Assembly: GCF_014284195.1 (NCBI RefSeq)
Contig: NZ_JACOGC010000003.1
Location: 345,156-409,155 of the forward strand
Direction of reading: 5' to 3'
Source: Cognatundibacterium griseum
GTDB taxonomy: Bacteria; Pseudomonadota; Gammaproteobacteria; Burkholderiales; Burkholderiaceae_D
Length of the DNA stretch: 64,000 nucleotides
Shown piece by piece: positions 1 to 64,000 of the stretch. How positions within the stretch are numbered: the first letter of the stretch is position 1; each line of letters opens with the position of its first letter. Position numbers and translations under genes: made by a program. The notes under the pieces were generated by a model. That model had not been told where the DNA came from. It did no database searches and saw only the letters and a program-made list of their open reading frames with translations.

Positions 1-104
1 ACAGTTTTTTTCGCTGCTGGTTTCGCTGCGGCTTTCTTTGCAGTCGCCTTAGCTTTTTTCGCGCCGACTGGCTCGTCTGGAGACGGTTGTGGTGCTGTTG
101 CCAT
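1..104 (-). CDS. Histone H1-like Ala/Lys-rich protein, cut by window edge
   Basis: Only the N-terminus is visible: it starts MATAPQPSPDEP and runs into Lys/Ala repeats (KKAKATAKKAAAKPAAKKT) up to the left edge. Such low-complexity basic tails occur in bacterial H1/AlgP-like proteins that bind DNA through charge; that role is inferred from composition. The start is supported by an AAGGAG ribosome site at about 111-116, six to seven bases upstream. The same KPAAKK-type tail is found on the SWIB protein at 36232. Everything C-terminal to the tail is outside the window, so a further domain cannot be excluded. Confidence 0.75.
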   Translation of the reverse strand, partial: MATAPQPSPDEPVGAKKAKATAKKAAAKPAAKKT

Positions 105-520
105 GGTGTTTCTCCTTCAATCGAGATGGAAAAAATCAGATAAAAGTAAAATCCGCTCTATCCTTTCAAGCGGATTATTCATCGGCACAAACAAGATCGC
201 TGTTTGCGCTAATGAATTCGGCACCAGCTAAGAACACTGCGCCTCCTCGATCTGAAGCAGTATCTCAGCTATGGCTCATTTTCTGATCACGAAAATGACG
301 CCTGACACCCGCATTCCGCAGGCGTTGGTATCTGTTTACAGCACGAGCTCAAAGCCAAAAACCGCAATATCCGACCCAGCCAGATATTGCGGCACTAACA
401 GTGTTACATCCTGTAAGCTGTAACTGTTCATTCAGTTTGATGAGGCCTCTCGAGTTTTACATCTCGTGCAAACCATGAGCATTCCATTTCAGAATCCAGA
501 GGCGCAGTACATGTCTGCTG
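105..520. other. Intergenic region between nrdB and the H1-like gene
   Basis: No convincing gene. It holds a possible promoter for the H1-like gene (140-169), an 8-bp inverted repeat AATCCGCT/AGCGGATT at 150-157 and 169-176 lying within that promoter, and a 7-bp inverted repeat ACGCCTG/CAGGCGT at 298-304 and 319-325. The last could be a weak transcript end for nrdB, but it has no U-tract. Confidence 0.5.
140..169 (-). promoter_or_regulatory. Possible sigma-70 promoter of the H1-like gene
   Basis: On the minus strand a TTGAAA -35 (164-169) is followed after 18 bp by TTTTAT (140-145), upstream of the ATG at 104. An 8-bp inverted repeat (150-157/169-176) overlaps the spacer and could be an operator. 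Motif match only; the -10 is weak. Confidence 0.35.
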
Positions 521-1690
521 CTATTCCCAATTCAGGGCTCCGCCAGTCTGATACTCAATGACGCGTGTTTCAAAAAAGTTGCGCTCTTTTTTCAGGTCGA
601 TCATTTCGCTCATCCATGGGAAGGGATTTTCTTCCTGCGGGAATAGCTGATCAAGACCAATCTGCTGTGCCCGACGATTTGCGATAAAGCGCAAATATCC
701 TTTGAACATTGGCGCATTTAATCCGAGCACTCCACGCGGCATTGTATCCTCTGCGTAGCGATATTCCAACTCCACCGCACGCAAAAACAACGATTTAATT
801 TCGTCGCGAAATGCAGGAGTCCACAAATGCGGATTTTCCATCTTAATCGTATTGATCAGATCGATCCCGAAATTGCAGTGCATCGATTCGTCGCGCAAAA
901 TGTACTGGTACTGTTCAGCCGCACCCATCATTTTATTCTGCCGGCCTAATGCCAGAATCTGCGTGAAGCCAACGTAGAAAAACAGTCCCTCCATCAGGCA
1001 CGCGAACACGATCAGCGAACGCAGCAAAGTCTGGTCGGCTTCGGTCGTGCCGGTCTTGAATTCAGGATTCGTCAGCACGTCAATGAAAGGAATCAGGAAC
1101 TGGTCTTTGTCGCGGATGGATTCGATCTCGTTATACGCGTTGAAGATTTCACCTTCATCCAGACCCAGCGATTCGACGATGTACTGATAGGCATGTGTAT
1201 GAATTGCTTCCTCGAACGCCTGGCGCAATAAGTACTGACGGCATTCCGGCGCAGTGATGTGGCGATAGGTGCCGAGCACGATATTGTTGGCAGCCAGCGA
1301 ATCAGCCGTGACAAAGAAACCGAGGTTGCGCTTGACCAGACGACGTTCGTCTTCAGACAGACCGTTCGGATTTTTCCACAGCTCAATATCGCGCTGCATA
1401 TTAATTTCCTGCGGCATCCAGTGATTGGCGCAACCGGCCAGATATTTATCCCATGCCCATTTGTATTTGAAGGGCACCAGCTGGTTAACGTCGGTCTGGC
1501 CGTTGATGATACGTTTGTCGGCAGCGTTCACGCGGCGTGCGGTATCTTCGGCACTGACTGCATGCGGCTGGCTGATGACCGCAGGATTGAGCGCCACTTC
1601 CGGCATCTGCAAGCCAGGTGCAACTGGCAAAGGTTGTACCGGCGCCTGTCTGGTGGTGCTGGACGTTTCTTCATCATCCCAGGATAACAT
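521..1690 (-). CDS. nrdB: Class Ia ribonucleotide reductase, beta subunit NrdB
   Basis: NrdB is the small subunit of aerobic ribonucleotide reductase. It carries the diiron-tyrosyl radical that NrdA uses to reduce ribonucleoside diphosphates to deoxyribonucleotides in the cytoplasm. The 389-residue product shows the EAIHTHAY block (metal ligands E161 and H164, radical Tyr168 by comparison with E. coli E115/H118/Y122), the upstream TADSL ligand segment near residue 130, and the downstream DESMH ligand pair. Start: ATG at 1690 with AAGGA eight bases upstream. It follows nrdA by 135 bp, but a terminator-like hairpin sits in that gap, so its expression may be uncoupled from or tuned relative to nrdA. 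Confidence 0.97.
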
Positions 1691-1705
1691 TTCTTAATTC
1701 CTTAC

Positions 1706-1742
1706 AAAAAAGCGCTTCGATATCCATATCAGATCAAAGCGC
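1706..1742 (-). terminator. Intercistronic terminator/attenuator between nrdA and nrdB
   Basis: In the minus-strand transcript GCGCTT...AAGCGC (arms 1737-1742 and 1712-1717, with three further pairs inside) is followed directly by six U (1706-1711). The nrdB ribosome site begins right after it. Its shape is that of an intrinsic terminator placed within the operon. Confidence 0.55.
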
Positions 1743-1770
1743 AAAAACAGTTTATCTGCTGCAATCATTG

Positions 1771-1804
1771 ATACGGGATAGCCGCATGGCAGGCTATCCC
1801 GTAT
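1771..1804 (-). other. Strong 13-bp hairpin just downstream of nrdA
   Basis: Perfect inverted repeat ATACGGGATAGCC (1771-1783) / GGCTATCCCGTAT (1792-1804) with an 8-nt loop, 22 bp after the nrdA stop and without a U-tract. It could protect the nrdA mRNA 3' end or be an mRNA processing site; the function is unknown. Confidence 0.6.
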
Positions 1805-1825
1805 AGCGAATATGAATGCGGGGTC

Positions 1826-4744
1826 TTATTGACAGGCTTCACATTCTTCAAAACCAGGGTCACCCGGACGCAGGTAACAAGCTGCACCATCTGCTTCCGC
1901 CGCCACTGCCGGCACAGGTGTCGCTGCGGGAGCCGCATTAAAGGCGCCGCTGCCGCCATCCACCGCCACCGCATTCAGGGCACCGGTCTTGGTTGTCGAT
2001 TTTTCGGTATGTGTTGCACCGATCGTACGCAGGTAGTAGGTGGTTTTCAGACCACGCAACCAGGCCAGTTTGTAGGTTTCATCGAGTTTTTTACCCGATG
2101 CGCCCGCCATGTAGATATTCAGGGATTGCGCCTGGTCTATCCATTTCTGACGCCGCGCAGCGGCCTCCACCAGCCAGGAAGGGCTGACTTCAAAAGCGGT
2201 GGCATACAGGTCACGCAGATCTTGCGGAATGCGGTCAATGCGGGACAGGCTGCCATCAAAGTATTTAAGATCGGCAATCATGACCTCATCCCACAGGCCA
2301 CGCAGTTTCAGGTCGCGCACCAGATATTCATTGATTTCTGTAAACTCACCCGACAGGTTCGACTTCACATACAGGTTCTGATAAGTCGGTTCGATACAGG
2401 CTGATACGCCGATGATGTTAGAAATCGTCGCGGTCGGCGCAATGGCCACGCAGTTCGAGTTGCGCATGCCGAATTGCTTGATGCGGTTACGCACCACGCT
2501 CCAGTCCATCATTTCGGAGAAATCTGCTTCCAGATAACCGCCGCGCTCTTCCGCCAGCATTTTCAGCGAATCCTGCGGCAGGATGCCACGATCCCATAAG
2601 GATCCTTGGTAGGAGCTGTAAGTGCCACGCTCTTCCGCCAGCTCAGTCGATGCCAGGTAAGCGTAATAGCAAACGGCTTCCATCGATGTATCAGCAAACT
2701 GCACCGCTTCATTCGAGGCATATGGCATACGCATGATGTGCAGGCAATCCTGGAAACCCATGATACCCATGCCGACCGGACGGTGGCGCAGATTCGACTG
2801 ACGCGCCTTTTCTACGGCATAGTAGTTAATGTCAATGACGTTATCCAGCATGCGCATCGCTGTGCGGATGGTTTTCTGCAGTTTGACATGATCCAGCTGA
2901 CCATTTTTCATGTGCGCAGGCAAATTCACGGAACCCAGGTTACAGACAGCGATTTCGCTTTCATTCGTGTTCAGTGTGATTTCAGTACACAGATTGGAGG
3001 AATGCACCACGCCGACATGCTGTTGCGGTGAACGGATATTGCATGGATCTTTGAATGTAATCCATGGATGACCGGTTTCAAACAACATAGACAGCATCTT
3101 GCGCCACAGATCCAGCGCCGGGATTTTTTTGAACAATCCGAGCTCGCCGGAAGCAGTTTTCGCTTCATACGCCAGATAAGCCTGCTCAAATGCTTTGCCG
3201 TATTTATCATGCAGATCAGGAACATCGGAAGGCGAGAACAGTGTCCATTCCCCTTTTTCCATCACGCGCTTCATGAACAGGTCAGGAATCCAGTTGGCCG
3301 TGTTCATATCGTGCGTACGGCGACGGTCGTCACCCGTGTTCTTGCGCAGGTCGAGGAATTCTTCGATATCCATATGCCAGGTTTCGAGATAAGCGCAGAC
3401 TGCACCTTTGCGCTTACCGCCCTGATTCACCGCCACAGCCGTGTCATTCACCACCTTCAGGAAAGGCACCACGCCCTGTGACTTACCATTGGTACCTTTA
3501 ATATGGGCGCCGAGCGCACGTACCGGTGTCCAGTCATTTCCCAGACCACCGGCAAATTTAGCCAGCAGTGCGTTTTCCTTCAGTGCATCATAAATACCGG
3601 CCAGATCATCGGACACGGTGGTCAGATAGCAGGAAGAAAGCTGGGAGCGCAGCGTGCCGGAATTGAACAGTGTCGGCGTCGAGCTCATGAAATCAAAGCT
3701 GGACAGCAGGTTATAAAACTCGATGGCACGGGCATTGCGATCTTTTTCTTCCAGCGCCAGCCCCATCGCCACGCGCATATAGAAAGCCTGTGGCATTTCG
3801 ATGCGGGTGCCGCGCACATGCAGGAAATAGCGGTCATATAAGGTCTGCAGACCGATATAGCTGAACTGCAGATCACGGTCAGCGATGAGCGACTTCGCAA
3901 GACGATCCAGATCGAATTCGGCCAGACGCGCATCCAGCAATTCGGCAGCAATCCCTTTCTGGATAAACTGCGGGAAATAAGTGATGTATTCTGCTGCTGC
4001 GTCCTGCTGCGCCACTTCCTTACCGAAAACTTCTTTACGAACAGTATGCAGCAGCAGGCGTGAAGTCACCTGACTGTATGCAGGCTCTTTTTCCATCAGC
4101 GCACGCGCTGCCAGAATTGCCGATTTATGCAATTCCTCGACCGGTACGCCGTCATACAGGTTTTTCAGCGTTTCAGTCAGGATTGCTTCCGCATCGGCCA
4201 GCTTATCCAGACCTACGCAGGCTGCCGTAATCAGGGCGCGGACTTTTTCGATATCCAGCAGCACTTTTTCACCATCGGCCACCACGTGAATCTGCGGCAG
4301 CTTCGCCTGGGAAGCACGTTGCGCCTCCTGCGCCAGACGACGTTCTTCCTGATGTTTGGCACGATACAGCACATAAGCACGGGCGACGTCATGCTCACCG
4401 GAACGCATCAGCGCCAGCTCAACCTGATCCTGAATGTCTTCAATGTGGAAGGTGCCGCCAGCCGGCTGCCGGCGTAACAGCGCGGCCACGACAGTTGCCG
4501 TCAGCTGCTCAACCAGTTCGCGGACACGTGCCGACGCAGCACCCTGGCCGCCATTGACCGCCAGAAATGCTTTCGTCATTGCAATCGCGATTTTTGACGG
4601 TTCAAAACCAACCACGGCACCGTTACGGCGTATCACGCGGTGCTCACTGTATGTATGTGCAGACGTGCCTGACTGGGAAGCCGTGCTCAGCAAAGTACCG
4701 GGATCGGAATATGATGGCGTTGTTGTTTCAATTGAAGAGTGCAT
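1826..4744 (-). CDS. nrdA: Class Ia ribonucleotide reductase, alpha subunit NrdA
   Basis: NrdA is the catalytic and allosteric subunit that partners NrdB. The 972-residue product begins with a leader of about 35 residues, an ATP-cone (about residues 36-130) and a second cone-like segment (about 145-250), longer than E. coli NrdA (761 residues) but normal for betaproteobacteria. Catalytic features are visible: SSCYL (C225 equivalent), SSNLCTEI (C439/E441 equivalents) and AVCNLGSVNL (C462), a TYYL tyrosine pair for radical transfer, and a C-terminal CEAC redox pair for thioredoxin/glutaredoxin. Start: ATG at 4744 with a GGAGG ribosome site. It is transcribed from a good sigma-70 promoter carrying NrdR-type boxes about 240 bp upstream. 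Confidence 0.97.
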   Translation of the reverse strand: MHSSIETTTPSYSDPGTLLSTASQSGTSAHTYSEHRVIRRNGAVVGFEPSKIAIAMTKAFLAVNGGQGAASARVRELVEQLTATVVAALLRRQPAGGTFHIEDIQDQVELALMRSGEHDVARAYVLYRAKHQEERRLAQEAQRASQAKLPQIHVVADGEKVLLDIEKVRALITAACVGLDKLADAEAILTETLKNLYDGVPVEELHKSAILAARALMEKEPAYSQVTSRLLLHTVRKEVFGKEVAQQDAAAEYITYFPQFIQKGIAAELLDARLAEFDLDRLAKSLIADRDLQFSYIGLQTLYDRYFLHVRGTRIEMPQAFYMRVAMGLALEEKDRNARAIEFYNLLSSFDFMSSTPTLFNSGTLRSQLSSCYLTTVSDDLAGIYDALKENALLAKFAGGLGNDWTPVRALGAHIKGTNGKSQGVVPFLKVVNDTAVAVNQGGKRKGAVCAYLETWHMDIEEFLDLRKNTGDDRRRTHDMNTANWIPDLFMKRVMEKGEWTLFSPSDVPDLHDKYGKAFEQAYLAYEAKTASGELGLFKKIPALDLWRKMLSMLFETGHPWITFKDPCNIRSPQQHVGVVHSSNLCTEITLNTNESEIAVCNLGSVNLPAHMKNGQLDHVKLQKTIRTAMRMLDNVIDINYYAVEKARQSNLRHRPVGMGIMGFQDCLHIMRMPYASNEAVQFADTSMEAVCYYAYLASTELAEERGTYSSYQGSLWDRGILPQDSLKMLAEERGGYLEADFSEMMDWSVVRNRIKQFGMRNSNCVAIAPTATISNIIGVSACIEPTYQNLYVKSNLSGEFTEINEYLVRDLKLRGLWDEVMIADLKYFDGSLSRIDRIPQDLRDLYATAFEVSPSWLVEAAARRQKWIDQAQSLNIYMAGASGKKLDETYKLAWLRGLKTTYYLRTIGATHTEKSTTKTGALNAVAVDGGSGAFNAAPAATPVPAVAAEADGAACYLRPGDPGFEECEACQ

Positions 4745-4949
4745 TGAGCCTCCAGAGTCGGGATTGGTGTCATTCCTGATCAGTCAGGATGACGCGCGGG
4801 TTAATTGAATATTGCGCCTAACTACTAGCCGGGTTCCCCCATTCAGAATGGCGGAAAACCTTGTCATTTCTTTGTTTTTAAGTCGGTTTCCCCTTGAATT
4901 GAAGTGCCGTTCAAGGGAAATGAAGCAAGAAAGGTAAAACCAGAAAAAC

Positions 4950-4991
4950 CACTACATATAGTGCACAAATAACGAATGAACCTAATTCTAG
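4950..4991 (-). promoter_or_regulatory. Pair of NrdR-box-like sites upstream of nrdA
   Basis: Two palindromes with the NrdR pattern: CACTA-CATA-TAGTG (4950-4963) and CTA-ATTC-TAG (4982-4991). Their centres are 30 bp apart, close to three helical turns, as expected for paired NrdR boxes. The upstream box overlaps the -10 element of the nrdA promoter, consistent with repression. nrdR itself is not in the window. Motif evidence only. Confidence 0.65.
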
Positions 4992-5013
4992 TACCCGAGT
5001 TCGACAGATGCAA
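4985..5013 (-). promoter_or_regulatory. Sigma-70 promoter of nrdAB
   Basis: Minus strand: TTGCAT (5008-5013), 17-bp spacer, TAGAAT (4985-4990). The predicted start is near 4978. The -10 lies inside an NrdR-type palindrome. Confidence 0.7.
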
Positions 5014-5227
5014 CCGCTTTCCGTGTTATATTTTTTATTGTTTTTCACACAGGGTGATTGACTTTCAGGGATACTCAGAAATCCTTGTAAAGTGACGCAA
5101 GTGAGCACTAACAGAAAACCGGTCTGCAATACATCTGCCGGACGGCGTGTCAGAAAACAACCTGCGCTGGCAGGCTGCCATGTGATGGTGGGGTTAGGGA
5201 TTGAAGGCGCAAGACTGAGGAAGGAAA

Positions 5228-6667
5228 TCAGTCCTGAATTTTGAGCTTTTGTATCTGGTAACGCAGCTGGCGGAAACTGACGCCCAGCAAGTCCGCTGCC
5301 TGCGTCCGGTTATGGCGGGTTTTTTCCAGCGCCCGGCGAATCATCTCGCGCTCAATACTTTCCAGATAATCCGGCAGCGAGCAGGGCAATTCAGGAAACC
5401 CGAAATTTTCAGTATGTGGCGCTGCCTTTTCCCGCTCAGGCGCCGCGATGCTGGCACTGGGCACCGGAAGCGCGGGTAAACCTGGCTCCGGCATGGCGGT
5501 GACCGGTTTTCCACTTAATGCCAGGTCATCGGGCTGAATGCAGCCCTCATTTGCAAAAGCCAGCGCCCGCTCCAGAATATTTTCCAGCTCCCGGACATTG
5601 CCGGGAAAGCGATAGGCGCGTAAGGCTTCCAGCGACGCCGCCGACAAAGTCACGCTGCTTCCCGCCAGCCGCCCCAGAATTCCGGCCGCCAGCAATTCGA
5701 TATCTTCCAGCCGTTCCCGCAACGGCGGCAAATGCAGCTCAATCACATTCAGCCGGTAATACAGATCCTGACGGAAACGCCCTTCTCTGACGCACTGCGC
5801 CAGATTCTGGTGTGTGGCACTGATAATACGGACATCGACCGACTCCTCCGTCGTCGCACCGACCTTACGGATACGCCGCTCCTGAATCGCACGCAGCAGC
5901 TTCACCTGCATGGCGAGCGGCAGATCCGCCACTTCGTCCAGCATCAAGGTTCCGCCGTTCGCTGCCTGAAAAAAACCTTCGCGATCATCCATCGCACCGG
6001 TAAATGCGCCCTTACGGTAGCCGAAAAATTCGGCTTCCATCAGATTTTCCGGTATCGCTCCGCAATTGACTGCAATAAAGGGCTTGCTCATGCGCGAACT
6101 GGACATGTGAATTTCCCGCGCCGCCAATTCCTTGCCGCTGCCGGATTCGCCGGTAATGATGACCGGCGCCATACTGCGCGCCAGCCGCTCTATCTGCGTC
6201 CGTACCTGCCGCATTCCGGCCGATTGCCCGATCAGCAAGGAGGCGACGACAGACTGCGTATCTTCAGTTTTTACCTGCGGCACTGCATTAATATTGAGTG
6301 CGGAATAGACCAGCTTACGCAGATGGTCGAGCGCCACTGGTTTTGAGACGTAATCAAACGCGCCGGCTTTCAGGGCATTGACTGCATTGTCTGCACTGCC
6401 AAAAGCAGTGATCACAGCCACCGGCGTATTTTTGTAACCGGCACTGATCTCAGCCACCAGCTCCATGCCTGAGCCGTCCGGCAAACGCATGTCAGTCAGA
6501 ACCAGGGCATAGCTCTTATTTTGCAGCAACTGGCGCGCTTCAGCCAGATTTTCGGCACTATCGACATCCAGCCCCATCTTGATGAGCGTGATTTCGAGCA
6601 GCTCCCTCAGGTGAGCTTCATCATCCACCACCAGGATCCGCGGACAGGTCGCCACATTGATCGTCAT
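5228..6667 (-). CDS. pilR: Sigma-54-dependent response regulator PilR
   Basis: Response regulator of the PilS/PilR system, which with sigma-54 activates type IV pilin (pilA) transcription. The 479 residues form a receiver domain (phosphoacceptor D59 in LVLTDMRLPDG), an AAA+ domain with Walker A GESGSGKE (173-180), sigma-54 contact loop GAFTGA (220-225) and Walker B LMLDEV (about 241-246), and a C-terminal Fis-type helix-turn-helix (about 440-479) ending FRQLRYQIQKLKIQD, typical of PilR. Its start overlaps the pilS stop by 4 bp (ATGA), so the two are translationally coupled. The pilus assembly genes pilBCD are at 45-49 kb; pilA is not in the window. Confidence 0.93.
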   Translation of the reverse strand: MTINVATCPRILVVDDEAHLRELLEITLIKMGLDVDSAENLAEARQLLQNKSYALVLTDMRLPDGSGMELVAEISAGYKNTPVAVITAFGSADNAVNALKAGAFDYVSKPVALDHLRKLVYSALNINAVPQVKTEDTQSVVASLLIGQSAGMRQVRTQIERLARSMAPVIITGESGSGKELAAREIHMSSSRMSKPFIAVNCGAIPENLMEAEFFGYRKGAFTGAMDDREGFFQAANGGTLMLDEVADLPLAMQVKLLRAIQERRIRKVGATTEESVDVRIISATHQNLAQCVREGRFRQDLYYRLNVIELHLPPLRERLEDIELLAAGILGRLAGSSVTLSAASLEALRAYRFPGNVRELENILERALAFANEGCIQPDDLALSGKPVTAMPEPGLPALPVPSASIAAPEREKAAPHTENFGFPELPCSLPDYLESIEREMIRRALEKTRHNRTQAADLLGVSFRQLRYQIQKLKIQD

Positions 6668-8430
6668 GCATTCAGTCCAGAAAAATTAATCACAAACCGG
6701 CCGCTGGGTTCAGCATCAGCGGAATCAGTATCCACCCGGTATTCATAATCCAGCAGACAGTGGTTGTTCAGACACAGTTCACGCGCCATATACAGGCCCA
6801 GTCCGGTGCCCATGCGGGATGTTGTATAAAAAGGTTCAAACAGATGCGCCCTGACATCGTAACTGATTGCGGGGCCATCATCCTGAATATGCAGCTCCTG
6901 ACGCCCGTTCACGCTGATCTGCGCATACAGACGAATGCTGCCAGGCTGACCGCTGGCATAGCGCACCGCATTCGACAACAGGTTATTCACCACTTCCATT
7001 AAATGTCCCGGATCAAAACTGATCTTGAAATCAGTGTCCTCGAAAACACGGATCAGATCAGGAGCTATCCGTCTGGTTTCCGAAAAATCCTGCACGCAAT
7101 CACGCACCAGTTTCATCAGAAAATAGGGTTCGACGTCATTTTTGGCCTTACGCGACAACTTCAGGATATCTTCAATCAGCTGGTTCAGACGCGCCACATT
7201 ATCATCCACAATCTTCAGCAAACGCCTGGCCTGACCAAGGTCTCCGTCTTCCTGGCCGCGATCGGCCAGATCTTCATTGAGCAAGGACGCGGCGTATGAA
7301 ATCGAAGACAGCGGATTCCTGACTTCGTGCGCAATACTCGCCGTCAGGCGTCCCATGGATGCCAGTTTTAACTGCTGTGCCTGGTTTTCAATATCCGACA
7401 CATCCTGCATGAAAATGACGGTGTAATTATGTCCGCTCGTCTGCAAGCCGGTAACTGCCGTGTCAGTCACGATCATAAACCGCAGCTTCAGGTGCGTCAC
7501 GAAATGAGGATGATCAATGCGGCCCGGCAGGCTGGCAATGTCTCCCTCGGGACGCAAACCGGCCCTTGTTTCATCCAGATAGCAGGGGATGGATACGAAA
7601 GAAATATCCCCTTCCGGATTATTCACGGTCCGCGCGTTCTGATGCAGCTCCATGCTCATTAGCACATCCGCCATAGGACGCAGTGCAATGATATCGGTCA
7701 GCCGCGTGCCGATCATGGACTTGTCCAGATGCCCCCCGAGCATGCGTTCTGCGGCCGGATTAATCTCAAACACACAGCGATGCTGGTCAAGCACCAGAAT
7801 CCCGTCATCCATATCATTAATAACCAGATGATTGATCGCCTGCTGTAATGCCAGCTCATTGCCGCGCTGCAACGCCAGTTGTTCCTGCCGGATCAGGTTG
7901 CTGGCGAGCCGGTTCACCACGTAGACCACGGCAAAATAGGAAGCGCCGAACAGCCCCGCCTGCGACACCAGATTTCCGTCGCTCTGTTCCAGCAGGCGGT
8001 AACTGGCTTCCAGCAGCATCAGCAGGCTGACTACCGCACAAAAAAAGAATGCCCATAGCAAGGGCGCCAGAATCGAAACACCCGCCAGAGGAAACAGGAA
8101 CAGGATATGCAAACCGCCCTTGCCGCCGCCAGACCCGATATACAGCAAGGAGATGATCAGGATATCAATCGCAATCTGCGATAACAGTTGCAGGATGAAA
8201 TGCCGGGTATGCACCAGTTTCAATACTGCAAAACCGATGCTCAGGAACAGATAAACGATGCAGATGTCGCGAGCAAACAAATGGGAATAAACCCAGATAT
8301 CTTTGGTGCTGCGCAGATTCAGCAACAGCAGCAGACTGATCGCGACCATCACCCGCGAAATGTTCAGGGTCTGCAGCGAACGCCAGAATGAAGGGCTGGG
8401 GTCAGGGAAAGTGGAGAGTGGAATCAACAT
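6664..8430 (-). CDS. pilS: Membrane sensor histidine kinase PilS
   Basis: Sensor kinase that phosphorylates PilR. The 588-residue protein has several N-terminal transmembrane helices (about residues 25-145), a PAS-like region (about 200-260), the H-box SIAHEVRNPLSS with phosphorylatable H368, and a C-terminal ATPase domain with N-box LLSNAVRYA and a GTGLGLYMA G-box. Starts at ATG 8430; no strong ribosome site is seen. A PAS-proximal segment of about 80 residues (about 255-340) is somewhat longer than in Pseudomonas PilS. Lies directly after the small PP0621-type gene. Confidence 0.92.
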   Translation of the reverse strand: MLIPLSTFPDPSPSFWRSLQTLNISRVMVAISLLLLLNLRSTKDIWVYSHLFARDICIVYLFLSIGFAVLKLVHTRHFILQLLSQIAIDILIISLLYIGSGGGKGGLHILFLFPLAGVSILAPLLWAFFFCAVVSLLMLLEASYRLLEQSDGNLVSQAGLFGASYFAVVYVVNRLASNLIRQEQLALQRGNELALQQAINHLVINDMDDGILVLDQHRCVFEINPAAERMLGGHLDKSMIGTRLTDIIALRPMADVLMSMELHQNARTVNNPEGDISFVSIPCYLDETRAGLRPEGDIASLPGRIDHPHFVTHLKLRFMIVTDTAVTGLQTSGHNYTVIFMQDVSDIENQAQQLKLASMGRLTASIAHEVRNPLSSISYAASLLNEDLADRGQEDGDLGQARRLLKIVDDNVARLNQLIEDILKLSRKAKNDVEPYFLMKLVRDCVQDFSETRRIAPDLIRVFEDTDFKISFDPGHLMEVVNNLLSNAVRYASGQPGSIRLYAQISVNGRQELHIQDDGPAISYDVRAHLFEPFYTTSRMGTGLGLYMARELCLNNHCLLDYEYRVDTDSADAEPSGRFVINFSGLNA

Positions 8431-8451
8431 GGCAACTGATGGCGCACTGCA

Positions 8452-8679
8452 TCAGTGCAGGTCAGCATGGGCTGTCGAGCAAAAGGTCTGCTGCCCGCGG
8501 ATCACCGCTTCAGACGCCGGCAGGTAGATCTGGCAATGCGCGCAGCAGACCATGGTCTCGGCGTCTCCCGCAGCAGACGGTGCAACAGGCGGCGGCACAT
8601 CCTGCGCCACCGGCCGGGCTTTTTTACGGATGGCAAGAATCACCAGCAGCCCAAAAACCAGCCAGATCAGCAATCTCAT
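8452..8679 (-). CDS. PP0621-like small membrane-anchored Cys/His protein
   Basis: A 75-residue protein: one N-terminal transmembrane helix (LLIWLVFGLLVILAI), a Pro/Ala linker, then a compact CCAHC...C...H cluster that could bind zinc. It resembles the PP0621 family usually found between pilS and the ypjD/ccsA-like gene. The start at 8679 was chosen because ATG overlaps the upstream gene's TGA (ATGA) and has an AGGAG site; a longer reading from 8868 only overlaps the upstream gene. Function unknown. Confidence 0.85.
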   Translation of the reverse strand: MRLLIWLVFGLLVILAIRKKARPVAQDVPPPVAPSAAGDAETMVCCAHCQIYLPASEAVIRGQQTFCSTAHADLH

Positions 8680-9482
8680 GTCAGGCTCCTGTGCAACAGA
8701 ACTTCCAGCACAAAACGGCTGCCGACATACGCCAGCAGCAAGGTCAGGAATCCGGTCAGGGTAAAGTTCAGTACGGTCCTGCCGCGCCAGCCGCGCCAGT
8801 GACGGCCTGCCAGCAAAATGGCAAACAGCAGCCAGGACAGCAAAGACAGAATGGTCTTGTGATCCCATTTAAATGCGACCCCCAGCACCTGCTCAGAGAA
8901 CACCACGCCCGACAAGACGGTCAGCGTCAGCAGGATAAATCCCAGCGTAATCATATGAAACAGGACTTTTTCCATCGTCATCAGTGCCGGCAGCTTGTCG
9001 ATTACCGCATTCAGCCAGGGCCGGGTCTGCGACTGCAATTTGTGCAGATGCTTATCCTGCAGGCTCATGATGACCGCATGAAAGGCCGCGATCGTCAGCG
9101 TGCTGTAGGCCAGCAGCGCAACCGCAACATGCCATGGGAACATGGTCGTCTTACCGGTCAAGGCAATCATATTTCCGGGGAAAATCGCCGGTAACACCAC
9201 AACAGCGACCGCTGGCGGAAAAATAAAAAATTTCAGCCCGTCCAGCGCGACATTCCGGTTCTCTACTAAGTAAACAGAAACCGTGACCCAGAGCGCAGCG
9301 GACAACATCACAGCAAAGCCGACCCGCAATGCATCGCCAGCCAGCAAGGCCTGCCACAGCGATACGCCGTGCAACAGCCAGGCCAGCATACCAGCGCTGG
9401 CAGCCAGACGGCGGCGTGTCAGCGGAATCGCCAGTGCAGCCAGATACATCAGTGCTGCCAGAAAAGATAAATAGATTTGCAT
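8676..9482 (-). CDS. YpjD/CcsA-type cytochrome c assembly-like membrane protein
   Basis: A 268-residue integral membrane protein with about eight hydrophobic helices, the conserved WHV motif (FPWHVAVALLAYS, about residue 115) and the WDHKTILSLLSW segment (about residue 207) of the CcsA/HemX/YpjD family, which handle haem or ion-transporter assembly. The exact role of YpjD-type members is uncertain. In relatives this gene stands next to and divergent from ffh; here ffh is 25 kb away. Translationally coupled to the next gene through ATGA at 8676-8679. Confidence 0.85.
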   Translation of the reverse strand: MQIYLSFLAALMYLAALAIPLTRRRLAASAGMLAWLLHGVSLWQALLAGDALRVGFAVMLSAALWVTVSVYLVENRNVALDGLKFFIFPPAVAVVVLPAIFPGNMIALTGKTTMFPWHVAVALLAYSTLTIAAFHAVIMSLQDKHLHKLQSQTRPWLNAVIDKLPALMTMEKVLFHMITLGFILLTLTVLSGVVFSEQVLGVAFKWDHKTILSLLSWLLFAILLAGRHWRGWRGRTVLNFTLTGFLTLLLAYVGSRFVLEVLLHRSLT

Positions 9483-9741
9483 CTGTTGAGTTTACACCAT
9501 GTTGTTGCGATTGTTGATGATGAGAAGCCTGTGCAGAAGGCGACAAAAATCAAATACCGGCAGGATTTCTGGTCAGTGAGGAAAATATTTTCATTTATAC
9601 AACAAAAATTCATGCGCCGGGCTTGCTGTTGTCATTGAACTTTTTTTGATTTTTTAACACTAAGCTGCTTGCGCTCACGCCATGCTGGGCGCACCAAGGG
9701 ATAGTATTAATCGATTTTTATCACTTTTCTAGAATAAAACG
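9483..9741. other. Divergent promoter region, ypjD-like / S46 peptidase
   Basis: No gene. Contains a perfect 12-bp palindrome GAAAATATTTTC at 9581-9592 and AT-rich tracts. I could not assign a clear -35/-10 pair for either gene. The peptidase ATG at 9742 lacks an obvious Shine-Dalgarno sequence. Confidence 0.5.
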
Positions 9742-11904
9742 ATGAAAAAGACACTTATAACACTGGCCGTTCTCAGCACAGCGTCCGTCGCTTATGCCGA
9801 CGAGGGGATGTGGATGCCTCAGCAATTGCCGCAAGTGGCAAAAGAACTGAAAGCAGCAGGTCTGAAACTGGACCCGAACACCCTGACCAAGCTGACCGAA
9901 TTCCCGATGGGCGCGATTGTCAGCCTGGGCGGCTGCTCCGCCTCATTCGTCTCGCCGCAGGGTCTGGTTGCCACCAACCACCACTGCGTCTATGGCAGCG
10001 TTGCCTACAATTCCAAGCCGGAACGTAATCTGCTGGCCAATGGCTTTCTCGCCAACTCACTGGAAGAGGAATTGCCGGCGGCACCCGGCTCACGCATTTT
10101 CGTGACCAAAGAAGTCACCAACGTGTCTGACAAAATCATCGATAAAGAGGTCGCCAGACTGACTGGCAAGAAGCGCGTTGACGCGATTGAAAAAAATTCC
10201 AAGGCGCTGGTTGCTGAATGTGAAAAAGATGCCGGTCACCGTTGCAATGTGTATCCATACTACGGCGGGCTTGAGTTTTACATGATCAAGCAAATGGAAA
10301 TCCGCGACGTGCGCCTGGTGCATGCTCCGGCTGAAGGTGTTGGCAAATTCGGCGGCGACACCGATAACTGGATGTGGCCGCGCCATACCGGCGACTACGG
10401 CTTCTATCGCGCCTACGTCAGCAAAGACGGCAAAGCCGCAGACTACAGCAAGGACAACGTCCCTTACGTTCCCAAACACTACCTGAAACTGGCGAAAGAT
10501 GGCCTGAAAGAAGGTGATTTCGTCATGGTGCTGGGCTATCCTGGCCGCACCAACCGCCACCGCCTGCCATCGGAAGTCGCTTATACGTTCGACTGGAATT
10601 ACCCGGCATTCGTCAAAGCCTCCGGCGAAGCGCTGGCGATCATTGCCAAAGAAACCGCCGACAGTCCGGATGCCAAACTGAAATACGCCAGCCAGGTGGC
10701 AGGCATCAACAATTACTACAAAAACCGTCAGGGCATGCTCGACAGTTATGCGGGCAGCGATTTCCTAGCACGCAAGACCAAGGAACATGAAGAACTGAAG
10801 ACATGGATCAACAGCAATCCGGCACGTGCCAAAGAATTCGGTGACGATATTGTCCAGGTTGAAAAGCTGATCGCAGAACGCGATGCGAAGGATAAACATG
10901 ACTTCTTCCTCGAACGCTCTTTCCCGCGTCTGCTGTCGACTGCGCGTGCGTTGTACCGCCTGGCGAATGAAAGCGCCAAGCCGGATGCAGAACGCAAAGC
11001 CGGTTTCCAGGTACGCGACCTGCCTCGCTTCAAGGCCGGCGTGGAAGCAGTTGAGCGCAACTACGTCGAAAACGTCGACAAGGCACTGGTGCTGAACAGC
11101 CTCAAACAATACGCTGCGCAGCCGACCAAAGACCGGAATGTCGATTTTGACAGCATCATGGGTATCAAGGACGGCATGAGCGAAGCCGATCTGAAAGCCT
11201 TGCTGGATAAAATGTACGCTGGCAGCAAGCTGGCTGACAAAGCCAGCCGTGCCGCCTGGTTATCCGCCAAACCGGAGGATTTCAAAGCCAGCGACGACAG
11301 CTTTATCAAAGCTGCGGTAGCAATGTATCCAGTCAGCATGAAGCGTGAAGCGGAAGATGAAGAACTGGCAGGTAAAATCCAGCAGTCTTACGCCAACTAC
11401 ATGAAAGCGAAAATTGCTTACATGAAGAGCAAAGGGCAAGCTGTTTATCCTGATGCCAACAGCACCCTGCGCGTGACTTTCGGTAAAGTGGCCGGACGCG
11501 ACCACGGTACCGCTGACGGTCTGGCATGGACGGCATTTACCACAGTCAACGGCATTCCGCCGAAAGCCACCGGTCAGGGTGAATTCAATGCGCCTGCGGC
11601 ACAGCTGGCAGCGATCAAGGCCAAGGACTTCGGCAAATACGTCGATCCGCATCTGAAAGCCGTGCCGGTCGCGTATCTGGCGACACTCGACATTACCGGC
11701 GGTAATTCCGGTTCTGCAGCACTCAATGCCAAGGGCGAACTGATTGGCCTGGCATTTGACGGTACGCTCGATTCCATCATTTCCGACTGGGATTACAACA
11801 AGGCCAACACCCGCTCGATTCAGGTGGATCTGCGCTACATGCTGTGGCAGATGAAACACGTTGATAAAGCAGATCGTCTGATCAAGGAAATGGGCGCAGA
11901 ATAA
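9742..11904 (+). CDS. S46 family dipeptidyl-peptidase (DPP7-type)
   Basis: Exported serine peptidase that removes dipeptides from peptide N-termini. A cleavable signal peptide (MKKTLITLAVLSTASVAYA) is followed by the S46 core: TNHHC with catalytic His (about H80/81) and TGGNSGS with catalytic Ser656. The residue 18 positions after the Ser is Gly674, matching the Gly673 of DPP7 (hydrophobic P1 preference) rather than the Arg673 of DPP11 (acidic P1). The 720-residue length is normal for S46. It stands alone, closed by a strong terminator. It is the first gene of the accessory block and probably supplies amino acids from external peptides (inference). Confidence 0.92.
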   Translation: MKKTLITLAVLSTASVAYADEGMWMPQQLPQVAKELKAAGLKLDPNTLTKLTEFPMGAIVSLGGCSASFVSPQGLVATNHHCVYGSVAYNSKPERNLLANGFLANSLEEELPAAPGSRIFVTKEVTNVSDKIIDKEVARLTGKKRVDAIEKNSKALVAECEKDAGHRCNVYPYYGGLEFYMIKQMEIRDVRLVHAPAEGVGKFGGDTDNWMWPRHTGDYGFYRAYVSKDGKAADYSKDNVPYVPKHYLKLAKDGLKEGDFVMVLGYPGRTNRHRLPSEVAYTFDWNYPAFVKASGEALAIIAKETADSPDAKLKYASQVAGINNYYKNRQGMLDSYAGSDFLARKTKEHEELKTWINSNPARAKEFGDDIVQVEKLIAERDAKDKHDFFLERSFPRLLSTARALYRLANESAKPDAERKAGFQVRDLPRFKAGVEAVERNYVENVDKALVLNSLKQYAAQPTKDRNVDFDSIMGIKDGMSEADLKALLDKMYAGSKLADKASRAAWLSAKPEDFKASDDSFIKAAVAMYPVSMKREAEDEELAGKIQQSYANYMKAKIAYMKSKGQAVYPDANSTLRVTFGKVAGRDHGTADGLAWTAFTTVNGIPPKATGQGEFNAPAAQLAAIKAKDFGKYVDPHLKAVPVAYLATLDITGGNSGSAALNAKGELIGLAFDGTLDSIISDWDYNKANTRSIQVDLRYMLWQMKHVDKADRLIKEMGAE

Positions 11905-11920
11905 ACGCTTCCATCCCCCG

Positions 11921-11952
11921 AAAAAGCCTGACCATCGTGTCAGGCTTTTTTT
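11921..11952. terminator. Bidirectional terminator, S46 peptidase / nos operon
   Basis: AAAAAGCCTGAC (11921-11932), 6-nt loop, GTCAGGCTTTTTTT (11939-11952). The A-tract and T-tract let it stop both the peptidase and the oncoming nos transcript. Confidence 0.9.
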
Positions 11953-11971
11953 ATTACCTGCAGCCATCGGC

Positions 11972-12616
11972 TCAATGCGTGTGACGGCGCGCACCGTGCA
12001 ACTGCTGCAGCAAAGCGGCATCCAGCTGCGTGCTGCGCAAGACCGAGCCGCCATGCGCACTGACGTAATCTCCGGCTGCCGCCAGATCGGAAAAAGCAGG
12101 CAGATTACCTGCCCGCATCGGCCCCGGCGTATCTGAACCGCGCACGTACCAGGCGCTGGCTGCAGCCAGCCATGTCCCTTGACGCAGGTCACGCACATAG
12201 GCAACGGCGACCTCGCTCTGCTGGCGGCCACGACTATAACGCCCGACATCCTGCAAATACACGAAGAGCGTCAGCGGCGAATCAAAAAACTGCGCATCGC
12301 CATTCCGGAAAATCAATTGCGCCGCCCATGTCCCGGTTTTGGCAGGATACATGCCGCAAACCGGGCAACGCGCATCGGGCGGCACCGGGCGGGCTGCATA
12401 CATGCTCAAGCCGGATGCCGGATCAAACGGCTGCGGTGGCGCCACCACGCAGATCTCACCGCTCAGCACAGGTCCTGTGTTCACTTCATGCGTCTGCAAC
12501 GGTAACAGGTGCACCAGACTGCCGGGCATCCACTGAAGACTGGCAAGTACAGACAAGCCTGCACAGGCGCCCCATACCCATCTCCACGCCACCAGCTTCA
12601 CACGGTCAGTCAGCAT
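11972..12616 (-). CDS. Second NosL-like copper protein, membrane-anchored
   Basis: A 214-residue protein with an N-terminal hydrophobic helix (about residues 8-30) but no lipobox, and the NosL-type copper motif RCPVCGM near residue 84, followed by a NosL fold-like segment (AAQLIFRNGDAQFFDSP). It ends the nos operon, 48 bp after the lipoprotein NosL gene, with GGAG before its ATG. NosL delivers Cu(I) for the NosZ CuZ site; this paralogue may be a second copper carrier or assist NosDFY (inference). It is only distantly similar to the first NosL. Confidence 0.8.
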   Translation of the reverse strand: MLTDRVKLVAWRWVWGACAGLSVLASLQWMPGSLVHLLPLQTHEVNTGPVLSGEICVVAPPQPFDPASGLSMYAARPVPPDARCPVCGMYPAKTGTWAAQLIFRNGDAQFFDSPLTLFVYLQDVGRYSRGRQQSEVAVAYVRDLRQGTWLAAASAWYVRGSDTPGPMRAGNLPAFSDLAAAGDYVSAHGGSVLRSTQLDAALLQQLHGARRHTH

Positions 12617-12664
12617 GATTTTTTCTCCGTTTTTTATTGCAGGGTATCGCAGCCGGTACGTCTG

Positions 12665-13195
12665 CTACATCTTGCTGTCGTGCAGCGCACCGCCGCTCAG
12701 ATCGACCATCTCAGCGCGGATATCGGCATAACGCAACAGCCGGCCGCCCCACTGGGTTGCAAACTGGCTGGCAGCACTCTCCTGTGAAAAACTCGCAATC
12801 GTTGTTCCCATTGATCCGCGCCGCCGGCTGCCAAATACGTAGTAAGCGGCATTCGCATCAATCCAGTTTCCCTGCGGTTGCTCCCAGTCCGCCTTACCCA
12901 TATCCTGCACATAAACTGCCTGCACTTTCCTGACCTGCTCCGGCGCCAGCAGGGTATGAAACAGTTCAACGGTATCGCAAAAAAATACCGGATTATTCTG
13001 TCCCGCATAAAACACCTGCGCCTTGGGACCGGGAAAGTCCGACAGCAACATACCGTCCAGATCGCAGGTGGTGCGCGGATCGATCTCCAGCGGCGTCACG
13101 GACTGCTCTATTTTTTTCTCTCCGCATCCTTGCAGGATTCCCAGCATCACCGCCGTCAGCAGTACGGCGCGTCGTTTGTGATTGATTGCATTCAT
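12665..13195 (-). CDS. nosL: NosL, copper chaperone lipoprotein for NosZ
   Basis: A 176-residue lipoprotein (lipobox ILQGC, Cys about 24) with the copper-binding motif CDLDGM and the PGPKAQVF segment typical of NosL. It is known to bind Cu(I) in the periplasm and hand it to the NosZ maturation machinery. It lies 8 bp after nosY in the nos operon. Confidence 0.93.
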   Translation of the reverse strand: MNAINHKRRAVLLTAVMLGILQGCGEKKIEQSVTPLEIDPRTTCDLDGMLLSDFPGPKAQVFYAGQNNPVFFCDTVELFHTLLAPEQVRKVQAVYVQDMGKADWEQPQGNWIDANAAYYVFGSRRRGSMGTTIASFSQESAASQFATQWGGRLLRYADIRAEMVDLSGGALHDSKM

Positions 13196-13203
13196 GATGT
13201 TCC

Positions 13204-14016
13204 TTATTTAAATCTCCAGCGCGCGACTGCCAGCGGCAGCACGATCCAGCCCAGCATGACCGTCGTCAGCAGCCAGGGCTGCGCCAGCATGGCCGGAACA
13301 ATGCTGTTCAGGCCATACAGCCCGCGCATGTCTTCCAGCGAAAATACATTCAGGATGCGAAATACATCTGCCGGATTAAGCAGCAGCAGATAAGCAAAAA
13401 TATCACCGCCGTATGCGCCGCCGGTGGCCACCAGCCCGCCCAGCAATAACAGATCAAACACCAGCACGAAGAAAAACCACAGCGCAATCGCCAGGCCTGA
13501 AGCGCGAGTCCGCTCGCGGGCCAGCACCGAGACGCAGACCGCCAGGCTGAGAAACACCAGCCCCAGCAAAACTGATGTCAGGACAAAGCCGAGATAGTGA
13601 TACAAACCACCCCAGGAAAACTGCTGGAACAGCAGGACAGCGACCAGCGCAAATCCGCTGCAGGTCGACAGGCTGAGTGCCGCAGCCAGGCCGAGATATT
13701 TGCCTAACAGGATTTCGAGACGGGTAATCGGCAATGCCAGCAGCAGGTCGAGCGAACCGCGCTCACGCTCACCGACAATGGCATCGAACCCCAGCAGCAA
13801 GGCAATCAGCGGGATCAGATAAATCACCAGACTGACCAGACTTGCAATCGTGAATTCAATCGAGCGCAGGCCGATCTGCCCTTGTTGCGCACCGCCGAAA
13901 TAAGTGATCACCAGCGAAAAAACGGTAAATACCAATGCAACTGCCAGCACCCAGCGGTTGCGGATACGGTCGCGGAATTCCTTGAACGCGAGGGTCAGAA
14001 TTTGAGCAATTTCCAT
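13204..14016 (-). CDS. nosY: NosY, ABC permease for NosZ copper-site assembly
   Basis: A 270-residue integral membrane protein with about six helices, of the ABC-2 permease type, containing the NosY-typical opening ILTLAFKEFRDRIRNRW and the cytoplasmic GERERGSLDLLLALP coupling segment. It pairs with NosF (ATPase) and NosD (periplasmic) to supply what is needed to build the CuZ tetranuclear copper-sulfide centre. It begins 11 bp after nosF. Confidence 0.94.
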   Translation of the reverse strand: MEIAQILTLAFKEFRDRIRNRWVLAVALVFTVFSLVITYFGGAQQGQIGLRSIEFTIASLVSLVIYLIPLIALLLGFDAIVGERERGSLDLLLALPITRLEILLGKYLGLAAALSLSTCSGFALVAVLLFQQFSWGGLYHYLGFVLTSVLLGLVFLSLAVCVSVLARERTRASGLAIALWFFFVLVFDLLLLGGLVATGGAYGGDIFAYLLLLNPADVFRILNVFSLEDMRGLYGLNSIVPAMLAQPWLLTTVMLGWIVLPLAVARWRFK

Positions 14017-14027
14017 CTTCCTGTCCC

Positions 14028-14987
14028 TTAGTCCGACAAACCAAAAAAAACATCTTCAAGCGATGATTCACGCACACTCAGATCAGTCAAATCCGATCCC
14101 AGCGTCATCAGCGCAGCCAGCGCAGCCATTTTGTCGGCGCGCGGACAGCTCAGCTGCCAGCTACCGCTATCGTCCTGCGCACTCCACCTTACCTGCGGCA
14201 AATGCGCAGTCAGTTGTGCGGCGCGCTGGCCTATGTGCGCGCTGCAACGGATTTCCAGATGCAGCGGCATCTGCATCTGCTCGCGCAGATGCTGGACCGT
14301 GCCGCTGGCCTGAATTTTTCCGCCTGCCATGATCGCCAGACGATCAACCCTTTCCTGCAGTTCGGCCAGGATATGAGAAGTAATGATGATGCTGACGCCC
14401 TGATCGCGCAGCGTATGCAGGGTTGCGTAAAAATCACGGATCGCCTGTGGGTCAAGACCATTGGTCGGCTCATCGAGAAACAACAACCGTGGTGTTCCCA
14501 GCAAAGCCTGCGCAAATCCCAGACGTTGCCGCATACCTTTGGAATAATCGCGCACCGGTCTTTGCATCGCCTGCGCCAGCCCGACCCGCTCCAAGATGGT
14601 GCTGCACTGTGCCTGCGGTGCGTGTTTGAGCTGCGCAAAAAAGCGCAGCGTTTCCAGCCCGCTCAGATTGTCATAGAGCACCACATTTTCCGGCAGATAA
14701 CCCAGTTGCCGCCGGGTGGCACGAAATGCCCGGCTGCTGGTTGCCGTACCGCAGATCAGCATCTGGCCTGCAGTCGGAGGAATCAGTCCGAGCATCATTT
14801 TGAACAGGGTGCTCTTGCCTGCGCCGTTATGACCGATGAGTCCGAAAATCTCACCTTGCCGGACTTCCAGATCAACACCGTCAACGGCATGCACTGCGCC
14901 GTAATGTTTTTTAATGCCGCTGGCATGAATCAGTGTGTCATCGCCGCGGGTGCCATCAGAATCAGTGGCCGGGGAAATGCTTGCCAT
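14028..14987 (-). CDS. nosF: NosF, ABC ATPase for NosZ copper-site assembly
   Basis: A 319-residue ATPase with Walker A GHNGAGKST (about residue 53), an ABC signature of the form YSKGMRQRLG, Walker B LLFLDEPTNGLDP and switch His in IIITSH. It has a C-terminal regulatory extension of about 90 residues. Its start lies inside the end of nosD (26-bp overlap), indicating coupled translation. It powers the NosY permease. Confidence 0.94.
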   Translation of the reverse strand: MASISPATDSDGTRGDDTLIHASGIKKHYGAVHAVDGVDLEVRQGEIFGLIGHNGAGKSTLFKMMLGLIPPTAGQMLICGTATSSRAFRATRRQLGYLPENVVLYDNLSGLETLRFFAQLKHAPQAQCSTILERVGLAQAMQRPVRDYSKGMRQRLGFAQALLGTPRLLFLDEPTNGLDPQAIRDFYATLHTLRDQGVSIIITSHILAELQERVDRLAIMAGGKIQASGTVQHLREQMQMPLHLEIRCSAHIGQRAAQLTAHLPQVRWSAQDDSGSWQLSCPRADKMAALAALMTLGSDLTDLSVRESSLEDVFFGLSD

Positions 14988-16233
14988 GCCATGTACTCCA
15001 TTCTTTGTGATTTGCCTGCATGTGCGGTCTGGGATCGACGATACCCGGCACCCGCAATACCGGAAACTGTTGCCCCAGCAGGCGCAGCGCCTGCAGTGCC
15101 GGACTCGCCAGCAGCAGCTTCATACCGGGATATTGCCAGGTCAGCCGGTCGACGATGTCGTTGGCTTCATAGGGCACATCGCCGATACCGTTGCCGTCAC
15201 GATCCCAGCCCAGATAATTACTCCAGTAATTTCCTTCCTTGCGGCCCCAGCGTTCGTCACGGGCGCCGACGTAGCGAACCTGTTCACGATTGGCGATGAA
15301 GTCATTGTTTTCAACTGCATTGCGGGTCGAACCGGCAGAAATATGGACGCCGACAAAATTGTCCACCACCAGATTATTCCGGATGGTGGTGTACTCGACG
15401 TCATAGATAAATAAACCGCGCTGATTCCCCGCCACCACATTGTTTTCAATCACCGAATCCTGCGCGGTGCGCAACATGATGCCGTGATCGGAATTTCCCC
15501 AGGTGCGGTTGTTTCTGACCACGTTGTCGCGCACCTCCATCAGTGCCAGACCGCCACGGTTGTAGTAGCTGTCATTGTCTTCCCACAGATTAAAATTGGA
15601 ATTCATGTAGTGCGTGCCATAGCGGCTGTGGTGCAGACGATTTTTCCGGAACACCGCATGGTGCGAGACATCCACATACAAAGCGTCGCGCACAAAGCTG
15701 ATGTTGTTGCCGATGATCTGCGCCCCTGTCGTGTTATACAGCTGAATGCCATTGCCGCGCTGCGAGGAAGCATAGTCGCGCTTGCCAGTGATGACATTAC
15801 CCTCAATGCGTACCTGATCAGATTTTTCTATCCACAACCCAAACAGGTTATAGCTCAGGTCACAATCCAGCACGGCAGCGCGGTGCGAACCCGGCCAGAG
15901 ATAAATCCCGGCATTCTGATCCTTGAGACTGTCTCCCGAATCACGGACCTGCAATCCTTGCAGGGTGACGTCGGTCGCCTGTACCCGGATCGTGTCGCCG
16001 TGCAATCCGCCGCTGATGACCGGATGCTGAATTCCGCGCAGCGTCAGCGGCTTATCGATCACGAGATTTTCCTGATACAACCCGCGCTCGAGTTCCAGCA
16101 CATCGCCCGCGGTTGCGCTGCGGACTGCCTGCTGAACGGATTGTCCGGCATGCACCCGGATCAGCGCAGCCTGCGCCGGGCCGCAGAGCAACGCGGCAGT
16201 CAGCAGCCAGCTGATCCGGTAATGGTATTTCAT
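14962..16233 (-). CDS. nosD: NosD, periplasmic beta-helix copper-site maturation protein
   Basis: A 423-residue exported protein: signal peptide ending about AQAA (residue 23), then a right-handed beta-helix made of repeats such as NAGIYLWPGS, GNGIQLYNT and NSDHGIML (CASH/NosD repeats). It works with NosFY in the periplasm to mature the CuZ centre of NosZ. It overlaps the nosR stop by 4 bp (ATGA) and nosF at its 3' end. Confidence 0.95.
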   Translation of the reverse strand: MKYHYRISWLLTAALLCGPAQAALIRVHAGQSVQQAVRSATAGDVLELERGLYQENLVIDKPLTLRGIQHPVISGGLHGDTIRVQATDVTLQGLQVRDSGDSLKDQNAGIYLWPGSHRAAVLDCDLSYNLFGLWIEKSDQVRIEGNVITGKRDYASSQRGNGIQLYNTTGAQIIGNNISFVRDALYVDVSHHAVFRKNRLHHSRYGTHYMNSNFNLWEDNDSYYNRGGLALMEVRDNVVRNNRTWGNSDHGIMLRTAQDSVIENNVVAGNQRGLFIYDVEYTTIRNNLVVDNFVGVHISAGSTRNAVENNDFIANREQVRYVGARDERWGRKEGNYWSNYLGWDRDGNGIGDVPYEANDIVDRLTWQYPGMKLLLASPALQALRLLGQQFPVLRVPGIVDPRPHMQANHKEWSTWHGKHFPGH

Positions 16234-18887
16234 ACCAGCAGCAATCCCAGTGTCTTGAGCGTCAGGAATAAGACCGCGCCAATCAGCAGATTCTTAAAGC
16301 CGACATAACTCAGCATATCCATCACGCTGGCATAGCGGTAATTAGCCTGCCACCATGGGCCGTCTTTCACATAGCGTCGCCCGGACAGACGGATCAGCAC
16401 CTCATACACACTCCAGCCAAACCACCAGCCGATAATCGCTGCCGACGACAAGCGCCCCATCGCCGCCAGTAACCAGGCCAGGCTGACTGCCAGCGCCAGC
16501 GATAAACCGGCGATCTGCAAGGCCTTCTGGGATGCCCATCCTTCAGCACTCCAGGGCCAGAGATGGTCGCGCAATTCCAGCCACAGCCAGCGCAGACCGC
16601 GCGCACCAGCCTTATGCGGCGGCGCGACCGGATCGGTCGGCATGCGCGGATCGGGTCCCTGTTTTGTGCTGACGGTATTCACCGTATCGACCGATACCGG
16701 ATGAATCGGAATAAAGTAGCCGTCACGGCCGATGGCAGTGATTTCCAGTCCGTCGCGCTCACGCCGTTTTCGCTCTTTGGCCAGCGGCGGACAGGCTTTG
16801 ACATCGGTGTACAGCACCATGCAATCCAGGCAGTGCAGGCATTCGCGGTGATCGATCCGTCCTGCAGCATCAATCGCCAGCGAGCCGCAACCCACGGCGC
16901 AGGCTTTGCAGCTGTTGCAATCCTGTTTGCGGCGCAGGCCAAACCAGCGGAAGGTGCTCGGCATCGCCAGCGATGCGCCCAGCGGGCAGATGTATTTACA
17001 GTAAGGACGTTCAATGAACAGCGACAGCCCCAGCAAGGTGCAGACAAACAGACCATAAGGCCAGGCGCGGTGGCTGATGCCGACCAGGAATGTGGTCTTG
17101 AACGGCTCCACCTCTGCCAGCATTTCCGCCAGTCCCATCGAAAACACCGATATCGTGAGCAGACCAAAGAAAATCCCGTACTTGACCCATTTCAGCCTGT
17201 CATGCCAGACACGCGGCAGATGTCCCTGAAAGCGCTTCAGTCCGATCAGGCCACCAAGCTTGTACATGGCTTCGGATAAAGAACCGAACGGACACATCCA
17301 GCCGCAGAACAGCCCGCGTCCGAACAGGAACACGGTGACAATGATGAAAATCCAGAACAGGAAAATAAACGGATCCGTCAGAAATAAAGACCAGGTCCAC
17401 TGAAACAGCAGTGCATGGAACCAGGTCAGCACCTGCGTAATCGAAGGCTGCGCCATCGCACCGAAACCGACGAAACCGATGCTCAGCGCCCAGGCACTGT
17501 ATTTGAAGGCATTGACCGGCCATTTGTTCTTGTGGGTGGACAGACGGGTCAGTTTTTCCCGGAATGCATACACCACGCTGACCGCCACTAACAGCAGGGC
17601 AAACAGGGTTATCTCCAGCGCTTTGGATTTCCATACCCGCACCCAGGGTGCTGCCGCCTCTTCTATCTGTGGCCGGCCGCCTTCCAGATAACTGGCAGGC
17701 ATCCAGTAAGCCGTATCGAAACTGGTAAAACTCTTGCTGCCGGTAGCGCGGTCAATACGGTTGCCGAGAAAGGAAAGTTTCCACGGATACGATGCCGAAA
17801 ATCCCTTGGAGCGGATCACAAAGATCGCCGATTCCGTGTAAGCCGGCGCACCATCTGCGGCAATGCCGTACAGATTCAGATAATCCAGATCGCGGAAAGT
17901 AAACGAATCCCCACCCTGCTTCACCTGCACCCGGTCGTAGATGCCGCCGCGTACAAAACCGGAGCCTTTAAACGATTCCTTACCCGCTGTGCGTATCACG
18001 AACAGTGCATGCTCATGCGGCTTTAACTGACTGTGCAGATTATTCCAGCTGTTGTCGCCCAGGAGGCTGCGTCCGATATCAGGATGATTCAGATCGCCAA
18101 ACCAGAGCTCGATGAACGGTGTGTCGCTGTGTTCCAGGCCAAGCTGTTCATTTTTCACCTGTACCTTTTGCAGCGCGCCCTCCTTCACCAGTTGTTCCCA
18201 GCTGTAATGCTGGCCGGTGACGGCATAATGCGCCGCTTCCCGCACCACCGGCGCCATGATGCCGACCTGACGCGCGACCGCCGCGCCGGAAGTCATCAGC
18301 ACCTGATTCTGCGCAATCACCGTCACCGTGGCACCGGAAATCGCATCCACACCGAGCACGCCTTCATCGGCTCTGGTCTGACCGACTTCGATTTTGTCGG
18401 TGACCGATTTACCGACATATTGCTGGTTAAATTTCAGCAATGCCGATTCAGGAATACCGAGCAGCAAAATAGGCTCGGAATGTTTTAACACTTTAATGCC
18501 GGTGAAATGTCCTGTGACATCCATACCGATCAGCGTGACCACCGGCTTGCCTGAATAGGCCGGCGTATCGGTGATATCGGTCGACAGCATCACATAACCG
18601 AGTAATTTCTTTTTACCGGCCTCTGCCGTGCCGTAGGCTTCCACATACGGCGGCTGCCCCATACGGGGAGAAAAACTGCTGGCGGCCGGGAATACATCGG
18701 CACATGGCACCAGCGCGCATAAATCTTTTGCCGTATGCAGATCATCCGGCAATTTCGCTTCATAAGCCCCTGCCTGCGCCCGTGGCGCCATCATCAGCAA
18801 ACTGCCCAGAAGGAAAAAAAATGCGGCCAGACGGTACGCAAAATCACGCACATCTCTGACCGCTAAGCTCTTGCAAAGTAAGTACAT
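16230..18887 (-). CDS. nosR: NosR, flavo-iron-sulfur electron donor/regulator for NosZ
   Basis: Membrane protein needed for NosZ activity and expression. From ATG 18887 (AGGGA site; an upstream TTG at 18965 was rejected) it is 885 residues: signal/anchor helix, periplasmic FMN-binding domain with the flavin-linkage motif SGATVT (about 185-190), several helices (about 425-620) with NosR-type CGWMCP (about 528) and CKYICP (about 630) motifs, a CX2CX2CX3C cluster (657-667) and a second cluster CX2CX2CX9C (683-699). About 185 residues follow the second cluster, including two to three extra helices; Pseudomonas NosR (about 725 residues) lacks most of this. NosX at 21765 should attach its flavin. 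Confidence 0.94.
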   Translation of the reverse strand: MYLLCKSLAVRDVRDFAYRLAAFFFLLGSLLMMAPRAQAGAYEAKLPDDLHTAKDLCALVPCADVFPAASSFSPRMGQPPYVEAYGTAEAGKKKLLGYVMLSTDITDTPAYSGKPVVTLIGMDVTGHFTGIKVLKHSEPILLLGIPESALLKFNQQYVGKSVTDKIEVGQTRADEGVLGVDAISGATVTVIAQNQVLMTSGAAVARQVGIMAPVVREAAHYAVTGQHYSWEQLVKEGALQKVQVKNEQLGLEHSDTPFIELWFGDLNHPDIGRSLLGDNSWNNLHSQLKPHEHALFVIRTAGKESFKGSGFVRGGIYDRVQVKQGGDSFTFRDLDYLNLYGIAADGAPAYTESAIFVIRSKGFSASYPWKLSFLGNRIDRATGSKSFTSFDTAYWMPASYLEGGRPQIEEAAAPWVRVWKSKALEITLFALLLVAVSVVYAFREKLTRLSTHKNKWPVNAFKYSAWALSIGFVGFGAMAQPSITQVLTWFHALLFQWTWSLFLTDPFIFLFWIFIIVTVFLFGRGLFCGWMCPFGSLSEAMYKLGGLIGLKRFQGHLPRVWHDRLKWVKYGIFFGLLTISVFSMGLAEMLAEVEPFKTTFLVGISHRAWPYGLFVCTLLGLSLFIERPYCKYICPLGASLAMPSTFRWFGLRRKQDCNSCKACAVGCGSLAIDAAGRIDHRECLHCLDCMVLYTDVKACPPLAKERKRRERDGLEITAIGRDGYFIPIHPVSVDTVNTVSTKQGPDPRMPTDPVAPPHKAGARGLRWLWLELRDHLWPWSAEGWASQKALQIAGLSLALAVSLAWLLAAMGRLSSAAIIGWWFGWSVYEVLIRLSGRRYVKDGPWWQANYRYASVMDMLSYVGFKNLLIGAVLFLTLKTLGLLLV

Positions 18888-18972
18888 ATTGTTCCCTGCG
18901 GAATCGGTAACGCAGCTCCGGCCATGCAGCGGAAAAACAGTTTCCGGTCTGTTTTTCCGCCTCAATGGACGA

Positions 18973-20895
18973 TCAGCCCTCGACGATCATGCGTGTGCGC
19001 ATCTCCAGATGCAAGGCATGACAGAAGTTGGTGCAATAGAGCCAGAATACGCCGGGCTTATCCGCCACAAAATTCACCGAAGCTGTTTCCAGCGGATTCA
19101 CCACAAACTGCACGTTGTATTTGGGAATCGCAATACCGTGCGTCAGATCCTCGATCTTGTCCAGATTGGTCAGGATCAGGGTGACTTCATCGCCTTTTTT
19201 CAGCTTGAATTCGCGCATGCTGAATGCCGGCGCCTGCGAAGTCAGTTTCACCGTCACCTTCTTACCGTTGCGGAATACGCCGGACTCTTTCGGATCTTTG
19301 ACTGCCAGCGGGAAATCATCCAGGTTGTACACCTGCTTCGGACGCAGCAGATCGCGCTTGAAGATGATGAAATCATGCGGCTCGCCCCGTACCGGATGGT
19401 CGGCCAGCAAGACCATTTTTTCGCCGGAGATATCGATGAACTGCTCGTTTTCCGGATGCAGCGGGCCAACCGGCAGGAAACGGTCTTTCGAGAATTTACA
19501 ACCGACGGCGAGATATTTACCGTCTGCGGCGCGGGTTTCGGATTGCGAGGCATTCAGGTGACCCGGCTGGTATTGCACGTCAATCCGGTCAACCACATAT
19601 TTCGCGTTCTTGTCGCCTTTGTGGAATTTAATCGCTGCATCAACATTCCATTTCACAACCTGGCTGTCCAGGAACAGCGTGGTGTAGGCATTGCCGCGGC
19701 CATCGAAGGCGGTATGCAATGGGCCCAGACCCAGCTCAACTTCCGCTACGATGGCATCATCGATTTTTTCCAGCTTGCCATCAAACCAGTCGAGCACTTT
19801 CGCCAGCTCGATCACCGTGGCAGTCGGAGACAGCTTACCGGCGCAGATGAAGTATTTGGCATCCGGGCTGGCGTTCACGCCGTGCGGATTTTTCGGAACG
19901 CTGACATAAGCCGTCAATGCGGTTTTCGGATCGCTATTCGCTGCATGCGTACCATCCACCACCGGTACTTTAGAGTCACCGATCGTCTTGAATTTGCCAG
20001 CCTTGACTGCCGCTTCGATACGCGCCACGTTGAAGAACAGGCAGGCATCGCGTTCCGCCGCCATCATGTCTTCATAATGCACACCCATTTCGGTGTTGTA
20101 CTGATTGGTCGCTGCCAGCTTGCCGTCATACGACGTCGCCACCAGATCGCAGTTACCATCGATCAGCACCTGCCAGCGCACTTCCATGCTTTCTGCATCC
20201 ACGCAGGTGAACAGGGAACGGTATTTGCTGCCGTCTTCGATACCGGCATTCGGCAGAGGAATCGAGAATTCGCCGCCGCAGAATACGCGGGTGGTGTAGT
20301 TGATTTTTTCATCCACCGGATCAGCCTTATCTGGGAAAATGCCGTGGAAGCCCTGCACATTCGGCAGATCGGTGATCTTGTCGCAGATGAAGTAATCGAG
20401 ACGGATACGGGCAACGCGCGCATTGATCTTATCGTTGATCCAGGCGTAGCGGCCATCGTAGTTGCCGTCCTTGTAGGAAGCATGGGTGTGATGGGTGTCG
20501 GCGACGTTGTATTTCAGGCTGCCATCGGGTCTGGTGCCCATGACTTTCTTGGATTCATTGGTGATGCCCCAGCCAACCAGCGCATCCGGCACAAAGCAGG
20601 GGATGCGGTGAATTTCACGGCCGGACGGCAAGCCCAGCACGCGCATATCGCCGGAATGGCCGCCGCTCCACAAACCGTAGTAGGTATCGAGCTCACCCGG
20701 TTTCAGGTGAGTCACATCGGCGGCGCTGTGCGCTGCCGCACTGGCGCTGCCGGAAGCCTCTGCGGAAGCGGACGCGCCGGATTTGTTATTGCATGCCACC
20801 AGGCCAGTCAGACTGGCCAGGGCTGCCGTATTCATGAACTTACGACGCCCCATCGCCAACGCATTTTCTGTTGTCGGTTTTTGATCCTGACTCAT
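18973..20895 (-). CDS. nosZ: NosZ, nitrous oxide reductase (clade I type)
   Basis: Periplasmic enzyme reducing N2O to N2. The 640-residue protein has a Tat signal (GRRKFMN, R17-R18), the seven-bladed propeller domain with His-rich HHTHASY and HPENEQF copper segments (CuZ), and a C-terminal cupredoxin with the CuA site C621-X3-C625-X3-H629-X2-M632. The Tat signal marks it as clade I. The signal region ends in TGLVAC (C35), which fits a lipobox, so it may be membrane-anchored. Start: ATG 20895 with GGGGA. It is first in the operon, ahead of nosR, unlike the nosRZ order in Pseudomonas stutzeri. Confidence 0.97.
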   Translation of the reverse strand: MSQDQKPTTENALAMGRRKFMNTAALASLTGLVACNNKSGASASAEASGSASAAAHSAADVTHLKPGELDTYYGLWSGGHSGDMRVLGLPSGREIHRIPCFVPDALVGWGITNESKKVMGTRPDGSLKYNVADTHHTHASYKDGNYDGRYAWINDKINARVARIRLDYFICDKITDLPNVQGFHGIFPDKADPVDEKINYTTRVFCGGEFSIPLPNAGIEDGSKYRSLFTCVDAESMEVRWQVLIDGNCDLVATSYDGKLAATNQYNTEMGVHYEDMMAAERDACLFFNVARIEAAVKAGKFKTIGDSKVPVVDGTHAANSDPKTALTAYVSVPKNPHGVNASPDAKYFICAGKLSPTATVIELAKVLDWFDGKLEKIDDAIVAEVELGLGPLHTAFDGRGNAYTTLFLDSQVVKWNVDAAIKFHKGDKNAKYVVDRIDVQYQPGHLNASQSETRAADGKYLAVGCKFSKDRFLPVGPLHPENEQFIDISGEKMVLLADHPVRGEPHDFIIFKRDLLRPKQVYNLDDFPLAVKDPKESGVFRNGKKVTVKLTSQAPAFSMREFKLKKGDEVTLILTNLDKIEDLTHGIAIPKYNVQFVVNPLETASVNFVADKPGVFWLYCTNFCHALHLEMRTRMIVEG

Positions 20896-20994
20896 GACAA
20901 GTTCCCCAATAAACGGCCGCTCCCTTTTCTCGCGAATGGCCTCGTTGATAAATTTTGACCGATGCAGATATTGCGGGATCAGGCGAATGCGTGA

Positions 20995-21008
20995 TTGAGG
21001 TATATCAA
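20995..21008. promoter_or_regulatory. FNR/DNR-type box 1 upstream of nosZ
   Basis: TTGAG-GTAT-ATCAA, one mismatch to TTGAT-N4-ATCAA. Placed about -41 to -43 relative to a possible nosZ start near 20958-20960. FNR-family (FNR, DNR, NNR) control of nos genes under low oxygen or NO is well known; which member acts here cannot be told. Confidence 0.65.
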
Positions 21009-21044
21009 CACGCTCCCCGTCGGTGCCGCTGAGTTTTGAAAATC

Positions 21045-21058
21045 TTGACGCAAGTCAT
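21045..21058. promoter_or_regulatory. FNR/DNR-type box 2 in the nos control region
   Basis: TTGAC-GCAA-GTCAT, a dyad with one break in symmetry, centred 50 bp from box 1. It may serve the plus-strand cytochrome/nosX transcript or be a second site for nosZ. No clear partnering -10 on the plus strand. Confidence 0.5.
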
Positions 21059-21289
21059 ATTTTTGCCAATGGCGCTGTGAGAACATCGCTGCACTGAACA
21101 ACAGATGCTTGTTCCGGGCAGGGTTTTTCCTTTTTTTTCTGTCGTCATCGCTGCTGCCTGACGCCCAGTAATTTGCGAAAAAAACCGCCGCCCGCTGCAG
21201 CCTTCCGCATGGTTTGCCGGGTGTTGCCCGCCAATGACGAAGCGCGCCGGATGCGCTGTATTTTTTAATTTTTTTGAGAAAGTCTCACG

Positions 21290-21694
21290 ATGAAAATTGC
21301 TTCACTCGTTCTCGCCAGCATCAGCCTTGCCGTGCTGGCTGGCTGCGGTCAGAAAGCAGCGGAAACACCTGCAACAGAATCCGCCTCCACCCCGCCTGCA
21401 GCAGTCGCATCAGCGGCTGCGCCCGCCGCACCGGCTGAAAACAAAGTCGGAAAAACTGTATTCGGTAACACTTGCTCCATGTGTCACGCAGCCGGGGTGG
21501 CCGGTGCGCCGAAGCCGGGCGACAAAGCAGACTGGGGACCGCGCATCGCACAGGGCATGGACACGCTGTACAAGCATGCAATGGAAGGTTTCAGCGGCGC
21601 CAAAGGCCAGATGCCTGCACGCGGCGGCGCGCCTGCGCTGACCGATGATGAAGTCAAGGCCGGTGTGAACTACATGGTCGATCAGTCACGCTGA
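21290..21694 (+). CDS. c-type cytochrome lipoprotein (c5/c555-like), NosC-like
   Basis: A 134-residue lipoprotein (lipobox LAGC, Cys about 19), an Ala/Pro-rich linker (about 22-58), then one small cytochrome c domain with haem site CSMCH (about residue 63) and probable Met ligand in GQMPARGG (about residue 107), the class I c5 pattern. Its place opposite nosZ and before nosX suggests it passes electrons from the quinone/bc1 side to NosZ in the periplasm (inference from context; the haem site is seen directly). No strong ribosome site. Confidence 0.88.
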   Translation: MKIASLVLASISLAVLAGCGQKAAETPATESASTPPAAVASAAAPAAPAENKVGKTVFGNTCSMCHAAGVAGAPKPGDKADWGPRIAQGMDTLYKHAMEGFSGAKGQMPARGGAPALTDDEVKAGVNYMVDQSR

Positions 21695-21704
21695 TCTGCC
21701 GCGC

Positions 21705-21743
21705 CCCTGTGAACTCCGGTTCACAGGGCATCATCATTTTTTC
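21705..21743 (+). terminator. Weak terminator between cytochrome c and nosX
   Basis: Stem CCCTGTGAA/TTCACAGGG (21705-21713/21720-21728), then a T6 run ten bases later (21738-21743). Probably a partial terminator or mRNA stabiliser. Confidence 0.45.
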
Positions 21744-21764
21744 ATTTACCGTACAAGAGTCATC

Positions 21765-22856
21765 ATGTCCGAATCTCAGCTGATATCTCGGCCGGCATCT
21801 CCGCCGATTCAAGCCGGACGCCGCCGCTTGGCGCTGGCGTTGCCGTTACTGGCCTGCGGCCTGATGCTGCCCTCTGCCCGCGCGGCAACACCTGCCGCAC
21901 CAGATCTGTATCAGGTCAGCCGCCCGCTGATGGGAACGCAGCTGGATCTGGCGCTGCACGGCAAGGATCCGTCTGCCCTGGCCGATGCCGCGGATGCGGC
22001 ATTGCGCGAAATGGCGCGGCTCGAAGCGATGATGAGCCGCTATCGTCCTGACAGCGCGCTGAACGCGATTCAGCTGGCAGCGGGCCTGCACGAAGTGGCC
22101 GTGCCGCCAGAACTGATGCAGGTATTGCTGATGGCGAGGCAGGCAGCGCAGCGTAACCCCGGACAGTTTGACCCGACGGTCGGCTCCCTCTGCGACTGGG
22201 ATTTCGATCCTGCGCATCCGCATCTGCCGGAACCGGTACAGATCGCCCGTCAGTTACCGCTGGTTAATGCGCAGCATCTGATTCTGAATCCGCGCCGCAG
22301 CACGGCTTACCTGACGCAACGCGGTATGCGGCTCGATCTGGGCGGTATTGCCAAGCTGCCGATCCTGCAAGCTGGCATGGACGTTCTGCAACAGCACGGT
22401 GTACGGCATGCCATGATCAATGGCGGCGGCGATGTGCTGGTCAGCAGCCCGCCAGACCAGCGGCCGTGGCGCATCGGCCTGCGCGACCCGCACCAGCCGG
22501 AACGTTTGCTGGGCAGCATTGCGCTGCATCGCGGCTTCGTCGCCTCGTCCGGTGACTATGAACGGTATTTCATGCATGACGGACAGCGCATGCACCATAT
22601 TCTCGACCCGAAAACCGGCTACCCGGCGCACGGACCGCATGGCGTTGTGCTGGTCAGTGAGCAGCTCAGTGAGATTAACGGTCTGGGTGCCGCCATCATG
22701 GTGGCAGGTGCAGAAACCGGCCGCAGACAGCTGGCCGGCATGCCGCGCACCGATGCGCTGATTGCCGGTGCCGGTGCCGGTGCCGGTGCCGGTGCCGGTG
22801 CCGGTCAGAGTATCTGGTTATCCGCCGGGATGCAACAGCGTCTGCAGGCAGTCTGA
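21765..22856 (+). CDS. nosX: NosX, ApbE-type FMN transferase for NosR
   Basis: A 363-residue exported ApbE-family protein: signal sequence with a basic N-region (GRRRLALALPLLACGLMLP), then the flavin transferase core with DLGGIAK (about residue 192), the INGGGDV nucleotide segment and HILDPKTGYP near residue 280. Family knowledge: NosX attaches FMN covalently to the Thr of NosR (SGATVT here). Its C-terminus carries a pure (Ala-Gly)7 tract from seven GCCGGT repeats. Lies 70 bp downstream of the cytochrome gene. Confidence 0.92.
   Translation: MSESQLISRPASPPIQAGRRRLALALPLLACGLMLPSARAATPAAPDLYQVSRPLMGTQLDLALHGKDPSALADAADAALREMARLEAMMSRYRPDSALNAIQLAAGLHEVAVPPELMQVLLMARQAAQRNPGQFDPTVGSLCDWDFDPAHPHLPEPVQIARQLPLVNAQHLILNPRRSTAYLTQRGMRLDLGGIAKLPILQAGMDVLQQHGVRHAMINGGGDVLVSSPPDQRPWRIGLRDPHQPERLLGSIALHRGFVASSGDYERYFMHDGQRMHHILDPKTGYPAHGPHGVVLVSEQLSEINGLGAAIMVAGAETGRRQLAGMPRTDALIAGAGAGAGAGAGAGQSIWLSAGMQQRLQAV
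22764..22805 (+). repeat. Hexanucleotide microsatellite (GCCGGT)x7 in nosX
   Basis: Seven perfect tandem copies encode (Ala-Gly)7 near the C-terminus of NosX. Slippage would add or remove Ala-Gly pairs without frameshift. Confidence 0.97.
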
Positions 22857-22877
22857 GACGACGACGGTTGCAGCGGC

Positions 22878-23276
22878 TCAGGCGTTCAGCAAACGCAGGA
22901 CCTGCCTGACTTCCGCCAGCTGCACATGATGCAGCTGCGCCAGTTCAGCCACCAGCTGCGCACCTTTTGACGTCAGGTGAATTTCCACGCAGCGCCGGTC
23001 CTGCTGCCCGGGACGGCGCTCAATCAGCCCCGCTTTCACGCAGCGGCTGACCAGTGCGACAACGCCATGATGATGCGATTGCAGACGCTCTGCCAGCTCG
23101 GCAATGGTGGCCCATTCCCGTCCGGGAAAACCGCGTATCTGCAACAGCAGCAGGTACTGCAATCCGGTAATGCCGCGCTGGCTCGCCACCTCTTCACTGA
23201 AACGCAGGAAGCGTCTGAGCTGATACCGGAAAGCAGCCAGCATTTCAAAATCATTTTTAGTCAATGGCGACGTCAT
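22878..23276 (-). CDS. MarR-family transcriptional regulator
   Basis: A 132-residue winged-helix protein of the MarR family: helix-turn-helix WATIAELAERLQSHHHGVVALVSRCVKAGLIERRPG followed by the wing QQDRRCVEIHLTSKGAQLV, flanked by dimerisation helices. ATG at 23276 is preferred; a GTG at 23285 in frame would add three residues. It is divergent from the Yip1-like gene, and the shared promoter region carries a perfect 10-bp palindrome that is the obvious candidate operator. Its ligand is unknown. Confidence 0.87.
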   Translation of the reverse strand: MTSPLTKNDFEMLAAFRYQLRRFLRFSEEVASQRGITGLQYLLLLQIRGFPGREWATIAELAERLQSHHHGVVALVSRCVKAGLIERRPGQQDRRCVEIHLTSKGAQLVAELAQLHHVQLAEVRQVLRLLNA

Positions 23277-23418
23277 CGGAAACACCCGGCAAAGTTGATC
23301 GGAAGCAGGCAGTCATCATAGCGCAGATATTTCCTCGCCTGCGCGGTCTGCATCCACCTGCCTGGGCAGTCTGCGCGCTTCCTTTTTTCCGGTTTCATTG
23401 TATGGATTCCAGGTTTTC

Positions 23419-23446
23419 TTGACTTTTCCGATTTATATCATAGATT
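23419..23446 (+). promoter_or_regulatory. Sigma-70 promoter of the Yip1-like gene
   Basis: TTGACT (23419-23424), 16-bp spacer, TAGATT (23441-23446). The -10 falls in the spacer and right arm of the perfect palindrome at 23431-23455. Confidence 0.5.
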
Positions 23447-23455
23447 GATATAAAT
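23431..23455. promoter_or_regulatory. Perfect 10-bp inverted repeat, candidate MarR operator
   Basis: ATTTATATCA (23431-23440), 5-bp spacer, TGATATAAAT (23446-23455). Size and AT-rich symmetry fit a MarR-family operator, and it covers the -10 of the gene facing marR. Confidence 0.65.
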
Positions 23456-23618
23456 TCGGTTCATCGGCGACCGGCGCTGTCCGGCACCGATAACAGAATC
23501 TTTATATTGGAACCGGCGCACTCTGCTGCATCAGTCAACCGCCAGGGCGGCGGATCAGCGAATCACCACCTCCGCGTACGGCGACAATATTCCTGCCACC
23601 TCACAAGGACAAGACATC

Positions 23619-24188
23619 ATGAATCTGCTGAATCTGGGAAAAATGCCTTTCTCTTTTCATGGCGGCTGGGACACAGTTGCCCGTATCCACCCGTCCGTGA
23701 TCCGCAGCTTTGTGCTGCTGGTTCTGCCATGCTCGCTGATACCACCGCTGGCATTGCTGTATGCAGGCAGCCATCATGCCGGTCTGTACTGGGTCAGCGC
23801 CCCTTATCTGCGCTGGCAGGAAGTGGCCGCCGTGTTCTTCGTGATGGAGTTACTCAGCGTACCGCTGATGGGCTGGCTCATCGGCAGGATGGCGGCAGAT
23901 CATCGGGTCACACTGGATTTCAAAGACAGTTTCCTGCTGGCGAGCATCACGGCAGTGCCGATGTGGCTGTCGAGCCTGGGCTTACTCTCCGCGGATCTGT
24001 GGCTGGTGATTGCCTGCGTGATCATGGGGCTGATGCTGGCTGCCAGTGTGCTGTACCACGGCCTGTATGCGATTCTGAAAATGGAAGATACGGTTGATGC
24101 TCAGGCGATGAGCTATCAGATTTTTTCCTTCGGCGGTGTGGTCTGGATCATGCTGTGCGGTTTCGTGGCGCTACCGCTGATGTTGTAA
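23619..24188 (+). CDS. Yip1-family (DUF1282-like) integral membrane protein
   Basis: A 189-residue protein with about five hydrophobic helices (about 28-50, 66-86, 104-124, 128-150, 165-188) and an N-terminal amphipathic stretch. The overall pattern resembles the Yip1/DUF1282 family; the assignment is tentative. The start is backed by AAGGA nine bases upstream. It faces a MarR gene and is likely repressed by it. No catalytic motif is seen and the function is unknown. Confidence 0.75.
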   Translation: MNLLNLGKMPFSFHGGWDTVARIHPSVIRSFVLLVLPCSLIPPLALLYAGSHHAGLYWVSAPYLRWQEVAAVFFVMELLSVPLMGWLIGRMAADHRVTLDFKDSFLLASITAVPMWLSSLGLLSADLWLVIACVIMGLMLAASVLYHGLYAILKMEDTVDAQAMSYQIFSFGGVVWIMLCGFVALPLML

Positions 24189-24275
24189 TCACCGTTGAGC
24201 AATCTTTCATATCCGGTTTTTTTGATCTGTCCGGCAGGCATCTGCGCCGCCTGCCGGTGGCAGACTGCCATTCAC

Positions 24276-24363
24276 ATATACTCCCCCGTCTTTTTCAAAA
24301 AACAGCTCAGTTGTCATTATCAATAAACGGCCTTTTTACATACTCCCCGGAGTATATTTAAAG
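24276..24363 (+). repeat. ATACTCCC intergenic repeat, copy A
   Basis: Left motif ATATACTCCCCCG (24276-24288), AT-rich middle, then near-palindrome ATACTCCCCGGAGTAT (24340-24355) followed by ATTTAAAGC. The left and right ATACTCCC motifs start 62 bp apart, exactly as in copy C (60100-60191). Copy B is at 37356-37437. A 9-bp hairpin CCGGCAGGC/GCCTGCCGG (24231-24239/24249-24257) and a palindrome TGGCAGACTGCCA (24258-24270) directly precede it. Confidence 0.85.
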
Positions 24364-24475
24364 CATACGTTTCTGCGAGCATCTTCCCTGCGCTGCATCC
24401 GGCCTAGTTCCATTGACGAATAGACCAGACCGGCCGCGACGTTTAGCATCACCAGCATCATCCGGGAGATACACC

Positions 24476-25264
24476 ATGAAACGCAGAACCTTCCTCATCG
24501 GCAGCCTGATTGCAGGCAGCGGCCTGATCGCACCGGCGCTGGCGCAAGTCACCAACATCAGCGATGCCATCAACAAAGCAGGACGACAGCGCATGCTGGC
24601 ACAGCGGCTGGCGAAGGCCTATCTGCAGCTGGGTATGGATGTCGATACCGAACATGCCCGGAAGATTCTGGATCAGTCGCTGTCTGTGTTTGATCGCCAG
24701 CTGGTTGAATTGCGCACCTTCGCCCCGAATCCGGAAACGAAAGCCAGCCTGTCGGAAGCAGAAAAACTGTGGCTGGATTACAAGCAGCTTCTGGTCGGCA
24801 AAGCGCCGAATAAGAACGATGGGAAAAACATCCTCATTCTCAGCGACAAACTGATGCGGCTGGCGGACGACAGCACGATGCAGCTGGAAAAAATTGCCGG
24901 CAACAGCAGCGGCAAATGGGTCAACCTGGCCGGACGGCAAAGGATGCTGTCGCAGCGCATGGCCAAGCTGTACATGGCGATGCAATGGGACATCGCACCA
25001 GCCGATGCCGGTAATCTGCTCGATGGCGCCCGCAAGGAATTCATCGCAGCGCAAAATCTGCTCGGCAGCGCTTCCGTCAATACGGCAAAAATCAAGGATG
25101 AACTCGGACTGGCGCAGCAGCAATGGGTCTTTTTTGATCATGCGCTCCACCACGCCGAAGACCCGAAATCCCGGCATCAGTCAGCGGTGAATGTCGCCAC
25201 CAGCAGCGAGCGCATCCTCGAGCAGATGGATAAAGTCACCAGCCTTTATCAGCAACTGGCCTGA
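24476..25264 (+). CDS. Tat-exported protein with two PilJ-type sensor modules
   Basis: From ATG 24476 (GGGAGA site) the product is 262 residues: a twin-arginine signal (KRRTFLIGS...ALA), then two helical repeats each opening with GRQRMLAQRLAKAYLQ (about residue 34) and GRQRMLSQRMAKLYMA (about residue 152). This is the PilJ/NarX-type periplasmic module that in NarX carries the nitrate-binding P-box-like helix. There is no transmembrane or signalling domain, so it looks like a free periplasmic binding protein. Ligand binding (nitrate, nitrite or other) is inferred only from the family. A longer in-frame start at 24413 has no ribosome site. Confidence 0.8.
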   Translation: MKRRTFLIGSLIAGSGLIAPALAQVTNISDAINKAGRQRMLAQRLAKAYLQLGMDVDTEHARKILDQSLSVFDRQLVELRTFAPNPETKASLSEAEKLWLDYKQLLVGKAPNKNDGKNILILSDKLMRLADDSTMQLEKIAGNSSGKWVNLAGRQRMLSQRMAKLYMAMQWDIAPADAGNLLDGARKEFIAAQNLLGSASVNTAKIKDELGLAQQQWVFFDHALHHAEDPKSRHQSAVNVATSSERILEQMDKVTSLYQQLA

Positions 25265-25336
25265 TCACGACTCTCAGCACGCATCCTGCCAGGCCCGCAT
25301 TGCATGAGCGCTGCCATCGGCATGACCAGCGAAAGT

Positions 25337-25366
25337 TTGCTTAGTTGGTTTTTGAAGTGAGATAAT
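25337..25366 (+). promoter_or_regulatory. Possible promoter of the decarboxylase cluster
   Basis: TTGCTT (25337-25342), 18-bp spacer, GATAAT (25361-25366), 28 bp before the ATG at 25394. Motif evidence only. Confidence 0.45.
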
Positions 25367-25393
25367 CGGACATTGATTTTTTATGATGTGCCG

Positions 25394-26860
25394 ATGAACA
25401 AGTCGCCTATCACCTCTCTGGACCCGGACGACTGGGTCGCATTTCGCCAGCAAAGCCATCGCATGATGGACGACATGCTCGATTATCTGGAACAGATCCG
25501 TCAGCGCCCGGTGTGGCAGGACATTCCCGAAGCAACCCGCGCCAAATACAGCGAATCCCTGCCGCGTGAAGCCATCAGTATCGCTGCCGCACACCAGCGC
25601 TTCATGGAAGAAGTGCTTCCCTATTCTGCTGGTAACAGCCATCCCGGCTTCATGGGCTGGGTGCAGGGCGGCGGCACGCCCGTCGGCATGCTCGCAGAAA
25701 TGCTGGCCGCCGGCCTGAATGCCAATGTCGGCGGCCGCAATCAGATGCCGGTGGAAGTCGAGCGGCAAATCGTGCGCTGGATGCGTGAGTTGTTCTCATT
25801 TCCGGAAACTGCCAGCGGCGTGTTCGTGACCGGCACCTCGATGGCCAATCTGATGAGCGTGCTGATCGCCCGCACCGCAGCGCTGGGCAAGGACGTGCGG
25901 CAAACCGGCCTGTGCAGCGACCAGATCCGGCTCGTCGCCTATACCTCAGTCGAAGCCCACGGCTGCGTTGCCCAGGCGATGGATTTGTCCGGTCTCGGCA
26001 AACAGGCGCTGCGCCGCATTCCGGCCAATGCGCAACACCAGATGGATATCGCCAGCCTCAAAGCCGCGATCGCGGCCGACCGCGCAGCAGGCCTGCATCC
26101 CTTCTTCATTGCCGGCACAGCCGGTACCGTCGATGTCGGCGCAGTCGATGATCTGCATGCACTGGCTGCGCTGGCAAAAGCGGAACAGCTGTGGTTCCAC
26201 ATTGACGGCGCTTACGGCGCGCTGGGCATGATGTCGGACAAGGTACGCCCATTGCTGCGCGGCATAGAAAATGCCGACTCGATTGCCTTCGATTTTCACA
26301 AATGGGGCCAGGTTCCTTACGATGCCGGTTTCTTGCTGGTCCGCGACAGCAGCAAGCACATGGATGCGTTTGCCGCCCCGGTTGCCTATCTGCGGCGCGA
26401 GGCACGTGGCATCGCAGGCGGCTCGCCCTGGCCCTGCGACTTCGGTCCCGATTTGTCGCGCAGCTTCCGCGCATTGAAAACCTGGTTCACATTGCAGGTC
26501 TACGGCACCGAAAAATTAGGGCAAATGATTTCGCATACCTGCGAACTGGCGCAGTCGATCTGCAGCGCGGTTCAGGCGCATCCTGAACTTGAACTGCTGG
26601 CGCCGGTCGCACTGAATATCGTTTGTTTCCGCTATCGCGGCCAGCCATCTGCCCAGCTCACCGGTCATGAAAGCGACCGGCTGAATCAGGAAATCGTGTT
26701 TGAACTGCACGAGTCCGGCGTCGCCGCACCGTCGACCACGATTGTCGACGGCCGCCTTGCCATCCGGGCCGCGATTGTCAATCACAGGACCAGCGAGGAC
26801 GATATTCAACGCATGCTGGCAGCAGTCATTGCCAGCGGCCGCAGACTGAGTTCCCGCTGA
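25394..26860 (+). CDS. PLP-dependent group II amino acid decarboxylase
   Basis: A 488-residue fold-type I enzyme. PLP Lys303 lies in SIAFDFHKWGQ, the aspartate for the pyridine nitrogen in HIDGAYG (about D270), and the aromatic-decarboxylase N-terminal SHPGFMGWVQGG segment is present. Members decarboxylate aromatic amino acids (Tyr, Trp, DOPA, Phe) or Glu; the substrate cannot be read here. ATG 25394 is chosen over an upstream TTG because it matches the usual family opening. It is followed 30 bp later by an ATP-grasp gene and then a second PLP enzyme, so its amine product may be used further in the same cluster. Confidence 0.88.
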   Translation: MNKSPITSLDPDDWVAFRQQSHRMMDDMLDYLEQIRQRPVWQDIPEATRAKYSESLPREAISIAAAHQRFMEEVLPYSAGNSHPGFMGWVQGGGTPVGMLAEMLAAGLNANVGGRNQMPVEVERQIVRWMRELFSFPETASGVFVTGTSMANLMSVLIARTAALGKDVRQTGLCSDQIRLVAYTSVEAHGCVAQAMDLSGLGKQALRRIPANAQHQMDIASLKAAIAADRAAGLHPFFIAGTAGTVDVGAVDDLHALAALAKAEQLWFHIDGAYGALGMMSDKVRPLLRGIENADSIAFDFHKWGQVPYDAGFLLVRDSSKHMDAFAAPVAYLRREARGIAGGSPWPCDFGPDLSRSFRALKTWFTLQVYGTEKLGQMISHTCELAQSICSAVQAHPELELLAPVALNIVCFRYRGQPSAQLTGHESDRLNQEIVFELHESGVAAPSTTIVDGRLAIRAAIVNHRTSEDDIQRMLAAVIASGRRLSSR

Positions 26861-26889
26861 CCGAAAAACCCGACCTATAAGGAGACTGT

Positions 26890-28137
26890 ATGGCTGTTCC
26901 AGTCGAAGTTGCTGCACAGGCGTTTTCTCCGCTGATCGGCCTGGCGCCGATGATGCGGCATGTGTTTGAAGGTCAGGATTTACAGCCGCTCGCCACGGCA
27001 TTGCTGAAACGTGCCGGCGATGATCCCGACGACGTAAATGCGATGATGGACTGCGTCACCGTCATGCAGCTGGCCGGCCACAAAGAACTGGCCATGACGA
27101 TGCAGCAGCAGGCGATTGCGCAGCAATCTCTGTACACCTTCGCCCCCAAAGCACAGGTCGGGCTGAAGCTGCTGGTCATCATGGGACCAGGCGACCTGAT
27201 GGCCAATACTCCGGTCGAATTGCTGCTGGAAGATTCCGATGTCGAACTGAGCCTGCTGTATCTGTCGCTCGATACACCGTGGCCGGAGATGGTGCCGGAA
27301 CACGACGTGATGCTGGTGGCGATTGCCGAATCCAATGCCAATCAGGAGTTATTGCGCCAGGTCGGGCTGATGACTGCCAACTGGCCGCGCCCGGTGATTA
27401 ATTTGCCGCAGCGGATTGCAGTCCTGTCACGCGATGGCGTCTGCGCCGTGCTGCAGGATTGTCCCGGCGTCGATATGCCGCTGACTGCCAGAGCAGAACG
27501 CGCCACCGTTGAGCAGCTGGCACAGGGACAGATCCCGCTTCGCAGCCTGCTGAGCGATGCAGATTTTCCGATCATCATCCGCCCGCTGGGTTCCCATGCA
27601 GGCACGCAGCTCGAAAAAATGAATACGCCGCAGGATTTGCTGCCGTATCTGCAGCAAGTCGGTGCGGCAGAATTTTATCTCTCGCGCTTCGTCGATTATT
27701 CAGGCAGCGACGGCCAGTACCGCAAGTACCGGGTCGCGGTTGTTGAGGGCAAGCCGTATATCTGTCATTACGCGATTTCCTCGCACTGGATGATTCATTA
27801 CCTGAATGCCGGCATGGGCGAAAGCGCTGAAAAACGTGCCGAAGAAGCTGCCTGCATGGAACATTTTGACCAGGAATTCGGCCTGCGTCATCAGGCCGCG
27901 ATTCTGGCGATCGACCAGCGCATGGGCCTGCCTTACCTCGGTATCGACTGCGCCGAAACGCAGGATAGCAAACTGCTCATCTTTGAAGTGGATAATGCCA
28001 TGATCGTGCATGCACTGGATCCGGTGGATTTATATCCCTACAAAAAGCCGGCAATGGAAAAAGTATTCAAAGCATTCCGCCAGTTGCTGGAGCACGCCCG
28101 CCATTTTCCTGACACACCTGCTGCGTCCGCAGAATGA
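26890..28137 (+). CDS. ATP-grasp ligase-like protein with helical N-terminus
   Basis: A 415-residue protein. The N-terminal 80 residues are helical and TPR-like (LATALLKRAGDDPDDVNAM); the rest has an ATP-grasp look, with FPIIIRPLGSHAGTQL (nucleotide-binding strand/loop), a YRKYRVAVVEGKPYICHYAIS strand pair and an acidic GIDCAETQDSKLLIFEVDNA metal-binding strand near residue 365. ATP-grasp enzymes join a carboxylate to an amine. Next to a decarboxylase that makes an amine, an amide-forming role is plausible (inference). A strong AAGGAG precedes the start; its stop overlaps the next start (ATGA). Confidence 0.75.
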   Translation: MAVPVEVAAQAFSPLIGLAPMMRHVFEGQDLQPLATALLKRAGDDPDDVNAMMDCVTVMQLAGHKELAMTMQQQAIAQQSLYTFAPKAQVGLKLLVIMGPGDLMANTPVELLLEDSDVELSLLYLSLDTPWPEMVPEHDVMLVAIAESNANQELLRQVGLMTANWPRPVINLPQRIAVLSRDGVCAVLQDCPGVDMPLTARAERATVEQLAQGQIPLRSLLSDADFPIIIRPLGSHAGTQLEKMNTPQDLLPYLQQVGAAEFYLSRFVDYSGSDGQYRKYRVAVVEGKPYICHYAISSHWMIHYLNAGMGESAEKRAEEAACMEHFDQEFGLRHQAAILAIDQRMGLPYLGIDCAETQDSKLLIFEVDNAMIVHALDPVDLYPYKKPAMEKVFKAFRQLLEHARHFPDTPAASAE

Positions 28138-29621
28138 GTCAGTTAGCCTCTTGTGCAGCACTGCTGGTCAGCGGCGGTGATTCGCGGATCACTCCTGACC
28201 CGGCAACAGGCCGGAACAAATACGGCTGTCTGGCAACACCGGATACCGGCGTGATTGCACTGGGTTCGTCAACGGCTTCCTCTATTTCGGAAAAAGGATT
28301 CCGGGCCGCAGAAGCCCTGCTGCTGCGCTGCGAACAGCAGCTTGCCACAGCCAGCGAGGCAGAGGTGTATCGCCAGCAGATGGATCAGGTGCGCGGGGAA
28401 TTGCTGACCTTGTGCGGCTGCGCTCCGGATTCGGGCGTGGAAGCCGTGATCGCAGCCTCCGGCACTGACATGCATCTGCTGATTGCCCAATTGTTGCAAC
28501 TGCCGCTGACGCTGATGATCGATCAGGCTGAAACCGGAAGCGGGCTGGCGGCAGCACTGCGCGGCCAGCATTTCAGCAAAGATTCCACCTGCCGGGGCGG
28601 CATCCCGGACACGGCCAGCGTCAGCAACTGGCAAGGTAGCCTGCAGATGCTGCCAGCGCGCGACGAAACAGGGCAGGCGCTGACTGCCGGGCAGATGCGG
28701 GAATCCTTGTTTGCAGCAGCAGAACCTGCACTTGCAGCGGGCAGGCAGATATTGTGCATACTGACCGATGTCAGCAAAACCGGGCTGATTTTCCCGGACA
28801 TTGCGAGCCTCAAGGCTTTGCAGCAACAATGGCCGCAACAGGTGCATGTACTGGTCGATGCCTGCCAGTTCAGGATCGCGCAATGCAGCCTGCAGGCCTA
28901 TTTGCAACATGGCTTCATGGTCGCGCTGACCGGTTCCAAGTTTCTTGCAGGCCCCACCTTCAGCGGTGCATTACTGCTGCCAGCAGGCATTGCCGCGACA
29001 TTGCGGTCACGCCCATTACCACCCGGTGCGCAGGCTTATTCAGTGGCTGGCGACTGGCCGGCCAGTTTTGCGGCGGCGCAAAGTCTGCCGCAACAGGCCA
29101 ATTTCGGTCTGCTGCTGCGCTGGGAAGCGGCACTTGCAGAATTGCGCGACTTTGTCCGGCTCGATGAACAGCATATCCGTAATTTTTTATCCGATTTCAA
29201 ACAGGCAGTGCTTGCCAGGCTCCGCAGCGATCCGCACTTCAGCGTGTTGCCCAATCCGGCGCTGGACCGCAGTGCGCTGCACGCCAGCGACAGCTGGGAT
29301 GCAGAACAGAGCATCTTTTCATTCCTGTTATACCGCCCCGTTTCTGCCGGCAACAGACAGGTGCTGAACAGGGAACAAACGATGCAGATGTATCTGGCAT
29401 TGCAACAGCCATCGGCTTCACACCGGTATCAGTTGGGGCAGCCCGTGCTGTGCGGGCTGCGCGACGGCATACCGGTCAGCGCTTTGCGCCTGTGCGTCAG
29501 CGCCGCCATGCTGAGCGCAGCGCACCAGAAACCGGTGGCGCAGCAACTGACCGACGGCGCCCTGGCGGCACTCGATCAGCTGGCGGTACTGATTGATGCA
29601 ATGCAGCCACCCAGCACATAA
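28134..29621 (+). CDS. PLP-dependent fold-type I enzyme, function unknown
   Basis: A 495-residue protein with a likely PLP aspartate in VLVDACQFR (D242) and internal aldimine Lys269 in LTGSKFLAGPTFSG, as in class V aminotransferases and cysteine-lyase-type enzymes. The N-terminal half has the GTDMHLL phosphate-loop position (about residue 110). It overlaps the ATP-grasp gene by 4 bp (ATGA), so the two are translationally coupled and probably work together. I do not recognise a specific family member. No clear terminator follows before the convergent flaG-like gene. Confidence 0.72.
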   Translation: MSQLASCAALLVSGGDSRITPDPATGRNKYGCLATPDTGVIALGSSTASSISEKGFRAAEALLLRCEQQLATASEAEVYRQQMDQVRGELLTLCGCAPDSGVEAVIAASGTDMHLLIAQLLQLPLTLMIDQAETGSGLAAALRGQHFSKDSTCRGGIPDTASVSNWQGSLQMLPARDETGQALTAGQMRESLFAAAEPALAAGRQILCILTDVSKTGLIFPDIASLKALQQQWPQQVHVLVDACQFRIAQCSLQAYLQHGFMVALTGSKFLAGPTFSGALLLPAGIAATLRSRPLPPGAQAYSVAGDWPASFAAAQSLPQQANFGLLLRWEAALAELRDFVRLDEQHIRNFLSDFKQAVLARLRSDPHFSVLPNPALDRSALHASDSWDAEQSIFSFLLYRPVSAGNRQVLNREQTMQMYLALQQPSASHRYQLGQPVLCGLRDGIPVSALRLCVSAAMLSAAHQKPVAQQLTDGALAALDQLAVLIDAMQPPST

Positions 29622-29683
29622 CGGCTTGAAATTTGTATTTCAGAAAAGTTTTACCTGTCCGGTAAACGACAACGGCAATCCGC

Positions 29684-30115
29684 TCAGGCGGATTCCCTGA
29701 TGAGATGACCACTGCCGCCGCTGCCGATTGTTTCCGACAAAATCAGGGCTTCTTTGGAAGGAATCTGCAGCAGCAGATTATTGGTTTCTTTATCAATCAC
29801 CAGCAACATCATCTTGCCTGAGCCGCTGTCAACGCTGAACTGCAGGCTGCCAAAATGCGGCTGCACATTCTGATTCAGCTGTTCGGCAGATTTTTTCAGC
29901 AAAGTGTGATTGTCGCTGCTCTGACTGGCAACACTGGCAGCCGTCGTATTGTCGCTGTCTGCCTGTACCGACTTAGCGGCAGCCACAGCTTGTGCAATCG
30001 TTGGCGAAGGCGGCAACGGTGAGAGCGCAACATCAGAGGGCGCAAGGTAAGCCTGTGCCGAGGTTTGCACCACAGCACCAGACTGATTACCGACAGAAAG
30101 TGTTACGCCGTCCAT
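29684..30115 (-). CDS. FlaG-like protein, isolated
   Basis: A 143-residue protein: low-complexity N-terminal half (Ala/Ser/Gln rich), then a FlaG domain (about residues 78-135) with LNQNVQPHFGSLQFSVD and VIDKETNNLLLQIPSKEAL, the motif of FlaG proteins that affect flagellar filament length. No other flagellar gene is in the window, so the gene is away from its usual fliC-fliD setting. ATG 30115 has GGGAG upstream; a TATAAT (30224-30229, minus) in an AT-rich tract may be its -10. Confidence 0.78.
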   Translation of the reverse strand: MDGVTLSVGNQSGAVVQTSAQAYLAPSDVALSPLPPSPTIAQAVAAAKSVQADSDNTTAASVASQSSDNHTLLKKSAEQLNQNVQPHFGSLQFSVDSGSGKMMLLVIDKETNNLLLQIPSKEALILSETIGSGGSGHLIRESA

Positions 30116-30296
30116 CCCCCCGCTCCCATCAACGCCTGTTGAGCCTGACTCATCCTAGCACTTAAGCCGGACAATCGCCAGTTTTTGTTGCAAATCATCA
30201 GCTTAGCGCATGAATGCAAGCTAATTATAAAATATTTAACTATTTTACAGGCAATTGACCGGCATTTCGCAGCACCGGTGCCATCTGCATCATGAC

Positions 30297-31094
30297 TTAA
30301 TCGACGGCGGCCATTTTCAGTTCATCGTTATGATGACGTTGCTGCTCCTCCATCACCAGTTGTCCCAGTTCACGCTTGAGCGCATTGAACTCGGGTGCTG
30401 CCGGATCGCGCAAACGCGGCAGATCGATCAGTAAATCTTTTTTGATTGTCCCGGGACGGTAAGTCATCACGATGATGCGGTCAGCCAGATAAATCGCTTC
30501 TTCAATACTATGCGTGACGAAGATGATGGTTTTTTTCAGTTCTGCCCAGATGCGCAGCAATTCGTCCTGCAAATTGCGCCGGGTCAGGGCATCTAACGCG
30601 CCGAAGGGTTCATCCATCAGCATAATCGGCGAATCCAGCGCCAGCACGCGCGCAATTGCCACCCGCTGCCGCATGCCGCCCGACAGGTCTTTCGGAAAGC
30701 GCTGCCGGAAATCCTTCAGCCCCAGCATGTCCAGCAACTCGGTGCAGCGGCGTTCGATACTGGGGTGCTCCAGCCCTTTGATTTCCATACCGAAAGCAAT
30801 ATTCTGCTCCACCGTCATCCACGGAAACAGGGCATATTCCTGAAACACCATGCCGCGATCCGGCCCCGGCTCGGTCACCCGCTGCGCATTCGCCATGATC
30901 TCGCCCGAAGTCGGCAAAGAAAATCCGGCAATCGCATTTAACAAGGTGGATTTGCCGCAGCCGGATGGTCCCAGCAGGCAGACGAACTGTCCCTGCGGAA
31001 TCTCCAGCTGAATATCCCGCAGCGCTACCACTTCTTTATCGCCGGTCTGAAAAATTTTATTGACCGCATTGATGCGGATATGTGCCGTGCTCAT
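30297..31094 (-). CDS. ABC transporter ATPase, nitrate/sulfonate/taurine type
   Basis: A 265-residue ATPase with Walker A GPSGCGKST (about residue 41), signature LSGGMRQRVAIAR, Walker B IMLMDEPFGALDALT and switch His in FVTHS. Sequence type matches SsuB/TauB/NrtD. Its ATG follows the permease stop directly (TAA ATG at 31097-31092), so the two are coupled. It energises import of the ligand bound by the protein at 32038; the substrate is not known. Confidence 0.93.
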   Translation of the reverse strand: MSTAHIRINAVNKIFQTGDKEVVALRDIQLEIPQGQFVCLLGPSGCGKSTLLNAIAGFSLPTSGEIMANAQRVTEPGPDRGMVFQEYALFPWMTVEQNIAFGMEIKGLEHPSIERRCTELLDMLGLKDFRQRFPKDLSGGMRQRVAIARVLALDSPIMLMDEPFGALDALTRRNLQDELLRIWAELKKTIIFVTHSIEEAIYLADRIIVMTYRPGTIKKDLLIDLPRLRDPAAPEFNALKRELGQLVMEEQQRHHNDELKMAAVD

Positions 31095-31913
31095 TTAATT
31101 CTCCAGTCCGCGATGCCAGCGCAGCAGGTAGTTATTCAGTTTATTCATGGCGAGGTCAATTGCCAGACCCAGCAGGCCGATACTGATCATCCCGGCAATG
31201 ATTTTGTCAGACCAAAAATATTCGCGCGCCTCCAGGATACGGAATCCCAATCCATTATTCACGGCAATCATTTCCGAAACGATCACCACGATGAATGCAG
31301 TGCCGATTCCTATCCTGACGCCGGATAAGATATACGGTACCGCAGCAGGCAGCATCACGCGCAGGAACAGCGTTCCCTGCCCTGCCCCCAGATTGCGTGC
31401 AGCGCGGATATAGATACCGTCAACATGGCGCACACCGGCAATCGTGTTCATCAGCACCGGAAAAAAAGCGCCGATCGAAATCAGGAATATCGCTGGCGGA
31501 TTACCCAGCCCGAACCAGAGAATGGACAACGGAATATACGCAATAGGCGGAATCGGACGCAACACCTGGACCAGTGGATTGAGCCAGGCATACACCCGCT
31601 GGCTGGAGCCCATCGCCAGCCCCAGCGGCAATGCCAGAACGGTGCCGACAACAAAGCCGACCAGCACCCGGTACATACTGCCGATCGTATCGCGCACCAG
31701 TTCGCCGGAAAACATCCACGACAGGCGGCTCATGCTGGCAGGGTCATAGGCTTCCTGCGGCAAAGCGTACTCCACCCATTTCCTGACCACCGCCAGCGGG
31801 GACGGCAACACCTGCGGATTGACCCATTCGTTGCTGGTCACCAGTTGCCAGATTGCGATCAGGATCACGGGCACAATCAGCCCCGCGCCCATTTCACGCC
31901 ATTTCAGTTTCAT
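31095..31913 (-). CDS. ABC transporter permease, nitrate/sulfonate/taurine type
   Basis: A 272-residue membrane protein with about six helices and the EAA-type coupling motif (AARNLGAGQGTLFLRVMLPAA split over about residues 185-205) of the SsuC/TauC/NrtB group. GAGG ribosome site before ATG 31913. Middle gene of a three-gene import operon. Confidence 0.92.
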   Translation of the reverse strand: MKLKWREMGAGLIVPVILIAIWQLVTSNEWVNPQVLPSPLAVVRKWVEYALPQEAYDPASMSRLSWMFSGELVRDTIGSMYRVLVGFVVGTVLALPLGLAMGSSQRVYAWLNPLVQVLRPIPPIAYIPLSILWFGLGNPPAIFLISIGAFFPVLMNTIAGVRHVDGIYIRAARNLGAGQGTLFLRVMLPAAVPYILSGVRIGIGTAFIVVIVSEMIAVNNGLGFRILEAREYFWSDKIIAGMISIGLLGLAIDLAMNKLNNYLLRWHRGLEN

Positions 31914-32037
31914 GTGTCATCCTCACAGTACCGGAAAAAAATGCAGGCTGGCGGCATGCGCCTTGCAGCCTGCGAATATGAGTCAGTGTTGGCCGGTGTT
32001 GACGGGCTTTGACTGGCGACTTGTCTGCCGATCTGAC

Positions 32038-33033
32038 TTAGCGGATATTCAGGTTTTTCTTCGCCTGTTCCAGCAAGTCGGTTTTCACCCAGTCTTTCGC
32101 CACCGGCGGCTTTGTCATTTTGCCGATACCGTATTTCTGCATCAGATCCGTCGTGATCTGGATGTGCTCGGCAGTGACATCGTAAGAGTAAGGCGAATTC
32201 TCAATCGCATTCACAAAATCTTCATGGCTGACCTGGCCTTTGAACATATTTTCACGCACATATTTTTCGGCCAGCTCTTTGTTGTCGATAAAGGTTTTGG
32301 TAGCTTCAACGAAGCAGCGCATGAATTTTTCAGCCGTCGGCCGATGCTCTTTATAGAATTTTTCCGTCATCACCATGGTGCGCACCGGCTCACCGATCGG
32401 CGTATCGTAAGGCTTGATGATTTCCTTGCCAAAACCTTTGTTGATCGCCTGCGAAGAATACGGTTCAGATTGCATGATGGCATCCAGATTTTTGCCGAGC
32501 AGCGCCTGATTCAGATCGGGAAAGCCGAGGTAAATGATCTGCACATCTTTGCCCGGCTGATCGGAATACGTCAGGCCATTTTGTGCCAGCTCTGCCGCCA
32601 GCAGAATATCCTGGATGCCGCCCCGGGTCACACCGACTTTTTTCCCTTTCAGGTCTTTGACCGATTTGATACCGAGGTCAGCCCGGCCGACCAGACGCGC
32701 ACCGCCTTTGGCGAAACCAGCCACCAGATAAATCGGCGTGCCGCTGGCACGCGCAGAAATCACGGCTTCTGAAGATACCGCACCGACATCGAGTTCCCCG
32801 GCAATCACTGCCTGCATGGCGTCGAGCCCTTTGGCAAACACGCGCTCCTCCACTTTGATACCGCATTTCGGCGCAATTTCCTTGATGTAGGAAACGGCTC
32901 CGTAGTGAGCAAATTTCAGATTTCCGAGACGCACGACTTCCTGTGCGTGCGCGCTGGCTGCCACACCCAGCAGGGTAGCCGATATCATGCCGAGCATCAG
33001 GGCTGTTTTTTGAATGGATGCTTTTTTCAACAT
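32038..33033 (-). CDS. Periplasmic substrate-binding protein, NMT1/SsuA-like
   Basis: A 331-residue exported protein with a signal peptide ending SAHA-QEV (about residue 30) and an NMT1/TauA/SsuA-like core (GELDVGAVSSEAVISARASGTP split over about residues 75-97, DLKGKKVGVTRGG). Such proteins bind sulfonates, nitrate, pyrimidine precursors or aromatic acids; nothing here fixes the ligand. AAGGAG precedes ATG 33033. First gene of the operon with the permease and ATPase, 124 bp ahead of the permease. Confidence 0.9.
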   Translation of the reverse strand: MLKKASIQKTALMLGMISATLLGVAASAHAQEVVRLGNLKFAHYGAVSYIKEIAPKCGIKVEERVFAKGLDAMQAVIAGELDVGAVSSEAVISARASGTPIYLVAGFAKGGARLVGRADLGIKSVKDLKGKKVGVTRGGIQDILLAAELAQNGLTYSDQPGKDVQIIYLGFPDLNQALLGKNLDAIMQSEPYSSQAINKGFGKEIIKPYDTPIGEPVRTMVMTEKFYKEHRPTAEKFMRCFVEATKTFIDNKELAEKYVRENMFKGQVSHEDFVNAIENSPYSYDVTAEHIQITTDLMQKYGIGKMTKPPVAKDWVKTDLLEQAKKNLNIR

Positions 33034-33175
33034 ACGATCTGTCTCCTTATAAATTTCTATGCTGCGACGGCGAGGATGCCGCAGGAAATAGCGTGGTCAG
33101 CCGGCTCTGTCTTGGCGGTTGCCTTGCTGTTGCAAGCCTGTGATTTTAGGCGGATTTTTCATCCCCGTCAGCGTA

Positions 33176-34321
33176 TCAGCGAATGAAGTGCTTGTCGCGG
33201 CCGATCAGGGTCAGTTCGACAAACTCGCTGCCGCTGTGATCTTTTTCGCTGTAATCGACCATCAGCCCGCCAAAATCATGCCGCTTCACGCCCTCCAGCG
33301 CCCGGATCAATCCTTCTCTGGTCAGATTTTTTCCGGCGCGGCGCAAACCTTCAACCATGACTTTGGCAGACACGAAACCTTCCATGGCGGCGTAGGACTC
33401 GGGCACTTTATATTCTTTTGCGAGCTGCTTGAATTCCTGCCCCAGAACCGTGGACAGCAAATGCGGCGCAGGCATGATCTGCGACACCATGATGCCGGCC
33501 GCGTCCTTGCCAAGACTGTCAATAAATGATTGTGAGGCATTGTTGGACAAGGTCATGATCTGCACGCCGCTGCCCGCAGCGCGCAAGCCTTTGATCAGCT
33601 CGGCGGCCGGGCCGGCAGAGGCGACCAGAATCAGTGCTTTTGCCTGTGAGGCCTGCACGGCCTGTACCGCTGCCCGGACATCCGGCTTGGTGCGGTCATA
33701 ACTGACGATGGCAGACGGCTTTAAGCCTTTCATCTCCATCGCGGCGCGGAATCCTTCCAGTCCGTCCTGCCCGAAGCTGTCATCCACATGCAGAATCGCA
33801 ATCTCTTTCAGGCCGATCGTGGAAAACTGCTCGACCGCTTTCCTGACTTCAGCCTGATAAGTGGCGCGCACATTGAACACATAATGATTCACGGGACGGT
33901 GAAATACGGCTGCACCGGTGCTGGGGGCAATCAGGGGAATTTTGTGTTCGGCCAGCAAGGGCAGCAGCATCTGGGTGTGCGGCGTGCCACGGCTCTGAAA
34001 CAGTGCAAAGACATGCTCCTGCCGGATCAGTTTGTCGGCATTTTTCGCCGTCAGCGCCGGATCGAACTGATCATCCAGCGTGCGGACATCGATTTTGCGT
34101 CCGTAGATACCGCCAGCAGCATTGATTTTCGCAAAATACGCATTGGCGCCCGCCATCATTTCCCTGACCGGACCGGCAATCTGACCAGTCACGCCGACCG
34201 TCTGTCCCAGTAACAGGCTGGTCTCTGTCACGCCCTCTTCCGCGCTGGCGGACAAAGGGGAAAACATGGCACCGATCAGCAGGCCGGCGAACCAGCGCCG
34301 CCGCAATCCGAACAAATTCAT
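33176..34321 (-). CDS. Branched-chain amino acid-type (LivK-like) binding protein
   Basis: A 381-residue exported type I periplasmic binding protein: signal peptide to about SASA-EEG, then the Peripla_BP_6 fold with LLLGQTVGVTGQIAGP, INAAGGIYGRKI and KLIRQEHVFAL. No Liv permease or ATPase genes are adjacent, so it is an orphan; it could serve a distant transporter or the one next door. CAGGAG precedes ATG 34321. Confidence 0.88.
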   Translation of the reverse strand: MNLFGLRRRWFAGLLIGAMFSPLSASAEEGVTETSLLLGQTVGVTGQIAGPVREMMAGANAYFAKINAAGGIYGRKIDVRTLDDQFDPALTAKNADKLIRQEHVFALFQSRGTPHTQMLLPLLAEHKIPLIAPSTGAAVFHRPVNHYVFNVRATYQAEVRKAVEQFSTIGLKEIAILHVDDSFGQDGLEGFRAAMEMKGLKPSAIVSYDRTKPDVRAAVQAVQASQAKALILVASAGPAAELIKGLRAAGSGVQIMTLSNNASQSFIDSLGKDAAGIMVSQIMPAPHLLSTVLGQEFKQLAKEYKVPESYAAMEGFVSAKVMVEGLRRAGKNLTREGLIRALEGVKRHDFGGLMVDYSEKDHSGSEFVELTLIGRDKHFIR

Positions 34322-34622
34322 GAAGTCTCCTGAATAGCGATTTTATGCTGCTGCATCGCCGGATGCGGCAGTCTTTTTCTGGCTACACTGTATATCGCCG
34401 ATCTGCCAATCAGAACACTGGGGATACTACTTAGCCTGTCCCGGTGCAGTGTGGTTGCAAGGCCGCTGGCAGTATGGCTGTATCGGCCACACAGCGTCAG
34501 GATTTTGGCTGGCATCCGGCGCCAATCGGTTAAAATGCAGGGTTGCCTGGCACACGACGGCATTCCGCCAGTCTGTGCGCAGGATGAAATTGCATTTACC
34601 TCAAAGATTTTACTGATCCGCT
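34322..34622. other. Intergenic region before ffh (accessory block right end)
   Basis: No gene. It holds the plus-strand terminator-like hairpin at 34348-34378 and a TAAAAT (34531-34536) that may be the ffh -10, without a well-spaced -35. I see no 4.5S RNA or tRNA here. It marks the right junction of the block that separates ypjD from ffh. Confidence 0.5.
34348..34378 (+). terminator. Orphan plus-strand terminator-like hairpin
   Basis: CTGCTGCATC (34348-34357), loop GCCG, GATGCGGCAG (34362-34371; one G-U pair), then TCTTTTT. The U-tract is on the plus strand, where no gene ends within the preceding 4.7 kb. Confidence 0.5.
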
Positions 34623-35990
34623 ATGCTCGATAATCTCACCCAACGCCTCGCCAAAGTCGTCAAAACCATGCGTGGCGAAGCCCGCCTGACGGAATCCAAC
34701 ACGGCCGACATGCTGCGCGAAGTCCGCATGGCCCTGCTGGAAGCCGACGTCGCCCTGCCTGCCGTCCGCGACCTGATTGCCCGCGTGAAGGAAAAAGCGA
34801 TGGGCGAAGAAGTGCTTGCTTCGCTGACACCGGGTCAGGCGCTGGTCGGCGTGGTACAAAAAGAGCTGGCCGTGCTGATGGGCGCCGATCTGGGGGACGA
34901 AGCGGCACAGCTCAGTTTTGCCTGCCAGCCGCCTGCTATCATCCTGATGGCAGGTTTGCAGGGTGCCGGTAAAACCACGACCGTCGGCAAGCTGGCGAAA
35001 TACCTGCGCGAGCAGAAAAAGAAAAAAGTCCTGACGGTTTCAGCCGACGTCTATCGGCCCGCTGCGATCACGCAGTTGCAAACGGTCACGGAACAGGTTG
35101 GCGCCGATTTTTTCCCTTCCACGCCGGATCAGAAGCCAGTGGATATTGCCCTGGCAGCGCTGGACTACGCCAAAAAGCATTTCCATGATGTCCTGCTGAT
35201 CGATACCGCTGGCCGCCTGGGCATCGATGAGGCGATGATGCAGGAGATCGCTGCGGTGCACGCTGCGGTCCGTCCAATCGAAACCCTGTTTGTGGTCGAT
35301 GCGATGCTCGGTCAGGATGCGGTCAACACCGCCAAGGCTTTTAACGATGCCTTGCCACTGACCGGCGTCGTGCTGACCAAGCTTGACGGTGACGCGCGCG
35401 GCGGTGCCGCCCTGTCGGTGCGCCACATCACCGGCAAACCGATCAAATTTGTCGGTGTCGCAGAAAAACTCGACGGACTGGAAGCCTTTGATGCCACACG
35501 CATGGCGAACCGGGTGCTGGGCATGGGCGACATCCTGGCGCTGGTGGAATCCGCCCAGAAAAGCATGGACGTCGAAGCGGCGCAGAATCTGGCGCACAAG
35601 CTCAAGGACGGCGGCAAGTTCGATATGAACGATTTCAAGATGCAGATTTCCCAGATGAAAAACATGGGCGGTCTGGCCGGGCTCATGGACAAGCTGCCGG
35701 CCCAGATGCAACAGGCCGCAGCGGGCGCCAATATGGATCAGGCCGAAAAATCCGTGCGGCGCATGGAAGGCATCATCAACTCCATGACGCCGTTGGAACG
35801 CGCCAAGCCGGAACTGATCAAGGCATCCCGCAAACGCCGGATTGCCGCCGGTGCCGGCGTGCAGATTCAGGAAGTCAACCGCATGCTGGCGCAGTTTGAA
35901 CAGATGCAATCCATGATGAAAAAACTGCGTGGCGGCGGCATGATGAAAATGCTGCGCGGCATGAAAGGCATGATGCCCGGTAAGCGCTGA
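34623..35990 (+). CDS. ffh: Ffh, signal recognition particle GTPase
   Basis: SRP54 homologue that binds signal sequences and 4.5S RNA and delivers ribosomes to FtsY at the membrane. The 455 residues show the N domain, G domain motifs GLQGAGKTTT (about 108-117), DTAGR (about 190) and TKLDGDARGG (about 250), and a Met-rich M domain (about 330-455) with RKRRIAAGAG for RNA binding and a Met/Gly-rich tail (GGGMMKMLRGMKGMMPGKR). Conserved backbone gene. Confidence 0.97.
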   Translation: MLDNLTQRLAKVVKTMRGEARLTESNTADMLREVRMALLEADVALPAVRDLIARVKEKAMGEEVLASLTPGQALVGVVQKELAVLMGADLGDEAAQLSFACQPPAIILMAGLQGAGKTTTVGKLAKYLREQKKKKVLTVSADVYRPAAITQLQTVTEQVGADFFPSTPDQKPVDIALAALDYAKKHFHDVLLIDTAGRLGIDEAMMQEIAAVHAAVRPIETLFVVDAMLGQDAVNTAKAFNDALPLTGVVLTKLDGDARGGAALSVRHITGKPIKFVGVAEKLDGLEAFDATRMANRVLGMGDILALVESAQKSMDVEAAQNLAHKLKDGGKFDMNDFKMQISQMKNMGGLAGLMDKLPAQMQQAAAGANMDQAEKSVRRMEGIINSMTPLERAKPELIKASRKRRIAAGAGVQIQEVNRMLAQFEQMQSMMKKLRGGGMMKMLRGMKGMMPGKR

Positions 35991-36013
35991 TCACGGATTA
36001 CGCAGGCGCAGCA

Positions 36014-36057
36014 ATGGGCTGGCACAGAGGATAAATACCCGGTGCCAGCCATTTTTT
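36014..36057 (+). terminator. Terminator of ffh
   Basis: GGCTGGCAC (36017-36025) pairs with GTGCCAGCC (36042-36050), then ATTTTTTT. Loop 16 nt. Confidence 0.85.
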
Positions 36058-36231
36058 TAGATAGAAATCCAACGAAGCGGGAATTTCTGCCGGATTTCTT
36101 AAAAAATTCCAAAAAAACACTTGCATCACCGGAAAAACCGCACCACTATGAGCGAAGCGTGAAGTAACGCAATGCGGGAACCTGGCAACACGCCTGCGTT
36201 CCGTCGATGAAATTTGTGAAGGAGGCTATGT

Positions 36232-36561
36232 ATGGCAACAGCAACGAAGAAAACAGCAGCAAAACCAGCCGCAGCGGCCAAGAAACCAGCGGCAGAAAAA
36301 CCGGCAGCGCGCAAGCCAAATGCCGCATTCATGAAGCCGATGACAATTTCCCCAACACTGGCAGCAGTCATTGGCGCAGCGCCGATGCCGCGTACTGAAG
36401 TGACCAAAAAAGTCTGGGAATACATCAAGAAGCACAATCTGCAAGACGCAGAAAACAAGCGCAACATCAACGCAGACGACAAGCTGAAAGCCGTTTTCGG
36501 TGGCAAGAAGCAGGTTTCTATGTTTGAAATGACCAAACTGATCTCCGGCCATCTGTCCTGA
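36232..36561 (+). CDS. SWIB/MDM2-domain protein with H1-like tail
   Basis: A 109-residue basic protein: an Ala/Lys/Pro tail (residues 1-33, KTAAKPAAAAKKPAAEKPAA) followed by a complete SWIB domain (about 35-109; KVWEYIKKHNLQD, INADDKLKAVFG). SWIB domains are known from chromatin remodellers, and free bacterial versions occur in several phyla, with possible DNA topology or nucleoid roles; the role here is unknown. GAAGGAGG lies seven bases before ATG. A weak promoter TTGCAT-N17-CACTAT may start at 36121. Closed by a strong terminator. Confidence 0.9.
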   Translation: MATATKKTAAKPAAAAKKPAAEKPAARKPNAAFMKPMTISPTLAAVIGAAPMPRTEVTKKVWEYIKKHNLQDAENKRNINADDKLKAVFGGKKQVSMFEMTKLISGHLS

Positions 36562-36621
36562 TTTCAGGCGCAGTCAGCGCCAGTTGCTTTGGGAAACTTC
36601 ATGGGAAGTCTGCCCCATCCC

Positions 36622-36658
36622 AAACAAAAATGCCCGCATCGCGCGGGCATTTTTGTTT
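36622..36658. terminator. Bidirectional terminator, SWIB gene / transglycosylase
   Basis: A 16-bp stem AAACAAAAATGCCCGC (36622-36637) with loop ATCGC and its complement (36643-36658), with A and T runs on both sides, between two convergent genes. Confidence 0.93.
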
Positions 36659-36705
36659 CCGGAGTCAGCTGAAATATTCAGGCTTTGCCGGATGCTGAAA
36701 CCGTA

Positions 36706-37329
36706 TCAGCCGTTACGGTTTTTATATTCCCAGTTTTTCCAGTTGGCCAGCACCGCGTTCGGATATTCTGGCCTGCCACGACTGCCGTTGTAACGGCCCA
36801 GTGCGAGAAACAGGTCACCCTTTTCCATATCGAGATACAAGCGCAGAATAGAGCAGCCATAGCGCAGATTGGTCTGCATCTGGAACAGCTTGGTCGCATC
36901 GCCATCCCCGATCGCACGCGACCAGAATGGCATCACCTGCATGTAACCACGGGCTCCGGCGGTGGAAGTGGCGTATTTGCGGAAACCGGATTCCACCTGC
37001 ATTAACCCCATCACCATTGCCGTATCCAGACCGGCACGTTTTGATTCGTACCAGATGGTTTCCAGCAGTTCGATACGGGTCTGATAATCGGGTATCCGTT
37101 TTGCCAGCCGGGACGACATTTCACCCAGCCAGTGCAAATAACGAATACGGTCTTCGATATGGCTGAAATCGGGCTTCGGAGGACGCGGGTCAGCAATGGC
37201 TCTTGACAGCGCCAGCCGGACCGAATCGGCCATCGCCTCTTCCTGCTGATTACCGGCATAGACCGCACATGCCGGAAACAGCAGCATCAGCCACAACAGA
37301 CGGCGAACTACAGCAAACAAACTGAACAT
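36706..37329 (-). CDS. Lytic transglycosylase (SLT domain)
   Basis: A 207-residue exported peptidoglycan lytic transglycosylase. The signal peptide (MFSLFAVVRRLLWLMLLFPACAVYA) supports ATG 37329; an earlier in-frame start at 37401 would add 24 residues with no ribosome site and would run into repeat copy B. The SLT goose-type domain carries catalytic Glu in MQVESGF and the AGARGYMQVMPFW motif. It cleaves the MurNAc-GlcNAc bond to form anhydro-muropeptides. Usual neighbour of ffh and proS in Burkholderiales. Confidence 0.9.
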   Translation of the reverse strand: MFSLFAVVRRLLWLMLLFPACAVYAGNQQEEAMADSVRLALSRAIADPRPPKPDFSHIEDRIRYLHWLGEMSSRLAKRIPDYQTRIELLETIWYESKRAGLDTAMVMGLMQVESGFRKYATSTAGARGYMQVMPFWSRAIGDGDATKLFQMQTNLRYGCSILRLYLDMEKGDLFLALGRYNGSRGRPEYPNAVLANWKNWEYKNRNG

Positions 37330-37355
37330 GCTTTCCGATGACAAAAAAACGTGAA

Positions 37356-37437
37356 ATCGGGGGAGTATCTGTAATTTCCGAGCGTTTGTCATTGTAAACA
37401 AAGGCTCGTTTTAGATACTCCCCCCAGTATTTTAAGC
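37356..37437 (-). repeat. ATACTCCC intergenic repeat, copy B
   Basis: Right motif ATACTCCCCCCAGTAT (37415-37430) followed by TTTAAGCA. The middle shares TTGTCATT and a GGC-rich step with copy A. The left motif is inverted (ATCGGGGGAGTAT, 37356-37368), so GGGGGAGTATCT (37359-37370) and AGATACTCCCCC (37414-37425) form a perfect 12-bp inverted repeat. A hairpin CGAGC/GCTCG lies in the middle (about 37379-37408). The right end includes the proS stop codon (37432-37434). Confidence 0.8.
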
Positions 37438-39162
37438 ACCAGCAAGCTTGCCCTGAACGAAAGCCAGCATCCCGGCAACCGGAATATTGGTTGCCGCAGC
37501 GTCGCGGCGTCCGACATATTCCAGCTGACCTTCCTTCAGACCACGGTCACCGATGACGACCCGGTGCGGCACGCCAATCAGCTCCCAGTCTGCAAACATG
37601 GCGCCTGGACGTTCGCCACGATCATCCAGGATCACGTCGATACCGGCGTCCAGCATGGCCTGATACAGCTTTTCGGTCTCCGCTTTGACGGCTTCGCTGC
37701 GATCCATACCCATCGGACAGATCACGACTTCAAACGGGGCAATCGCAGTCGGCCAGATAATGCCTTTGTCGTCGAAATTCTGCTCAATCGCCGCGCCCAG
37801 AATCCGGGTCACGCCGATACCGTAGCAACCCATTTGCAACAACTGCGGCTTACCGTTTTCATCGAGGAAAGTCGCCTTCATGTCTTCCGAATAACGGGTG
37901 CCGAGCTGGAAAACGTGACCGACTTCGATACCGCGCTGAATTGCCAGCACACCCTTGCCGTCCGGCGAAGGGTCGCCGTCGACGACGTTGCGCAGATCGG
38001 CAACCACCGGTTCCGGCAAATCACGTCCCCAGTTGGCGCCGGTAAAATGGAAATCGGCTTCATTCGCGCCGCAGACAAAATCCGCCATATTCGCCACGGT
38101 GCGATCCGCAACCACGTTCACTGGTTTGCGGGTATTGATCGGTCCCAGGTAACCCGGTTTGGTACCGAACCATTCCACGATTTCGGATTCAGTCGCAAAA
38201 CGGTAGTTCGCAAGGCCCGCGACCTTACTGGTTTTCACTTCATTCAGCTCATGATCGCCGCGCAGCAGCAGCAGCCAGACCTGCTTGTCTTCTTCTTTTT
38301 CGCCTTCCACGGTCAGAACGATGGATTTCACGGTGTTCTGCAAAGGAATCGCAAGCAGCTCCGCCACATCTTCACACTTGGCTTTGCCCGGTGTCGCGGT
38401 CTTGGTCAACGCCGCGCTGGCAGCAGGACGTGTCGCAGACAAGGCGACCGCTTCGGCAGCTTCCATGTTGGCAGCGTAATCGGAAGTCGGGCAATACACC
38501 AGCGCGTCTTCGCCGGTTTCGGCAATCACGTGGAACTCGTGCGAACCGGAGCCGCCAATCGCGCCGTTATCGGCAGCAACAGCGCGGAATTGCAGGCCGA
38601 AACGCTGGAAAATGCGGGTATAAGCGTCGTACATGATCTGGTACGACTGCTTCAGGCCTTCCGCATTGCGGTCAAACGAGTACGCATCTTTCATCGTGAA
38701 TTCACGGCCACGCATCAGGCCGAAACGCGGACGGCGCTCATCACGGAATTTGGTCTGGATATGGTAAAAATTAATCGGCAGCTGACGGTAAGAACGGATT
38801 TCCGAACGCACCACGTCGGTGATCGCCTCTTCGGAAGTCGGCTGGATAATGTAATCACGTCCGTGGCGGTCTTTGACGCGCATCAGCTCCGGTCCCATCT
38901 TGTCCCAGCGGCCGGTTTCCTGCCACAGTTCGGCTGGCTGCACGACCGGCATCAGCATCTCTATGGCACCGGCCCGGTTCATTTCTTCCCGGATAATATT
39001 TTCCACTTTACGGATGATGCGCAAGCCCATCGGCATGTAGTTATAAATGCCGGAACCGAGGCGTTTGATCATCCCGGCACGCATCATCAGTTTGTGGCTG
39101 ACGATCTCTGCATCGGCAGGGGCTTCTTTCAGTGTGGAAATAAAAAATCGGGTAGCTCGCAT
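37432..39162 (-). CDS. proS: Prolyl-tRNA synthetase
   Basis: Charges tRNA-Pro. The 576-residue bacterial-type class II enzyme has motif 1 ([18 protein letters not shown] split over about residues 41-60), motif 2 ([21 protein letters not shown] split over about 137-160), the inserted YbaK/INS editing domain that removes Ala (about 225-400, with [21 protein letters not shown] split), motif 3 GIGVTR, and an anticodon-binding C-terminus. ATG 39162 ([13 protein letters not shown]) matches the family start; 39198 is unlikely. Its stop codon lies in repeat copy B. Confidence 0.96.
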
Positions 39163-39387
39163 GACAGTGATTCTTTTTAAATGGAAGGTTATAATCAACT
39201 CAATTTTAAAGGATTAGCTGGCTAATGCGCCCACTCTTTGCATATTTGATGAAGGAAACCGCGTTTTGTTCGCCAGACTTGATGCTGCCCGTTCCCGGAT
39301 CGGCATATTTTTGACGTAACCAACGCATTCAATTGCTTTTCAATTGCAGGATAAGCCGTTTAGCCACAGAAAGTTTTGAGGTTAAAC

Positions 39388-39954
39388 ATGCTAGATCGTG
39401 AAGGCTTCCGCCCTAACGTCGGCATAATTTTGCTGAATGCCAACAATCAGGTCTGGTGGGGCAAGCGTGTGCGCGAGCACTCCTGGCAATTCCCACAAGG
39501 CGGGATCAAATATGGCGAATCTCCTGAGCAGGCGATGTTTCGTGAACTGGAAGAAGAAACAGGACTGCTGCCGGAGCATGTCAAAATTATCGGCCGCACC
39601 CGTGACTGGTTACGCTATGAAGTACCGGATCATTTTATCAAACGCGAAATCCGCGGACATTACCGTGGACAAAAGCAAATCTGGTTTCTGCTGCGCATGA
39701 TAGGCAGGGATTGCGATGTCAATCTGCGGGCATCGAATCATCCTGAATTTGATGCCTGGCGCTGGCATGAATACTGGGTGCCGCTGGATGTCGTGATTGA
39801 ATTCAAGCGCGATGTGTACCAGCTCGCCCTGCAGGAACTGTCGCGTTATATCCACCGCAACGACCATCCTGCGACGCACCGGCAACGCAACAGGCAAAAC
39901 CAGAAACCATCTCCTGCGCTGTCCACCGACACTGAACAGGAAAAATCGGAATAA
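39388..39954 (+). CDS. rppH: RNA 5'-pyrophosphohydrolase RppH
   Basis: Nudix hydrolase that removes pyrophosphate from mRNA 5' ends and so starts RNase E decay. The 188-residue product begins [13 protein letters not shown] as RppH does; the Nudix box runs [20 protein letters not shown] plus TGL. GAGGT precedes ATG 39388 (an earlier frame at 39376 is not needed). The C-terminal 35 residues are a basic, low-complexity tail. Divergent from proS and 3 bp before the CNP1-like gene, so probably co-transcribed with it. Confidence 0.94.
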
Positions 39955-39957
39955 ACT

Positions 39958-40500
39958 ATGCCAGACCTGATAATTCGCCGTATCCGCGCTCTTGCCGCCA
40001 TCCCCCTGCTGATGCTGCTGCACCTGCCTTTGACGTCGGCAGCCGGCCAGCAGACAAAGCCGCCGGAAGACGATGAAGCCAGCAAGGAATGGCTGGAAAC
40101 TGCGCTGCAGTTACCGGCCGCACCGACTGCTGAGAATCTGATCACGTTTTACAACAGCGGCAGCCAGTCTTTTGCGGTAGACCGTCTTTCGCTGTCCGTC
40201 GCAAAAGACGGCACCGTACGCTACACACTGATTGCAACCAGCAGCAGCGGAGTGAAAAACACCAGTTACGAAGCGATCCGCTGCGAAACATATGAGAAAA
40301 AACTGTATGCGTTCGGACGGACAGATGGCACCTGGTCTGCTTCCCGCCGCCAGGTCTGGGATCGCATCTCCAACACCGGTGCCAATAAACAGCACCATGT
40401 GCTGTTTACTGAGTATTTCTGCGATGGCACCACGCTTGCCGGAAAAGCACCGGAACTGCTGGATCGCCTGCAAGGGAAGCGGGTTCCCTACAGCCGCTGA
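39958..40500 (+). CDS. CNP1-like exported protein
   Basis: A 180-residue protein with a signal peptide (about residues 1-29, ending LTSAAG) and a CNP1-like (PF08750-type) domain: WLETALQLPAAP, FYNSGSQSFAVDRLSLSV and a Cys pair (C103 and the Cys of EYFCDG). The family is widespread in betaproteobacteria next to rppH and proB, and its function is unknown. It starts 3 bp after rppH. Confidence 0.88.
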   Translation: MPDLIIRRIRALAAIPLLMLLHLPLTSAAGQQTKPPEDDEASKEWLETALQLPAAPTAENLITFYNSGSQSFAVDRLSLSVAKDGTVRYTLIATSSSGVKNTSYEAIRCETYEKKLYAFGRTDGTWSASRRQVWDRISNTGANKQHHVLFTEYFCDGTTLAGKAPELLDRLQGKRVPYSR

Positions 40501-40531
40501 CCCATCACAGTCACACTGACAAGCTGCCCAT

Positions 40532-40559
40532 AAAAAAGGACGCCGCAGCGTCCTTTTTT
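40532..40559. terminator. Bidirectional terminator, CNP1-like / proB
   Basis: AAAAAAGGACGC (40532-40543), loop CGCA, GCGTCCTTTTTT (40548-40559), between convergent genes. Confidence 0.93.
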
Positions 40560-40581
40560 CATACTGTTCATGCACATCCGG

Positions 40582-41700
40582 TTACAACAACACCAGATTA
40601 TCCCGGTGTATGAGTTCCGGCTCCTCGACAAAACCCAGTATGTTCAGGATTTCCGCAGAAGGTTTGCGGCGGATCCGGCGGGCATCAGCACTGGCATAAT
40701 TCGACAGCCCGCGGGCAATCGCCCTGCCTGCCTCATCCACGCAGGTAATCACTTCGCCACGGCCAAATTCACCCGTCACATCCAGCACACCGATCGGCAA
40801 TAAAGACTTGCCGTCCTGAGTCAGTTTCAATACGGCGCCGGCATCCAGCACCACCTTACCTACCGTCTGTAAATGGTCCGCCATCCATTGTTTGCGGGCT
40901 GCCAGCGGCGCCATGTCTGAAATCAGCTGCGTGCCGATCGCTTCACCCTGCGCCAGACGCAGCAGCACATTGTCTTCCCGCCCCCAGGCAATCACGGTGT
41001 GCGCGCCGGAACTGGCAGCACGCTTGGCCGCCAGAATCTTGGTCAGCATTCCGCCACTGCCCAGACTGGAACCCGCGCCGCCGGCCATCGCTTCCAGCGC
41101 AGCATCTCCGGCCCTGGCTTCATGGACAAATTCCGCCTCCGGATTTTTACGCGGATCAGCGGTGTACAAACCTTTCTGGTCCGTCAGGATAATCAGCGCA
41201 TCAGCCTCAATCAGATTCGCCACCAGAGCGCCAAGCGTATCGTTATCGCCAAATTTGATTTCATCAGTGACCACCGTGTCATTTTCATTAATGATCGGCA
41301 CCACGCCAAAACCGAGCAAAGTAAACAGCGTGGAACGCGCATTCAGATAACGCTCCCGGTCAGCCAGATCGGCATGTGTCAGCAAAATCTGCGCAGTTCC
41401 GGTCTGATGGGCCCGAAAACTGGTTTCGTAAATCTGGGCCAGTCCCATTTGCCCGACGGCAGCACAGGCCTGCAGCTCGTGGATTCCGGTAGGACGCTTG
41501 TCAAATCCCAGCCGTTGCCGTCCTTCGGCAATCGCCCCGGAGCTGACCAGCACCACCTCTTTTCCCATGGCGCGCAGCGCAGCAATTTGCGCTGCCCATT
41601 TTTCGATGGCAATACGATCCAGCCCTTTCCCATCATTCGTCACTAAAGAAGAACCGACTTTGATGATCAGGCGTCGCGCATGTTGGATCACAGAGTGCAT
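40582..41700 (-). CDS. proB: Glutamate 5-kinase
   Basis: First enzyme of proline biosynthesis: phosphorylates L-glutamate. The 372 residues comprise an amino acid kinase domain ([34 protein letters not shown]-type loop here read as GSGGMLTKI) and a C-terminal PUA domain (about 280-360). ATG 41700 has no clear ribosome site. The promoter carries a perfect TATAAT and a cluster of ATTCAGAA motifs (41721-41830), suggesting dedicated control. Confidence 0.96.
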
Positions 41701-41720
41701 AAAAAACCAGACAGAAATAA

Positions 41721-41830
41721 ATTCAGAATGTCCAGATTATACTTTATGCCGAAAAATGCTTGTTATTCTGAATTAAATTCAGAACAAATAAAATTTTATT
41801 GATCATTGTCCTGAAAATTTGCATTCAGAA
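41721..41830. promoter_or_regulatory. proB promoter region with four ATTCAGAA boxes
   Basis: The motif ATTCAGAA occurs at 41721-41728, 41777-41784 and 41823-41830, and inverted (TTCTGAAT) at 41766-41773. The middle two form a perfect 8-bp inverted repeat with 3-bp spacer (41766-41784). They flank the TATAAT at 41736-41741 (minus strand). The likely transcript start, near 41729, falls at the first box. Confidence 0.55.
41736..41741 (-). promoter_or_regulatory. -10 element of proB
   Basis: Perfect TATAAT on the minus strand, 36 bp upstream of the ATG. No good -35 at the usual spacing, which would fit an activator-dependent promoter. Confidence 0.55.
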
Positions 41831-41869
41831 ACTATCCGCATTGATCGCTGAGCGATTCATTTTCAGCAT

Positions 41870-41902
41870 AAAAAAAGCCTGACACCAGCGTGTCAGGCTT
41901 TT
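41870..41902 (-). terminator. Terminator of obgE
   Basis: On the minus strand AAAAGCCTGACA, loop, TGTCAGGC followed by seven U (41870-41876). Same GCCTGAC stem as the terminator at 11921. Confidence 0.92.
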
Positions 41903-41918
41903 CATCGATATCAGATAA

Positions 41919-43095
<1,177 letters not shown>

Positions 43096-43232
43096 GGATC
43101 TCTCACAGACAATTTTTTTTGAACCAGCAGGGTTACATACCATTGTCCTGGCTAGGTGCTGCGATGCAGACAATCACATGCGGGACAAGGAGCTGTCATT
43201 CTGTCAGGGGAATTTTGCGTCAATACTAAACT

Positions 43233-43263
43233 AAAAAGGCTCTACCAATGGCAGAGCCTTTTT
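43233..43263 (-). terminator. Terminator of rplU-rpmA
   Basis: AAAAAGGCTCT (43233-43243) pairs with AGAGCCTTTTT (43253-43263). It separates rpmA from obgE. Confidence 0.92.
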
Positions 43264-43317
43264 ATTGTACTGGCTTGCGCCCTGGTTTGAATTACTTCAA
43301 AACGAACTCATCAAACC

Positions 43318-43575
43318 TTAAGCTGCAACAACAATTGCGTACTGGTGCTTGTTGGCACCTTTGATTGCAAATTGTACTTTGCCGTCAACCAGAGCAAACA
43401 AAGTGTGATCTTTGCCCATACCAACGTTTTCACCAGCGTGTACACGTGTACCGCGTTGACGAACGATGATACCGCCAGCATTGATTGCCTGGCCGCCGTA
43501 AACTTTAACGCCTAAGCGTTTCGACTCTGAGTCACGGCCGTTGCGCGTGGTGCCGCCGCCTTTTTTGTGTGCCAT
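43318..43575 (-). CDS. rpmA: 50S ribosomal protein L27
   Basis: An 85-residue protein with the complete L27 sequence type ([52 protein letters not shown]). It begins with AHKKGGG, so there is no N-terminal cleavage extension as in Firmicutes. It sits near the peptidyl-transferase centre. Follows rplU by 44 bp. Confidence 0.98.
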
Positions 43576-43619
43576 TTAATAGCTCCTTGATACAGGTAAT
43601 AAACAATTAACCGGGAGGA

Positions 43620-43931
43620 TTAACCGTTGATAGATACGATTTGCAGTTCAGTGTAGTTTTGGCGGTGGCCTTGACGCTTCTGGTAATGCTTACGACGACG
43701 CATTTTGAAAATGCGTACTTTGTCGTGACGACCGTGATCTACTACCTTAGCCAGCACCGTAGCACCTGCGACCAATGGAGCACCAAATTTAATGGTCTCA
43801 CCCGCGCCCAATGCGAGCACTTGATCAATGGTGATTTCGGAGCCAATGTCTGCAGGTATCTGTTCTACTTTAAGTTTTTCACCGGCAACAACTTTATATT
43901 GTTTGCCACCGGTTTTTATGACCGCGTACAT
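43620..43931 (-). CDS. rplU: 50S ribosomal protein L21
   Basis: A 103-residue L21 ([36 protein letters not shown]). ATG 43931 with GAGG upstream is the family start; the frame stays open further upstream but crosses the promoter. Co-transcribed with rpmA from a near-consensus promoter at 44010-44038. Confidence 0.98.
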
Positions 43932-44009
43932 GGGAAACCTCATCAAATAAATAAAAAGAATTTTCTCCGCCCTGCCCATTACTGCCCGGGGAATTCGGGA
44001 AAACCCCAA

Positions 44010-44038
44010 ATTATACATAGGCTGCAGCCTCAAGTCAA
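44010..44038 (-). promoter_or_regulatory. Sigma-70 promoter of rplU-rpmA
   Basis: Minus strand TTGACT (44033-44038), 17-bp spacer, perfect TATAAT (44010-44015). Leader about 70 nt. Confidence 0.88.
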
Positions 44039-44167
44039 AGACAATTTGCACATTTTTTCAGCAGCCAATATACTGCCGCTGTCCCGGAATTGAGTGAACT
44101 TTCATGCTGCACATCAAAATCCGGCGTTCTTGCTATAGGTAACAGCGCAAATTCGATGACGGCGTCG

Positions 44168-44173
44168 TATAAT
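44168..44173 (+). promoter_or_regulatory. -10 element of ispB
   Basis: Perfect TATAAT on the plus strand, start expected near 44180. The -35 region is weak. Its position excludes the ATG at 44090 as the ispB start. Confidence 0.55.
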
Positions 44174-44206
44174 CTCGCGGTCTTGGATTATTTAGCAGGA
44201 TTCCCC

Positions 44207-45187
44207 TTGTCTGCCACTGCAAACCACAACCCCATTACTGAAGTGATTGCCACGGATATGTCGGCAGTCAATCAGGTTATCCGTCAGCAATTGCATTCCG
44301 ACGTCACCCTGGTCAACCAGATTGCCGAATACATCATCAGTGCCGGCGGTAAGCGCATCCGTCCGATTCTCGTGTTGCTGATTGCCAATGCTTACGGATA
44401 TCAGGGAAAACATCATCACGAACTGGCGGCGATCGTGGAATTTATTCACACCGCAACGCTGTTGCACGATGATGTGGTCGACGAATCTTCCCTGCGGCGC
44501 GGACGCCAGACCGCCAATGCCTTATTCGGCAATGCTGCCTCGGTGCTGGTTGGCGACTTCCTGTACTCCCGCGCTTTTCAGATGATGGTGTCGATCAACA
44601 GCATGCGCGTCATGCAAATCATGGCGGATGCCACCAATGTGATTGCCGAAGGGGAAGTTCTGCAATTGCTGAATATGCATGATCCGGATGTCACCGAAGA
44701 ACGTTACCTGCAGGTTATCCGCTCCAAGACAGCCAAGCTGTTTGAAGCCGCTGCCGAAGTCGGGGCGCTGATTGCCGGCGCAAATGACGAGCAGATCAGC
44801 GCTGCGGGAGAATATGGGCGGAGCATCGGCACCGCATTTCAGTTAATCGACGATGTGCTGGACTATTCCGGAAATGCAGAAGACATCGGTAAAAATGTCG
44901 GCGATGATCTGCGTGAGGGCAAGCCAACCCTGCCCCTGATTTATCTGATGAAAAACGGCACCGATGCAGACAAAGAACTGGTGCGCTCATGCATTGAGCA
45001 GGGTGACGAATCGCAGTTTGACCGAATTCTGAGCGCCATCACCAGCTCCGGCGCGCTCGACTATACCCGGCGGGAAGCCATCCAGGCGGCGGAACGGGCC
45101 GCGGCAGCCGTCGCCACCTTGCCCGCATCGTCTTACAAAGAAGCACTCCTCACACTGAGTCAGTTTGCGGTACACCGCAATCACTGA
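44207..45187 (+). CDS. ispB: Octaprenyl diphosphate synthase
   Basis: Makes the C40 isoprenoid tail of ubiquinone. Trans-polyprenyl synthase with the first Asp-rich motif LLHDDVVDES, GGKRIRPIL near the N-terminus, and the second Asp-rich motif QLIDDVLDY. TTG 44207 is proposed as start: it gives 326 residues (family about 323), has AGGA seven bases upstream and lies just after the TATAAT at 44168. An in-frame ATG at 44090 would need transcription from further upstream. Divergent from rplU, as in many proteobacteria. Confidence 0.93.
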   Translation: MSATANHNPITEVIATDMSAVNQVIRQQLHSDVTLVNQIAEYIISAGGKRIRPILVLLIANAYGYQGKHHHELAAIVEFIHTATLLHDDVVDESSLRRGRQTANALFGNAASVLVGDFLYSRAFQMMVSINSMRVMQIMADATNVIAEGEVLQLLNMHDPDVTEERYLQVIRSKTAKLFEAAAEVGALIAGANDEQISAAGEYGRSIGTAFQLIDDVLDYSGNAEDIGKNVGDDLREGKPTLPLIYLMKNGTDADKELVRSCIEQGDESQFDRILSAITSSGALDYTRREAIQAAERAAAAVATLPASSYKEALLTLSQFAVHRNH

Positions 45188-45441
45188 TCAACCGCAACCC
45201 CGCTCAAAATACCTATTTGCGATTGCCTTGATACAGGCAGTCGCAATTCGCTCTCCCTATCGGCAATATCCAGCCGCCAGCAGCATTATTAAAGCCCCCT
45301 CCCTTCGCACAAAGGCAACAGATCACGCATCCCGCTTGCCCCCAGTTGTAAAAATAAGTAGCTGAGCTTTACAAAACAAAGTATCGGCTGCATTATCCCG
45401 AAGCAACTGATTGATTTGGCAAACTTTACCTACTAATCATT

Positions 45442-47178
45442 ATGTCCGCCGTCCCCCCCAATTCTGCATCACAGGTTTCGACACCCGGTCTGGCGAGGGC
45501 CTTATTGCAAGGTAATCTGCTGACTCCGGTGCAGGTTGACACCATTGTCAAAAAAACGCAGCAGGATAAGACTCCGTTTATTGATGAGCTGCTGCAAAGC
45601 AAACACATGAACGCGCGCGATCTGGCCAGTTTTTGTTCGGATACCTTCGGCTATCCCTTACTGGATTTAACGGTCATTAATGAAAGCCTGCTGCCGGACA
45701 AGCTGGTGGACCATAAACTCATGCAGACACAGCGCCTGCTCCCGATTGCCAAAAAGGGGAACAAGCTTGCACTGGCAGTATCCGATCCCACCAATAATTC
45801 AGCATTTGATCAGGTCAAGTTCCAGACCAGTCTGAGCATCGAACTGATCATGGTGCAGCATGACGTGCTGCTGAAATTACTGGAAAAAATCAGTAAAACC
45901 TCAGAACAGAACCTGAATGAATTGTCAGGAGACGATTTTGATCTGGATTTCAAGGACGATGATGCCACCCTCGCAGCGAATGCCGCTGCCGATGCGCAGG
46001 CCAATGAAGTCGATGATGCGCCGATAGTCCGTTTCCTGCAAAAAATGCTGGTCGACGCGATTAACATGGGCGCATCCGATCTGCATTTTGAGCCTTTCGA
46101 AAAATTTTATCGTATCCGTTTCAGGGTTGACGGCGAGTTGCGGGAAATTGCCCAGCCGCCACTGGCAATCAAAGATAAACTTTCGTCCCGGATCAAGGTT
46201 ATTTCCAAACTCGATATCTCTGAAAAACGCGTGCCGCAAGACGGCAGGATGAAACTGGTACTGAGCCCCACCAAATCGATTGATTTCCGTGTCAGCACTT
46301 TACCGACGCTGTTTGGCGAAAAAATCGTGATGCGTATTCTGGACGGCTCTCAGGCACAGATGGGGATTGATGCACTGGGTTATGACCCGGATCAGAAAGA
46401 AACCCTGATGAACGCGATCCAGCGCCCTTACGGCATGGTGCTCGTTACAGGGCCGACCGGTTCGGGAAAAACAGTTTCCCTGTATACCTGCCTGAATGTG
46501 ATCAACAAACCCGGCATCAATATTTCGACTGCCGAAGATCCCGCTGAGATTAACTTACCCGGCGTCAATCAGGTGAACGTCAACGATAAAGCCGGCCTGA
46601 CGTTTGCCGCTGCGCTCAAATCTTTCCTGCGTCAGGATCCGGACGTGATCATGGTCGGTGAGATCCGTGACCTGGAAACAGCGGATATCGCGATCAAGGC
46701 GGCGCAAACCGGTCATATGGTGTTTTCCACGCTGCACACGAACGATGCGCCATCCACGCTGACGCGTTTGATGAACATGGGCGTGGCACCGTTCAATATT
46801 GCCTCCTCGGTCATCCTGATCACCGCGCAGCGGCTGGCGCGCAGGCTCTGCACCTGCAAACGCCCGGCGGACATTCTTGACGAGGTGTTGCTGCAGGCCG
46901 GCTTTAAAGAGGAAGATCTCGACGGCAGCTGGAAACCTTACGAACCAGTTGGCTGCGAGCGTTGCAGCGGCAATGGTTATAAAGGTCGCGTCGGTATTTA
47001 TCAGCTGATGCCGATTTCGGAAGATATTGAGAGAATTATTCTCAACAGCGGCAGTGCAATGGAAATTGAAGCCCAGGCCCAGAACGAAGGCATCCGTAAC
47101 CTCCGCCAGTCCGGCCTGTTAAAAGTGAAGCAAGGACTGACCAGTCTTGAAGAAGTTCTAGGATGCACTAACGAATAA
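45442..47178 (+). CDS. pilB: Type IV pilus extension ATPase PilB
   Basis: Hexameric cytoplasmic ATPase that powers pilus assembly. The 578 residues include an N-terminal GSPII_E/MshEN domain (about 30-150), the N2 domain with ASDLHFEP (about 211), Walker A GPTGSGKT (337-344), Asp box (VINKPGINISTAEDPAE split), Walker B DPDVIMVGEIRD, His box TGHMVFSTLHTNDAP and the zinc tetracysteine CTC...CERC. First gene of pilB-pilC-pilD-coaE. A 10-bp hairpin (45219-45228/45235-45244) without U-tract lies between ispB and pilB. Confidence 0.97.
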   Translation: MSAVPPNSASQVSTPGLARALLQGNLLTPVQVDTIVKKTQQDKTPFIDELLQSKHMNARDLASFCSDTFGYPLLDLTVINESLLPDKLVDHKLMQTQRLLPIAKKGNKLALAVSDPTNNSAFDQVKFQTSLSIELIMVQHDVLLKLLEKISKTSEQNLNELSGDDFDLDFKDDDATLAANAAADAQANEVDDAPIVRFLQKMLVDAINMGASDLHFEPFEKFYRIRFRVDGELREIAQPPLAIKDKLSSRIKVISKLDISEKRVPQDGRMKLVLSPTKSIDFRVSTLPTLFGEKIVMRILDGSQAQMGIDALGYDPDQKETLMNAIQRPYGMVLVTGPTGSGKTVSLYTCLNVINKPGINISTAEDPAEINLPGVNQVNVNDKAGLTFAAALKSFLRQDPDVIMVGEIRDLETADIAIKAAQTGHMVFSTLHTNDAPSTLTRLMNMGVAPFNIASSVILITAQRLARRLCTCKRPADILDEVLLQAGFKEEDLDGSWKPYEPVGCERCSGNGYKGRVGIYQLMPISEDIERIILNSGSAMEIEAQAQNEGIRNLRQSGLLKVKQGLTSLEEVLGCTNE

Positions 47179-47193
47179 GCGGAGAGCAGTTAA

Positions 47194-48420
47194 ATGGCCA
47201 CTAATGCAGCCAAGCCAGCAAAACAAACCAAAGAAATTCTCTATGCCTGGGAAGGTAAGGATAAATTCGGAAAAACCGTGCAAGGAGAATTACGCGCCGG
47301 CGGCGAAGCGATTGTCAATGCCACGTTGCGCCGTCAGGGAATTCTGGTCACCAAGCTGAAAAAGAAAAGCTACAGTACCGGCAAAAAAATTACGGATGCA
47401 GATATCACGCTGTTTACCCGTCAGCTGGCGACCATGATGAAGGCAGGCGTGCCGCTGCTGCAATCTTTCGATATCGTGGCAAAGGGTAATGCCAATGCAT
47501 CCGTTTCCAAACTGCTGCAGGATATCCGCGCCGACGTTGAAACCGGGACTAGTCTGAATCAGGCATTTCGCAAGTATCCACTGTATTTTGACCCCCTGTT
47601 CTGCAATCTGGTCGGAGCGGGTGAGCAGGCCGGTATTCTGGAAGATCTGCTGACGCGACTGGCGCTGTACAAAGAAAAAACCATGTCGATCAAAAAGAAG
47701 ATCAAGTCCGCGCTGACTTATCCGATCGCCATTTTATCGGTTGCGTTTATTGTGACTGCGGTCATCATGATCTGGGTGGTGCCAGCCTTTAAGCAGGTGT
47801 TTACCAGCTTTGGCGCCGATCTCCCTGCGCCGACCCTGTTCGTCATGGCTGTTTCGGATTTCTTCGTCAGTTACTGGTACATCATTTTTGGTGGTCTGTT
47901 TGGCAGTGTCTATTTCTTTTTCCAGGCATGGCGCCGCTCTCTGCAAATGCAAAGAACCATGGATAGACTGCTGTTGCAGGCGCCAATCTTTGGCGCAGTC
48001 ATCCGCAAGGCGACCATTGCGCGCTGGACCAGAACGCTGGCCACGATGTTTGCGGCCGGCGTGCCTCTGGTCGAATCTCTGGATTCCGTGGGCGGTGCTG
48101 CAGGTAATGCAGTTTATCTTGATGCCACGATCAAGATCCAGACCGAAGTCAGTACCGGTACCAGCCTGACAGTGGCGATGCAGAATTCGAATGTCTTTCC
48201 GACCATGGTGACGCAGATGGTAGCGATCGGCGAAGAATCCGGTGCGCTCGACAATATGCTCGGCAAAGTCGCTGACTTTTATGAAGAGGAAGTGGATGAA
48301 GCCGTTGCGTCGTTATCCAGCCTGATGGAACCTCTGATCATGGTCATTCTGGGTGTGCTGATTGGTGGCCTGGTGGTGTCCATGTACTTACCAATTTTCA
48401 AGTTAGGCTCTGTGGTCTGA
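47194..48420 (+). CDS. pilC: Type IV pilus inner-membrane platform protein PilC
   Basis: A 408-residue polytopic protein with two repeated GspF domains (about 70-195 and 275-400; FTRQLATMMKAGVPLLQSF and WTRTLATMFAAGVPLVESL) and three to four transmembrane helices. It links PilB to the growing pilus. 15 bp after pilB; its stop overlaps the pilD start by one base. Confidence 0.96.
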   Translation: MATNAAKPAKQTKEILYAWEGKDKFGKTVQGELRAGGEAIVNATLRRQGILVTKLKKKSYSTGKKITDADITLFTRQLATMMKAGVPLLQSFDIVAKGNANASVSKLLQDIRADVETGTSLNQAFRKYPLYFDPLFCNLVGAGEQAGILEDLLTRLALYKEKTMSIKKKIKSALTYPIAILSVAFIVTAVIMIWVVPAFKQVFTSFGADLPAPTLFVMAVSDFFVSYWYIIFGGLFGSVYFFFQAWRRSLQMQRTMDRLLLQAPIFGAVIRKATIARWTRTLATMFAAGVPLVESLDSVGGAAGNAVYLDATIKIQTEVSTGTSLTVAMQNSNVFPTMVTQMVAIGEESGALDNMLGKVADFYEEEVDEAVASLSSLMEPLIMVILGVLIGGLVVSMYLPIFKLGSVV

Positions 48421-49286
48421 TGCTGTCTGAATACATTTTCTTTACCTTGCCCGGAAACCCTGTGAGCACGGCGGTCTGGGCTATTTTCGGATTACTGGTG
48501 GGCAGCTTTCTGAATGTTGTCATTTATCGCCTGCCGAAAATGATGCAGCGGGAATCAGACAATTACGTCGCCAGTGAATCAGGACAGCCGCTGCCGCATA
48601 CAGACCGTTTCAGTCTTGTGCTGCCGCGCTCGGCCTGTCCGCATTGCGGCCACCAGATCACAGCGCTGGAGAATATACCGGTGATCAGTTACCTGCTGAT
48701 CGGTGGCCGGTGCACCAGCTGCAAATCCCCGATTTCAATCCGCTATCCACTGGTCGAACTGTTCACCTGTCTCTTATCAGCAGCAATGATCTGGCATTTT
48801 GGCAGCGGCCTGGCCGGACTGTCGGCCATGGTACTGGGCTTTTTTCTGATCGCCATGACCATGATCGATGCTGACACGCAATTATTGCCGGACGACCTGA
48901 CCTTGCCTCTGATATGGTTAGGTTTGCTGGTCAATCTGAATGGCACATTCACCTCGCTGCCTTCTGCCGTGATGGGTGCAGTCGCCGGCTATCTGTCACT
49001 CTGGAGTATTTATTGGCTTTTCAAGCTCGCAACGGGCAAAGAAGGCATGGGCTACGGAGATTTTAAATTGCTGGCCGCACTCGGTGCCTGGATGGGATGG
49101 GCCATGCTGCCGGTGATTCTGCTGCTGTCTTCGGTTGTCGGTGCAGTGGTCGGGATCATCATGATCCTGTTGTCCCGCATGGGCAGAAACACCCCCCTGC
49201 CTTTCGGTCCTTATCTGGCAGGTGCCGGTCTGATCGCCTTATTCTTCGGCAAGAAACTGGTCGCCATGTATCTGGGCGGAGTTTGA
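48420..49286 (+). CDS. pilD: Prepilin peptidase/N-methyltransferase PilD
   Basis: Cleaves and N-methylates type IV prepilins and type II secretion pseudopilins in the inner membrane. The 288 residues include the methyltransferase part with two CXXC pairs (CPHC and CTSC, about 72 and 100), about eight helices, and the two catalytic aspartates in MTMIDADTQLLPD and GYGDFKLLAALGAW. Overlaps pilC by one base and coaE by one base. Confidence 0.96.
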   Translation: MLSEYIFFTLPGNPVSTAVWAIFGLLVGSFLNVVIYRLPKMMQRESDNYVASESGQPLPHTDRFSLVLPRSACPHCGHQITALENIPVISYLLIGGRCTSCKSPISIRYPLVELFTCLLSAAMIWHFGSGLAGLSAMVLGFFLIAMTMIDADTQLLPDDLTLPLIWLGLLVNLNGTFTSLPSAVMGAVAGYLSLWSIYWLFKLATGKEGMGYGDFKLLAALGAWMGWAMLPVILLLSSVVGAVVGIIMILLSRMGRNTPLPFGPYLAGAGLIALFFGKKLVAMYLGGV

Positions 49287-49909
49287 TGTCACGGCGTTTC
49301 AGTATCGGCCTGACTGGCGGTATCGGGAGCGGCAAGACCACCATCGCCAACATGTTTGCCGGGTACGGAGCGGCGATTGTGGATACCGACCTGATCGCAC
49401 ATGAACTGACCTGCCCGCAAGGACTGGCGATGCCAGCGATTCTGAGCAGATTTGGGCCGCAGTTCGTCAATCCCGATGGGTCCATGAACCGGCAACGGAT
49501 GCGCGAACATGTCTTTTCTAATCCGGATGCCAGACATCAGCTTGAACAGATTCTGCATCCGCTGATCCGGCAGCAAACCGAACAGGCAGCACAAACGACG
49601 CCTGGTCTCTACCTGATTTTCGTTGTGCCGCTACTGACTGAGTCCGGCAACTGGCGGCAGAAGGCCGACCGGATACTGGTGATCGACTGCGAAGAGCAGA
49701 CCCAGATACAAAGAGTCATGCAGCGCAATCATCTCTCGCAACAGCAGGTCATGGATATCATGCACGCGCAGGCGACCCGGCAACAAAGGGCTGAAATTGC
49801 CGATGACATAATCTTCAATGACGGTGATTTGCACCTGATCCGGCAGCACGTTTTTGAACTGCACCGGAAATATCTGCAACTGGCAGGCATCCCGCCGGAT
49901 CAGAACTGA
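49286..49909 (+). CDS. coaE: Dephospho-CoA kinase
   Basis: Last step of coenzyme A synthesis. The 207-residue P-loop kinase has GLTGGIGSGKTT (about residues 8-19), DTDLIAHEL and the lid LSQQQVMDIMHAQATRQQR. ATG 49286 overlaps the pilD stop (TGATG). Confidence 0.96.
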   Translation: MSRRFSIGLTGGIGSGKTTIANMFAGYGAAIVDTDLIAHELTCPQGLAMPAILSRFGPQFVNPDGSMNRQRMREHVFSNPDARHQLEQILHPLIRQQTEQAAQTTPGLYLIFVVPLLTESGNWRQKADRILVIDCEEQTQIQRVMQRNHLSQQQVMDIMHAQATRQQRAEIADDIIFNDGDLHLIRQHVFELHRKYLQLAGIPPDQN

Positions 49910-50035
49910 AACCGCAGCAATGTCCGGCTGGTTTGTGTGACAAAAAAATTGCACGCGGCATTTGTATTTTCCCGCAGTATGGTTCAGAATCACGTGATAC
50001 TTGTGTTGGCACAAATCTAAAACAGGGACACTATT

Positions 50036-50791
50036 TTGATTGTTTACGAATACCCTTTCAATGAGCGTATTCGCACGCTGTTGCGGTTGGAAGACCTGTA
50101 CGAAAAATTCATTTTTTTCCTGCATCAGTCTGATCCTTTACAGCATCATGTGGCGCTTTCCACCATTTTCGAAATGCTGGAAGTAGCAGGACGTGCTGAC
50201 CTCAAATCAGACCTGTTGCAGGAACTTGAGCGACAAAAGCACACATTGATCAGTTTCCGCTCCAACCCGAATGTGCAGACAGACATGCTGGACAAGGTAC
50301 TGGAAGACGTGGACCGTGCCAGCAGCGCACTGATTGCCTGCACTGGCAAGACGGGACAGAATGTACGGGACAATGAGTGGCTGATGAGTATTCGCGGCAG
50401 AACGATTATTCCCGGCGGCGCCTGCGAGTTTGATCTGCCCAGTTATCATGCCTGGCAAAAAAACCCTGCTGAAAAACGGTTTGCCGATATTTCCGCCTGG
50501 TTTGCACCGATTGCCCCTTTATTCGATGCCATTAACGTCGTACTGCGCCTGCTGCGTGAATCCGGCACCACCGCCAAAGTCGTTGCCCAGGCTGGCAGTT
50601 ATCAACAGATGCTGCAGGGGAAAATCTATCAGTTGCTGCGTGTCAGCGTAGTACAGGAACTGGGAGCGATTCCTGAAATTTCAGCCAACAAATATATGCT
50701 CTGGATACGTTTCATGTCACAGGGAGGCGATATGAAGCCCAAAGCGGTTGAAAACGATATCCCGTTTGATCTGACACTCTGTAATTTTTAA
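50036..50791 (+). CDS. zapD: Cell division protein ZapD
   Basis: Cross-links FtsZ filaments at the division ring. The 251-residue product starts [22 protein letters not shown] as other ZapD proteins do, which fixes a TTG start at 50036 with AGGGA upstream. Follows coaE by 126 bp and precedes yacG by 7 bp. Confidence 0.94.
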
Positions 50792-50798
50792 AGAATCC

Positions 50799-50993
50799 AT
50801 GGTTACCAAGGTAAATTGTCCGACCTGTCACGAGCAGGTTGAATGGGTGGAAGCCAGTCGCTGGCGCCCATTTTGCTCGGAGCGCTGCAAACAGATTGAT
50901 CTCGGCGCATGGGCGGAAGAAAAATACAGCATCCCGGCAGTGAATTTGCCGGAAGACCCGAATACTGACGCTTCACTGAATCCGGACGCCTGA
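50799..50993 (+). CDS. yacG: DNA gyrase inhibitor YacG
   Basis: A 64-residue zinc protein with [10 protein letters not shown] and [19 protein letters not shown] (CX2C-X15-CX3C), which in E. coli binds GyrB and blocks gyrase. Ends the coaE-zapD-yacG run; converges on the tyrR-like gene after 17 bp. Confidence 0.95.
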
Positions 50994-51010
50994 GCCTGCT
51001 GATTACTGCG

Positions 51011-52570
51011 CTAGCGTTTTTTCGGAATCCCGTATTTCCTGAGTTTGCCAGCGATCATGGAATGCGAGGTTTTCAGCCTGGCGGCAAGCTTCCGGCTGGA
51101 AGGGTATTGCGGATAGAGTCGTTCCAGCAGGGATTGCTCAAACAGGTCAACTGAAGCATCCCAGTCTTCGGCCACATCAAGATTCACCTCATCGGCGCTG
51201 ATGCTGCCCTCTGCCCAATCCAGGTCTGCCGCATCCAGCACCCGCTGATCCGACATAGTGATCGCCCGGAACACCACGTTCTGCAATTGCCTTACATTGC
51301 CCGGCCAGCGGTTCGACACCAGCGCCGCGCAGGCGGAGGCATTCAGGCGGCATACGGCTTTCTGCGACTGGGTGCAGGCGCGTTCGATGAAATGCGCCGC
51401 CAGCGGCAAAATGTCATCCGGACGGTCACGCAGCGCCGGCATTTCCAGATGCAGCACATTCAGCCGGTAGAACAGATCTTCCCGGAACTGACCTTCCTGC
51501 ACCATTTTCCGCAAATTACGGTGCGTCGCACTGATGATGCGGACATTGACACTGACTTCCTTGTCGCCGCCGATACGCCGGAATTTGCCGTCATTCAGAA
51601 ACCGCAGCAGTTTTGCCTGTAAATACAGGGACATTTCGCCGATTTCGTCCAGAAACACGGTTCCACCGTCGGCCATTTCAAATAAACCCGGCTTGCCGCC
51701 GCGCTGCGCGCCGGTAAATGCGCCAGACATATAGCCAAACAATTCGCTTTCTGCCAGGCTCTCCGGCAGCGCGGCACAATTCAGCTCAAGGAACGGGGCA
51801 TTGCTACGGTTACTGGCACCGTGGCAGGCTTTTGCCAGCAGCTCTTTCCCGGTGCCGGTTTCGCCGGTAATCAGCAAAGGCGCATCCACGACGGCGACCC
51901 GTGCCGCTTTTTTCTTAAGCGAACGGATTTGTTCAGATTCGCCGATGATCAGGTCAAAGCCGCTGCCAGCCGTGTTTTGCAGCGCATGAATCCGGCCGCC
52001 GATACGTGCCGGTGCATGGAATGTCAGCACGGCACCGAGCGACTTCACCAGCAAGGCCGGTTCCGGCAGCAATGGTTCAGAAACCGGTGTGACATCCATA
52101 AAAAAAGGTTCGCCGTTCAGAATCACTTCCCGGCTGGGAATGCGGAAACTGCTACGGAGCAATTCATTCTGGATTTCGGCATCATCCAGTATCTGCGACA
52201 GACTCAGGCGGCACAGACTGGCTTCCGTCATGCCCGCCACAGCAGCAGCAGCGGCATTGGCAATCACGACGCAGCCATTGCCATCAATCGCCAGCACCGG
52301 GTCTTCCATCACCGCCATGATGGTGTCCAGATGCAGGCGGCGGCGCATGCCAGGCAAAACATCGATCACCTGAATTTCGCCTACGCCGCGCACTTGCTGA
52401 CAGTCCTGCCGCAATTCCGGCAGCATGTATTCGAGCAGATCCGGACTATCGATATAAATCTGTGGCGGATCCACTTCGACCGCCACCACATTCAGGCCCC
52501 GCTTCGCGAGTACGGCCAGAATCTCATGCGCAATACCAACCCGGTCCCTGAACTGTATATTGATGCGCAT
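51011..52570 (-). CDS. TyrR/PhhR-family sigma-54-dependent activator
   Basis: A 519-residue regulator: ACT domain (1-70) for aromatic amino acid sensing, PAS domain (about 80-190), AAA+ domain with Walker A GETGTGKE (236-243), the sigma-54 contact loop GAFTGA (283-288, present here but missing in E. coli TyrR), Walker B GTVFLDEIGEM, and a C-terminal TyrR-type helix-turn-helix (about 490-519, SSRKLAARLKTSHSMIAGKLR). It resembles Pseudomonas PhhR. It is the last gene of the alr-dadA operon, whose leader has a sigma-54 promoter and TyrR-type boxes, so it probably activates its own operon. Confidence 0.92.
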   Translation of the reverse strand: MRINIQFRDRVGIAHEILAVLAKRGLNVVAVEVDPPQIYIDSPDLLEYMLPELRQDCQQVRGVGEIQVIDVLPGMRRRLHLDTIMAVMEDPVLAIDGNGCVVIANAAAAAVAGMTEASLCRLSLSQILDDAEIQNELLRSSFRIPSREVILNGEPFFMDVTPVSEPLLPEPALLVKSLGAVLTFHAPARIGGRIHALQNTAGSGFDLIIGESEQIRSLKKKAARVAVVDAPLLITGETGTGKELLAKACHGASNRSNAPFLELNCAALPESLAESELFGYMSGAFTGAQRGGKPGLFEMADGGTVFLDEIGEMSLYLQAKLLRFLNDGKFRRIGGDKEVSVNVRIISATHRNLRKMVQEGQFREDLFYRLNVLHLEMPALRDRPDDILPLAAHFIERACTQSQKAVCRLNASACAALVSNRWPGNVRQLQNVVFRAITMSDQRVLDAADLDWAEGSISADEVNLDVAEDWDASVDLFEQSLLERLYPQYPSSRKLAARLKTSHSMIAGKLRKYGIPKKR

Positions 52571-52587
52571 TGAGGAAGAGAGAAATA

Positions 52588-53148
52588 TTAATAAGGTTCG
52601 GGGATATACACACGTGGCCGCGCGTGCTGGCTGCGGAAGCCGGCAGCCGTTGCCAGTCCGCGCAAACGGCTCAGATCAAACTGCTCCAGCTGCTGTACCA
52701 CGGCGCGGTTCACGGTCATTTTAACCTGCATCATGAGCAGATCCACGCTTTGCTGGCTGCTGCTGCGGGAGGGAGAGGCCTGTTCATCAGTCGCTTCTGC
52801 ACTATCTGCGGTCTGTGCAGCGGCTTTCAGCGCGGCACGCTCTTCAGCTTCCACGAAACAGCGATACACGTCGGCCAGCGTGATGACGCCGTTGCAGTCA
52901 CGGCAATGCCAGGCATCTTTTTCCTTGGCGTCACGACCGACCAGACCATCCTTGCTCAGGGTCGACAAAATAGAACGGATCATGCGTGGCGTCTGGCCGG
53001 TGGCCTGCTGCAGGCCGGCGACCGTGGTGGCACGTGGCATGACCACCATGATCTGCGCCAGCAATTCGATCGCCGTATAAAAACGGGTATTCAGATTGCT
53101 GTCAGCAAACACTTGGGTGGAGGACAGTAATTGTTCAAACTGGCTCAT
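52588..53148 (-). CDS. Putative winged-helix regulator (Rrf2-like), unassigned
   Basis: A 186-residue protein with a winged-helix region (about residues 25-95): [53 protein letters not shown], the last resembling Rrf2 proteins. A single CRDC pair (about C82/C85) follows in the wing. A Ser/Gln-rich linker and a helical C-terminus complete it. It overlaps dadA by 4 bp (ATGA) and lies 17 bp before tyrR. Likely a second regulator of the operon; family membership is uncertain. Confidence 0.65.
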
Positions 53149-54437
53149 GCCAACTCCCTCGAAATAATGATAGGACGATTCACGCTGCCATAGCGATCCA
53201 TATACAGTCCCTCTGTCGAAATCGCGGGCCTCTTACCCGAAACGATGTCGGCAATAAACTGTCCGGAACCGCAAGCCATGGTCCAGCCCAGCGTACCGTG
53301 CCCGGTATTGAGGAACAGATTGCGATACGGTGTCGGCCCGATGACCGGGGTGCCATCCGGCGTCATCGGGCGCAAGCCGGTCCAGAATTCAGCTTTGGCG
53401 ACGTCGCCGCCACCCGGGAATAAATCTGTGACTGAAAATTCCAGCGTATCCCGCCGGTCACGCCGCAATTCGAGGTTATAACCGGTGATCTCAGCGGTAC
53501 CGCCAACCCGGATGCGGTCGCCCAGACGGGTGATTGCCACCTTGTAGGTTTCATCCATGACGGTCGATTCCGGCGCGCGGCTGGCATCGGTGATCGGCAC
53601 GGTGATCGAATAACCTTTGATCGGATATACCGGAATCCGGATGCCCAATTCACGCAGCATGATGGGAGAATAGCTGCCCAGCGCCAGCACATAGCTGTCT
53701 GCCTTGAATTCACCGGCAGAGGTCATGACTGAAGTAATCTGATCCCCTTCCTTCACCAGGCGTTCAATGCTGACGCCGTAGCGGAACTGCGCGCCCAGAC
53801 CCTCTGCCAGCTTCGCCAGATTCTGGGTGAATTTAAAGCAGTCGCCGGTCTCGTCTCCTGGCAGACGCAATGCGCCGACGAATTTTTCCTGCACGTTTGC
53901 CAGCGCCGGTTCCACCTGCAGGCAACCCGCCTTGTCCAGTTTTTCGTATGGCACATCGTAACGCTTCAGAATGGCGATATCAGCCTCTGCGGCATCGAGC
54001 TGCGCCTGATTGCGGAACAGTTGCAGGGTGCCCTGCATCCGTTCGTCGTAATGGATACCGGTATCCGCACGCAATTGCTGCAAGACGTCGCGGCTGTATT
54101 CTGCCATGCGCAGCATCCGGCCTTTGTTCACTTCATAGCGGGCGGAAGTGCAGTTCATCAGCATCTGCATGACCCAGCGCCAAGTGTTCAGGTCAAAAGT
54201 GGGGCTGATTGCCAGCGGGCTGTGTTTCATCATCAGCCATTTAATGGCCTTTAACGGCACGCCGGGACCCGCCCAGGGTGCCGAGTAACCGGGAGAGACC
54301 TCGCCGGCATTGGCATAGCTGGTTTCCAGCGCCGGTGCGGGCTGACGCTCGATCACGGTGACTTCGTGACCGGCTTTTGCCAGAAAATATGCAGAGGCGG
54401 TACCAATAACGCCTGCTCCGAGAATGACGACTTTCAT
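53145..54437 (-). CDS. dadA: D-amino acid dehydrogenase, small subunit DadA
   Basis: FAD enzyme that oxidises D-amino acids (chiefly D-alanine) to keto acids and ammonia, passing electrons to the respiratory chain. The 430 residues begin with the dinucleotide fold [19 protein letters not shown], have the DadA segment [22 protein letters not shown] (split), and the C-terminal [20 protein letters not shown] flavin segment. It overlaps alr and the regulator gene by 4 bp each, so translation is coupled. Alr supplies D-alanine from L-alanine. Confidence 0.95.
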
Positions 54438-55636
54438 GCTGAGACTCCTTGACTGCCCATCAGTGCGGGGGTGAATTCTTCTTGATTAGTATTGCCTGCT
54501 GCCTGCCCGGCCCAGGTACCGGCGGCCGTGGCATCATTCATGTAATGACGCTGATAACGGGCACCGAGACTGGTCAGAATTTCATAACCGATCGTGCCTG
54601 CCTTCTCAGCAATCTGATCGACCGTATTGGTCGCTGAAATGAGGTCAACCAGCGCACCGGGGTACAGATCGGCCTCAGCGACCCCGGTCACATCCAGCGT
54701 GATCGTGTCCATGGAAACCTTGCCCACCATCGGTGCCGCCTGCCCCGCGATATGCGCGACGCCGCAATTACTGAGACTGCGCAGCCAGCCATCAGCATAG
54801 CCCACAGCCACGGTCGCAATGCGGCTGACCCGCGTGCTGCGCCAGGTCGCACCGTAGCCGACGCTGGTATTGGCCGGGATTTCGCGGGTCTGGATAATGC
54901 GTCCCTGCAGATACGCAACCGCCTTCATCGGATTGGCCTGACCGGCAACCGGCGCCACGCCGTACAAGGCAGCACCGGGGCGCGCCAGATCAAAATGAAA
55001 ATCTGGTCCCAGGAAAATACCGGAAGAATTTGCCAGACTGCCCTTGGCGCCGGGGAATAACTGACGCAACAGGCGGAACTGATCGAGCTGCTGCCGGTTC
55101 ATCGGATTGGCCTGATCTTCCGCGCAGGCCAGATGACTCATCACATGCGAGACGGCAATTCCATCTAACATACTGGAGTCTTGTTTCAGCTGCGCCACTT
55201 CAGCCGCAGACAATCCCATGCGCGCCATGCCGGTATCGATCTGCACAATCGCTGGCAATGCCCGCTGCTCCTGCTGCGCCAGCCGTTGCCAGGCCCGTAT
55301 CTGCGGCAGACTGTTCAATACCGGTGTGCACTGATACGCCAGAAAATCAGCTTCGCAACCGACTGGAGAGCCGTGCATCACGATAATCTGGGCGGCTTGC
55401 TGCAAATGCGGACGCAAGGCAATGCCTTCTTCCAGATGCGCGACAAAAAAATGCCGGCACCCTTCTGCATACAGCGCCAGAGCGACTCTTTCCGCTCCCA
55501 GTCCATAAGCATCCGCCTTGACCGCAGCACCGCAGACTGCGGTACCCAGCCGATTCCGGAGCAAACGGTAGTTATCGCGCACTGCCTGCAAGTCGATATG
55601 CAGTACAGCGCCGGCTCTTGCTTCTATGTGTTGCAT
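54434..55636 (-). CDS. alr: Alanine racemase (catabolic DadX-type)
   Basis: PLP enzyme interconverting L- and D-alanine. The 400-residue protein has the PLP Lys motif [10 protein letters not shown] (about K40), the second catalytic Tyr in SVGYGATW (about Y269), and [10 protein letters not shown]. Its fusion into an operon with dadA points to the degradative (DadX) role rather than only wall synthesis. ATG 55636 has GGAG ten bases upstream. It is transcribed from a sigma-54 promoter at 55682-55697. Confidence 0.94.
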
Positions 55637-55681
55637 AGTGTTTGCACTCCATTACTTCAGAGAAATGAGATATTCACTCTT

Positions 55682-55697
55682 AGCAATGCCTGTGCCA
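55682..55697 (-). promoter_or_regulatory. Sigma-54 promoter of alr-dadA-regulator-tyrR
   Basis: Minus strand TGGCAC-AGGCA-TTGCT: full match to the -24/-12 consensus (TGGCAC-N5-TTGCW), with GG-N10-GC spacing. Start predicted near 55671, giving a leader of about 35 nt with GGAG. Confidence 0.85.
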
Positions 55698-55761
55698 TCT
55701 GTCGTTATCACAATAATTCAAGGACTTAACCACGGTGTCGGTATGACACCCTGATACTGAA

Positions 55762-55779
55762 TGTATACTTTTCAATACA
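55762..55779. promoter_or_regulatory. TyrR-type box 1
   Basis: TGTA-N10-TACA (TGTATACTTTTCAATACA), the symmetric core of TyrR/PhhR sites (TGTAAA-N6-TTTACA). About 100 bp upstream of the predicted sigma-54 start, normal for an enhancer site. Confidence 0.65.
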
Positions 55780-55844
55780 CCTGATGCCGTAAAACGGATG
55801 ACCACATCTCATCACCAGTCTTAAGTGTACTCAAACAATGACGG

Positions 55845-55862
55845 TGTACAATAAAAAATACA
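55845..55862. promoter_or_regulatory. TyrR-type box 2
   Basis: TGTA-N10-TACA (TGTACAATAAAAAATACA), extended to an 8-bp inverted repeat ACGGTGTA/TACACCGT (55841-55866). About 180 bp upstream of the start. Confidence 0.7.
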
Positions 55863-55863
55863 C

Positions 55864-55881
55864 CGTACTAATTTCAATACA
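55864..55881. promoter_or_regulatory. TyrR-type box 3 (one mismatch)
   Basis: CGTA-N10-TACA, adjacent to box 2 with centres 19 bp apart. It shares TTTCAATACACC (55872-55883) with box 1 (55770-55781). Confidence 0.5.
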
Positions 55882-56007
55882 CCACAAAATAAAAAGGGTA
55901 CAGAAAATAATCTCAGCCCGAAAAGTAACAGAGAATTGGCGAAATGACAGAGAAAGTTGCGCTAAAAAGACAACGCAACGCTCCGGATTGACAAGATGAA
56001 AAGCGGT

Positions 56008-56034
56008 AAAAAACGGCATGGTTATGCCGTTTTT
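56008..56034 (-). terminator. Terminator of argJ-DUF815-mutT
   Basis: AAAAAACGGCAT (56008-56019), loop GGTT, ATGCCGTTTTT (56024-56034). On the minus strand the stem is followed by six U. Confidence 0.93.
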
Positions 56035-56046
56035 GATTCACAGGTC

Positions 56047-56484
56047 TCAGTCTGGTATGGTCAGACTGGCATCAGTCTGCAATAAACCTAACCACGCCAG
56101 CAAGGGAATGGTTGCGGGCAGCAGCGGACTGACGCCGACACTGCCTTGCCAGGCAAACGCCTGCCCTTCCAGGCTTTGCGGTTCACCTTGCCATTCACGG
56201 CTGATGTAAAAATGCAGCCGGACATGCGCATGCGGATACACGTGTTCCACGCCGCACCAGGGTTCGGCACTGAGGATATGTATTCCCAGCTCCTCGACAA
56301 ACTCCCGCTTCAGCGCATCCAGAATCGGCTCCCCCGGCTCGACTTTTCCTCCGGGGAATTCCCAGTAGCCGGCATACGGCTTGCCTTGCGGTCTTTGTCC
56401 AAGCAGTACGTCGCCATTGGGTGTCATCAGAATACCGACGGCAACATCAATCGGGCCTTGCCGCGCAACTGCCGTGTCACTCAT
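56047..56484 (-). CDS. mutT: Nudix hydrolase MutT (8-oxo-dGTP diphosphatase)
   Basis: A 145-residue nucleotide-pool sanitiser. The Nudix box is GGKVEPGEPILDALKREFVE plus ELGI, preceded by GYWEFPGG, which is typical of MutT. It overlaps the end of the DUF815 ATPase gene by 8 bp. In relatives yacG would follow; here the alr-dadA operon lies between. Confidence 0.92.
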   Translation of the reverse strand: MSDTAVARQGPIDVAVGILMTPNGDVLLGQRPQGKPYAGYWEFPGGKVEPGEPILDALKREFVEELGIHILSAEPWCGVEHVYPHAHVRLHFYISREWQGEPQSLEGQAFAWQGSVGVSPLLPATIPLLAWLGLLQTDASLTIPD

Positions 56485-57355
56485 GCACTACCCCATTCAG
56501 CCTGCCAGCGTAATCGCGTGCAAACTGCCACGCCACCCGTCCGGAGCGGGAGCCGCGCTGCAACGCCCAGCGCAGCGCTTCAGGGCGCGCCGCAGCAATC
56601 TGCTCTGCCGTGCAGGAAAAAGTCTGCAGCCAGTGCGCCACGATGCCGAGATAATCATCCTGCCGGAACGGATAAAACGAAACCCATAGTCCAAAGCGTT
56701 CGGACAAGGAAATTTTTTCCTCTACCGTTTCCCCCGGATGCAGGTCGCCGTCATCACCGTGCGTATAGCCGCTGTTGTCGGACATTTTTTCCGGCAGCAG
56801 ATGGCGGCGGTTTGAGGTCGCATAGATCAGCACATTATCTGACTGCGCGGCAATACTGCCATCCAGTGCGACTTTCAATGCCTTGTAACCGGCTTCACCT
56901 TCTTCAAACGACAGATCGTCGCAAAAAACGATGAAGCGTTCAGGGCGTTCAGCCACCAGATCGACGATATCCGGCAGGTCTGCCAGGTCGGCTTTATCCA
57001 CCTCGATCAGGCGCAGCCCCTGCGCGGCGAATTGTTGCAGACAGGCTTTGATCAGCGAGGATTTGCCGGTACCGCGGGCTCCCGTCAGCAGCACATTGTT
57101 TGCCGGTCTTCTCTGCACAAACTGCTGCGTGTTCTGGGCGATCTGGGCTTTCTGATCGGTGATGTGGTGCAGGTCATCCAGCGTGATCACGGAAGGATGG
57201 CGCACGACCTGCAAATAACCGCTGCCGCCGCGCTTGCGCCAGCGAAAGGCATATCCCGCCAGCCAGTCCGGTACGGGATGCGCCACCGGCAGCAGGGTTT
57301 CGAGGCGGGTCAGCACCTGCTCGGCACGGATCAGGAAATGCTCAAGCTGATTCAT
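56477..57355 (-). CDS. DUF815 AAA+ ATPase
   Basis: A 292-residue protein with Walker A LLTGARGTGKSS (about residue 90), Walker B FIVFCDDLSFE (about 143), sensor ATSNRR (about 180) and the HGDDGDLHPGETVEEKISLSERFG block (split) that defines DUF815. The family is common in proteobacteria near argJ and mutT, and its function is unknown. 8 bp after argJ. Confidence 0.9.
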   Translation of the reverse strand: MNQLEHFLIRAEQVLTRLETLLPVAHPVPDWLAGYAFRWRKRGGSGYLQVVRHPSVITLDDLHHITDQKAQIAQNTQQFVQRRPANNVLLTGARGTGKSSLIKACLQQFAAQGLRLIEVDKADLADLPDIVDLVAERPERFIVFCDDLSFEEGEAGYKALKVALDGSIAAQSDNVLIYATSNRRHLLPEKMSDNSGYTHGDDGDLHPGETVEEKISLSERFGLWVSFYPFRQDDYLGIVAHWLQTFSCTAEQIAAARPEALRWALQRGSRSGRVAWQFARDYAGRLNGVVHE

Positions 57356-57363
57356 GGCAACAC

Positions 57364-58602
57364 TCAGGAACGGTAATCGGCATTGATCGAAACGTAATCA
57401 TGCGACAGGTCGCAAGTCCAGACGGTGGCCGCAGCATGACCGCGCGCCAGTCTGACGCGGATCGTGATCTCGCTTTGCTGCATGACGCGCTGGCCGTCCT
57501 GCTCCTGGTAATCGGGATTGCGCCCGCCGTTTTTCGCCACCCAGACATCATCCAGATACAGGTTCAGCTTGCTGACATCCAGATCGCCGACACCAGCATA
57601 ACCAATCGCGGCCAGAATACGTCCCAGATTCGGATCGGAAGCAAAGAAAGCTGTTTTGACCAGCGGCGAATGCGCGATCGAATAAGCGATCTTGCGGCAC
57701 TCGTCAACAGATTGCCCTTCTTCCACCGCAATCGTGATGAACTTGGTCGCACCTTCGCCATCGCGGATAATCATGTGCGCCAGTTTCTGTGCCAGTGCGG
57801 TCACGGCAGTAGCCAGCAATCGGTATTCGGGAGAGTCGATTTCAGTAATTTCCACCTCGCCGGCACCGGTGGCGATCAGCATGAAGGAATCATTGGTAGA
57901 TGTATCACCATCAATCGTGATGCAGTTGAACGACTGATCTGCAGCCTGCTTCACCAGATGATCGAGCACCGGTTGCGCAACTTTGGCGTCCAGTGCCAGG
58001 TAGCCCAGCATGGTTGCCATATTCGGCTTGATCATGCCTGCACCTTTGCTGATGCCGGTCATCTGCACCGTCTTGCCATCAATCTGTACGGTGGCGGATG
58101 CCGCTTTCGGCTGCGTATCGGTGGTCATGATGGCTTCGGCAGCCTGGAACCAGTTGTCTTCTTTCAGATTCGCAATTGCCTTCGGCAAGCCGGCCACCAG
58201 CCGGTCTACCGGCAGTTGTTCGAGAATCACGCCGGTGGAAAACGGCAGGATCTGCGCCGCTTCGCACTGCAGCAATTCTGCCAGCGCAGCACAAGTGGCA
58301 TTCGCAGCCGCCAGCCCGGTGTCGCCGGTACCGGCATTGGCGTTACCGGTATTCACCACCAGTGCGCGGATGGTACCAGTCGCCATCCGCAGCCCTTCCA
58401 GATGCGCCTTGGCGACCTGCACCGGGGCCGCACAGAAACGATTGGTGGTGAACACACCAGCCACGGTAGCCGTTGGCGCCAGTTCCATGACCAGCAGGTC
58501 TTTGCGGTTGGCTTTGCGGATTCCTGCTTCTGCGTAACCCAGACGGATACCTGCAACCGGCTTCAGATCAGCAGCAACAGGAAGGGGAGAATTAACGGCC
58601 AT
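57364..58602 (-). CDS. argJ: ArgJ, bifunctional ornithine/glutamate N-acetyltransferase
   Basis: Makes N-acetylglutamate and recycles the acetyl group from N-acetylornithine in arginine synthesis. The 412-residue precursor self-cleaves before the Thr of [14 protein letters not shown] (about residue 200) to give the alpha and beta chains. [16 protein letters not shown] and the C-terminal [23 protein letters not shown] (split) are family features. AGGA precedes ATG 58602. First gene of argJ-DUF815-mutT. Confidence 0.96.
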
Positions 58603-58758
58603 GGTAGTTTTCCTAGCGATGAAATCAAGCCGACATTGTAGGGCATTTTATTACGCTGCGATGCAGAAAACTGCGCCTGCCGTCTGCCTGTGGCCTGCCG
58701 CCGGCAGAGGAGCAAAACAGGCTGGCGGCAGGGTATTACGGAAGTGTGGAAACTGCGA

Positions 58759-59967
58759 TCAGAGACCGACGATCATCTGCGCAATGATGTTTTTCTGGAT
58801 TTCGTTGGAGCCGCCGTAAATCGACAGCTTGCGCATATTCAGATAATTGCTGCCCAGCGCACGGAGTTCGCCGGAAGTGGCGGCATAACCGGTAAATGCA
58901 TCATCCATCGCCTCGCGCTGGAATGCCTGCGCCTGCGGTCCGGCAGCAAGCATCATCAGCTCGGTGATGTTTTGCTGAATTTCCGTGCCCTTGATTTTCA
59001 GAATCGAGGCTTCCGGTCCCGGTGCGCGCTGCTGCGCCTCGGCGGACAAAACACGTAAATTAGTCATCTCCAGCGCCATCAGGTCAATCTCAACCTGGGC
59101 AATCCGCTGTGCAAATTGCGCATCTTCCAGCAATGACACACCGTTGCGGCACTGCTTTTCGGCGAGCCGCTTGAGCCGCGCCAGTTCGCGTTTTGCAATT
59201 CCGATGCCGGCAATATTGGTGCGCTCATGCCCGAGCAGAAACTTGGCGTAAGTCCAGCCCTGATTTTCCTCGCCGACCAGATTCTGCGCCGGCACCCGGA
59301 CCTGATCAAACCAGACTTCATTGACCTCGTGCGCGCCATCTGCAGTGATGATCGGCCGCACCGTCACGCCCGGGGTACGCATATCAATGAGCAGGAAGGA
59401 AATCCCGCGCTGCGGCTTGACCTCTTTGTCGGTACGCACCAGGCAAAAAATCCAGTCGGCATATTGCGCCAGCGTGGTCCAGGTTTTCTGGCCATTAACC
59501 AGATAATAATCACCATCGGCATCCCGCTGCCGTACCGCGCTGGTCTTGACGGCGGCCAGATCGGAGCCCGCGCCGGGCTCGGAATAGCCCTGACACCACC
59601 ATTCTTCACCCGCCAGAATCTTCGGTAAAAACCGTTGTTGTTGCGCTGGGGATCCGAATTCCATCAGCACCGGCGCCACCATCTTGATACCGAACGGTGG
59701 CAGCCGCGGCGCACCAGCGGCAGAACAGGCTTCATCAAACAGGTATTTTTGTACCGCATTCCAGCCAGTGCCGCCAAACGCCTGCGGCCAGGTACTGCCA
59801 CCCCAGCCACGGGCATGCAGGATGCGCTGCCAGCGCAGGTAATCGTCACGCTGCAAAGGCCAGCCCTGCCGCACCTTGTCACGGATATCCGCCGGTAATG
59901 CCTGCGCCAGAAAGGTCTGCACTTCCTGACGAAACGCCAGATCAGCCGCACTCAGATTCAAATCCAT
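58759..59967 (-). CDS. Acyl-CoA dehydrogenase family protein
   Basis: A 402-residue FAD enzyme of the ACAD fold: N-terminal helical domain, the middle beta domain with GYSEPGAGSDLAAVKTSA and VNGQKTWTTLAQYADWIFCLVRTD (split), and the C-terminal YGGSNEIQKNIIAQMI segment. It oxidises an acyl-CoA; the substrate is unknown, and the type resembles degradation of branched or cyclic acids. ATG 59967 with GGAG is chosen; 60090 lacks support. It stands alone between argJ and secA, which are normally adjacent. A 9-bp inverted repeat CCTGCCGCC/GGCGGCAGG (58694-58702/58724-58732) follows it without a U-tract. Confidence 0.92.
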   Translation of the reverse strand: MDLNLSAADLAFRQEVQTFLAQALPADIRDKVRQGWPLQRDDYLRWQRILHARGWGGSTWPQAFGGTGWNAVQKYLFDEACSAAGAPRLPPFGIKMVAPVLMEFGSPAQQQRFLPKILAGEEWWCQGYSEPGAGSDLAAVKTSAVRQRDADGDYYLVNGQKTWTTLAQYADWIFCLVRTDKEVKPQRGISFLLIDMRTPGVTVRPIITADGAHEVNEVWFDQVRVPAQNLVGEENQGWTYAKFLLGHERTNIAGIGIAKRELARLKRLAEKQCRNGVSLLEDAQFAQRIAQVEIDLMALEMTNLRVLSAEAQQRAPGPEASILKIKGTEIQQNITELMMLAAGPQAQAFQREAMDDAFTGYAATSGELRALGSNYLNMRKLSIYGGSNEIQKNIIAQMIVGL

Positions 59968-60099
59968 AGACACTCCACACAGAATGGTCGGAACAAGGGA
60001 AACAGAAACTTTCAGAACGAGTATGCCGGAAATCGGCAGGCAAGGCAGCCAGCTCGGCAACGTCAATGCTTCCTGCGCCACAGAACCCATTGCGCAGAA

Positions 60100-60191
60100 A
60101 TATACTCCCCCGATGTTTTATCAAAACCGACCTGACATCCAGATAGAGATTGGGCGTTTATAAATACTCCCTGGGAGTATATTTTTAATGC
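60100..60191 (+). repeat. ATACTCCC intergenic repeat, copy C
   Basis: Left motif ATATACTCCCCCG (60100-60112) followed by ATGTTTTATCAAAA, close to copy A. The right motif is the perfect palindrome ATACTCCCTGGGAGTAT (60164-60180), then ATTTTTAATGC. The ATACTCCC motifs start 62 bp apart, as in copy A. Confidence 0.87.
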
Positions 60192-60250
60192 TTCCAGACA
60201 TTAAAAATATTCATGCGGGCAACAACATGGACGCGACATTCATGACCAAT

Positions 60251-60279
60251 AAAAAAGGGATGAGTTTCCTCATCCCTTT
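60251..60279 (-). terminator. Terminator of secA
   Basis: GGGATGAG (60257-60264), loop TTTC, CTCATCCC (60269-60276). On the minus strand six U follow (60251-60256). Confidence 0.92.
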
Positions 60280-60350
60280 CTCTGTCTGCACATGCTTGCA
60301 AATGCTTCACGTACCTTCGTTTGCCTGATCCGGTCAGCTCACGTGGTTGC

Positions 60351-63110
60351 TCAGGCCAGCTTGCCGTGACACTGCTTGTATTTCTTGCCGCTGCCGCACG
60401 GACAAGGGTCATTGCGGCCCACCTTTAAGCCATAGACCATTTCCGGCTGGCCGTCGCTCTCCAGTGCAGCTGGCGCCAGCATATCTTCAGGGGAAGCATT
60501 GGCGTCGAAGTCCGCGTGCTGGTAATGCACGTTTTCGACCTGCGGCTGTGCCATCTGCTCTTCCGCCGCCTCGATTTCTTCGCGCGACTGGATCCGCACC
60601 GTGACCACGGTCCGGATCACTTCGCCTTTAATCAGGTCCAGCATTTGCGCGAACAGTTCAAAGGCTTCACGTTTGTATTCCTGTTTCGGATTTTTCTGCG
60701 CATAACCGCGCAGATGAATACCCTGGCGCAGATGGTCCAGCGCTGCCAGGTGCTCGCGCCAGTGGGTGTCGATGCTCTGCAACATCACGCTGCGCTCAAA
60801 GCCCGCAAATGATTCTTTACCGACCAGCGCCACTTTGGCATCGTATGCCGCATCGGCGGCTTGCTGCACGCGCGCCAGAATGTCTTCGTCCACCAGATTC
60901 GGCTCGTCAGCGAGCATTTTCTTCAGCGGCACATCCAGCGCCCATTCCGATGCCAGCACGGCTTCGAGCCCGGCGATGTCCCATTGCTCTTCAACCGATT
61001 CGGCAGGCACATACGTTCTGACGACATCGGTAAACATGCCATGCCGCAGCGATGTCATCAGTTCGGTAATATCCTGCGCTTCAAGCAATTCATTACGCTG
61101 CTGGTAAATGACTTTACGCTGATCGTTCGCCACGTCATCGTATTCGAGCAACTGTTTGCGGATATCGAAGTTGCGTGCCTCGACTTTACGCTGGGCAGAT
61201 TCGATAGAACGGCTGACGATACCGGCTTCGATCGGTTCGCCCTCCGGCATTTTCAGACGTTCCATGATCGCGCGCACGCGGTCACCGGCAAAAATGCGCA
61301 GCAACTGATCATCGAGCGACAGATAGAAACGGCTGGAACCCGGATCGCCCTGACGGCCGGAGCGGCCGCGCAGCTGGTTGTCCACCCGGCGGGATTCGTG
61401 ACGTTCGGTACCAATGATATGCAGACCGCCTGCGTTCACCACTTTTTCATGCAGCGACTGCCATTCATCACGCAGTTTTTGCGATTGCGCCTGTTTTTCA
61501 GCATCCGACAGGGCAGCGTTTGCTTCGATCATCTGGACCTGTTTGGCGACATTGCCACCGAGGACGATATCGGTACCGCGCCCCGCCATATTGGTCGCAA
61601 TCGTGATCGCCTGCGGACGTCCTGCCTGCGCGACGATTTCCGCCTCGCGCGCATGCTGTTTTGCATTAAGTACGTTATGCGGCAGTTTCGCCTTCGTCAA
61701 AATGCCGGACAACAGCTCGGAATTTTCAATCGAGGTGGTCCCGACCAGCACCGGCTGACCGCGCTCGTAGCAATCCTGAATATCTTTCAGCATCGCGCCG
61801 TATTTTTCCTCGGCCGATTTATACACCTGATCCTGACGGTCTTTGCGCTGGGACGGACGGTTCGGCGGAATCACCACGGTTTCCAGACCGTAAATTTCCT
61901 GGAATTCATACGCTTCGGTATCTGCCGTACCGGTCATGCCGGACAGCTTGGCGTACATACGGAAATAATTCTGGAAAGTGATCGACGCCAGTGTCTGGTT
62001 TTCGTTCTGGATGCGCACACCTTCCTTGGCTTCAACCGCCTGATGCAAGCCGTCCGACCAGCGACGGCCGGTCATCATACGGCCAGTAAATTCATCCACG
62101 ATCACGATTTCATCGTCCAGCACCACATAATGCTGGTCTTTGAAATACAGCGCATGGGCGCGCAGCGCCGCATACAGATGATGGATCAGCGTGATATGCG
62201 CAGGATCGTACAGCGATGCGCCTTCCGGCAGCAGGCCCATCTGGGTCAGGATTTTTTCGGCTTTGTCATGCCCTGCTTCGGTCAGCAGAACCTGATGCGC
62301 TTTTTCATCTTTGGTGTAATCACCGGGGACTTCGATGACGCCTTTGCCATCCGGTGTTTCTTCGCCGATCTGCAAAGTCAGCAGCTTCGGCACTTCGTTC
62401 ATTTTGTAATACAGCTCGGTGTGATTTTCTGCCTGTCCCGAAATAATCAGCGGTGTGCGGGCTTCATCGATCAGGATCGAATCGACCTCGTCCACCACCG
62501 CGAAATTCAGGCTGCGCTGCACGCGTTCCTTGGCCTCGAACACCATATTGTCGCGCAGGTAGTCAAAACCGAATTCGTTATTCGTACCGTAAGTGATGTC
62601 GGAGGCATACGCTTCCTGCTTGGCATCGTGATCGAGCTGCGACAGGTTGATGCCGGTGCTGAGACCCAGCCAGCCGTACAGTTGCCCCATCCATTCGGCA
62701 TCGCGTTGCGCCAGATAGTCATTCACCGTCACCACATGCACGCCTTTGCCGGACAGCGCATTGAGGTAAATCGGCAGGGTACCCATCAGGGTTTTACCTT
62801 CACCGGTCCCCATTTCCGCGATTTTCCCGTAATGCAGCACCATCCCGCCGATCATCTGGACGTCGAAGTGGCGCATTTTCAAGACGCGCTTACTGGCTTC
62901 GCGGCATACCGCGAATGCTTCGACCAGCAGATCATCGAGCGTTTCGCCTTTCGCAACGCGGGCCTTGAATTCAGCAGTCTTGGCTTGTAATGCCTCGTCT
63001 GACAGCGCCTCGAACTGAGGTTCCAGTGCGTTGATCTGACGCACCGTTTTTTGGTATTGCTTCAAAAGCCGCTGATTACGGCTGCCGAATATCTTGGTCA
63101 GGAATGACAT
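60351..63110 (-). CDS. secA: SecA, preprotein translocase ATPase
   Basis: Motor ATPase pushing unfolded preproteins through SecYEG. The 919-residue protein has Walker A MGTGEGKT (about residue 102), the [14 protein letters not shown] motif, the preprotein cross-linking domain, the second ATPase domain ([18 protein letters not shown]) and the C-terminal zinc SEC-C motif [14 protein letters not shown] that binds SecB. ATG 63110 has only a weak ribosome site. No secM-like gene is visible upstream; 63111-63281 holds no recognised gene. Confidence 0.98.
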
Positions 63111-63281
63111 GCTATGAACGAAAAGTTAAATTCTGGAAAAAGATTGCCGCAATACTTGCCTTCACAGCAACATTAAGGGATAACTCACGATTCTACCATG
63201 CGGCTCAGGCTTCACCAGTAAACACTGAGCAAAAGCTGGCCGTATTGGCAGGAGTTGGTGGCAATTTGTGCAAACTCAAGC

Positions 63282-64000
63282 TTATTTTTGATTCAAAGCT
63301 GCAACATTTGCCAGATTGGCGCCCGCAGACAGGAATTTATGCGGATTTTGCGGCACGTCTTTGACCCTGACCTCGAAATGCAGATGCGCACCGGTTGAGC
63401 GTCCGGTTGAGCCAATATCGGCGATATGCTGGCCGCGTTTGACGATATCGCCGAGTTTCACATAGATTTTAGAGGTGTGCGCATAACGGGTAATTAAATC
63501 CCCGCCGTGGTCAATTTCCAGCATATTGCCGAATTGCGGATGGTATTCGGCGGCAATCACCACACCGCCAGCCGCAGCCACAATCGGGGTGCCGGTCGGT
63601 GCCGGAAAATCAATGCCTTCGTGAAAAGCATTGCGTCCCGTGAACGGGTCTAACCGCCAGCCGAAACCGGACGCGTTGTAACTCACATTCACCGGCTGAA
63701 TCGTGGGCAGCAGCTTGGACTGCATCTTGAATCCCATGAGCTTGGTTTCCACCACATTCAGATAATCGGAGCGGTGATCCACATCGGTGGACAAGGCGTC
63801 CAGCGCCGCCTGAAACTCGGACATATTCAGCTCATGCGCAGGGGCGCTGGAAATTTCCGGTCCGCCCCGCGGTGGCAGCTCCTTGAAATTAAACTCTTCC
63901 GGTTTGATGCCGGCCAGCCCCTGCACCCGCTCCCCCAGCGCATCCAGCCGGATCAGCTGCGCCTGCATTTCTCCCAGTTTGACAGCCATTGCCGCCAGGT
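63282..64000 (-). CDS. M23 metallopeptidase, cut by window edge
   Basis: Cell-wall endopeptidase of the M23/LytM type. The visible 240 residues comprise a coiled-coil-like stretch (MQAQLIRLDALGERVQGL), a linker and the peptidase domain with zinc ligands in HEGID (H...D) and HLHFEVR, plus GNMLEIDHGGDLITRYAH. The frame is open through the right edge (codons before the first visible Met read Leu-Ala-Ala), so the N-terminus, probably a membrane anchor, lies outside. The usual neighbour of secA in Burkholderiales, where it may act with division proteins. Confidence 0.9.
   Translation of the reverse strand, partial: LAAMAVKLGEMQAQLIRLDALGERVQGLAGIKPEEFNFKELPPRGGPEISSAPAHELNMSEFQAALDALSTDVDHRSDYLNVVETKLMGFKMQSKLLPTIQPVNVSYNASGFGWRLDPFTGRNAFHEGIDFPAPTGTPIVAAAGGVVIAAEYHPQFGNMLEIDHGGDLITRYAHTSKIYVKLGDIVKRGQHIADIGSTGRSTGAHLHFEVRVKDVPQNPHKFLSAGANLANVAALNQK

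Follow-up and report, generated by a model that had tools for sequence, protein, structure and literature searches.

The closest described system is that of Azospirillum brasilense Sp7, where, according to a 2019 report, dadA mRNA and growth on D-alanine as carbon source both require TyrR, and the gap between dadA and tyrR holds three TyrR boxes and a -12/-24 promoter (PMC6375630). Sigma-54 dependence is argued from sequence in that report, which also describes the TyrR proteins of E. coli and E. cloacae as being without a GAFTGA motif (PMC6375630). In Pseudomonas aeruginosa, GcsR responds to glycine, needs RpoN and binds three 18-bp sites (PMC4894688).

We identified a four-gene operon, alr-dadA-orf186-tyrR, with all genes on the minus strand of the window, the whole 64,000-nucleotide stretch of Cognatundibacterium griseum analysed here (Table 1). 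Neighboring genes overlap by 4 bp at the alr/dadA and dadA/orf186 junctions, and 17 bp separate orf186 from tyrR. The order is contiguous in 32 of the 34 same-genus loci fetched and is interrupted by contig ends in the remaining two; a survey of gene order scored just three first-look candidates per genome. The operon, whose well-conserved switch (sigma-54) belongs to a rare type, is a variant of the wiring already reported in Azospirillum. The initial annotation had considered this wiring new, but a TyrR/dadA arrangement of this kind is already described for A. brasilense (PMC6375630). What is new here is the location of the regulator gene within the operon, together with the genus-restricted, Rrf2-like orf186. 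A search of the open-licence PMC literature, judged mainly by titles and abstract openings, gave no study of a dad operon in Undibacterium and none that treats alr-dadA-tyrR as a single unit.

Table 1. Features of the operon and its leader, in window coordinates.
Feature	Position	Strand	Description
tyrR	51011-52570	-	ACT-PAS-AAA+-HTH enhancer-binding protein, GcsR / dadA-linked TyrR clade
GAFTGA loop codons (sigma-54 contact)	51707-51724	-	TyrR residues 283-288
orf186	52588-53148	-	Rrf2-like winged-helix protein; weak PF02082 match, modelled fold
dadA	53145-54437	-	D-amino acid dehydrogenase; NF001933, 703 bits
alr	54434-55636	-	alanine racemase, first gene of the operon; PF01168/PF00842, TIGR00492 244.8 bits
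Predicted transcription start	55671 (about)	-	inferred from promoter geometry, 12 bases past the GC element
Sigma-54 promoter TGGCACAGGCATTGCT	55682-55697	-	perfect TGGCACR-N4-TTGCW (GG at -24, GC at -12)
IHF-like site TAAGTCCTTGAAT	55716-55728	-	between box 3 and promoter; absent from the initial annotation
Box 3, TGTATTGAAAAGTATACA	55762-55779	-	perfect TGTA-N10-TACA
Degenerate fourth box CGTCATTGTTTGAGTACA	55826-55843	-	19 bp after box 2; absent from the initial annotation
Box 2, TGTATTTTTTATTGTACA	55845-55862	-	perfect TGTA-N10-TACA
Box 1, TGTATTGAAATTAGTACG	55864-55881	-	one mismatch to TGTA-N10-TACA
Probable intrinsic terminator	56008-56034	-	ACGGCAT-AACC-ATGCCGT then T run, 3' of mutT; read from sequence; absent from the initial annotation

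Homologues of orf186 (59 database proteins) were found solely among Undibacterium-like sequences. The Rrf2 family PF02082 was matched at E<=0.1 by 31 of 38 homologues (best 1.5e-5), and the window protein scores 18.2 bits, under the cut-off of 30. The top PDB match of its model (pLDDT 70.5) is 1ylf, of the Rrf2 family, although the model resembles Rrf2 structures to a modest degree (best E 6.3e-4, TM 0.37/0.56). The protein is perhaps an auxiliary regulator.

The full-consensus sigma-54 promoter originally proposed for the leader is the only perfect TGGCACR-N4-TTGCW in the window, which holds one further match with a mismatch. Genome-wide (3.6 Mb), there are 10 perfect TGGCAYR-N4-TTGCW sites and none of the reversed control pattern, and an rpoN gene is present. 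All 31 same-genus leaders keep a site at 0-1 mismatch, compared with 30 of 3100 shuffled leaders at <=1 mismatch. Judged from promoter geometry, the transcript would begin with a leader of ~35 nt ahead of the alr ATG.

Upstream lie the three TGTA-N10-TACA-type boxes, two perfect and one with a mismatch, centred as originally claimed at about -100, -182 and -201 from the predicted start. Boxes 2 and 3 are the sole perfect examples in the window. One-mismatch matches number 11, a chance level (mean 7.6; 11 of 100 shuffles reach 11), so the evidence for the boxes is their clustering and conservation. The 19-bp box pair occurs at <=1 mismatch per box in 26 of 31 real and 0 of 3100 shuffled leaders, and at <=2 mismatches in 31 of 31 and 48 of 3100; the 31 leaders share kinship and are not independent samples. 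A pair (<=2 mismatches) with box 3 (<=1) in register is found in 29 of the 31; the atypical leaders are G014, whose pair is out of register, and G009, which is without in-register pair, box 3 and IHF-like match. What the initial annotation observed in the leader is confirmed. The fourth box (<=2 mismatches) appears at register +19 in 18 of 29 leaders, against 0 or 1 leader at any of 15 alternative registers. Box 3 lies 79-83 bp from the promoter, except in one same-genus group with 90-92 bp, about one DNA turn longer.

Perfect boxes number 18 genome-wide, fewer than the 34 of the reversed control. We fetched 15 box loci, 2 of them from the alr leader; none of the other 13 has a sigma-54 site (<=1 mismatch) within 1.5 kb, and the remaining 3 genomic boxes lie, by coordinates, >1 kb from any perfect sigma-54 site. 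A wider TyrR regulon was considered and rejected, as only the two boxes of this leader, among the 15 fetched, have a sigma-54 site (<=1 mismatch). Given this and the rarity of perfect boxes relative to the control, TyrR is likely a local regulator here.

An IHF-like match (<=1 mismatch to YAANNNNTTGATW, which we take to be the IHF consensus) is present in 30 of 31 same-genus leaders and is exact in 9. The consensus is loose, with such a match anywhere in 1497 of 9300 shuffled 75-mers (16%), so the case for a candidate IHF site rests on its constant position. The genome contains three genes of the HU/IHF family.

We consider it probable that this is an alanine-catabolic operon under its own TyrR-family activator, with an IHF-assisted sigma-54 promoter and a small-amino-acid signal. 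The sequence itself shows the genes, the promoter, the boxes and the IHF-like site, how these are conserved and spaced, and the clade of the regulator; TyrR binding, looping, sigma-54 dependence, ligand and autoregulation are what we infer. TyrR dimers would occupy box 1, box 2 (plus the weak fourth box) and box 3, ~100-200 bp upstream, and IHF would introduce a bend between box 3 and the promoter. Through its GAFTGA loop, the TyrR AAA+ ring would then remodel the sigma-54 RNA polymerase positioned at -12/-24. The transcript is predicted to supply Alr (L- to D-alanine), DadA (D-alanine to pyruvate and ammonia), Orf186 and TyrR itself, which would create a positive feedback loop. The ACT-PAS N-terminal part most likely senses a small amino acid (D-alanine, L-alanine or glycine) and not an aromatic one.

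The operon alr is the only TIGR00492 match in the source genome and the sole racemase of its family found (20 of 21 hits). The operon may therefore hold the only alanine racemase gene of the cell, and cell-wall D-alanine may depend on the sigma-54 promoter. A D-amino-acid aminotransferase-like gene (244-270 bits, cut-off 277), found in 18 of 23 same-genus genomes including the source genome, could be a second source of D-alanine; G002, G008, G009, G010 and G017 have weak matches at most. Alternatively, a basal sigma-70 promoter under boxes 1-2 might supply D-alanine for the wall, with TyrR repressing it and shifting transcription to the sigma-54 start. In its favour, the operon has the only alr found, the probable terminator separates the operon from mutT, and a sigma-70-like match, TTGAAA-18-TATTGT at 55877-55848, overlaps boxes 1-2. 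However, this match scores 9/12 and occurs at chance frequency (1 found, 1.1 expected), in sequence that is conserved for the boxes, and we regard the basal promoter as possible but doubtful. It is compatible with control by the operon's own activator, to which it would be an addition. The probable terminator past mutT likely isolates the operon from upstream transcription; our terminator scan did not list it, and listed terminator-like sites at 55979-55956 and 55866-55841, the latter overlapping boxes 1-2.

The AAA+ domain of TyrR (PF00158, 234 bits) carries the Walker A sequence GETGTGKE and GAFTGA, as is characteristic of bacterial enhancer-binding proteins. The architecture is ACT-PAS-AAA+-HTH_50, with PDB 2jhe matching the N-terminal 164 residues; ACT (25.9, cut-off 27) and PAS (21.9, cut-off 22.6) score just below the Pfam cut-offs. 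Phylogenetic analysis (61 rows, with 12 of 33 same-genus TyrRs taken and 17 near-duplicate or distant other loci left out) placed the protein among GcsR and alanine-linked TyrRs (support 98/96), while PhhR and enterobacterial TyrR form a separate branch (98/99). Support for the alanine-linked group on its own is just 82/85, so the subgroup of the window TyrR is less sure; L185, an agcS neighbour, falls on the GcsR side. The genome's phhA lies on another contig, and tyrR has alr and dadA as its neighbors and not a glycine cleavage operon, the neighborhood of GcsR. Hence the protein is a TyrR-family activator with GAFTGA, as first described, but it is not PhhR-like.

A PhhR-type aromatic sensor coupling alanine catabolism to phenylalanine and tyrosine is unlikely. 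NCBIfam does place the protein in the TyrR family (equivalog NF008085, 471.9 bits, below the cut-off of 576), and its counterpart of E. coli TyrR Arg10 is conserved; Arg10 and Asp103 are presumably ligand-binding residues. The aromatic link proposed initially has just two things on its side: a near-consensus box (one mismatch) lying 71-88 bp ahead of hpd-phhA in this genome, without a sigma-54 site there, which leaves an aromatic role possible, and L173, a member of the alanine-linked group that adjoins an indolepyruvate oxidoreductase gene. Against it stand the tree and the percent of identity to the window TyrR, which is 41-44% for phhA-linked loci (12/12) and 52-58% for alanine- or gcv-linked loci, except the distant L073 (33%). 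Of the 18 same-genus rows, 17 have V and one has M at the position of Asp103, a weak point, as Asp occurs in just 1 of 37 alignment rows, among which there is no Pseudomonas PhhR. As a marker of aromatic sensing, Asp103 was set aside as uninformative, being absent from all aligned GAFTGA or GAFSGA rows. The A. brasilense report names the TyrR residues D and R only (PMC6375630). Since the regulator clusters with GcsR (glycine) and the dadA-linked TyrR of Azospirillum, alanine or glycine is, on sequence grounds, a likelier signal than an aromatic amino acid. Membership of the alanine/glycine branch thus corrects the likely signal of a protein that annotation would call an aromatic 'TyrR'. The initial interpretation is partly supported: conservation is a strong indication of sigma-54 control by the TyrR-family activator that the operon itself encodes, but neither the novelty of the wiring nor the label of a PhhR-type aromatic sensor is supported.

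It is very improbable that another activator, such as NtrC, mainly drives the sigma-54 promoter and makes the operon follow nitrogen status. Six further matches to the TyrR AAA+ region, probably other sigma-54 activators, are encoded in the genome, but the conserved upstream elements are TyrR-type boxes. NtrC-type palindromes at <=3 mismatches are no commoner in the window than chance (126 versus 142 expected), and the nearest (55619-55635 and 55643-55659, 3 mismatches each) lie downstream of the promoter. An NtrC site in the leader was accordingly rejected.

Outside the genus, a similar layout (boxes at 0-2 mismatches, sigma-54-like site at 0-2) precedes dadA, alr or agcS in Azospirillum (2 records), Azoarcus, Thauera, Caenispirillum and the genomes G146 and G589. 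The distance from box 3 to the promoter is 68-71 bp in Azospirillum, Caenispirillum and G589. The leaders of the first two genera gave no IHF-like match. The L185 leader scan gave two boxes and no sigma-54 site at <=1 mismatch. Among Pseudomonas-type gcvH leaders, 18 of 21 loci share a box geometry of about -182/-163/-82 (the exceptions are L048 without box 1, L056 with a shifted pair and L184 without box 3), and 18 of 21 have an IHF-like site at -32. A strict sigma-54 consensus (<=2 mismatches) matched 3 of 13 loci in a first scan (in one of them, L048, the gene start seen in the others could not be located). A relaxed pattern, with GG and GC fixed and 2 mismatches permitted elsewhere, matched 14 of 14 loci and then 7 of 7 further ones, versus 39 of 2100 shuffled leaders; these sites are weaker than those in the same-genus leaders, most being 2 mismatches off consensus. 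One-mismatch boxes are at chance level window-wide, but chance matches as the source of the leader motifs are effectively refuted by conservation beyond the genus, with similar geometry in Azoarcus, Azospirillum and Pseudomonas; the shuffled-leader comparison of the box pair also speaks against them.

The analyses suggest a module, present in alpha- and betaproteobacteria, for sigma-54/TyrR control of D-alanine breakdown, which we know of from one Azospirillum study; its enhancer layout is common to GcsR. If alr is truly the sole racemase, cell-wall synthesis is fed from a catabolic promoter that depends on an activator. We speculate, tentatively, that one activator lineage with a near-constant enhancer grammar has switched targets between glycine cleavage and alanine catabolism, that the Undibacterium operon captured the sole alanine racemase, so that peptidoglycan D-alanine needs RpoN and TyrR (both conditionally essential), and that Orf186 is a lineage-specific brake or co-sensor. 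The grammar in question comprises the 19-bp pair, a third box ~81 bp on, an IHF-like bend and ~81 bp to the sigma-54 site, with indels mostly near whole DNA turns.

PhhR of Pseudomonas and enterobacterial TyrR share the domain order and box type of the window TyrR, but form another well-supported branch and have phhA neighbours. The Pseudomonas dad operon likewise encodes DadA and an alanine racemase, whereas its activator, DadR, is of the AsnC type, another family (PMC9714295). GcsR/gcs2 of P. aeruginosa belongs to the same clade, by way of gcv-linked Pseudomonas proteins in the tree, and combines three 18-bp sites with an RpoN promoter (PMC4894688), the geometry being common to the 18 of 21 gcvH leaders; it differs in its target, glycine cleavage, in its inducer, glycine, and in that gcsR lies beside the operon and not inside it (PMC4894688). 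The closest likeness is to A. brasilense Sp7, with a GAFTGA-bearing TyrR adjoining dadA, three boxes and a -12/-24 promoter (PMC6375630). In A. lipoferum 4B and Azospirillum sp. B510, a 60%-identical TyrR is divergent from dadA and the layout is similar. By contrast, tyrR lies inside the operon here, where A. brasilense has it divergent from dadA, and the two Azospirillum records show no alr or orf186 beside tyrR and have sigma-54 sites with 1-2 mismatches where the site here is perfect.

The genes alr, dadA, orf186 and tyrR are tightly packed on the minus strand, and upstream of them lies mutT, followed by a probable terminator before the leader. We identified full-length tyrR in 33 of 36 same-genus genomes, with a contig-edge fragment in one and no close match in two (65% and 89% complete). 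The order alr-dadA-(orf186)-tyrR is present in 32 of the 34 same-genus loci fetched, the remaining two being truncated by contig ends.

Coordinates of the operon genes and of another sigma-54 activator pair in the window
Feature	Position	Strand	Remark
alr	54434-55636	minus	alanine racemase; first of the operon's genes
dadA	53145-54437	minus	
orf186	52588-53148	minus	
tyrR	51011-52570	minus	
Histidine kinase	6664-8430	minus	two-component pair with the response regulator
GAFTGA response regulator	5228-6667	minus	another sigma-54 activator; pair spans 5228-8430

A perfect sigma-54 site lies in the leader together with four TyrR-type boxes: two perfect, one with a single mismatch and a degenerate fourth. 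Both perfect boxes and the only perfect sigma-54 site of the window fall here; one-mismatch boxes occur across the window at chance level (11 found, 7.6 expected). Decisive for reading these predicted motifs as more than chance is their conservation, not window-wide counts. Among 31 leaders (three loci were dropped for an unusable alr start), which come from related genomes and are hence not independent, all retain the sigma-54 site: 17 exactly, 13 with TGGCAT instead of TGGCAC and one with an altered last base, versus 30 of 3,100 shuffled leaders. A box pair 19 bp apart occurs in 26 of 31 leaders with one mismatch allowed (0 of 3,100 shuffles) and in all 31 with two (48 of 3,100). In 29 leaders the pair is in register (at most two mismatches per box) together with box 3 (at most one); the leaders of genomes G014 and G009 are atypical. 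The full-consensus promoter, three boxes and operon described in the initial annotation are thus confirmed, and relatives conserve them.

All but one of the same-genus leaders also carry an IHF-like sequence (TAAGT-N2-TTGAAT or TTGATT in most), some 48-55 bp from box 3. In 19 leaders it begins 31-33 bp before the promoter site; in 10 the distance is 41-42 bp and in one 26 bp. The exception, the leader of G009, has no match. Boxes 2 and 3 are 79-84 bp apart, and box 3 lies 79-83 bp from the promoter in one set of leaders and 90-92 bp, about one DNA turn more, in another. The latter distance is 71 bp in Azospirillum and Caenispirillum, 68 bp in G589 (a genome of another class) and 79-81 bp in Azoarcus, Thauera and the related genome G146. 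These distances suggest helical phasing. IHF-like matches lie at -31 or -32 in Azoarcus and G589 (one mismatch) and in Thauera and G146 (two mismatches); none was found in the Azospirillum or Caenispirillum leaders. Comparison across genomes gives good support to the predicted control of the operon through sigma-54 and TyrR, probably with IHF.

By sequence, the regulator is an ACT-PAS-AAA+-HTH protein carrying GAFTGA, consistent with the TyrR-family activator initially annotated; its assignment to the PhhR type is not supported. In a tree of 61 proteins, PhhR and enterobacterial TyrR form a separate branch (support 98/99). The window's TyrR groups with Azospirillum, Azoarcus, Thauera and Caenispirillum TyrRs adjoining dadA, alr or agcS (amino acid carrier), and these alanine-linked proteins form one clade with glycine-cleavage-linked Pseudomonas proteins (98/96). 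Taken alone, the alanine-linked group has support of 82/85 and includes the protein of locus L173, which adjoins an indolepyruvate oxidoreductase gene. L185, an agcS neighbour, is placed on the GcsR side, as is the TyrR of L207 (plasmid record LT969519.1; 49.9% identical), whose gene lies on the plasmid near gcvH-gcvP, along with genes for an aminotransferase and an aldehyde dehydrogenase.

TyrR matches occur in 46 of 398 genomes phylum-wide (E <= 1e-110) and in 6 of 399 within the order (E <= 1e-100), three of the six from this genus; none of 10 same-family genomes of other genera has one at E <= 1e-100. The gene is thus rare among the host's relatives, with transfer or loss a likely history.

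The TyrR ligand is probably a small amino acid, judging from sequence relationships. An aromatic role retains some plausibility: L173 belongs to the same clade, and in the hpd-phhA locus of the host genome (L171, from C10) hpd is preceded at a distance of 71-88 bp by a TyrR-type box with one mismatch (positions 3539-3556 of L171). No sigma-54 site was found in L171.

Exactly one match to the alanine racemase family TIGR00492 was found in 21 of 23 same-genus genomes searched, which is the operon's alr in 20 and a contig-edge fragment in one; the other two genomes (65% and 83% complete) have none. The operon's alr scores 229-259 bits (n=20), comparable to the dad-linked alr of G146 (245.8), and the best matches in other families of the order score 318-397 bits (14 of 14 genomes). 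Canonical alr may have been lost. If no other D-alanine source works, cell-wall synthesis would depend on this operon. A D-amino-acid aminotransferase-like gene, present in 18 of 23 same-genus genomes including this one, may be a backup source. A basal sigma-70 promoter would equally relieve the dependence, but no candidate stands out in a scan of the leader.

The product of orf186 is a genus-restricted Rrf2-like protein, encoded in 21 of 36 same-genus genomes versus none of 24 from other families. Of the 32 same-genus loci that show the operon order, 11 lack the gene. Its 59 database homologues, many without a named source, are otherwise assigned to Undibacterium, 'Burkholderiales bacterium' or 'soil metagenome'; G004 has a second copy, 47% identical. 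Confidence in the structure model is modest overall (pLDDT 70.5) and higher across residues 11-110; the model's best structural matches are Rrf2 proteins, and the CxxC pair varies among homologues.

The kinase and GAFTGA regulator elsewhere in the window, which we take to be PilS/PilR-like, match no NCBIfam equivalog above its cut-off.

Pseudomonas dad genes are controlled by DadR, an AsnC-type activator (PMC9714295). A regulon survey (PMC5343134) reports that TyrR is conserved among gammaproteobacterial groups, whereas the other classes in its set lack it. P. aeruginosa GcsR is glycine-responsive and RpoN-dependent and binds three 18-bp sites (PMC4894688). Relative to a sigma-54-like site, the boxes of Pseudomonas-type gcvH leaders lie at about -182, -163 and -82 in 12 of 14 loci and 6 of 7 further loci, and an IHF-like site lies at -32 in 11 of 14 and 7 of 7. 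Their promoter sites, mostly TGGCCGC-N4-TTGCT, two mismatches from consensus, were found with a relaxed pattern that also occurs in 39 of 2,100 shuffled leaders.

In Azoarcus sp. KH32C (L206) and G146 (L172), alr, a permease or agcS carrier and dadA form one unit divergent from tyrR, with RidA also in the KH32C unit; the alr-dadA/tyrR module thus recruits genes for transport and imine clearance.

The initial annotation regarded this control as new wiring, a claim preceded by work on A. brasilense. That study (PMC6375630) reports three boxes and a -12/-24 promoter in the divergent tyrR/dadA gap and a need for TyrR for dadA mRNA and growth on D-alanine as carbon source, its authors leaving D-alanine as ligand open. 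The wiring is already known in kind, but whereas A. brasilense tyrR is divergent from dadA, here it lies inside the operon, a variant without precedent in the literature searched.
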